Source: a virus
DNA length: 28,883 nt
Virus record (IMG/VR): IMGVR_UViG_3300034418_001756
Location: 1-28,883 of that record
Strand: one strand, 5' to 3'
Below the pieces are notes generated by a model, which was given only the letters and a program-made list of their open reading frames with translations, was not told the DNA's origin and searched no databases. Within the stretch, counting starts at the first letter, position 1, and every line of letters begins with the position of its first letter. This document shows positions 1-28,883 of the stretch, piece by piece. The position numbers and the translations under genes were made by a program.

Positions 1-660
1 ACACTTGACGGTACTTGGCAAAGGTTATCAATAACAAGAAGTGTGAGTCCTTATAGCTTTGCAATAAGCATAAGTACTTATGGAGGCGCAACCGCTAGAG
101 ATATTGAAATTTGGGGCGCACAAGTAGAAAACTTATCCTACGCAACCTCATACATTCCAACTAACGGAGCAACAAACACTAGGCTACAAGATATTGCAAC
201 TAATAGTGGGAACTCTACTTTGATAAATAGTACAGAGGGTGTATTGTATGCAGAGATAGCAGCTTTGGCTGATGATGGCACAAATAGGATTATAAGTTTA
301 TCAGAGAATGGAAACATAGGTAATAGGGTAAACATATTTTATACGTCTGGCTCTAATAAAGTAAAGTTTGTTGTAAGGGTTAATAATTCTAATGTATTTG
401 ATGATACAATAACATTATCAGATATTGTAGCCTATAATAAAATAGCTTTAAAATATAAAGAAAATGATTTTGCAATTTGGATTAACGGAATAAAAGAAAC
501 AGAGCAATTAAGTGGCTCTACATATTCAGAAAATACACTTGATAAATTAAACTTTGACCAAGGTAGTGGTAGTTTTCCTTTCTACGGAAACACAAAAGCA
601 CTAGCAGTTTACAAAGAAGCATTAACAGATGCAGAATTACAATCTTTAACAACAATATAA
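1..660 (+). CDS. Receptor-binding / tail fibre-like protein, C-terminal part (5' cut by window edge)
   Basis: The frame is open from base 1, so the start lies outside the window; the internal GTG at 43 is not the true start. The visible 219 residues begin with a jelly-roll-like segment (TWQRLSITR ... ARDIEIWGAQVEN) and continue into a LamG/concanavalin-like beta-sandwich (IALKYKENDFAIWINGIKE). The order matches the protein at 1542-2669, where TWQRLSITR aligns with QWQRFSHTS and YATSYIPTNGATNTRL with FASSYIKSNEGAASSRL, so the two are paralogues. Such modules usually bind carbohydrate on the host surface or decorate the tail tip. Fibre function is inferred from fold-like features and from the tail context; no catalytic residues were seen. 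Confidence 0.7.
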   Translation, partial: TLDGTWQRLSITRSVSPYSFAISISTYGGATARDIEIWGAQVENLSYATSYIPTNGATNTRLQDIATNSGNSTLINSTEGVLYAEIAALADDGTNRIISLSENGNIGNRVNIFYTSGSNKVKFVVRVNNSNVFDDTITLSDIVAYNKIALKYKENDFAIWINGIKETEQLSGSTYSENTLDKLNFDQGSGSFPFYGNTKALAVYKEALTDAELQSLTTI

Positions 661-661
661 A

Positions 662-976
662 ATGCACATATACAAATTAGTTTTTGATACAGAACAACAA
701 GGCAAACAAGTCTTAATAGATAACAACGTTTGGGAAGAAATAACAATAGAGGGTGTTACAACAATGCAATATATTAACGGAACAAAAGGTGTTGTAAATA
801 TTGGAAAAGTAATTAATCCACAAGCGACAACAGACCCAGAGCATCCTATTTATTATCCTGGTTACGCTTATGACGTAATGAGTACAGATGAATTAGAATT
901 AGAACAATACAGAGTTTATCCAAATGGATCTGCTGCACATATGTTTTATGGTTATAAAAGAGACGATGATAAATAA
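662..976 (+). CDS. Small conserved-looking phage protein after the fibre gene
   Basis: A 104-aa soluble protein that starts one base after the preceding stop. It has no signal peptide and no membrane segment. The middle is rich in beta-forming residues and the C-terminal third is tyrosine-rich (PIYYPGYAYDVM, QYRVYPN, MFYGYKRDDD). It lies between a fibre-like gene and a membrane-protein cassette, and its last codons overlap the next gene (ATGA-type overlap at 966-976). I do not recognise the family. A small tail-tip accessory or fibre-associated protein is possible from position only. Confidence 0.6.
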   Translation: MHIYKLVFDTEQQGKQVLIDNNVWEEITIEGVTTMQYINGTKGVVNIGKVINPQATTDPEHPIYYPGYAYDVMSTDELELEQYRVYPNGSAAHMFYGYKRDDDK

Positions 977-1214
977 AGATATAATTACAAGTATTCAAAA
1001 AGATAAATTATTACACTTCTTTGTAGGCAGTTGTATTTTATTTTTATCATTGTTGTTTTTCAACACATTAATTTCAGTTAGTATTGTTGTTGTTATAGCA
1101 GCTTTAAAGGAAATTATTTATGACGATTTTTTAGCAAAAGGAACGCCCGAAGTTGAAGATTTTATTTATACCATTGTGCCTTGTTTGCTGCACATTATTA
1201 ATTGTTATGTTTAA
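966..1214 (+). CDS. Small membrane protein (YfiM/DUF2279-like pattern), possible lysis cassette member
   Basis: About 82 aa. The ATG at 966 overlaps the upstream stop and is preferred over the longer frame from 924. The N-terminus DKLLHFFVGSCILFLSLLFF leads into hydrophobic stretches at roughly residues 15-32 and 35-50, then ALKEIIYDDFLAKGTPEVED and a last hydrophobic segment. The D-K-x-x-H ... A-x-K-E ... K-G-T-P-E-x-E-D spacing resembles small YfiM/DUF2279-type membrane proteins common in Bacteroidota phages. It is followed at once by a second membrane protein, so a role in lysis is plausible by position. No endolysin gene is visible in the window. Confidence 0.6.
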   Translation: MINKDIITSIQKDKLLHFFVGSCILFLSLLFFNTLISVSIVVVIAALKEIIYDDFLAKGTPEVEDFIYTIVPCLLHIINCYV

Positions 1215-1539
1215 TATAAGATTATTTTTAAGTTATTTGGAAAAATTCAGCCTTGCAATATGGGGGTTAAACCTTATGGATATATTAGCAATTTCTAATA
1301 TTGATTTTTTTAATAATATAGACGGAAACTTAAAAACATTATTTGGAATTGTTGGTTTTGTTTATTTGCTTATTCAATTGCCTTTTAAAATAATGGAATT
1401 AATATCAAAGCATAAATTTAACAAACTAGAAAACGAATTAAAAGAACAAGATCTACTAAGCAAAAAAACGCATCTTGAAGATTTAAAAGAGGTAAACAAA
1501 GTTTTAAAAGATTTTGACGAAGTACACAAAAAGAAATAA
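1207..1539 (+). CDS. Holin-like protein: membrane segment(s) plus C-terminal coiled coil
   Basis: About 110 aa. The ATG at 1207 overlaps the previous gene by 8 bases; a longer frame starts at 1153 but would lie deep inside that gene. A hydrophobic N-terminal part (FLSYLEKFSLAIWGLNLMDI) and a clear membrane segment near residues 45-60 (TLFGIVGFVYLLIQL) are followed by a charged helix of about 45 residues rich in K, E and L (KLENELKEQDLL ...). One or two membrane spans plus a charged tail is typical of phage holins or holin-associated proteins. The assignment rests on topology and neighbours, not on a family signature. Confidence 0.5.
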   Translation: MFNIRLFLSYLEKFSLAIWGLNLMDILAISNIDFFNNIDGNLKTLFGIVGFVYLLIQLPFKIMELISKHKFNKLENELKEQDLLSKKTHLEDLKEVNKVLKDFDEVHKKK

Positions 1540-1541
1540 AT

Positions 1542-2669
1542 ATGTCTATTTTAAATGATTCTGTTTTTTTATTACAGCCAACTGGAGTAAAGGAAAGTAA
1601 AATTTATTCTACATTTCCAACAAACGGCGATGGGGATTTTACTTTTTCAAGAAATTCATTAAAAAATAGAATTGCGCAAAATGGATATATTACAGAGGTA
1701 CAACAAAACATTCCAAGCCTTTCATATAAAACAATAAGTGGAGTTTCTAATGGTTGCCCACATATTGCATTAGAGGCACAATCTACAAATTTAATTACAT
1801 ATTCTGAAAGTTTTAGCGAGTGGACTAGCGTTGGAAATGCAGTTGTAACAGATAACTTTATTGCTTCGCCTGATGGTACAAAAAACGGAGCTAAAATTGT
1901 TTTTGACGGAACATCAAACGCAAGAATTGAGATAGCAGTTACATCAACCGGACAAATTACACAATCAATTTATTTAAAATCAGAGGCCGAAACTCAAGAC
2001 GTTAGCATTGGATGCGTTTCAACTGATTTAAAAGTTGTAACCTTAACAAACCAATGGCAAAGGTTTTCACACACAAGCGCATCGGGATCTACTCCAAGGG
2101 TTTTGTGTAACGATGCTGCAACAATTTATGTAGCTCAGGCACAAGCCGAAAATTCTAGCTTTGCATCTTCTTATATTAAATCAAATGAGGGTGCTGCATC
2201 TTCAAGATTAACAGAGGGTGCTTTTAGTTCTAATTTTTCAACCTCGACAACTTTTCCGGCAAATACCTCAACTTTCGTATTGTGGTTTTCTTATAATGGT
2301 AAAGACGGAGAGTTTAATAAACTATTAAGATTTAAAGACCATTCCGGAGGTAATTCAATGCGCCTTGAAACTTATTCAAATAATTTAATAAATATATTTG
2401 GCGACAATATAAGTGGATCAGGATTAATAAATGGAGGATTTACCTTACAACCTGGAACACTTTGCAAAATGGCAATAGCTTATGATACGTCAAACACTTA
2501 CGTTTATATTAATGGCACAAGTGTTGGACTAAATGCACCAACAGGAGTTTTAAATATTATTGACAATATTTACAATATTAGTACAACTATGAATAATATT
2601 AATATTCATAGAATTGCAGTTTTTAATACACTTAGATCAACAGACGATTTAGTTGCTTTAACCTCGTAA
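1542..2669 (+). CDS. Receptor-binding / tail fibre-like protein with LamG-like C-terminus
   Basis: 375 aa, starting two bases after the holin-like gene. Residues about 20-90 hold a pattern frequent in phage carbohydrate-binding fibres (DFTFSRNSL ... NGYITEV ... LEAQSTNLITYSESFSEW). A beta-rich jelly-roll-like part follows up to about residue 205 (NQWQRFSHTS). The last 150 residues look like a LamG/concanavalin sandwich (TFVLWFSYNGKDG ... MAIAYDTSNTYVYINGTSV). It is paralogous to the truncated protein at 1-660 from about residue 165 on, though the sequences have diverged. Likely role: host-surface recognition at the tail tip. A 60-base AT-rich gap with a weak promoter-like TATATTTA at 2691 separates it from the tail tube gene. 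Confidence 0.7.
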   Translation: MSILNDSVFLLQPTGVKESKIYSTFPTNGDGDFTFSRNSLKNRIAQNGYITEVQQNIPSLSYKTISGVSNGCPHIALEAQSTNLITYSESFSEWTSVGNAVVTDNFIASPDGTKNGAKIVFDGTSNARIEIAVTSTGQITQSIYLKSEAETQDVSIGCVSTDLKVVTLTNQWQRFSHTSASGSTPRVLCNDAATIYVAQAQAENSSFASSYIKSNEGAASSRLTEGAFSSNFSTSTTFPANTSTFVLWFSYNGKDGEFNKLLRFKDHSGGNSMRLETYSNNLINIFGDNISGSGLINGGFTLQPGTLCKMAIAYDTSNTYVYINGTSVGLNAPTGVLNIIDNIYNISTTMNNINIHRIAVFNTLRSTDDLVALTS

Positions 2670-2729
2670 AATTATAATTAAATATTTTCGTATATTTACA
2701 CAAAATTAATAACATTAAAAATTATATAA

Positions 2730-3137
2730 ATGGCTACAACCGGAGTATTTAACGGAACTAACTTAATTTTAACAGTAGAGGGAACTACAGTTGGGCATAC
2801 TACAAGTTGTTCAATGTCTTTATCAATGGACACTCCTGAAGCTACAACAAAAGATTCAAACGGGTTTTCTGAGTATATCGGAGGCGTAAAAGGTGGTGAA
2901 ATATCTTTTGAGGGATTAGTAGTTTATGACGATACGGCAAACGCTATCGAAATGGCTGATTATCTTTTAGCAAGAACGCAATTAACTTGTGTTTTTGGAA
3001 CTGCTGAAACTGGAGACGCAATTTATACTGCTGAGGCGTTTTTATCAAGTGTTGAAATGTCTGCTGAAATGGAAGCTGCCGTAACTTATAGCGGATCTTT
3101 AACAATTACAGGAGCAATCACAAAATCAACTAACTAA
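2730..3137 (+). CDS. Major tail tube protein (TP901-1-like)
   Basis: 135 aa. The pattern is that of siphovirus tail tube proteins of the TP901-1 type: a short N-terminal strand that asks for a loaded ligand-like loop (FNGTNLILTVEGTTVGHTTSCSMS), then TPEATTKDSNGFSEYIGGVKGGEISFEG, then a C-terminal beta sandwich ending in TYSGSLTITG. These proteins stack as hexameric rings around the tape measure protein. Position supports the call: a terminator and then the tail assembly chaperone and the tape measure gene follow, the canonical siphovirus order. The start ATG is preceded by ATTATATAA, a context like that of several starts in the right half of the window. Confidence 0.85.
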   Translation: MATTGVFNGTNLILTVEGTTVGHTTSCSMSLSMDTPEATTKDSNGFSEYIGGVKGGEISFEGLVVYDDTANAIEMADYLLARTQLTCVFGTAETGDAIYTAEAFLSSVEMSAEMEAAVTYSGSLTITGAITKSTN

Positions 3138-3164
3138 TTAACTTTAGTTTATTTATACAGGGCC

Positions 3165-3193
3165 GCCGTCAATATTTGGCGACGGCTTTTTTT
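3165..3193 (+). terminator. Rho-independent terminator after tail tube gene
   Basis: Stem GCCGTC (3165-3170) pairs with GACGGC (3181-3186) across a 10-base loop and is followed by seven T (3187-3193). It would lower expression of the chaperone and tape measure genes relative to the abundant tube protein. Confidence 0.8.
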
Positions 3194-3216
3194 ACATTAA
3201 TTTTAAACCTTAAAAA

Positions 3217-3594
3217 ATGACAAACAAAAAAAGAGGTTACATTGACATCAAAGTTGGTAACAAAAACAGAACACTACATTTCTCAATGAATTTTTGGTCG
3301 GAATTTACCGAGCAATTAGGAATAAGTTTAGCCGAAATAGGCGGAGCTTTTCAAAACGGAATATCAATCAAGGGTTTGAGAGCCTTAGTTTATTCTGCAA
3401 TCCTGGCAAACGATCAAGAAAAAGGAAACGAAATTGATTACAATTTATTTACTGTTGGCGCCTGGCTCGATGAATTAGACGCAGAAAAAATAAATGAAAT
3501 TGTTGAGGTAATGTTGCAATCTAAAATTTTAGGTAATAGTTTAAATGGCGAAACAGAAGCCAAGGGAAAGCGTCAGCCGTCAAAGAAGAAGTAA
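3217..3594 (+). CDS. Tail assembly chaperone, short form (lambda gpG-like)
   Basis: 125 aa, between the tail tube and tape measure genes where siphoviruses carry gpG-type chaperones. These proteins bind the tape measure protein while the tail tube polymerises. The sequence is an alpha/beta domain (YIDIKVGNKNRTLHFSMNFW ... EQLGISLAEIGGAF ... FTVGAWLDELDAEKINEIVEVMLQSK) with a short basic end. Near the 3' end the in-frame heptamer G GGA AAG (3564-3570) is identical to the lambda gpG-gpGT slip site, and the -1 frame is open from 3540 to 3926. Most ribosomes should stop at 3594 to give this form; a minority should make the fused form (see the next entry). Confidence 0.8.
   Translation: MTNKKRGYIDIKVGNKNRTLHFSMNFWSEFTEQLGISLAEIGGAFQNGISIKGLRALVYSAILANDQEKGNEIDYNLFTVGAWLDELDAEKINEIVEVMLQSKILGNSLNGETEAKGKRQPSKKK
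3564..3570 (+). other. Programmed -1 frameshift slip site GGGAAAG
   Basis: The gpG-like gene reads AAG GGA AAG at 3562-3570, giving the canonical X XXY YYZ heptamer G GGA AAG in frame. It is the same heptamer that lambda uses. A second in-frame heptamer, T TTA AAT at 3540-3546, also lies at the very start of the open -1 window and could act instead. I saw no obvious strong downstream stem. Confidence 0.75.
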
Positions 3595-3926
3595 ATTTTG
3601 AAAGTTTAACTGACCATTATATTGGTTTAGTTGGAATAAAGCCTGACGATTTTTGGCGGCAAACCTGGCGAGAAAATGCTTTAATGGCTCAACACTATCA
3701 TAACAATATAAATTTAAATTGGGAGCAAACACGCTATATTGCAGTAATGATTCACAACGTGCAATGTGAGAAAAAATCTCAAATGTTAAAGCCTGAAGAT
3801 TTATTTGAATTGCCAAGTGATATTGCAAGAAAAAAGAAAAGGGCAGAGCCTAAATCCACAAAGGAGCAAATGGATGCTTTTATGGTAAAATATCAATCAA
3901 TGACCAATAAAAAGACGTTAAAATAA
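3570..3926 (+). CDS. Tail assembly chaperone frameshift extension (T domain of a gpGT-like fusion)
   Basis: The -1 frame after the slip site encodes about 118 residues (ASAVKEEVNFESLTDHYIGL ...). If slippage is at 3564-3570 the fusion starts at 3217 and is about 236 aa long. The extension has the typical T-domain look: DFWRQTWRENALMAQHYHN, then NWEQTRYIAVMIHNV, then a basic tail. The only good ATG in this frame is at 3684, after this domain has begun, so independent translation would lose the DFWRxTWRE part. This favours expression by frameshift. In lambda, gpGT recruits tail tube subunits to the tape measure complex. The stop codon lies inside the loop of the following terminator. Confidence 0.75.
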   Translation, partial: ASAVKEEVNFESLTDHYIGLVGIKPDDFWRQTWRENALMAQHYHNNINLNWEQTRYIAVMIHNVQCEKKSQMLKPEDLFELPSDIARKKKRAEPKSTKEQMDAFMVKYQSMTNKKTLK

Positions 3927-3942
3927 AAGCGTCTTTTTTTTT
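3911..3942 (+). terminator. Rho-independent terminator overlapping the end of the chaperone extension
   Basis: Stem AAAGACG (3911-3917) pairs with CGTCTTT (3930-3936); the 12-base loop contains the TAA stop of the frameshift product (3924-3926). A run of T extends to 3942. A promoter-like TATTTTTG follows at once, so transcription may be reset before the tape measure gene. Confidence 0.75.
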
Positions 3943-3943
3943 G

Positions 3944-3951
3944 TATTTTTG
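3944..3951 (+). promoter_or_regulatory. Bacteroidota-type -7 element ahead of the tape measure gene
   Basis: TATTTTTG fits the TAnnTTTG -7 consensus and lies 20 bases before the tape measure ATG at 3971, directly after a terminator. No convincing -33 TTTG is present at the right distance, so this is a partial match. Confidence 0.45.
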
Positions 3952-3970
3952 TTTCAACTTATTTAATACT

Positions 3971-6208
3971 ATGCCTGAACAAAATTTAAAAATAAATATT
4001 ACCGGAGATTCTTCAAAGCTATCAAATGCGCTAAGTTCTGCGAGTTCTAAATTATCAAAATTTGGCTCAAAAATGCAAAGCGTTGGAAAGTCATTAACAA
4101 CAAGATTAACTCTGCCTTTAGCCGTTGCAGGTGGTGCGGCGGTTAAATTTGCAAGTGATTTTCAAGAATCAATGAACAAAGTAGATGTTGCCTTTGGTAA
4201 ATCTAAAAAAGAGGTTAAAGACTTTGCAAAAACTACTTTAAAGCAATTCGGTATTGCGGAGGGTAGCGCCTTGGATATGGCCGCCTTGTTTGGAGATATG
4301 GCTACTTCAATGGGATTAAATCAAAGCGCTGCTTCTGATATGAGTACGTCTTTAGTTGGTTTGGCCGGAGATTTAGCGTCTTTTAAAAATATAGGTATTG
4401 ATCAGGCAACAACCGCATTAGCCGGTGTTTTTACCGGAGAAACAGAATCTTTAAAAAGATTAGGTATTGTTATGACTGAGGCAAACTTAAAAAGTTTTGC
4501 TATGGAGAGAGGAATGAACGCCAATATAAAAACAATGACACAAGCGCAAAAAGTTGCGTTGCGTTATAAGTTCATAATGGAAGCAACCTCAAACGCTCAG
4601 GGAGATTTTAGCAGAACAAGCGGGGGTGCTGCAAACCAAATGAGAATATTTCAGGAATCTTTAAAAGAACTATCTGCAAAGTTTGGTCAAATCATATTAC
4701 CGGTATTTACTAAATTAGTAACATTTGCCAACGGCTTATTGCAAAAATTTTCAGAACTAAGTCCAACAACAAAAAAACTAATTGTAATTTTTGCGGGTGT
4801 GGCTGCGGCTTTAGGGCCAGTACTTTATGTTTTAGGAACTTTAGTTACTTTGGCTCCGGCTATCGGTACGGCTTTAACAGTTATGATGGGGCCTATTGGT
4901 TTAATAGTTGCCGGATTAACTGCAATATCAGTTGTAATTTATAAAAATTGGGCGGGTATAAAATCCGCTTTAGTAAAAATAGGAAACTATTTTATTGACT
5001 TATATAATAATTCTTTACCTATACAATTAGCAGTAAACTCTTTAATTGCCAATTTTAAGAATATGTTAGCAATTGGAAAGTTTGTTTTTTCTACTTTTTC
5101 AACTATTATAAAAACTTTTGCAAATAATTTTATCACTTTATTTAAGGGTATTGGCGATATTATTATGGGTGTTTTTACTTTTGATAAAGATAAAATTGTT
5201 CAAGGCTTTTCAGACTTAGCAGATGGCCTAAAAAATAATGTTACCGCTGCATTTGATGCAATTAAAACAGACGCCTCAATTTTAGGTAGTTCCGTTGTAG
5301 ATAATTTTAATGAATCTTTACAACAAAAAACAATCGCAAAAATTGTTGTTCCGGTTGAAATGTCTGTTAGCGGAGGTGGAACTGACGCAACAACAGATGT
5401 TGGTGGAGGCGGTGGTGTTTCAACAAGACCAATGGCAACTTCTGCATTATCAGGAGTAACCGGTGCGGGAATACAAACGCCTGTAAGCGATATGATTGCA
5501 GCAGATACACAAAGAATTCCAACTGTTATGGCAGAGCAACAAGCCAAGTTAGCAGAGGCAAGATTGTACGCATTACAACAAACGGCACAATTTAACGAAA
5601 GAGTTGGACAAGTTATAACCGGAGGATTGCAAAATTTAGCGTCAGGAATGGCGGCTGCTTTAGGAAGTGCAATATCTTCAGGTGGCAATTTAGCGGGTAA
5701 ACTATCAAATGTTATTCTTGGAAGTATTGGAGGGATGGCTATTCAATTAGGAAAATTAGCTATTGGAATAGGTATAACATTGAAAAAAATTAAAGTTGCT
5801 TTTAAATCTTTAGCACCTGGTGTTGCAATTGCTGCGGGTGTTGCCTTAATTGCATTAGGTAGTTTGTTTAGGGCTGGAGCTGCAAGAATTGGTAGTGGCG
5901 GCGGCGGAGGTGGTCGTCGAGGTAGCGGAGGAAGTGGAGGTAGTTACACAGGAGGAAATACTGCCGGAGGTGCAACTGCATTCGCAAATGGTGGAATTAT
6001 TAGTGGCCCAACAATGGGATTGGTTGGTGAATATCCAGGAGCAAGGCAAAATCCTGAAGTTATAGCGCCTTTAAATAAACTACAATCTATTATAGGCAAA
6101 TCAAACAATAGAGGAAATATAAACGTTACCGGTGAGGTTAGAGTTGATGGTCAGGATCTTTTAATTGCAATAGAACGAGCAAACGAAACGGCGGGTAGAG
6201 TTTACTAA
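3971..6208 (+). CDS. Tail tape measure protein A
   Basis: 745 aa from the ATG at 3971 (MPEQNLKINI). An upstream in-frame ATG at 3941 lies inside the terminator/promoter and is unlikely to be used. Residues about 20-260 match the TP901-type tape measure core (KFGSKMQSVGKSL, then FASDFQESMNKVDVAFG, then ALAGVFTGETESLKRLG). Hydrophobic segments near 270-320 follow, then helical repeats, a Gly-rich stretch near 665-690, and a conserved-looking end (ANGGIISGPTMGLVGEYPGA, NPEVIAPLNKL). The protein sets tail length and is ejected with DNA. At about 1.5 angstrom per residue the tail would be roughly 110 nm; this is an estimate only. It is unrelated in sequence to the second tape-measure-like protein at 25034. 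Confidence 0.9.
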   Translation: MPEQNLKINITGDSSKLSNALSSASSKLSKFGSKMQSVGKSLTTRLTLPLAVAGGAAVKFASDFQESMNKVDVAFGKSKKEVKDFAKTTLKQFGIAEGSALDMAALFGDMATSMGLNQSAASDMSTSLVGLAGDLASFKNIGIDQATTALAGVFTGETESLKRLGIVMTEANLKSFAMERGMNANIKTMTQAQKVALRYKFIMEATSNAQGDFSRTSGGAANQMRIFQESLKELSAKFGQIILPVFTKLVTFANGLLQKFSELSPTTKKLIVIFAGVAAALGPVLYVLGTLVTLAPAIGTALTVMMGPIGLIVAGLTAISVVIYKNWAGIKSALVKIGNYFIDLYNNSLPIQLAVNSLIANFKNMLAIGKFVFSTFSTIIKTFANNFITLFKGIGDIIMGVFTFDKDKIVQGFSDLADGLKNNVTAAFDAIKTDASILGSSVVDNFNESLQQKTIAKIVVPVEMSVSGGGTDATTDVGGGGGVSTRPMATSALSGVTGAGIQTPVSDMIAADTQRIPTVMAEQQAKLAEARLYALQQTAQFNERVGQVITGGLQNLASGMAAALGSAISSGGNLAGKLSNVILGSIGGMAIQLGKLAIGIGITLKKIKVAFKSLAPGVAIAAGVALIALGSLFRAGAARIGSGGGGGGRRGSGGSGGSYTGGNTAGGATAFANGGIISGPTMGLVGEYPGARQNPEVIAPLNKLQSIIGKSNNRGNINVTGEVRVDGQDLLIAIERANETAGRVY

Positions 6209-6217
6209 AATAAAAAA

Positions 6218-8524
6218 ATGGCATACGGCGTAAAATATAGACTAGAGTTTTCCGATGTTTTAGGATATGGAAAAAAAGTTGAAATATTAAAAAAGGATTA
6301 TACCGGAGACGTACTTCCAATGGTAGGAGGCGCAAATCCGGTTTCAATATCTTGGCAATCCTCTAACAATTTTTATGATCCTATAATTGGCTCAAAATGT
6401 CAATTAAATTTATTTGTTACCGACGACGTAACTTATGACGATTTTTATAAGTTTGACGAAAGAGAATACAAAGTAGTTGTTTATTATAAGCAAACGCAAT
6501 CAGACGAATACAATGACCGAGTAATTTCAGACGGCGGACAAGTTGAAAGCATTAACTGCCTAGAAAGTATTATTGATAACTATTCCGATTCTGATGTTTG
6601 GGCAATTTATTGGTCGGGTTTTTTAGTTAATGATCGTTATAAAGAAAAAATGATTTCAACTCCTTTTGCGGTTAGTTTTAACGCTTTTGATGGTTTAGGT
6701 ACTTTAAACAATTTCAATAGCACAATAGGCTACAATAACAACAATGCGCCAATAAATATCACAAACCTTGAACGTATTAGCGAAATACTTCAAAACTTAG
6801 ATTTAGACTTAGATATTTATATTGCCTCAGATATAAAATACAGAACTTTTGGCCCAGTAACAACAACTGAATTTGAAAACTTAATAACGTTGGATTTTGG
6901 TTATGATGAAATGACTGGAGACTTTTCTTTATTAAACGCAAAACAACAATTAGAGCTTTTACTAAAGCAATTTAATTTAAGAATTTTTCAATCATATAAC
7001 AAATGGTATATTGTTGAGGTAACAAATATTTTTGATTATTACGTTAAAGATTTAATTTATAATGAATTACAACAAGGTGGAACGCCAACAGGAATCAGAA
7101 ACCAAATTACCACTCAATATGAAAGTACCTCAAAAGAATATGTTGATTTTAGAAAATATGATTATTTAGGCGCTAGTATTGGAAATGTCAGAAAACAAAT
7201 ACTTTTTAGTAATGAAAGCGATTTAAAAGAAACCGGAAATAGTTTATCAAAAGAGTATTTGCAACCAGCCTCGCAAGTTCATATTGTTGGAAATTATTTA
7301 AAGACAAAAAATGCTTTTTATAATTCAGGTTTTGAATATGGCGATTATGGTTTTGAAATTCAAGAAAATAGTTCTATTTCAATAGGTTTTACAATAACCA
7401 ATCCCGGAAGTGGTTTTTTTGACGGAACTACAAGTTTTTCTCCTAGTGGCGGAAGCGGTACGGGTTTAACCGTTAGCGCTACAATATCAGGTGGAAGCGT
7501 TCAATCTTTAGTAATAACTAGCAACGGACAAAACTATTTAGTTGGCGATACGCTTACTATTCCTTTTCAAGATACTTTTGGAGTAGATTGTACTTTTGAT
7601 TTAACATACGTTCCATATTATGCAGAAATTGCAACAGATGAAATTTCATATAAGGGTAGAAGATCAATGAAATTAACTAGCATTGCGCCAACAACTGGTT
7701 TTGTTGAAATGTTTAGATTTGAAACTGAAGTATTTAATCCGCAAGAGGTAAAATATTCTGATTTTACTTGTAAACTAAAATACTATTTTAACTTTTTAAA
7801 CTCACAAAACTCAGATGTTTCAGCAACTTTTCAATATTCAATTACTACAACTCTAGGCAGTGTTGGGTATTTTTGGGATGCTGCAACCGGAAAATTTTCT
7901 TCAACTTATGGAGGTACAAATTTAATAACTACGACAACGCCAAATAAGTGGGTTGATTTAAACATTGCTTTAAATGATACTGACTTAAATATTGGCTCAG
8001 ATACAACGGCAATTATTAGATTTGTAGTATCTAACACTAAATGTTCCGATACGGATTACAATACAACGTATTATGATAATATGCAAGTATTACAATCTAA
8101 AACTTCAGCGGATGAATCAAATCAAACTTTTATATCAAAATTAACTAATACCGGAGTAAATACAAATATTAAAAAGGTAACAAGAATACCTGACCAAAAA
8201 TCAGGATATTTTAGAACTCGAGAAGATTATCCAGCCATAACATTTAAACCAAATAGTATTGATTTAATGAAAGTTTTAGGAAAAAATATTTCTAACGATT
8301 ACAGGGAGTATTTAACAAGATATACTGGAACTTTCAGAAATTTAAAAAGGGAGCCTTTATCTATTCACAATAAAATATGGTTTTATTTTTCTGCTAATAA
8401 TTATGATCCACAATCTACAATAATTGACGGATTGACTTATAATATTAAAAATGCAGAGTTTCAAGTTAAATCACACTTACCAAATAATGATGACGATACT
8501 CCTACAACTAGCATAATAAATTAA
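6218..8524 (+). CDS. Large tail tip / baseplate protein
   Basis: 768 aa, starting nine bases after the tape measure gene. The N-terminus (MAYGVKYRLEFSDVLGYGKK ... YTGDVLPMVG ... PIIGSKCQLNLF) has the look of tail tip proteins that follow the tape measure gene in Bacteroidota siphophages. Residues about 230-270 form a helix-rich segment (NAKQQLELLLKQFNLRIFQSYNKWYIVE). A Gly/Ser-rich beta module near 395-460 (GFFDGTTSFSPSGGSGTG) and a carbohydrate-binding-like beta sandwich near 480-640 follow. The expected role is a distal tail or hub protein linking tail tube to fibres. It ends at a strong terminator, closing the late transcript. Confidence 0.7.
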   Translation: MAYGVKYRLEFSDVLGYGKKVEILKKDYTGDVLPMVGGANPVSISWQSSNNFYDPIIGSKCQLNLFVTDDVTYDDFYKFDEREYKVVVYYKQTQSDEYNDRVISDGGQVESINCLESIIDNYSDSDVWAIYWSGFLVNDRYKEKMISTPFAVSFNAFDGLGTLNNFNSTIGYNNNNAPINITNLERISEILQNLDLDLDIYIASDIKYRTFGPVTTTEFENLITLDFGYDEMTGDFSLLNAKQQLELLLKQFNLRIFQSYNKWYIVEVTNIFDYYVKDLIYNELQQGGTPTGIRNQITTQYESTSKEYVDFRKYDYLGASIGNVRKQILFSNESDLKETGNSLSKEYLQPASQVHIVGNYLKTKNAFYNSGFEYGDYGFEIQENSSISIGFTITNPGSGFFDGTTSFSPSGGSGTGLTVSATISGGSVQSLVITSNGQNYLVGDTLTIPFQDTFGVDCTFDLTYVPYYAEIATDEISYKGRRSMKLTSIAPTTGFVEMFRFETEVFNPQEVKYSDFTCKLKYYFNFLNSQNSDVSATFQYSITTTLGSVGYFWDAATGKFSSTYGGTNLITTTTPNKWVDLNIALNDTDLNIGSDTTAIIRFVVSNTKCSDTDYNTTYYDNMQVLQSKTSADESNQTFISKLTNTGVNTNIKKVTRIPDQKSGYFRTREDYPAITFKPNSIDLMKVLGKNISNDYREYLTRYTGTFRNLKREPLSIHNKIWFYFSANNYDPQSTIIDGLTYNIKNAEFQVKSHLPNNDDDTPTTSIIN

Positions 8525-8551
8525 ACTTTTTTCTTTTGTTTTGTTTGTCAG

Positions 8552-8589
8552 CCGTCGTTTAGCAGCTTTGCTACTCGGCGGTTTTTTTT
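8552..8589 (+). terminator. Strong two-level terminator closing the tail operon
   Basis: Outer stem CCGTCG (8552-8557) pairs with CGGCGG (8576-8581, one G:U pair). An inner stem TAGCA/TGCTA has a GCTT loop. Eight T follow (8582-8589). It separates the late tail genes from the early module. Confidence 0.9.
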
Positions 8590-8629
8590 AAATTATTTTT
8601 TTATTTGAAAAATTTTTTTTATTTTTGCG
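8590..8629 (+). promoter_or_regulatory. Early promoter, copy 1 of a duplicated element
   Basis: A 40-base AT-rich block directly after the terminator, containing TATTTTTG (8620-8627, -7 consensus TAnnTTTG). It matches the block at 9811-9850 at 32 of 40 positions without gaps. It lies 21 bases upstream of the HTH gene start at 8651. The TTTG at 8604 is closer to the -7 element (12 bases) than the usual -33 spacing. Confidence 0.7.
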
Positions 8630-8650
8630 TAGAATAAAACTAAAAGAAAT

Positions 8651-8848
8651 ATGTTTGAAAACAACTTCAAAGCCGAAATGAAACGGCTAAATTTAAAGCG
8701 TTATGATGTTTGCAAATTGCTAAATTGCACAATGCCAACATTAAAATCACGTTTACAAAACCCAAAAACCTTTACAATTAAAGAAGTGCAAATTTTACAA
8801 GGCGCTGAATTTAATTTGCAAGGAATAGAATTAACCTTAAATTTTTAA
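8651..8848 (+). CDS. Small HTH protein, likely phage regulator
   Basis: 65 aa. The sequence (NNFKAEMKRLNLKRYDVCKL, then LNCTMPTLKSRLQNPKTFTI) has the spacing of a helix-turn-helix of the Cro/XRE type: a first helix with K-R-L-x-L, the recognition helix near residues 28-38, then a helix EVQILQGAEF. It is the first gene of an early transcript, directly behind a promoter, which suits a regulator of early genes. Many Bacteroidota phages carry similar short HTH proteins ahead of the recombination genes. Its operator is unknown; the duplicated promoter blocks at 8590 and 9811 are candidates. Confidence 0.65.
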   Translation: MFENNFKAEMKRLNLKRYDVCKLLNCTMPTLKSRLQNPKTFTIKEVQILQGAEFNLQGIELTLNF

Positions 8849-8854
8849 ATTTTT

Positions 8855-9478
8855 ATGAAAGAATTAAAACAAATTCAACAGGAATTAAAAAAAGAAATAC
8901 CCTACAAGTGGAGGGTGCAAAGTTTTAGTAAGCATAAGCCCCAGGCAACTTGCGTGGCTTATATTGATAGTCGAGACGTTCAAGATGTTCTTGATAAACA
9001 TTGTATTTGGTCAGATAGGTATTATTCCGTAAATGGTATGCTTTTTTGTGAGATTACAATTTATGCAGATGGTATTGAGTATAAAAGATCTGACGCCGGA
9101 AGTGAAAGTAACGTTGAAGCACAAAAAGGTCAAAGCTCAGACGCTTTTAAAAGGGCAGCAGTTAAATTCGGCATTGGTAGATTTTTGTATTCTAAAAAAA
9201 TGGTTTACTTAAAGGCGGATGCAGTAAAGACTTCAAATAATTATCCAAATGTTGTTGATAATAATGGTCAAAAGGTTTGGGATATAACAAAGCATATTAA
9301 TCAGCTTAACAATCAGCCAACTCAACCGGCGCCAACTGACGACAGAAAATGGCTAACAGAATCGCAATTCAATGCAACATTGAAAGCCACAAAAGAACAA
9401 GCCGAACAAGTTTTAAAAACTTTTAAAATGAAAAAGGTTTATAAGGATCAAATAGTAAATAAGTTTAATTTAAAATAG
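8855..9478 (+). CDS. Rad52/22-like single-strand annealing protein
   Basis: 207 aa. The conserved Rad52/Rad22-type core spans about residues 30-115: YIDSRDVQDVLDKH, then W-S-D and a beta hairpin (LFCEITIYADGIEYKRSDAG), then the hallmark helix pair with small and basic residues (EAQKGQSSDAFKRAAVKFGI, GRFLY). Such proteins form rings that anneal single-stranded DNA in phage recombination, working with a 5'-3' exonuclease. Here an SSB-like protein follows at once and a RecE-like exonuclease lies at 10329, so the set forms a complete recombination module. The C-terminal 60 residues are a linker and a basic helix, possibly a partner-binding region. Confidence 0.85.
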   Translation: MKELKQIQQELKKEIPYKWRVQSFSKHKPQATCVAYIDSRDVQDVLDKHCIWSDRYYSVNGMLFCEITIYADGIEYKRSDAGSESNVEAQKGQSSDAFKRAAVKFGIGRFLYSKKMVYLKADAVKTSNNYPNVVDNNGQKVWDITKHINQLNNQPTQPAPTDDRKWLTESQFNATLKATKEQAEQVLKTFKMKKVYKDQIVNKFNLK

Positions 9479-9485
9479 TAAAACA

Positions 9486-9755
9486 ATGAGTAAAGAAACA
9501 ATCTACTGTGGAGGCGGTAAACAAGTAAAGGGAGAGTTTGGAACTTTTAGAGCCGTAACAATTAATCTCTCAAATCTACCTGAAGAACATATTTTTGAAT
9601 ATGAGGGTAAAAAGTACATAAAGCTAAATATTAGCGATAAAAAAGAGGCGGATCAATACGGAAAAGACGTTTCTGTTTCTGTGAATACCTGGAAGCCTGA
9701 GGCCCAAACTGAGCAAGAGGCACCAAGTCAGCCAAAAAATGATTTGCCTTTTTAG
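9486..9755 (+). CDS. Small SSB-like accessory protein with NDLPF tip
   Basis: 89 aa, seven bases after the Rad52-like gene and ended by a terminator. The N-terminal 65 residues are a small beta-rich domain (YCGGGKQVKGEFGTFRAVTI, then FEYEGKKYIKLNISDKKEAD). A Gln/Pro/Glu-rich linker leads to the end PKNDLPF. Bacterial SSB proteins end in a similar acidic-Pro-Phe tip (for example DDIPF) that docks repair and replication partners. The tip and the position suggest a single-stranded-DNA-associated protein or a mimic that recruits host partners. The domain is shorter than a usual OB fold, so direct DNA binding is not proven. Confidence 0.6.
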   Translation: MSKETIYCGGGKQVKGEFGTFRAVTINLSNLPEEHIFEYEGKKYIKLNISDKKEADQYGKDVSVSVNTWKPEAQTEQEAPSQPKNDLPF

Positions 9756-9774
9756 GTAATTGACAAACAAAAAG

Positions 9775-9808
9775 AAAAAGCGGTTTCAAATTGGAATCGC
9801 TTTTTTTT
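9775..9808 (+). terminator. Rho-independent terminator after the SSB-like gene
   Basis: AAAAAGCGGTTTC (9775-9787) pairs with GGAATCGC and the T run (9793-9808) across the loop AAATT, with two wobble pairs. The A-tract and T-tract extend the stem. Copy 2 of the early promoter block follows immediately. Confidence 0.85.
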
Positions 9809-9810
9809 AT

Positions 9811-9850
9811 AAATTATTTTTTTAATTGAAAGTATTTTTTTAATTTAGGC
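9811..9850 (+). promoter_or_regulatory. Early promoter, copy 2 of a duplicated element
   Basis: 40 bases matching 8590-8629 at 32 positions, with TAATTTAG (9841-9848) in place of TATTTTTG. Both copies sit just after a terminator and 20-30 bases before a start codon, so they look like two promoters of one regulon driving the two halves of the early module. Confidence 0.65.
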
Positions 9851-9876
9851 GAATATTAACAATAAATTTTAAAAAA

Positions 9877-9996
9877 GTGGAAAACAAACTTATTGAATTT
9901 TTAACAATGCAAGTTGAGGCATTACGACAACAAAACGAAAAACTTCAACAAATTTTAAAAGAACAAACAGATTACATCTGCGAAAATAATTTATAA
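9877..9996 (+). CDS. Microprotein, coiled-coil, GTG start
   Basis: 39 aa with a GTG start (VENKLIEFLTMQVEALRQQN), the first frame after promoter copy 2. It is one amphipathic Gln/Leu-rich helix with heptad spacing (L, L, L, I) and a short end, CENNL. It ends three bases before the next ATG at 10000, and the tight packing supports real translation. Function is unknown; dimer formation is likely from the heptads. Confidence 0.45.
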   Translation: MENKLIEFLTMQVEALRQQNEKLQQILKEQTDYICENNL

Positions 9997-9999
9997 ATT

Positions 10000-10197
10000 A
10001 TGGCAAAGTATCAATTACGCATTGAAAGTGACTGCGGTCAGCGTGAGACTTTCACAAGTGGGGAAACAGTCAAAGAATGTATTGACAAATTAAAAGACTA
10101 TCACACCTTTGGGGAATTTGAGAGAAACTTTTTCACAAAAAAGGGTGAAGAAAGATTAAACAAAGAGTTGAATAGTGGATGGTACATTAACCTTTAA
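10000..10197 (+). CDS. Small hypothetical early protein
   Basis: 65 aa, soluble and charged (QLRIESDCGQRETFTSGETV, then KDYHTFGEFERNFFTKKGEE). No motif was recognised. It lies in the tightly packed early operon, three bases after the preceding stop, and is followed by another microgene 12 bases on. The single Cys and the beta-alpha pattern give no function. Confidence 0.55.
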   Translation: MAKYQLRIESDCGQRETFTSGETVKECIDKLKDYHTFGEFERNFFTKKGEERLNKELNSGWYINL

Positions 10198-10209
10198 AAA
10201 CAAATAGAT

Positions 10210-10326
10210 ATGGAAATAGTAGGTTTATATGAATTTAATGACGTATATCAAGTTATAGACGAAAATACAACCGTATTGTTTCAAGGTAGTAAATTAGATT
10301 GTATTAAATATATAGAAAACAAATAG
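10210..10326 (+). CDS. Microprotein of the early operon
   Basis: 38 aa (MEIVGLYEFNDVYQVIDENT ...). It is preceded by the 15-base block AAACAAATAGATATG (10198-10212), repeated exactly at 10317-10331 in front of the next gene, so both starts share one context. The first copy includes the end of the previous gene region and the second includes this gene's stop (TAG). It looks like a small beta hairpin plus helix; function unknown. Confidence 0.5.
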   Translation: MEIVGLYEFNDVYQVIDENTTVLFQGSKLDCIKYIENK

Positions 10327-10328
10327 AT

Positions 10329-11111
10329 ATGCAAACAAAACAAAAAGAAATAAAAGCGTTATTTGATAGTAATGAAAAATATCATTCATCACCTGGAATA
10401 AGCGCTTCAGGTTTAAAAAAAATATTTGAAAAATCGGTTTATCATTTTATAAATCAAAAGCCTTTTGAATCTTCTGCAATGGCTTTAGGAACTGCGGTGC
10501 ATTGTGCAATGCTAGAACCGGAATTGTATTACAAAGATTTTCACGTTTTACCAAAAATAGATAGAAGAACAACTCCAGGAAAAAAACAATATGCTATTGA
10601 AATTGAAAAAGCAGAGGGAAAACAAATTGTTTCCTTTGACGATCACCAAAAAATTACTGCGATTCTTAACAACTTTAGGAATCACGATTTAGCACAAAAA
10701 TATTGCAAAGGCGAAATTGAATTGTCGCATTACTTAGAACACGAGGGTTTGCAAGTTCGTGTAAGGCCTGATTGCCTAAACAAAATTGAAAACTTTATTA
10801 GCGACGTTAAAACTTGCCAAAACAATACGCCAATGGCGTTTAAAAGAGATATTTATAAATACGGCTATCATTTACAATGTGCTTTTTATTCGGATATGTT
10901 AGGAATACCGGCTGAAAATTTTAGATTTATAGCGGTTGAAACTAATTATCCTTTTTCAGTAGAGGTTTACGGATTAAGTGAAGAAATGATTAATCAAGGC
11001 CGCAGAGCTTGGAAAAGAGCGTTTAGCGATTGGAAAATATATAAAGATACCGGAATTATTTCGGGTTACAACTGGAACGAGTTTTCAGAAGATGGAAGTT
11101 TAATATTATAA
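10329..11111 (+). CDS. RecE-like PD-(D/E)XK exonuclease
   Basis: 260 aa. It shows the features of RecE C-terminal/DUF3799-type nucleases in order: SPGISASGLKKI near 21-32, GTAVHCAMLEPE at 54-65, a glutamate in EIELSHY near 129-131, RPD at 146-148, DVKT at 159-162, and YHLQCAFYSDM at 180-190. D148, D159 and K161 are the likely metal and catalytic residues and Q183 the conserved motif-III glutamine. Such enzymes chew the 5' strand of double-stranded ends and hand the 3' strand to an annealing protein, here the Rad52-like protein at 8855. The length fits a phage-size version without the long RecE N-terminus. Confidence 0.85.
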   Translation: MQTKQKEIKALFDSNEKYHSSPGISASGLKKIFEKSVYHFINQKPFESSAMALGTAVHCAMLEPELYYKDFHVLPKIDRRTTPGKKQYAIEIEKAEGKQIVSFDDHQKITAILNNFRNHDLAQKYCKGEIELSHYLEHEGLQVRVRPDCLNKIENFISDVKTCQNNTPMAFKRDIYKYGYHLQCAFYSDMLGIPAENFRFIAVETNYPFSVEVYGLSEEMINQGRRAWKRAFSDWKIYKDTGIISGYNWNEFSEDGSLIL

Positions 11112-11122
11112 AAAAAACAAAA

Positions 11123-11251
11123 ATGAAATTAAAAATTAAAAAATTGGAAACACTTTACGAAATGGCACAAAGAATGGAAAAGCTGCCATTTTTAGACAAA
11201 GAAATTGAATTGCTTTATAGCGTATTAAATAAAATTGAAGAAAAGGAATAG
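11123..11251 (+). CDS. Microprotein of the early operon, helical
   Basis: 42 aa (MKLKIKKLETLYEMAQRMEK ...), 11 bases after the exonuclease gene and three bases before the next start. It is one or two charged amphipathic helices with Leu spacing. No motif was recognised; the context suggests an accessory of the recombination or replication genes. Confidence 0.45.
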   Translation: MKLKIKKLETLYEMAQRMEKLPFLDKEIELLYSVLNKIEEKE

Positions 11252-11254
11252 TAT

Positions 11255-11692
11255 ATGTTAGAGCAATTAGAATTGTTGAGAAATTTAGTTATTAGGCATT
11301 TAAAACAAGATCCAAGGCAAAAAAGTCGTTTGCGTGAGGTTGTAGATGCAAAAAAAATATTTTGCTTAGTTGCTTTTAATGAAGTTAAAGGATTTAGATA
11401 CGTTCAAGTAGGTAAATTTTTAAATATGAATCACGCAACAATAGTTCACCACGTTAAAAGCGCAAAGGACTTGTTAAATTACGATCCTTATTTTAAAGAA
11501 AAATACAAGCTGATTGAAAATAATTTTTTTATGGAAAATCAAGAGGTATTAATAACTGATATTGAAAGCGAAATACACATTTTACTTTTTAGGCTAAATA
11601 AGTTAAAAGAGAAAAGAGAAAAATATTTAGCTAACGAAGAAAAACCTGAAACATTAACCCAACAAAAAAAGCCATTAATATGGATGAACTAG
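11255..11692 (+). CDS. DnaA domain IV-like DNA-binding protein
   Basis: 145 aa. Residues about 35-75 resemble the DnaA C-terminal helix-turn-helix (FCLVAFNEVKGFRYVQVGKF, then MNHATIVHHVKSAKDLL), where NHATIVHH corresponds to the DnaA signature DHSTVxHA. No AAA+ domain precedes it, so this is a stand-alone DNA-binding module. The C-terminal third is a charged helix. It lies between the exonuclease and the replication initiator, so a role in replication start or in its control is likely. A second protein with a similar HTH is at 15042. Confidence 0.65.
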   Translation: MLEQLELLRNLVIRHLKQDPRQKSRLREVVDAKKIFCLVAFNEVKGFRYVQVGKFLNMNHATIVHHVKSAKDLLNYDPYFKEKYKLIENNFFMENQEVLITDIESEIHILLFRLNKLKEKREKYLANEEKPETLTQQKKPLIWMN

Positions 11693-11823
11693 AAGTAAAA
11701 ATAGAACAAACACAAAAAGATTATTACAAAGTAACAATTTACAAAGATGGAAAGTTATTTTTTTCAGAATTAGAACGTTCTGAGATTAGGCACATTATAG
11801 GAGTTTTAGACAATGCAATTTAA
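11680..11823 (+). CDS. Microprotein overlapping the VRR-NUC gene
   Basis: 47 aa (MDELEVKIEQTQKDYYKVTI ...). It starts inside the end of the DnaA-like gene and its stop TAA shares a base with the next ATG (TAATG at 11821-11825), typical of translational coupling. It has a beta hairpin with YKDGK and a C-terminal helix. Function unknown. Confidence 0.5.
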   Translation: MDELEVKIEQTQKDYYKVTIYKDGKLFFSELERSEIRHIIGVLDNAI

Positions 11824-12197
11824 TGGCTAGAGCAAACCCATACCAAAAGTATTTAAAAGGCGAGGATTTACTCCAAAGGGCTGTAATTAATTATATTCAG
11901 ATGCAATATCCGAATGCAATTTTTACGCACCCAATGAACGAGGGTAAAAGATCGCCTTTTGAACAATACAAATTAAAATATCTTGGCACTAAGCCAGGTA
12001 TTCCGGATCTATTAATTTTTACACCAAACGCAAAAAGAAGCGGTTTAGCGATAGAATTAAAATATAAATACAATAAGCCTACCCCAAAGCAAAAAGAATG
12101 GCTTAAATGGCTTAAAAAATGCAATTGGGAGGCTATTTGGTTAAATAACTTTGAAGATTGCAAAGAAACTATTGATAATTATTTTAAAAGCGTATAA
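11823..12197 (+). CDS. VRR-NUC nuclease
   Basis: 124 aa. A compact VRR-NUC-type PD-(D/E)XK nuclease. The pattern has an N-terminal helix with an acidic residue (GEDLLQRAVINYI), then NEGKR at 39-43, GIPD at 59-62, IELK at 77-80, and PKQKEWLKWLKK at 88-99. D62, E78, K80 and Q90 are the expected active-site positions. Viral VRR-NUC proteins act as structure-specific nucleases and often sit among replication genes, as here. The start overlaps the preceding stop by one base. Confidence 0.85.
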   Translation: MARANPYQKYLKGEDLLQRAVINYIQMQYPNAIFTHPMNEGKRSPFEQYKLKYLGTKPGIPDLLIFTPNAKRSGLAIELKYKYNKPTPKQKEWLKWLKKCNWEAIWLNNFEDCKETIDNYFKSV

Positions 12198-12199
12198 AA

Positions 12200-12445
12200 A
12201 TGAAGTACAAAATTATTTATTTTAATCCTGATTTACAAAAGGTAAGGTACACGCAAAGCAAAACAATTGATGAATCAGTAAATTACAATTACATTGGCGA
12301 ATCGACAAGAGTTGAATTTGATTTACTTATTGAGTTGCTTTGGTACAAGTACGAGGATACTGAAATTTCTTTAGAAGATTTTAAAAAGATTTTTGAAGAA
12401 CTAAGAAAATTTTGCGATTCAGTAAAATATCAGCTAAATTTGTAA
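12200..12445 (+). CDS. Small hypothetical protein with promoter for the next gene in its 3' end
   Basis: 81 aa, two bases after the nuclease gene. Acidic; a beta-rich N-terminus (YKIIYFNPDLQKVRY) is followed by helices (FDLLIELLWYKY, LEDFKKIFEELRKF). No family was recognised. The last 35 bases carry a full Bacteroidota-type promoter (12411-12442) that would drive the replication initiator, so this gene may close one transcript and overlap the start of another. Confidence 0.55.
   Translation: MKYKIIYFNPDLQKVRYTQSKTIDESVNYNYIGESTRVEFDLLIELLWYKYEDTEISLEDFKKIFEELRKFCDSVKYQLNL
12411..12442 (+). promoter_or_regulatory. Bacteroidota-type promoter for the replication initiator
   Basis: TTTG (12411-12414), 20 bases, then TAAATTTG (12435-12442): both boxes and the spacing fit the -33/-7 consensus TTTG / TAnnTTTG. 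The initiator ATG lies 18 bases downstream at 12460. Confidence 0.75.
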
Positions 12446-12459
12446 AAATTTTTTTGAAA

Positions 12460-13350
12460 ATGGAAAACAAAAAAAACTATTATGCCGTAATACCGGCAGA
12501 GGTCAGATACGCTAAAAATTTAAAAGCAAACGAAAAGTTAATGTACGGCGAATTGACCGCCTTGGCAAATGAAAAAGGCTATTGCTTCGCCTCTAATGAC
12601 TATTTTTCTCAACTCTATAATGTTTCAAAATCTACCGTTTCAAGATGGATTGCAAACCTGGATCGAAATAAATTTATAAAGTTAAAAATGATTTATGAAA
12701 AAGGTACAAAACAGATTAAAGAGCGTAGAATTTATATTTCTACCCTATTGACAAAAAACGCAATACCTATTGACGAAAAAGTCAATACCCCTATTGACGA
12801 AAAGCGCAAGGTTATATATACATATAACAATAATAATAATATAAAAAAGAATAATGTACAAAATGTAAAAGCGCCAATATTTGATGAAGTTACTATTAAG
12901 GCGTTTCCACATTTTATAAGTCTTTTTCCTTTAAATTATAGACCGAAAACAGAAACACAAAAAAATAAATGGCTAGACTGTTTGAATAAAATTCAGCGCA
13001 TAGATAAATACAATTTACGAGATGTTTACAACGTGGCAAAAGATTTAAGAAATGACCAATTTTGGTCAAAAAACTTTTTAAGCATTTTAAAACTCAGAAA
13101 CACAGATAAAAACGGGATTAAGTATATTGATCGTTTTATGGAGGATTATCGTTCTAAGACTAAGCCAATAGGCTACAATAAAATAAAAGGGATTGTTGAA
13201 TATTATATTTATACCTCTCCGGCAACTGGACAAAAAGAATTAGGCGCAAAAACAAAAGGCGGTGAATTATATGAGTTTAATATTAAACAAACATTACAAA
13301 CAAACGAGTTCCAGGAACTTAAAAAATACGTTATAAATGGCAATAAGTAA
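12460..13350 (+). CDS. Phage replication initiator with N-terminal HTH
   Basis: 296 aa from the ATG at 12460; the frame also opens at 12412, but that start lies inside the promoter. The N-terminal domain reads as a winged HTH of the phage replisome organiser type (VIPAEVRYAKNLKANEKLMY, then FSQLYNVSKSTVSRWIANLD at about 49-68). A low-complexity Asn/Lys linker at about 120-136 separates it from a C-terminal domain with NKWLDCLNKIQRIDKYNL and a RFMEDY motif near 230. The linker is encoded by an AT-rich stretch preceded by three DNA repeats, as in phages whose origin lies inside the initiator gene. No helicase or primase gene was recognised in the window. Confidence 0.75.
   Translation: MENKKNYYAVIPAEVRYAKNLKANEKLMYGELTALANEKGYCFASNDYFSQLYNVSKSTVSRWIANLDRNKFIKLKMIYEKGTKQIKERRIYISTLLTKNAIPIDEKVNTPIDEKRKVIYTYNNNNNIKKNNVQNVKAPIFDEVTIKAFPHFISLFPLNYRPKTETQKNKWLDCLNKIQRIDKYNLRDVYNVAKDLRNDQFWSKNFLSILKLRNTDKNGIKYIDRFMEDYRSKTKPIGYNKIKGIVEYYIYTSPATGQKELGAKTKGGELYEFNIKQTLQTNEFQELKKYVINGNK
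12741..12809 (+). repeat. Three tandem iteron-like repeats inside the initiator gene
   Basis: Units at 12741-12763, 12764-12785 and 12786-12809 (23, 22 and 24 bases) share TACC, zero to two C, TATTGAC, then G or A, A-rich, and a (C/T)GC/TC-AA end. The first unit is read in a different codon frame (CTA TTG ACA) from the other two (CCT ATT GAC). DNA rather than protein sequence is therefore conserved. Confidence 0.8.
12810..12870 (+). other. AT-rich candidate DNA unwinding element of a replication origin
   Basis: About 60 bases that are almost all A and T follow the iterons. They start with the inverted repeat GTTATAT/ATATAAC (12811-12828) and continue into AAT repeats. Iterons plus an adjacent AT-rich stretch within the initiator gene is the layout of lambda-type origins. 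Confidence 0.6.
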
Positions 13351-13762
13351 ATGCTTATCCAAATGGCGTGAATCTGATTTGTTTGAATGGTTATCAGAAA
13401 ACTATTATAATTTATTAGTTGATACAAGTAAAAATTTTTCAAAATCTGATTGTTACGATATTGAAACAAAAAACAGAATCGAACTTAAATGCAGAGCTGC
13501 TCATTATGACAAACTAATTATTGAAAAACCTAAATACGAATATTTAATAAAAGAATCAAAAAAGTATGGCGACGTTCCAATTTACATAAATAGCACACCG
13601 AAAGGAATTTATTTATTTAATTTAAAGGATCTAAAGTTAGAATGGTTTAAAAAACCTCTACCAAAAACAACAGAGTTTAAAAACAATAATTATATTAGTA
13701 AGGAAATAGCGACAATAAATATTAATAAATCAAAACAATTAAAGTGGAATGATAAAAATTAA
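13337..13762 (+). CDS. Small PD-(D/E)XK-type nuclease-like protein
   Basis: 141 aa, overlapping the initiator stop by 14 bases. Residues about 34-53 carry FSKSDCYDIETKNRIELKCR, in which an acidic residue (D38 or D41) and E49-L-K51 make a PD-(D/E)XK core. Helices and a beta hairpin (YEYLIKESKKYGDVPIYINS) follow. The small size and the place at the end of the replication operon fit a resolvase-like or structure-specific endonuclease, or a restriction-type fold. It ends in a basic tail. The exact substrate cannot be read from the sequence. Confidence 0.6.
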   Translation: MAISKCLSKWRESDLFEWLSENYYNLLVDTSKNFSKSDCYDIETKNRIELKCRAAHYDKLIIEKPKYEYLIKESKKYGDVPIYINSTPKGIYLFNLKDLKLEWFKKPLPKTTEFKNNNYISKEIATININKSKQLKWNDKN

Positions 13763-13883
13763 TTATGATACAATTTTAGGATTTACTGATTGGTTTTTTC
13801 CTAAAAAATATAAAACGCCTTTACCAAAACAAGAAACAAGAATTAAAAACAAAAAAAAACGTAAAAAATGGAAGAAACATTAA
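13749..13883 (+). CDS. Basic microprotein
   Basis: 44 aa (MIKINYDTILGFTDWFFPKK ...), overlapping the nuclease stop and the next start. The end is a run of Lys/Arg (IKNKKKRKKWKKH), which would bind nucleic acid non-specifically. It is weakly supported on its own; overlaps on both sides suggest coupling. Confidence 0.4.
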   Translation: MIKINYDTILGFTDWFFPKKYKTPLPKQETRIKNKKKRKKWKKH

Positions 13884-14029
13884 AAGAAATTCAAAATTAC
13901 ATTGAAGTAAATTATCCTGATGACTGGTTTTTGCCAGGTAAATTAGAAATTTTAAAGCTTAAATTTTTAGCAGAATTAAAGCAACAAAAAATTAATCAGT
14001 TAAAAAAAGAAATATTAGAGTTAAAATAA
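13868..14029 (+). CDS. Microprotein, helical, last gene of the left-hand composition type
   Basis: 53 aa (MEETLKEIQNYIEVNYPDDW ...). It reads as two helices with a coiled-coil-like end rich in K, L and E. It ends eight bases before the methyltransferase start. It is the last gene before base usage changes to the pattern of the right-hand part of the window. Function unknown. Confidence 0.5.
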   Translation: MEETLKEIQNYIEVNYPDDWFLPGKLEILKLKFLAELKQQKINQLKKEILELK

Positions 14030-14037
14030 TAAAAAAA

Positions 14038-14664
14038 ATGAAAATAACAAACGAAGACAATATGGAGTTAATGGCAAGGTATGAAGATAACTACTTTGAC
14101 CTTGCTATTGTAGATCCGCCTTATGGTATAGGTATTGATGGGCAAAAAGAAAGTAAAAAAGGTAAAAAATCTGATAGAAAATATCATAAACAAAAACAAT
14201 GGGATAGCGCAATACCAAACAAAGAGTATTTTAAGGAATTGCAAAGGGTTTCTAAAAACCAAATTATATGGGGTGCAAATTATTTTGTAGAACACTTGTC
14301 GAAAGGAACAAAAGGGTGGATAGTTTGGTTCAAAGGTCAAATTGGTTTAACAATGAGTGATTGTGAGTTAGCGTATAGTAGTTTTCAAAGAGCAACAAGA
14401 GTAGTAAACATAAATAGAGTAGATTTATTGAAACAAAAAACAATACACCCAACAGAAAAACCCATACGACTTTATCAATGGTTATTAGATAATTATGCAG
14501 AAAAAGGCGATAAGATTTTAGACACTCACTTGGGTTCAGGTTCTATTGCTATTGCTTGTCATAATTTAGGTTATGATTTAACTGCTTGTGAATTAGATAA
14601 AGAGTACTTTGATGCAGCAATGAAAAGAATAAACGAACACAAACAACAAATAAGAATGTTTTAA
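14038..14664 (+). CDS. DNA amino-methyltransferase, beta class (N6-adenine or N4-cytosine)
   Basis: 208 aa. The catalytic motif IV DPPYG lies at residues 26-30, before the SAM-binding motif I (LDTHLGSGS at 161-169); this order defines the beta class. HPTEKP at 137-142 is the usual motif X-type helix lead-in, and ELD at 185-187 binds the SAM ribose. A positively charged stretch (KESKKGKKSDRKYHKQK) follows motif IV. No restriction enzyme gene is next to it, so it is an orphan phage enzyme, likely protecting DNA from host restriction. The target base cannot be decided from DPPY alone, though DPPY is most often found in adenine enzymes. Confidence 0.85.
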   Translation: MKITNEDNMELMARYEDNYFDLAIVDPPYGIGIDGQKESKKGKKSDRKYHKQKQWDSAIPNKEYFKELQRVSKNQIIWGANYFVEHLSKGTKGWIVWFKGQIGLTMSDCELAYSSFQRATRVVNINRVDLLKQKTIHPTEKPIRLYQWLLDNYAEKGDKILDTHLGSGSIAIACHNLGYDLTACELDKEYFDAAMKRINEHKQQIRMF

Positions 14665-14665
14665 T

Positions 14666-15049
14666 ATGGAATTAACAGAAAAGAAACTAGAAAAAATTAG
14701 TGGAGCAATACTAAGCTCATTTATAAACCTACACTTATTAGAAGATGCAGAGAAGATAGGTTTGTTTAGACAACGAGTAAGAAACAACATTAGACGTACT
14801 ATAAGCGATTTAAAAGAGATAGAGATAAACTACTATAACAAGATAGAAGAAGTTGATGAGAAAGAGCTAGGAGATAAACTAACTGCAAACAAACTAATTT
14901 TTCTTGATTGGGTATTAAATAAGTTTGACTTTAATGACTTTTGTAAGATACAAGAAGTATGTCTTGCTTATGAAGCAGACAAAGAAAGAATAACACAAGT
15001 AACAGATGAAGTATTAATTAATAATGGAGCAGAACAAATAGATGAGTAG
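14666..15049 (+). CDS. Hypothetical helical phage protein
   Basis: 127 aa, one base after the methyltransferase stop and overlapping the next gene by eight bases. It is mostly helical and charged (LTEKKLEKISGAILSSFINL ... LFRQRVRNNIRRTISDLKEI). I do not recognise a motif. Its coupling to the DnaA-like HTH gene that follows suggests the two act together, perhaps in replication or gene control. Confidence 0.6.
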   Translation: MELTEKKLEKISGAILSSFINLHLLEDAEKIGLFRQRVRNNIRRTISDLKEIEINYYNKIEEVDEKELGDKLTANKLIFLDWVLNKFDFNDFCKIQEVCLAYEADKERITQVTDEVLINNGAEQIDE

Positions 15050-15593
15050 ATATAATTACAATAGACAAGCAGCAGAAGAATTAGTAAATGACTTTTGTGA
15101 GATAACAAAATTAAATATATTTGATAATTCACGTTCAAATGATAAAGCATCCTTTAGAGCATTACTATACAAAGTATTAAATGAAATAAACGGAATGAAT
15201 GATAGAATGATATCAGACTGGTTTGCTGAAAAAGGTGTAAAAAGAAATAGGTCAAGCATATTTCACGCATTAAAAAAGATAGACGTATATTACGATAGCT
15301 TTACAAGATTTAGAAATGTTTACGATATTTATTTCAATGACAAGAAAGAAGAAACAATAAGAAAAGAAAGAGCAAGAATAGAGCGTTTAAAGAAGAAAAC
15401 AAAGTCTATTAAGCAAATCATATTAAACAGAGAAAAAGATAGCTTAGCGTTCTTAATAGATACTATACCAGACAATAAAAGAGATGAGATTTATGAGATG
15501 GTAAACCTAAGAGTAAAATCTTGGCAATGGAAAAGCAAAGATAAATGTGAAGTAATAGAGTGTAGTACATCAATGGAAGGTATGAGCTGGTAA
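15042..15593 (+). CDS. DnaA domain IV-like HTH protein with basic coiled-coil
   Basis: 183 aa. Residues about 5-75 (EELVNDFCEITKLNIFDNSR ... ISDWFAEKGVKRNRSSIFHA) show an N-terminal helix, a middle part and a DnaA-like HTH in which RNRSSIFHALKKI stands where DnaA has DHSTVxHAxxKI. A strongly basic helix follows (RIERLKKKTKSIKQIILNRE). This is the second protein of this type in the window (compare 11255) but the two share little beyond the HTH. It is likely DNA-binding. The stop is followed without a gap by the left end of the hairpin-rich cassette. Confidence 0.6.
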   Translation: MSRYNYNRQAAEELVNDFCEITKLNIFDNSRSNDKASFRALLYKVLNEINGMNDRMISDWFAEKGVKRNRSSIFHALKKIDVYYDSFTRFRNVYDIYFNDKKEETIRKERARIERLKKKTKSIKQIILNREKDSLAFLIDTIPDNKRDEIYEMVNLRVKSWQWKSKDKCEVIECSTSMEGMSW

Positions 15594-15924
15594 TACAACT
15601 GATTTGTACAAGAATAGTTGCGATAGAAAGCAACAAATTAATAAATAAACATTAACCAAGAAGTTATATAAAACTTCGCAAATAAGCCATAACAAGCAAT
15701 TAGTTTTGTACGTTGTTATGCACTGTAAATTATGACAACAAATGACTTTATAAAAAAACTACAAAGCATAAGCGAGGACAAACGCAAGTTGCCTTTAAAA
15801 ATAACTTGCCCTAATGGATTAGAAGTTGAGCCTCAAATAAAGATGGGAACTGATGATGAAACAATATTTGGCAACGTTATAAAAATGTATATAACTTATT
15901 AATTTATTGTGCCTAACAGTTGTA
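15594..15924 (+). repeat. Hairpin-rich cassette bounded by 8-bp inverted repeats
   Basis: TACAACTG (15594-15601) and CAGTTGTA (15917-15924) bound a 331-base segment. Its left part holds four stems in 130 bases: CAACT/AGTTG around the palindrome TTGTACAA, GTTGC/GCAAC (15617-15634), GAAGTT/AACTTC (15660-15677) and CATAACAA/TTGTTATG (15688-15720). Its right end overlaps GTGCCT/AGGCAC (15909-15932) with a second TTGTACAA. A single small gene lies inside. It may be a recombination cassette or a structured RNA region; no known element was identified. Confidence 0.5.
15732..15902 (+). CDS. Small cassette protein
   Basis: 56 aa (MTTNDFIKKLQSISEDKRKL, then PLKITCPNGLEVEPQIKMGT ...). The N-terminal pattern, a helix followed by a short strand L-P-L-K-I, is common in small DUF-type proteins that begin MTVxELIxxL. 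It is the only gene in the hairpin-rich cassette and starts 11 bases after the CATAACAA/TTGTTATG stem. It uses CpG more than its neighbours (for example AAGCGAGGACAAACGC), which supports a separate origin. Function unknown; small cassette genes of this kind often come from hosts. Confidence 0.5.
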   Translation: MTTNDFIKKLQSISEDKRKLPLKITCPNGLEVEPQIKMGTDDETIFGNVIKMYITY

Positions 15925-15993
15925 CAAGGCACGTTTTAATGTGCTTTGTGCTTAGTTGTAAAAATAATTGTGTAAATTTTGTAAAATGTCATA

Positions 15994-16017
15994 TTTTTTT
16001 TATTATATAATTATATG
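15994..16017 (+). promoter_or_regulatory. TATTATATAATTAT motif, copy 1
   Basis: Eight T followed by ATTATATAATTATATG; the same 24 bases recur exactly at 18201-18224. This copy lies about 180 bases upstream of the sigma-like gene at 16200. Between them are a terminator-like hairpin (16104-16123) and the inverted repeat GTGTTA/TAACAC (16128-16151). Confidence 0.55.
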
Positions 16018-16103
16018 TTTATTTAGCATCTATTAAATCTTAAGTATGCATTCATACCTAAACATTGAGAGATAATCAAATAAAAATATATTTCTATGTA
16101 CTG

Positions 16104-16123
16104 AGGGTAACTATACCCTTTTT
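16104..16123 (+). terminator. Terminator-like hairpin upstream of the sigma-like gene
   Basis: AGGGTA (16104-16109) and TACCCT (16114-16119) pair perfectly across the loop ACTA, followed by T's to 16123. The stem is short, so it may be an attenuator or weak terminator in the 300-base region between the cassette and the sigma-like gene. Confidence 0.5.
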
Positions 16124-16199
16124 AAAAGTGTTAATAAAATTACAATAACACACTACAAAATACCAGTTATTTTTATTATATTGTTGCAAATATATAACT

Positions 16200-16673
16200 A
16201 TGTTAGAGAAGATATTTGAATCTCATAATAAGTGGATAAACACCACATTAAAGTTTGGATGCAATAGAGAAGAAGCAGAGGATATTGTTTCTAATATGTA
16301 TCTTGTTATTGGCAAGATGCTTAAAAAAGGATTAGATATAACTTATGGAGATGAAGTAAATTATTACTACATTTACCTCACATTAAGAACATCTTTTCTA
16401 CAAATGAAAAACAGACAAAAGAAACAAAACAAGATATCACTAGACTTAGTACTTGATTTAGAATCTGGAGAGTATATTGATTTTAATGATGCAAATGATT
16501 CTGTTGAACAAGAGCTGAGTAAATTACATTGGTACGATAGAAAGATTTATAATCTTATACAAGATGAATATAGTATAACAGAACTATCAAAGAAAACAAA
16601 TATTACATATCATTCATTGTATAATACATACAGAAAGGTAAAAGATAGATTAAAAGAAAAATTAAAAGAATGA
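16200..16673 (+). CDS. Small sigma-like factor
   Basis: 157 aa. Residues about 8-42 (HNKWINTTLKFGCNREEAED, IVSNMYLVIGKM) match a sigma-70 region 2-like helix pair with the AEDIV motif. Residues about 110-155 (LHWYDRKIYNLIQDEYSITE, then LSKKTNITYHSLYNTYRKVK) look like the region 4 HTH. The size fits a minimal phage sigma of the ECF type. It would redirect host RNA polymerase to phage promoters; the TATTATATAATTAT motifs found only in this half of the window are candidate targets. The upstream 80 bases are AT-rich with TATTATATTGTTGCAAATA. No anti-sigma gene was recognised. Confidence 0.7.
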   Translation: MLEKIFESHNKWINTTLKFGCNREEAEDIVSNMYLVIGKMLKKGLDITYGDEVNYYYIYLTLRTSFLQMKNRQKKQNKISLDLVLDLESGEYIDFNDANDSVEQELSKLHWYDRKIYNLIQDEYSITELSKKTNITYHSLYNTYRKVKDRLKEKLKE

Positions 16674-16798
16674 AACTAGGAGACTTAATTGAAAGAATAA
16701 CATACTATACTGGAATCAAATGGCTATGGAAAAAACTATATCCAGATTGTAAGTGTAAAGAAAGACAAGAACAATTAAATGATATTGAACTATGGTAG
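16670..16798 (+). CDS. Small phage protein with CKC...R...LN motif
   Basis: 42 aa (MKLGDLIERITYYTGIKWLW ...), overlapping the sigma gene stop and the next start. The pattern of an N-terminal GDxIExxTxxTGIK helix and a C-terminal CKCKERQEQLN resembles a small protein widespread in Bacteroidota phages whose function is unknown. The two Cys are next to a conserved-looking Lys/Arg region and may bind metal. Confidence 0.6.
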   Translation: MKLGDLIERITYYTGIKWLWKKLYPDCKCKERQEQLNDIELW

Positions 16799-17457
16799 AA
16801 GGTAAATACAAGATACTAAATTTATATGCTTGTTTAGGTGGTAATCGATACAAGTGGAATGAAGTAAAAGAAGATATAGAGGTAACTGCTGTTGAATGGG
16901 ATGAAGAACTTGCAAGGTTATACCAAGAAAGATTCCCAAATGATAAAGTTATAGTTGCAGATGCACATAAGTATTTATTAGACCATTATAAAGAATTTGA
17001 TTTTATATGGAGTTCTCCTCCTTGTCCAACACATAGTAAAATAAATCAAACACAATATACAAGAGAGTGCTGGACACCAAGATACCCAGATATGAAATTA
17101 TATCAAGAAATTATATTTTTAGATATGTTTTTTAAAGGTAAATATGTTATTGAAAATGTTGTGCCATACTATGAGCCTTTAATTAAAGCTAATAAAAGAG
17201 GTAGGCATTTATATTGGACTAACTTTAATTTACCCAATGTTTTAAGTAATAGAGAACAACCTAAAATTAGCAGGGGATTAAATGAAACTAAAAAGTTATG
17301 CAAATTTCACGATTATGATTTTTATAGATATAAAGGAAAACAATCAAAGCAAAAGATTGCAAGAAACCTAGTGGATTACGAAGCTGGTAAAACTATCTTT
17401 GAAACTTTACTAGGAATAGAAAAACAAAACAATACAAATCAAATAAAAATGTTTTAA
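16792..17457 (+). CDS. Short C5-cytosine DNA methyltransferase-like protein
   Basis: 221 aa, overlapping the preceding small gene by seven bases. Motif I is ILNLYACLGGNRYKW (residues 8-22). The catalytic motif IV is SSPPCPTHSKIN, with Cys78 as nucleophile. Motif VI is YVIENVVPY (118-126). The end, NLVDYEAGKTIFETLLG, fits motif X. The space between motifs VI and X is only about 70 residues, so there is little room for a usual target recognition domain, and the family's usual length is over 300 aa. It may be a minimal orphan methyltransferase or a modified descendant. Catalytic residues look intact, so an active enzyme is likely. Confidence 0.75.
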   Translation: MVEGKYKILNLYACLGGNRYKWNEVKEDIEVTAVEWDEELARLYQERFPNDKVIVADAHKYLLDHYKEFDFIWSSPPCPTHSKINQTQYTRECWTPRYPDMKLYQEIIFLDMFFKGKYVIENVVPYYEPLIKANKRGRHLYWTNFNLPNVLSNREQPKISRGLNETKKLCKFHDYDFYRYKGKQSKQKIARNLVDYEAGKTIFETLLGIEKQNNTNQIKMF

Positions 17458-17458
17458 A

Positions 17459-17647
17459 ATGGTAGAAGATAAAATTATTTGGCAAGGTGTAAAAGAAAGA
17501 ACAACATCAACAATGTCAAATGAAGATTTTAAAATAATGTGTAAACTACATTCAAAGTATTTTAATCATAAATATAGTGAGCCTTGCACTTGTAATAAAA
17601 GAATGTTAAGACAATGGATTGAACAATTAAATAATAAATTAATATAA
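17459..17647 (+). CDS. Hypothetical small phage protein
   Basis: 62 aa, one base after the methyltransferase stop. The C-terminal part (YSEPCTCNKRMLRQWIEQLN) carries C-x-C-N-K-R-x8-LN, similar to the end of the small protein at 16670 (C-K-C-K-E-R-x3-LN). The two may share a short Cys-containing motif. No function recognised. Confidence 0.55.
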   Translation: MVEDKIIWQGVKERTTSTMSNEDFKIMCKLHSKYFNHKYSEPCTCNKRMLRQWIEQLNNKLI

Positions 17648-17650
17648 GAT

Positions 17651-17755
17651 ATGATAACAAATGATGAATACTTTAAAATTGGAATACAATTATTCAAAGT
17701 AGCAATAGTATGTTTTTCAGTAGGAGTTTTTGTAGGATGGCTAATTTTTAAATAA
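17651..17755 (+). CDS. Single-span membrane microprotein
   Basis: 34 aa (MITNDEYFKIGIQLFKVAIV ...) with a membrane segment VAIVCFSVGVFVGWLIF ending in Lys. It lies in the tight microgene run. Such proteins may be holin-like or superinfection-related; nothing decides. Confidence 0.5.
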   Translation: MITNDEYFKIGIQLFKVAIVCFSVGVFVGWLIFK

Positions 17756-17761
17756 ATAGAT

Positions 17762-17935
17762 ATGGAAGAATTAACTGGAGATTGGTATTTAAGAGAAAAG
17801 TTCTTTGGAGGATATGATGTTTATGTTGAAGTAAAACGTATTTCTTTTCCTCATAAATTTTATAGAAAAATGAAACAAGGAGAAGATATTGAGATATATA
17901 AATTAAATAATAAGATATGTACAGAAAGAAACTAA
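17762..17935 (+). CDS. Hypothetical microprotein
   Basis: 57 aa (MEELTGDWYLREKFFGGYDV ...). Beta-rich and aromatic, with TGDWYLREKFFGGYDVYVEV at the N-terminus. The N-terminal half could form a small beta sheet with a surface for protein contact. It overlaps the next gene by 19 bases. Not recognised. Confidence 0.5.
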   Translation: MEELTGDWYLREKFFGGYDVYVEVKRISFPHKFYRKMKQGEDIEIYKLNNKICTERN

Positions 17936-18078
17936 TACAAAAACTACAACAACTGGTTGATAAACTACCAGTATCAGATAAAAGAAAAGAAGTGAAGCAA
18001 GACTTAATAGATTTAAAACTAAGCAAGACAGATTATCACTTTATAACACTAAAAGATAAATATAAAGATGAAGAATAA
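17917..18078 (+). CDS. Hypothetical helical microprotein
   Basis: 53 aa (MYRKKLIQKLQQLVDKLPVS ...), mostly helical and basic at the start, acidic at the end. It overlaps both neighbouring microgenes, which supports translation. Function unknown. Confidence 0.5.
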   Translation: MYRKKLIQKLQQLVDKLPVSDKRKEVKQDLIDLKLSKTDYHFITLKDKYKDEE

Positions 18079-18172
18079 ATCAACAACATTACTTGGATTG
18101 ATTACCTTTTTTTTAGTTGCATCCTTAATAGCTTTTTCAATTATACTAACAGTAATAGCAGTAAATAAATAA
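18068..18172 (+). CDS. Single-span membrane microprotein, last gene before the terminase operon
   Basis: 34 aa (MKNKSTTLLGLITFFLVASL ...), a basic N-terminus and one membrane span of about 22 residues. A terminator follows eight bases after its stop. It could be a small holin or membrane effector; only topology supports this. Confidence 0.45.
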   Translation: MKNKSTTLLGLITFFLVASLIAFSIILTVIAVNK

Positions 18173-18180
18173 ATTTAAAG

Positions 18181-18208
18181 CCTAGCAGTAAAATGTTAGG
18201 TTTTTTTT
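18181..18208 (+). terminator. Rho-independent terminator ahead of the terminase genes
   Basis: CCTAGCA (18181-18187) pairs with TGTTAGG (18194-18200, one wobble) across GTAAAA, followed by eight T (18201-18208). The T run is shared with motif copy 2, so a terminator is fused to a promoter-like block. Confidence 0.8.
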
Positions 18209-18224
18209 ATTATATAATTATATG
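18208..18224 (+). promoter_or_regulatory. TATTATATAATTAT motif, copy 2, upstream of the terminase operon
   Basis: TATTATATAATTATATG, identical to 16001-16017 together with the preceding T's. It lies 20 bases ahead of the small terminase ATG at 18244 and directly behind a terminator, a position expected for a late promoter. Confidence 0.65.
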
Positions 18225-18243
18225 AATAATCAATTTATTTCAA

Positions 18244-18486
18244 ATGTCAGAAAATAAAAGAGGTGGTAAAAGAGAAGGTGCTGGTCGTAAAAGTAAATCA
18301 GAAGAAGTGCAAATGATTGAACGATTATCTCCATTAGAGCCAAAAGCATTTAAAGCACTTGAGAAAGGAGTTGAAGAAGGTAATTTTAAATACGTTCAAA
18401 TGTTCTATAATTATTATGCTGGTAAACCAAAAGAAACAAAAGATATATCTATAACATCAGAGCAACCTTTATTTGATTTAGATTAG
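18244..18486 (+). CDS. terS: Terminase small subunit-like protein
   Basis: 80 aa. The N-terminus KRGGKREGAGRKSK is a basic tail common in small terminase and terminase-adjacent proteins (GGKREGAGRK). A helical part (EPKAFKALEKGVEEGNFKYV, then MFYNYYAGKPKE) follows, and an acidic C-terminus. Its stop overlaps the GTG start of the large terminase by one base, the usual tight coupling. The role is recognition of the packaging start on phage DNA. It is short for the family, so the HTH part may be reduced. The call rests largely on position. Confidence 0.7.
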   Translation: MSENKRGGKREGAGRKSKSEEVQMIERLSPLEPKAFKALEKGVEEGNFKYVQMFYNYYAGKPKETKDISITSEQPLFDLD

Positions 18487-19649
18487 TGTTTCAAGTTACA
18501 ACTGCAATAAGAAAACTTTACAAGTTAAAGAAACGTAAGAAGGTAATTCAAGGTGGTACATCAGCTGGTAAAACATTTGGTATATTGCCTATACTTATTG
18601 ATAGATGTATAAGAACACCTATGCTTGAAACAAGTGTAGTATCTGAATCTATACCGCATTTGCGTCGCGGGGCAATGAAGGACTTTCTAAAAATTATGGT
18701 AGCAACCAATAGGTTTAGAGATAATCAATGGAATAGGTCTGCTTTAAAATACACTTTTACAAATGGTAGTTACATAGAGTTCTTTAGTGTAGAACAACCA
18801 GACAAACTAAGAGGAGCAAGAAGAAACGTATTGTATGTGAATGAAGCAAACAATGTACCCTTTGAAGCATACACACAACTAAGCATAAGAACAAGTGGAG
18901 ATATATGGATTGACTTTAATCCAACTGCTAATTTTTGGGCACATAAAGAAGTTGTAGGCAACGATGATGCAGACTTTATTACATTAACATACAAAGACAA
19001 TGAAGCGTTACCAGAAACGATTGTAAGAGATATAGAGAGTGCAAAAGATAAAGCAAAGGATTCAGAGTATTGGAGTAACTGGTGGAAAGTATATGGGCTT
19101 GGTCAAATAGGAAGTTTAGAGGGTGTATGTATTCCAGATTGGAAAGAAATAACACTACCAGCAGAAGCAAGGTTATTATGCTACGGAATGGACTTTGGCT
19201 ATAGTGCAGACCCATCAACATTAATAGCTTTATACAAATACAATGATGCTTATATTTTTGACGAGGTAATATATCAAAAGAAATTACTAAACATAGATAT
19301 CTCAAATCTATTAAAGCAAAACAATATACAAGAGATAATATATGCAGATAGTGCAGAGCCAAAATCAATAGCAGAGCTAAAGAGTTACAGACATAAGATA
19401 CTACCTTGTACAAAGGGTAAAGATTCAATTGTATATGGTATAAACTTAATAAACCAAAACAAAATATTTGTAACAAGCACAAGCAAGAATCTTATTAAAG
19501 AATTGCAGTCTTATACTTGGATGAAAGACAGAGAAGGTAACACTATTAATAAACCAATTGATGCTTTTAACCATTGTATAGATGCAGCACGTTATGCAAT
19601 ATCTTCTCAGTTAAAGAATCCAAATGCTGGTAAATACTTTATAAGATAG
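18486..19649 (+). CDS. terL: Terminase large subunit
   Basis: 387 aa from a GTG overlapping the previous stop. Walker A GGTSAGKT is at residues 23-30; the Walker B-like region is LYVNEAN at 116-122. The C-terminal nuclease has GMDFGYSADP (D236), YADSAEPKS (D288) and the end motif IDAFNHCIDAARYAI (D359, D366). The enzyme drives ATP-dependent packaging and cuts concatemers. All motifs are intact. The next recognisable genes are tail genes, and no portal gene follows in the usual place. Confidence 0.95.
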   Translation: MFQVTTAIRKLYKLKKRKKVIQGGTSAGKTFGILPILIDRCIRTPMLETSVVSESIPHLRRGAMKDFLKIMVATNRFRDNQWNRSALKYTFTNGSYIEFFSVEQPDKLRGARRNVLYVNEANNVPFEAYTQLSIRTSGDIWIDFNPTANFWAHKEVVGNDDADFITLTYKDNEALPETIVRDIESAKDKAKDSEYWSNWWKVYGLGQIGSLEGVCIPDWKEITLPAEARLLCYGMDFGYSADPSTLIALYKYNDAYIFDEVIYQKKLLNIDISNLLKQNNIQEIIYADSAEPKSIAELKSYRHKILPCTKGKDSIVYGINLINQNKIFVTSTSKNLIKELQSYTWMKDREGNTINKPIDAFNHCIDAARYAISSQLKNPNAGKYFIR

Positions 19650-19802
19650 ATGAATAATTTACAGATGATTGCAATTGTAGAGTGCTTTATACATCACAGA
19701 ACTGGAAAGCAAGTAAGAATTGCAAAGCCAACAAAACCTCAACATTATTTACTACTTACAAAAGCATATGAAAATTGTAAGGGTTTTTTCATAAAACATT
19801 AA
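19650..19802 (+). CDS. Hypothetical microprotein after the large terminase
   Basis: 50 aa (MNNLQMIAIVECFIHHRTGK ...), its ATG overlapping the end of terL (TAGATG). It carries one Cys and two adjacent His near the start and a basic middle. No family was recognised. The gap to the chaperone gene holds the TATTATATAATTATG motif. Confidence 0.5.
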   Translation: MNNLQMIAIVECFIHHRTGKQVRIAKPTKPQHYLLLTKAYENCKGFFIKH

Positions 19803-19810
19803 CAAAAAAG

Positions 19811-19825
19811 TATTATATAATTATG
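19811..19825 (+). promoter_or_regulatory. TATTATATAATTATG motif, copy 3, abutting the chaperone start
   Basis: TATTATATAATT directly precedes ATG at 19823. If TATTAT (19811-19816) acts as a -10 box, transcription would start at or next to the A of ATG, giving a leaderless mRNA. The same fixed spacing occurs at 26866 and 27623. Confidence 0.6.
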
Positions 19826-20476
19826 AAGATAGAAATAAACGTACCAACATCATTAAATGAGATTACTTTAGAACAATATCAGAAGTTTTTAAAAGTAGCA
19901 CAAGAGAATCAAGAAGGTAGCTTTTTAAATGCAAAGATGATAGAAATCTTTTGTGGTATTCCTTTATCTGATAGTTATAAATTAAAGATGTCAAGTGTTG
20001 AAGCAATAGTAGATATCTTAACAGAGATGTTAAATCAAACACCAACACACATAGACAAGTTTACATTAAATGGTATTCAGTATGGTTTTATACCAGACTT
20101 AGATGAAATGTCTTTAGGAGAGTATGTAGACTTAGATGGTAATGCATCTGATTGGCAGAAAATGCATATAGCAATGAACGTATTATACAGACCAATTGTA
20201 ACAAGTAAAGCTGGTAAATATAATATAGAAGAATACACTGCTAATGATTCAGAGAAAATGAAAGCTATGCCATTGGGTGCAGCAATAGGTAGTCTTTTTT
20301 TTTTCTACAATTTAGGGATAGAGTTATCGAAGCATACGATTCTTTATTCCAGCAATCAAGCAGAGATGGAGATTATTCAAGAGCAGCTAATTTCTCAACA
20401 AAATGGGGATGGTACTCATCAATTTTTAGTCTCGCTGGAGGAGATGTTAGAAAACTTGAAGATATCACTAAATTAA
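19823..20476 (+). CDS. Tail assembly chaperone B, short form
   Basis: 217 aa. The N-terminal part (EINVPTSLNEITLEQYQKFL, ... FLNAKMIEIFCGIPLSDSYK) has the look of chaperones found ahead of tail genes in Bacteroidota phages. A run of ten T at 20295-20304 lies in frame at codons CTT TTT TTT TTC, and the -1 frame is open from 20293 to 20559. The zero-frame end (residues about 160-217) is also plausible coding (SLEEMLENLKISLN), so both frames may be used. Expected role: holding tape measure protein during tail assembly, as in lambda G/GT. It is not alignable by eye with the chaperone at 3217. Confidence 0.7.
   Translation: MKIEINVPTSLNEITLEQYQKFLKVAQENQEGSFLNAKMIEIFCGIPLSDSYKLKMSSVEAIVDILTEMLNQTPTHIDKFTLNGIQYGFIPDLDEMSLGEYVDLDGNASDWQKMHIAMNVLYRPIVTSKAGKYNIEEYTANDSEKMKAMPLGAAIGSLFFFYNLGIELSKHTILYSSNQAEMEIIQEQLISQQNGDGTHQFLVSLEEMLENLKISLN
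20295..20304 (+). other. Candidate -1 slip site on ten T
   Basis: The T run allows T TTT TTT slippage (20296-20302). The -1 frame opens just before it (TAG at 20290-20292) and stays open to 20559. A sequencing or assembly length error in this homopolymer would give the same picture. Confidence 0.65.
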
Positions 20477-20559
20477 ATATACATCAATGTTTTACCTTTT
20501 TATCATTCACAAAAGAAAAAGCAGAGATTGAAGCACAACAAATTAAAAGTAAATTTTAG
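20302..20559 (+). CDS. Chaperone B frameshift extension
   Basis: The -1 frame after the T run encodes about 85 residues (FLQFRDRVIEAYDSLFQQSS ...) including KWGWYSSIFSLAGGDVRKLE and TKLNIHQCFTFLSFTKEKAE, a conserved-looking helical domain with Trp and Cys. No usable ATG precedes it in this frame, so it should be made as a fusion of about 245 aa from 19823. Its stop abuts the ATG at 20560 without a gap. This is good evidence that the frame is real, since the zero frame would leave 83 untranslated bases in an otherwise gapless operon. Confidence 0.75.
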   Translation, partial: FLQFRDRVIEAYDSLFQQSSRDGDYSRAANFSTKWGWYSSIFSLAGGDVRKLEDITKLNIHQCFTFLSFTKEKAEIEAQQIKSKF

Positions 20560-21015
20560 ATGAAAGGATTTTATCAAGTAACGGAAACAATAAAGAATCA
20601 ATTACTATCAGATGTAAATGTAAATACAGTAACAACTGGAGACATAACAAAGATTGATTTAAGTAAACAAACTATATTTCCTTTATCACACATCATAGTA
20701 AATAATGTAAATAACGAAGATAATGTTTTACGTTTTAACCTATCTGTTTTGTCTATGGATATTGTTGATGTTTCGAAAGAAGCAGTAGTTGATATTTTTA
20801 GAGGTAACGACAACGAACAAGATATACTTAACACACAATTAGCAGTTCTTAATAAACTAGCACAAGTATTAAGAGGAGGCACACTACATCAAGATTTATA
20901 TCAATTAGATGGCACACCAAGTTTAGAGCCTTTCTATGATAGGTTTGAAAATGAAATGGCTGGTTGGGCAATGACATTTGATGTACTTGTAAACAACGAT
21001 ATTGATATATGTTAA
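20560..21015 (+). CDS. Tail completion / tail terminator-like protein
   Basis: 151 aa, starting directly after the stop of the frameshift product. The pattern (TETIKNQLLSDVNVNTVTTG, DITKIDLSKQTIFPLSHIIV) is characteristic of a protein of Bacteroidota phages that lies next to HK97 gp10-like genes. The C-terminal part carries a helix (LAVLNKLAQVLRGGTLHQ) and a strand (MAGWAMTFDVLVN), which fits the alpha/beta fold of tail terminator proteins. Role inferred from fold-like pattern and position; it overlaps the next gene by seven bases. Confidence 0.6.
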   Translation: MKGFYQVTETIKNQLLSDVNVNTVTTGDITKIDLSKQTIFPLSHIIVNNVNNEDNVLRFNLSVLSMDIVDVSKEAVVDIFRGNDNEQDILNTQLAVLNKLAQVLRGGTLHQDLYQLDGTPSLEPFYDRFENEMAGWAMTFDVLVNNDIDIC

Positions 21016-21518
21016 AGAACGTACAACAAGAGCTAAACAGATTTGCTAAGTATGTTATTCAACAATCAAGAACAAATCTAACAAAGGGTAAAAAGAATAG
21101 TTCTAAGGCACTTTATAATAGTTTAGACTATGACTTAAACGTAAGTCCAAATAGTTTCTCTATGAGCTTTCTAATGGAAGATTATGGTATATTTCAAGAC
21201 AAGGGTGTAAGTGGTATAAAAAAGAAATACAATACACCTTATAGTTATACAAACAAGATGCCACCTCCAAGTAAAATGGATAAATGGATTGTAAGAAAAG
21301 GTTTAAAAGGTGTAAGAGGTAAAGATGGTAAATTCATATCAAGAAAGTCTTTACAATTTATGATAGCAAGAAGTATTTACAATAATGGTATAAAGCCAAG
21401 TTTGTTTTTTACAAAACCATTTGAGAAAGCATTTAAAAACTTAGACAAAGACATAATAGAAGCATACAAATTAGATGTTGAAGAACTACTAAAATTTACA
21501 ACAAATGGGAATAATTAA
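21009..21518 (+). CDS. HK97 gp10-like head-tail joining protein
   Basis: 169 aa. The pattern is a long N-terminal helix (VQQELNRFAKYVIQQSRTNL), then beta strands (ALYNSLDYDLNVSPNSFSMS), an aromatic loop (FLMEDYGIFQDKGVSG), and a helical end (KPFEKAFKNLDKDIIEAYKL). The YGIFQDKGVSG loop and basic loops (KGLKGVRGKDGKFISRKSL) are as in Bacteroidota phage gp10-like proteins. It likely joins head and tail. It overlaps the next gene by 14 bases. Confidence 0.6.
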   Translation: MLKNVQQELNRFAKYVIQQSRTNLTKGKKNSSKALYNSLDYDLNVSPNSFSMSFLMEDYGIFQDKGVSGIKKKYNTPYSYTNKMPPPSKMDKWIVRKGLKGVRGKDGKFISRKSLQFMIARSIYNNGIKPSLFFTKPFEKAFKNLDKDIIEAYKLDVEELLKFTTNGNN

Positions 21519-22569
21519 TACAAGAAGTCCACACTTTTTATCTGTATCAGATACTGACTTAGCAACTGCTACTTTAGATATTGAGATTTATACTGGAAAT
21601 GAAACAACTGGATATAGTGGTACACCTCAATATAGTTTAAGTAAAAAGATAATACTAAACACAACTAAAATATCTTTTGAAATATCAGAACTTATAAGAG
21701 ACTATTTAGATATAACTTTTGAAGGAGATTATGAATCCTCTGCTGAACAATTTTGTAAATGGGTAAGAACAACGCTTACTGCATTTGATGGTAATGGCAT
21801 ACAATTATCACAAGCAATAAGCACAGATTTAGCCTTTGAGAGTTATGGCTATTTTGAAGATGGTGCAAACTATTCTTTTGAATATGAAGGCTTGTTAATG
21901 AGTAATAGTGAAATGTTTATAGAATCTGGAGATGAGATAAAGATACCAATTCAAACAGATAGAACTGTAACAGTTAGATTTTATGATTCAGATAATGGTC
22001 TTTTAAATACAGAAACCTTTTCTTTATCAGACCAATCACAAGATAAAGTAGTTTATGCATCTTATACTGATGACCAAGCTGCAAAAGCAACCATTCAATA
22101 TACTGGAGATTCTGGTTCAGAAACATCAACTATAAAAATAACACAATTAAGCGAGTGTAAATTCACACCTTACAAGACAACATTTATAAACAAGTTTGGA
22201 GTGTTGCAAGATTTGTATTTCTTTAAAAAGTCAGTTGAGAAAATGACTACAAAAAGAGAAAGCTATAAAGCAAATATACTAGCATCAAACAACACTTATA
22301 ATACCTACAATCACACAAAAAGAGATTTTAATATAGAAGCAAACGAATCTGTTTCTTTAAGTAGTGGTTTTGTAAACGAATCATACAATGAAGTGTTTAA
22401 GCAGATGATGTTATCTGAAAAGGTATGGATTACAAACGCAAACAATCAAGTATATCCTATAAATATAAAGACAAGTAATATTACATACAAAACAAGTGTA
22501 AACGATAGATTAGTAGAATACACAATAGAGTTTGATAATTCTTATAATGTTTTAAATGACATAAGGTAA
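21505..22569 (+). CDS. Tail structural protein (Bacteroidota phage type)
   Basis: 354 aa, a beta-rich protein. The N-terminus (SPHFLSVSDTDLATATLDIE, IYTGN) reads as a beta-sandwich start. Further on it has FEISELIRDYLDITFEGDYE, KFTPYKTTFINKFGVLQDLY and the motif FFKKSVEKM, followed by a C-terminal part ending in YTIEFDNSYNVLNDIR. It stops immediately before the next start with no gap. The FINKFGVLQDLYFFKKS segment recurs in tail genes of this phage group in my memory; I cannot name the exact role (tail sheath, baseplate or adhesin-linked). Confidence 0.6.
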   Translation: MGIINTRSPHFLSVSDTDLATATLDIEIYTGNETTGYSGTPQYSLSKKIILNTTKISFEISELIRDYLDITFEGDYESSAEQFCKWVRTTLTAFDGNGIQLSQAISTDLAFESYGYFEDGANYSFEYEGLLMSNSEMFIESGDEIKIPIQTDRTVTVRFYDSDNGLLNTETFSLSDQSQDKVVYASYTDDQAAKATIQYTGDSGSETSTIKITQLSECKFTPYKTTFINKFGVLQDLYFFKKSVEKMTTKRESYKANILASNNTYNTYNHTKRDFNIEANESVSLSSGFVNESYNEVFKQMMLSEKVWITNANNQVYPINIKTSNITYKTSVNDRLVEYTIEFDNSYNVLNDIR

Positions 22570-24903
22570 ATGCAAAAAATACAACTATACATAGAAGGTC
22601 AGAGAGTAGATTTATTTGATGATGAAAGTGTTGTACTAACACAAACAATACAGAACGTAAAAGACGTTCAGAAAGTGTTTACAGACTATTCAAAGACATT
22701 CACACTACCAGCAACAAAAGAGAACAATAAGATATTTAAACACTATTATAACAATAGTATTACAAATGGTTTTGATGGTAGAGGTAGAGTAAATGCAACC
22801 TTAGAATTAAATTATTTAAAGTTTAGAAAAGGTAAAATAAAACTTGAAGGTGTTGATTTAAGAAACAATGTACCTTATACATACAAGGTTAGATTTACTG
22901 GCAACACAGTTACTTTAAAAGACTTACTTGGAGAAGATAAACTAGGTGCTTTAAGTGATTTAAACTCAAACACTTTAGTTTACAATGCTGCAAATGTAAA
23001 AACAAAGTTAAAAGCAAACCCAGCAACAAGTGATATTATAGCACCATTAATAACACATACGCAACAATTACATTACGATTCAGATTCTTCTGCTAACTTA
23101 GATGGTAACGTTTACTATGAAACTGGTGGTGGTAGTCATTTACACGGAGTATCTTGGGATGATTTAAAATATGCAATAAGAGTAGATACTATTATACAAG
23201 CAATAGGCACAAACTACGGAATAACTTTTAGCAATGATTTCTTTAATAGTACAAATACACCTTACTACAATTTGTTTATGTGGTTGCATAGAAAAAAAGG
23301 CTATGTAGAATCCCCAACTGCAACAGAGGTAGAATCTTTGGTTAATACTTGGACTGCTACAAATGTAGGTCAAACTTTTACATCAATGTCAAACACATCT
23401 ACTTTATATGTTGCTGGTGCTCCAAGCAGATATACTAAGCTAGATTTAAAACTAAGAACAACAAGTGGTTTTTCTTATAGTGTTTCTGTACAATTAAACG
23501 GAACAGAAATTTACAATAGTGGTAGTGTTACTGGAGACTTAGATATAACAAAAGACGATATAGGTACATCACAAGGTAATTATAATGTTATTATACAATC
23601 AGCTCAAAACGTTACATTCTCAGAAGTTACTTGGGATATTGGATATAGACTTTTGGCTGGTTTAGAATCATTTAATACTTATACATCTGCATCTTTTTCT
23701 CACACAAACGCTTTTGATTTTATTATTACACAACAGATACCAGATATAAAATGTATTGATTTCTTAACTGGTATTTTTAAAATGTTTAATCTAACATCTT
23801 ATGTTGATAATGATACAGATGAAGTAATTGTAAAAACGTTAGATGACTTTTATAGTGATGGTGTTTCTTACGATATAACTGAGTTTGTTGATAGAGATAA
23901 AAGTTCTGTTAATGTTGCTTTACCATTTAAAGAAATAACATTTGAACACGGAGATACAAAAACTTTTTTAGCTAGTAAACATTCACAACTATTTAACAAC
24001 ACTTGGGGAAAAATAGAGTACACAAGTGGAGAGAATTTAGATGGTAAAATATACAAGGTTAAAACACCTTTCTCTCATATGCTTTATGAAAGATTAACAG
24101 ATTTAGATACTGATACACTAACAACTGTTCAATATGGTTGGTATGTAGATGACAATCAATCTCCTTATTATGGTAAGCCTTTATTGTTCTACCCTATATT
24201 ACAAAACACAACAAGTATATCTTTTTTAGATAATACAAGCAGTCATTCAGAAGTTGCACAATATAATATACCTTCAAATAGTGTTGCATTATCATCATCA
24301 ACAAGTAAGTATAATATAAACTTTAATAATGAGATAAACGAATATGCTTTAGATAATACATTTACAAATACTTTATTTGAAGCGTACCATAAAGATTATA
24401 TTTCTGATGTATTTGATGCAACAAACAGATTAACAAAAGTAACTGCATATCTACCTTTAAGAATATTACTTAACTACACACTAGCAGACAGATTTAATAT
24501 TAGTGGTACAACGTATAAGATTAATAGTATAAAAACAAATATGCTTACTGGTAAATCTGATTTAGAGTTGTTAAACGATATCTATACACCACCAGCACCA
24601 GCAATACCACCAGATACAACACCACCAACTGCACCAGTAATTGGCACACCAATAGTAGGTACGAATCAAGTTTATTTCTGTTGGGCAGCATCAAGTGATG
24701 GTACTGGAGTAGGTGTAAAAAGTTATTCTGTTACACAAGATGGAGTGCTTGTGCAAAGAGTATCAGCAACACCGATACAAGACTTTTATTGCGTTACAAT
24801 AACTGGTTTAGCAAGTGCAACAACTTACGCATTTGGAGTAGCTGCAACAGACTTTAATGGCAATGTATCAACAACAACAACTATAAATGTAACAACGTCA
24901 TAA
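22570..24903 (+). CDS. Large tail protein with C-terminal Fn3 domain
   Basis: 777 aa, starting without a gap. The N-terminal 120 residues (RVDLFDDESVVLTQTIQNVK, FTDYSKTFTLPATKENNKIF, LEGVDLRNNVPYTYKVRFTG, LKDLLGEDKLGALSDL) follow a pattern I associate with structural proteins of marine Bacteroidota phages. The middle is beta-rich with low-complexity Thr/Ser/Asn. After a Pro-rich hinge (PPAPAIPPDTTPPTAPVIG) the last about 95 residues look like a fibronectin type III domain (VYFCWAASSDGTGVGVKSYS, then YAFGVAATDFNGNVSTTTT). Fn3 modules on phage tails aid weak surface or glycan binding. It overlaps the next start. Confidence 0.7.
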   Translation: MQKIQLYIEGQRVDLFDDESVVLTQTIQNVKDVQKVFTDYSKTFTLPATKENNKIFKHYYNNSITNGFDGRGRVNATLELNYLKFRKGKIKLEGVDLRNNVPYTYKVRFTGNTVTLKDLLGEDKLGALSDLNSNTLVYNAANVKTKLKANPATSDIIAPLITHTQQLHYDSDSSANLDGNVYYETGGGSHLHGVSWDDLKYAIRVDTIIQAIGTNYGITFSNDFFNSTNTPYYNLFMWLHRKKGYVESPTATEVESLVNTWTATNVGQTFTSMSNTSTLYVAGAPSRYTKLDLKLRTTSGFSYSVSVQLNGTEIYNSGSVTGDLDITKDDIGTSQGNYNVIIQSAQNVTFSEVTWDIGYRLLAGLESFNTYTSASFSHTNAFDFIITQQIPDIKCIDFLTGIFKMFNLTSYVDNDTDEVIVKTLDDFYSDGVSYDITEFVDRDKSSVNVALPFKEITFEHGDTKTFLASKHSQLFNNTWGKIEYTSGENLDGKIYKVKTPFSHMLYERLTDLDTDTLTTVQYGWYVDDNQSPYYGKPLLFYPILQNTTSISFLDNTSSHSEVAQYNIPSNSVALSSSTSKYNINFNNEINEYALDNTFTNTLFEAYHKDYISDVFDATNRLTKVTAYLPLRILLNYTLADRFNISGTTYKINSIKTNMLTGKSDLELLNDIYTPPAPAIPPDTTPPTAPVIGTPIVGTNQVYFCWAASSDGTGVGVKSYSVTQDGVLVQRVSATPIQDFYCVTITGLASATTYAFGVAATDFNGNVSTTTTINVTTS

Positions 24904-25046
24904 TGATAAAAGAGATATTAGAATTGTTAAGAGATACAGATTGTAAATCTGAGATAGTACAAATAGCAAAAGGAAAGAATAAGTTTCCAGAAAGTTTTAA
25001 AGAAGTATTTAAAAGACAAAAACAAGAAATAAAATGGAAAAGATAA
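24903..25046 (+). CDS. Small helical protein before tape measure B
   Basis: 47 aa (MIKEILELLRDTDCKSEIVQ ...), its ATG inside the stop region of the previous gene (TAATG) and its end overlapping the next start by 13 bases. It is basic and helical. Overlaps on both sides support translation; function unknown. Confidence 0.5.
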   Translation: MIKEILELLRDTDCKSEIVQIAKGKNKFPESFKEVFKRQKQEIKWKR

Positions 25047-26830
25047 TTGTAGAGCTAGAAGCAAAAACTAATAAAGCCTTAAAAGGAATTGATAGTGTTG
25101 CAAAGAGTGTTGAAGATTTAAACAAAGAGGTAGTAAGTTCAAATAAAGATACTGCTAAATCTCTAAAAAATGTTGAAAGTGCATCTGGACAAGCTGCAAA
25201 AGGTATAAGAGGTATTGGTAATGCTATAAAGGCTGCTGGTATTGGATTAGCAATTGCTGCTTTTGCTACACTAAAAGATATCTTTATGCAGAATCAAAAG
25301 GCTGCTGATTTCTTTAATACATCATTTGAAGTTGTTAGTATTGCTTTTAATGATTTTGTAGGATTCATTATAGACAATGGCACGAAGGTAACGGATTTTT
25401 TCAAAGCTATTTTTGATGACCCATTAGAAAGTGTTAAGCAATTAGGAGCAAGTATAAAGGCAAACATTGTAGAACGATTTGAAAGTTTCTTAGATACTCT
25501 TGGTTTTTTAGCAAGTGCAGTAAAGAAAGTTTTTAGTGGAGATTTTGCTGGTGCATTAGAAGATGTAAAAAGTGCTGGTAAAGAATCATTAGATGTTTTA
25601 ACTGGAGTTAATGATGTATTTGATAAAGGTGTAGAGATTGTTAAAAGCAGTGCAGAAGCTATTTCAAATTATGCAAGTGAAACTGTTAAAGCTGCAAAAG
25701 GTAATGTAGAGTTAGCAAAATCAGCAGAATTAGCAGCAGTATTAAATCAAGGATTAATTGAAAAATATGACAGACAAGCAGAGCAATTAAGACAAATACG
25801 AGATGATGAAAGTAAAAGTATTGAAGAAAGAATAAAAGCTAATGAAGAACTTGCTTTAGTATTAGATGAGCAAGAAAAAGCAATGAAAGAAAATGCAGCT
25901 ATTGCAGTTGCATCTGCTGCTGCTGAATTATCAAAGAATAAAGAAAATATAGAGTTACAAAAAGCATATCAAGAAGCACTTAACGAACAAGCAGCTATTG
26001 AAGCACAAATAACTGGTTTTAGAAGTGAACAACAAACAAATGCAAATTCTTTATTAAGAGAACAAAAAGAAATAATGAATGAGATTGCTCTTTTTGGTAA
26101 ATCAGAAAGAGATAAAGAAAGATTAGAATTAGAGCAAGAATATGAATTAAATAAAGAGTTAATTGAAAGAGAAATTACAGACGATGCAGAAAAAAAAGAA
26201 AGATTACTTGCAGCAGAAACCGATTACAAGACTAAGTTAGCTGAGGTTAATAAAACATTTGCAGAAGAAGATTTAGCTATACAAACAACATTAGAAGAAG
26301 CAAAACAAAATATAAGAATGTTAGCAATAGATAATGTTGCAAAAGGGTTTGCATTACTTGGACAATTAGCTGGTAAAAACAAAGCATTACAAGCAGCAGC
26401 AATAGTTGGAGAAAACGCAGTTGGTATTGCAAAACAAGTAATTTCAACAAGAGCAGCAAATGCAGCAGTAACTGCTAAATATGCATTAATACCTGGAGGT
26501 TTAGCACTTGCAAAAGTAGAAAAAACTTTAAACAATGTTTCTCTTGGATTAGGTATAGCATCATCAGTTGCATCTACAAGTAAAGCATTATCAGCTTTAA
26601 AAGCTGGAGGAAGTGCTAGTAGTGGGGGAAGTCAAGGAGGAAGTGTACCAACTGGAGCATCTACACCACCATCATTTAATATAGTTGGTCAAAGTGATAC
26701 AAATCAATTAGCAGCAGCTATTGGAGGTCAATCTCAACAACCAGTACAAGCATACGTTGTAGCAAACGATGTAACAACTGCACAGAGTATGGATAGAAAT
26801 ATAATTGATGATGCAAGTTTAGGAGATTAA
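25034..26830 (+). CDS. Tape-measure-like protein B
   Basis: 598 aa. The N-terminus (IIVELEAKTNKALKGIDSVA, KSVEDLNKEV) is a helical lead as in tape measure proteins. A hydrophobic Ala/Gly segment follows near 60-80 (AIKAAGIGLAIAAFATL), then a long central region of charged helices (about 230-420) of coiled-coil type. The C-terminus is Gly/Ser-rich (near 525-545) and ends with PSFNIVGQSDTNQLAAAIGG and VVANDVTTAQSMDRNIIDDA, an ending that I know from tape-measure-like proteins of Bacteroidota phages. It is shorter than the one at 3971 and not related by eye. Role: tail length or internal tail scaffold; it lies before protease and capsid genes, which is unusual. Confidence 0.75.
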   Translation: MEKIIVELEAKTNKALKGIDSVAKSVEDLNKEVVSSNKDTAKSLKNVESASGQAAKGIRGIGNAIKAAGIGLAIAAFATLKDIFMQNQKAADFFNTSFEVVSIAFNDFVGFIIDNGTKVTDFFKAIFDDPLESVKQLGASIKANIVERFESFLDTLGFLASAVKKVFSGDFAGALEDVKSAGKESLDVLTGVNDVFDKGVEIVKSSAEAISNYASETVKAAKGNVELAKSAELAAVLNQGLIEKYDRQAEQLRQIRDDESKSIEERIKANEELALVLDEQEKAMKENAAIAVASAAAELSKNKENIELQKAYQEALNEQAAIEAQITGFRSEQQTNANSLLREQKEIMNEIALFGKSERDKERLELEQEYELNKELIEREITDDAEKKERLLAAETDYKTKLAEVNKTFAEEDLAIQTTLEEAKQNIRMLAIDNVAKGFALLGQLAGKNKALQAAAIVGENAVGIAKQVISTRAANAAVTAKYALIPGGLALAKVEKTLNNVSLGLGIASSVASTSKALSALKAGGSASSGGSQGGSVPTGASTPPSFNIVGQSDTNQLAAAIGGQSQQPVQAYVVANDVTTAQSMDRNIIDDASLGD

Positions 26831-26853
26831 AATGTAAAATAACACTAATAAAA

Positions 26854-26868
26854 TATTATATAAATATG
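26854..26868 (+). promoter_or_regulatory. TATTATATAAATATG motif, copy 4, abutting the protease start
   Basis: TATTATATAAAT precedes ATG at 26866, with one base difference from copies 3 and 5. It lies in the 35-base gap after the tape-measure-like gene, so it could be the promoter of the head genes. Confidence 0.55.
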
Positions 26869-27447
26869 AAGTTAATCGAACTTATTTTAGATGATGATGA
26901 AGCAATAGGAGTAGAAGCTATTTCTGTTGTTGAAAATCCAGCAATAGAATCTGATTTTGTTGCACTTAAAACACAAGAAATAAAACTTGCTGAAATAGAT
27001 AAAGAGAAGCGTTTATTAATGGGTGCTTTACTTATACCAAAGAAACCTATTTATAGAAAAAACGGAGAAGATGAATACTACATATTCTTTTCAGAAAAGA
27101 CTGTTGCAAAAGCATCTCAAATGTATTTACAAAATGGTAATCAATCTAATTCAACATTAGAACACAATTCAGAATTACAAGGTTTAACACTTGTTGAAAG
27201 TTGGATTGTAGAGGACAAACAAAAAGACAAGACTGCTTTGTATGGTTTAGATGTACCAGTTGGTACTTGGATGGGTAGTGTAAAAGTTGAGAATGAAGAT
27301 GTATGGAATAACTATGTAAAGACTGGTAAAGTAAAAGGGTTTTCAATAGAGGGTTACTTTGCAGATAAAATGGAAAGACCAAATGAAAAACTAAAAGAGG
27401 ATTTAGAGGAGAAGCAGTTAGCAGAACTTAAAAAACTATTATCATAA
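26866..27447 (+). CDS. Prohead protease (XkdF / HK97 type)
   Basis: 193 aa. The N-terminus (LIELILDDDEAIGVEAISVV, ENPAIESDF) is the lead of XkdF-type proteins. The protease core has LMGALLIPKKPIYR at 51-64, the histidine in TLEHNSELQG (H100) and the serine in VKGFSIEGYF (S160), the His/Ser pair of phage head proteases. These enzymes cleave scaffold and the major capsid protein during head maturation. The next genes are scaffold-like and major capsid, which supports the call. Its stop overlaps the next ATG (TAATG). Confidence 0.85.
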   Translation: MKLIELILDDDEAIGVEAISVVENPAIESDFVALKTQEIKLAEIDKEKRLLMGALLIPKKPIYRKNGEDEYYIFFSEKTVAKASQMYLQNGNQSNSTLEHNSELQGLTLVESWIVEDKQKDKTALYGLDVPVGTWMGSVKVENEDVWNNYVKTGKVKGFSIEGYFADKMERPNEKLKEDLEEKQLAELKKLLS

Positions 27448-27578
27448 TGAGAGCAGTATATTGTAAATGTAAAAATACTTATTCGATAGATTGTAAGAAT
27501 AATACTGATAAAAGTTGTAAGACTCCAGAGTATTGGAAACAAGGCATAGGAAGGATAAGTGCAAAAAAGGAAGAATAG
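27447..27578 (+). CDS. Cys-rich microprotein between protease and scaffold genes
   Basis: 43 aa (MRAVYCKCKNTYSIDCKNNT ...) with four Cys in C-x-C ... C ... C spacing, likely a tiny zinc-binding or disulfide-type fold. It starts inside the protease stop. Function unknown. Like the small proteins at 16670 and 17459 it carries a C-x-C pair, but no other likeness was seen. Confidence 0.5.
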   Translation: MRAVYCKCKNTYSIDCKNNTDKSCKTPEYWKQGIGRISAKKEE

Positions 27579-27610
27579 AAAACTGAAAATACAAAATATT
27601 AACTAAATTT

Positions 27611-27625
27611 TATTATATAATTATG
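27611..27625 (+). promoter_or_regulatory. TATTATATAATTATG motif, copy 5, abutting the next start
   Basis: Identical over 15 bases to copy 3, with ATG at 27623. It lies in the 44-base gap after the microprotein at 27447. Confidence 0.6.
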
Positions 27626-27979
27626 AATACACAAAAAAGAGTTTTTAATAAACTAGCAGAAGAAACAAAAGTTGAGTTGTCTGCACAAAAGATTGAGTTA
27701 GGTATTTTTGATGATATTGAAAAATTAAAAAACAAAGCCTTATCAGCAAGTAAAAGAGCAGAAAAAAGTGTGTTAAGTGCATTATCTGACTTTGCAGATA
27801 GTACGTCAGCTTTAGAACAAGCTATAAAAATCACAGAAGATGGTAAACAAAAAGCTAAAGAGCTTGGTGTAAATGAATTAATAAAACGAGCTGATTTAAT
27901 TAAATCACAGTTTGAAAGTGTTTTAAAAAAACATAGAAATAATATATCTGATTTAAGAAGTGTAAGAGGTAACATTTAA
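27623..27979 (+). CDS. Helical head-associated protein
   Basis: 118 aa, nearly all helical with heptad-like spacing (FNKLAEETKVELSAQKIELG, IFDDIEKLKNKALSASKRAE). It lies between protease and capsid genes and begins at a TATTATATAATTATG motif. Such coiled-coil proteins in this position are often scaffold or scaffold-linked. No catalytic motif. Role inferred from position. Confidence 0.6.
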   Translation: MNTQKRVFNKLAEETKVELSAQKIELGIFDDIEKLKNKALSASKRAEKSVLSALSDFADSTSALEQAIKITEDGKQKAKELGVNELIKRADLIKSQFESVLKKHRNNISDLRSVRGNI

Positions 27980-27998
27980 AGAATAATTAACTAAATAT

Positions 27999-28610
27999 AT
28001 GAACACAGACAGAACATTATTAAACAAAGCTAGAGTTTTACTTGGATTAGAAGTAAAGCTAGAGCAGATGAAGCTAGATAATGGTGCTATCTTAGAAGCT
28101 GAAGTATTTGAAGCTGGTGCAGAAATCTTTGTTGTCGCAGACGAAGAAAGAGTTGCAGTACCAGTTGGAGAATATGAGGTAGAAGGTGGTATGATTATAG
28201 TAGTTTCTGAAGAAGGTATCATTGGAGAGATTAAAGAAGTTGGAGCAGAAGAAGAAGCACCAGCAGAAACAGAAGCAGAAGAAGTTGAAGAAGAATTATC
28301 AACTGAAACTGCATCTCCAAAGAAGATAGTAAAATCAATTAGTGAAGAAATGTTCTTCTCAGAAATTGAAAAACTAAGAACTGAAATTAACGAACTAAAA
28401 CTTTCTAAAACAGAAGTTGTTGCAGAAGAAGTACAAGTTGAATTATCAGAAGAAGTAAAGGAAGATAAAGTAGAATTATCTGCTGAAGAAGTTGAAGGAA
28501 TTACACATACTCCAGAAAACTTATCTGACAAAAAAGAATTAAACCTTTATTCTCAAAAAGGGAATAAAAACACAACAAGAAATAGAATATTTAACAAAAT
28601 AAACAAATAA
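27999..28610 (+). CDS. Scaffold-like acidic protein upstream of the major capsid
   Basis: 203 aa. The N-terminal part (NKARVLLGLEVKLEQMKLDN, GAILEAEVFEAGAEIFVVAD, VPVGEYEVEGGMIIVV) is a beta-rich domain common upstream of capsid genes in Bacteroidota phages. A very acidic middle (about 80-110) and a coiled coil (FFSEIEKLRTEINELKLSK) follow, then a basic C-terminus (KGNKNTTRNRIFNKINK). An acidic plus coiled-coil body with a basic C-terminal end that can bind capsid is the layout of scaffold proteins. It would be removed by the protease at 26866. Confidence 0.65.
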   Translation: MNTDRTLLNKARVLLGLEVKLEQMKLDNGAILEAEVFEAGAEIFVVADEERVAVPVGEYEVEGGMIIVVSEEGIIGEIKEVGAEEEAPAETEAEEVEEELSTETASPKKIVKSISEEMFFSEIEKLRTEINELKLSKTEVVAEEVQVELSEEVKEDKVELSAEEVEGITHTPENLSDKKELNLYSQKGNKNTTRNRIFNKINK

Positions 28611-28614
28611 AAAA

Positions 28615-28883
28615 ATGAGTTTATCAATTACAACAACGTATGCTGGAGAATTTGCTGGGAAATATGTATCAGCAGCACTTTTATCTGGAAATACAATCGC
28701 AAACAACTTAATCGAAGTTAAGCCAAACGTAAAGTTTAAAGAAGTATTAAAAAGAGTAAATCTTTCTGGTGCTATTAAAAATGCATCTTGTGATTTTACA
28801 GATGCTGGAGTAGTTGCTTTAACAGAGAAGATTATTGAGCCAAAAGAATTACAAGTAAATTTAGAATTGTGTAAAACTCCTTT
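28615..28883 (+). CDS. Major capsid protein, N-terminal part (3' cut by window edge)
   Basis: The visible 89 residues (MSLSITTTYAGEFAGKYVSA, ALLSGNTIANNLIEVKPNVK, FKEVLKRVNLSGAIKNASCD, F ...) follow the N-terminal pattern of major capsid proteins of Bacteroidota phages, with AGxFxGKYVSAALLSGNTI and VKPNVKFKE. It follows the scaffold-like gene by four bases. The HK97-like fold is expected from the family, but only the N-terminal arm is in view. Confidence 0.8.
   Translation, partial: MSLSITTTYAGEFAGKYVSAALLSGNTIANNLIEVKPNVKFKEVLKRVNLSGAIKNASCDFTDAGVVALTEKIIEPKELQVNLELCKTP

Follow-up and report, generated by a model that had tools for sequence, protein, structure and literature searches.

A probable replication origin of tandem iterons within the linker-coding part of an HTH_36-type phage initiator gene

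Introduction

In the established scheme of iteron origins, the iterons are bound by an HTH domain, A+T-rich DNA is melted, and the replisome is recruited. The initiator of lambdoid phages binds direct repeats in its own gene as the origin (PMC7466680), TP901-1 ORF13 and Tuc2009 Rep2009 bind direct repeats inside their own genes, which serve as the origin (PMC8965321), and oriL of SPP1, in gene 38, is a further case of this kind (PMC6316719). Among plasmids, the origin boxes of pSK41 Rep are found in the linker-coding center of rep; in pPR9 Rep, a ~500-bp block containing the HTH_36 domain and the origin has taken the place of the corresponding pSK41 block and supports replication, and the pPR9-type rep region replicates autonomously (PMC5703833).

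The viral DNA in this study (28,883 nucleotides, the whole of which is referred to as the window; IMG/VR record IMGVR_UViG_3300034418_001756) contains an initiator gene in which a first-pass annotation had placed a candidate origin. The best reading of our comparisons is an initiator-embedded iteron origin, a kind already known from λ O, TP901-1/Tuc2009, and pSK41/pPR9; what is new here is a set of comparisons suggesting that helix and repeats together form a transferable specificity cassette.

Results

Initiator gene and its protein

The initiator gene (12460–13350, plus strand) encodes a protein of 296 amino acids with a winged HTH (Pfam HTH_36; E=6e-13), a disordered linker, and a helical C-terminal part. 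The start codon (ATG at 12460) agreed with the N-terminus MENKKNYY conserved among the homologues. Residues 20–73 matched HTH_36 (PF13730) with 48.8 bits (Pfam gathering score cut-off, 25), and PHROGs matches were to replication initiation and DnaD-like helicase loader families. No Pfam match was obtained at E<=0.1 for Phage_rep_O (PF04492), nor for RepA_N (PF06970), although the N-terminal fold was closest to RepA-type domains.

The winged-HTH DNA-binding domain (residues 1–94; 12460–12741, plus strand) was assigned from an AlphaFold model and a PDB fold match: helices at residues 23–34, 46–53, and 57–69, the last of which is the predicted recognition helix (KSTVSRW..; 12628–12666, plus strand), and wing strands at 74–79 and 86–92. 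The best PDB fold matches of the N-terminal model were the initiator domains 4pt7, 4pql, and 5kbj, which we take to be RepA_N-type domains of staphylococcal plasmids. A full-profile sequence search of solved structures gave general winged-HTH regulators and chance matches only. The C-terminal domain (residues 139–296; 12874–13347, plus strand) was modeled as a helical part (143–226) and a small mixed part (245–292), and its model had no PDB fold match. This domain was strongly conserved while the N-terminal domains paired with it differed, and, together with remote and weak PHROG matches (DnaD-like loader, replisome organizer, and λ O-like families), it is proposed to recruit the host helicase or primase.

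Between the two domains, pLDDT was <50 exactly for residues 95–138. This predicted disordered stretch corresponds to bases 12742–12873 (plus strand), nearly identical to the limits originally given for the candidate origin, and holds all of the putative origin elements described below.

Iterons in the linker-coding region

Three tandem repeats had been reported by the first-pass annotation, and these were found as described: TATTGAC occurs at 12746, 12768, and 12792 (spacing of 22 and 24), in a repeat family of 21 nt in three copies with 81–90% identity to the first copy. The core recognized at that time was half of a 20-bp dyad, TATTGAC-N6-GTCAATA. Iteron 2 (TATTGACGAAAAAGTCAATA; 12768–12787, plus strand) is a perfect dyad with 7-bp arms around GAAAAA, and is the sole exact match to the dyad within the window. 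Two mismatches were found in iteron 1 (TATTGACAAAAAACGCAATA; 12746–12765, plus strand) and four in iteron 3 (TATTGACGAAAAGCGCAAGG; 12792–12811, plus strand), the degenerate right arm of which adjoins the A+T stretch; the imperfect right arms of iterons 1 and 3 were counted against the origin reading. The array was the strongest triple repeat of the whole window (score of 53; next, 44), and the tandem iterons lie within the initiator gene between the DNA-binding and C-terminal domains. No second iteron cluster was detected in the window, in which one dyad with two mismatches (at 2558) was taken as chance in A+T-rich DNA.

Since the spacing of 22 is not a multiple of three and that of 24 is, repeat 1 is read in a different codon frame from repeats 2 and 3, as had been proposed. 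The three-copy score was 53/63, while the maximum among 2000 synonymous recodings of the linker was 48, with none reaching 53. When repeats 1 and 2, in different frames, were considered alone (18/21), the maximum was 17 and none of 5000 synonymous recodings reached the observed value. The earlier proposal of selection at the DNA level was borne out by the failure of all 2000 recodings to reproduce the repeats and by reduced synonymous divergence in the iteron codons of homologues (see below).

These data bear on the alternative that the repeats encode a needed linker peptide, PIDEK, the DNA similarity being a by-product. Repeats 2 and 3 do encode PIDEK in the same frame, but repeat 1 encodes LLTKN in the other; furthermore, the similarity was never recovered by synonymous recoding, synonymous sites are conserved, the linker is predicted to be disordered, and, in the homologue L018, the linker peptide changes along with the helix. 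This alternative is already contradicted, and we regard it as highly improbable. Equally small is the probability that the dyads act in RNA, as hairpins through which translation of the initiator gene or the stability of its transcript is controlled: iteron 2, as a perfect inverted repeat, could be read in this manner, but the match between arms is imperfect in iterons 1 and 3, an Rfam search for an RNA element gave no match, and the DNA motif tracks the recognition helix of the protein.

A+T-rich element and other origin signals

The iterons are directly adjoined by an easily melted A+T-rich stretch, a candidate DNA-unwinding element (12811–12870). It contains the least stable 45-base stretch in the window: the 45 steps from 12813 had the weakest nearest-neighbor stacking of 28838 window positions. 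The first-pass description of this stretch as almost pure A+T was slightly too strong (A+T of 91% in 45 bases and 88% in 60). An inverted repeat noted there, GTTATAT-ATAC-ATATAAC (12811–12828), is present, but among homologues occurred only in L002, L003, and L037, which are identical to the window sequence over this stretch. It was dropped as an origin element and, judged from this distribution, is incidental.

GC skew, suggested earlier as a check, showed no turning point at 12.7–12.9 kb; it was positive over nearly the whole window, and is weak evidence either way with all main genes on one strand. The exact DnaA box TTATCCACA was absent from the window, and sites with one mismatch were scattered, none in the linker and the nearest at 13355. 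A promoter scan of the region gave 6 promoter-like matches vs 4.9 expected, which is the chance level.

The promoter scan is relevant to a further explanation, in which the repeats serve as an operator: by binding within its own gene, the HTH protein would block transcription (autoregulation), rather than start replication. Initiators often autoregulate, and the same binding of HTH to DNA would account for the joint exchange of helix and repeats described below. However, the array is located about 290 bases inside the gene, away from a promoter position, promoter-like matches did not exceed chance, an operator would not need the window's least stable DNA immediately after the repeats, and the phage and plasmid precedents of the same layout are origins. 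An operator is unlikely, to a somewhat lesser degree than the peptide and hairpin explanations.

Homologues and synonymous constraint

A viral scan for homologues yielded 69 loci. Homologous initiator genes without linker repeats had been named beforehand as the finding that would speak against an origin, and the result was the opposite: full-length viral homologues with such an N-terminal domain have the repeats, which are weak in the L022/L025 type, and most distant HTH_36 initiators have repeats of their own at the same place in the linker. Two large groups share repeats: group A, with the helix SKSTVSRW and iterons TATTGACGAAAAGCGCAATA, and group B, with the helix SKTS[VI]SKW and iterons TATTGAAGAAAACTTCAATA, in which both dyad arms differ from group A in concert. 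Synonymous divergence (uncorrected for kinship within each group) was 0.037 in the iteron codons vs 0.138 elsewhere in the gene in group A, and 0.027 vs 0.169 in group B. Across the homologues, the reduction at the repeats was 4–6 fold, and the windows of the gene with the lowest synonymous divergence all began at codons 98–116.

A copy with 91% identity was found in a metagenome-assembled genome of the Flavobacteriaceae, consistent with a flavobacterial phage. Other relatives (L072 and L073) were in contigs assigned to Rhodobiaceae and Woesearchaeota genomes; these are probably mis-binned phage contigs.

Exchange of helix and repeats between homologues

The closely related loci L018 and L005 are 85–100% identical upstream and 80–98% downstream of the gene, and both gene ends are mostly 93–100% identical, whereas identity is 60–80% at about nt 150–360 of the gene (57–83% when L018 is compared with L005, L006, and other group A genes). 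Protein changes in this part are confined to the recognition region (residues 51–75) and linker (95–117), and the residues between them are identical. Between these two loci, the recognition helix and the iterons both differ. In a second pair, L028 and L052, the flanks and C-terminal part are mostly 93–100% identical, whereas the sequences from the start codon to about nt 390 are non-homologous: the whole HTH, the repeats, and the AT-rich part were replaced by another HTH domain and another, GC-rich linker, with clear repeats in the relatives L047, L049, and L057. A group-B-like helix and sites were also found with a different C-terminal part (L067).

The same C-terminal domain was fused to other N-terminal HTH domains in L047–L058 and L061–L065, and in the L047–L058 set the linker repeats are GC-rich and of the type ACCGGAAAAACCG. 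In a separate, earlier repeat test, no significant triple repeat was found in L052 and L064.

Most simply read, these comparisons mean that the helix has to fit the repeats and that the two are exchanged as a pair. Among the sequence comparisons, the L018/L005 and L028/L052 exchanges are the best evidence for reading the locus as an origin.

Survey of HTH_36 initiators

HTH_36 initiators of Firmicutes, Fusobacteria, and Bacteroidota phages have such repeats at the same place. The linkers of Staphylococcus phage 77 (repeats such as TATTGACGCAAAAATCAATA) and Lactobacillus phage AB1 (TATTGACAAAAAGATCAATA) contain iterons near-identical to those of the window, and Fusobacterium and Cellulophaga phages have other repeats in the same linker. 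Among 43 non-redundant initiators (<80% identity), for which z was estimated against synonymous recoding, linker repeats at z>=3 were found in 28, a few of which are runs of AAT codons and not iterons (e.g. L104), vs 1 for a control stretch of the same size further along the genes. λ O as the positive control gave z of 5.3 in the same test.

The sites appeared to follow the recognition helix: for example, TTGAC/GTCAA was paired with T-[IV]-S-R, and TTGAAG-type sites with S-[IV]-S-[KL]. An Arg aligned with R62 went with TTGAC/GTCAA sites (13/23 vs 0/24; p 8e-6) and Lys with TTGAAG-type sites (7/13 vs 2/34), and p-values here are indicative only because the site motifs were picked after inspection of the data and kinship was left uncorrected. 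There is an about even chance, in our estimate from these sequences, that the helix and embedded iterons of HTH_36 phage initiators from several phyla make up a self-contained specificity cassette that can be exchanged and has a readable helix-to-site code, and that phages swap it to change origin specificity and thereby escape interference with their replication from related phages or resident elements.

Genes around the initiator

A recombination module upstream (8855–11111) consists of an Erf/Rad52-type annealing protein and an exonuclease VIII-like protein. It is followed by a gene for a protein of 145 amino acids (11255–11692) with an HTH similar to DnaA domain IV (Bac_DnaA_C; E=1e-4, below the Pfam cut-off) and without the ATPase domain, which might bind host DnaA boxes. 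A DnaA-like HTH motif, NRSSIFHALKKI, was also recognized by eye in the product of 15042–15593, the weak Pfam tail tube match of which looks spurious. Two DNA methyltransferase genes (14038–14664 and 16792–17457) are located around the replication region, and 16200–16673 is weakly similar to a phage sigma factor family.

Discussion

The stretch 12742–12873 is very probably a phage replication origin embedded in the linker-coding part of the initiator gene, at which we infer both binding and initiation. At the level of sequence, the repeats, the shift of frame, constraint on the DNA, the peak of instability, the predicted disordered linker, and the joint exchange may be taken as established. In the proposed mechanism, the N-terminal winged HTH, probably as a dimer on each 20-bp dyad, would bind the three iterons, which are about two helical turns apart; the bound array would strain and open the adjoining A+T-rich stretch (12811–12870); the C-terminal domain would then directly bring in the host replicative helicase or primase; and replication would begin at this site. 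Direct recruitment of the host helicase is proposed because no helicase or loader gene was recognized among the scanned genes of the window, which is possibly an incomplete genome, in which case a loader or a second origin might be located beyond it. Helix and iterons would move together by recombination as a specificity cassette.

This reading would place the origin of a little-studied marine flavobacterial phage group within about 130 bases, and the natural exchanges offer a way to test how initiator helix and origin repeats are paired. Should the helix-to-site pattern be borne out, the origins of many HTH_36 phages, and also replication incompatibility among phages, would be predictable from sequence.

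Of the known systems, TP901-1 and Tuc2009 resemble the window initiator in layout, and their host phylum differs. RepA_N initiators such as pSK41 Rep have in common with the window an N-terminal winged HTH, origin boxes in the linker-coding center of the gene, and a separate C-terminal domain; however, the window initiator has no RepA_N Pfam match, and its C-terminal model has no solved match. The first-pass annotation had likened the locus to the λ origin in layout, with unrelated sequence. The likeness in layout stands: ori-λ also has mid-gene iterons (spacing of 20–24) followed by an AT-rich stretch, and λ O and the window initiator were equally strong in the recoding test. "Unrelated" applies to the iteron sequence and the Pfam family (the N-terminus of λ O is PF04492, E=5.7e-36), but not to the C-terminal part, which has a remote PHROGs profile similarity to λ O families; λ also differs in having a separate loader, P. 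Phage 77 differs from the window in its C-terminal Phg_2220_C and in a DnaC-like loader gene next door, neither of which was found here, whereas phage 77 and phage vB_Lcr_AB1 both share with the window the HTH_36 N-terminus, the linker iterons with the TATTGAC half-site, and the AT-rich codons directly after them.
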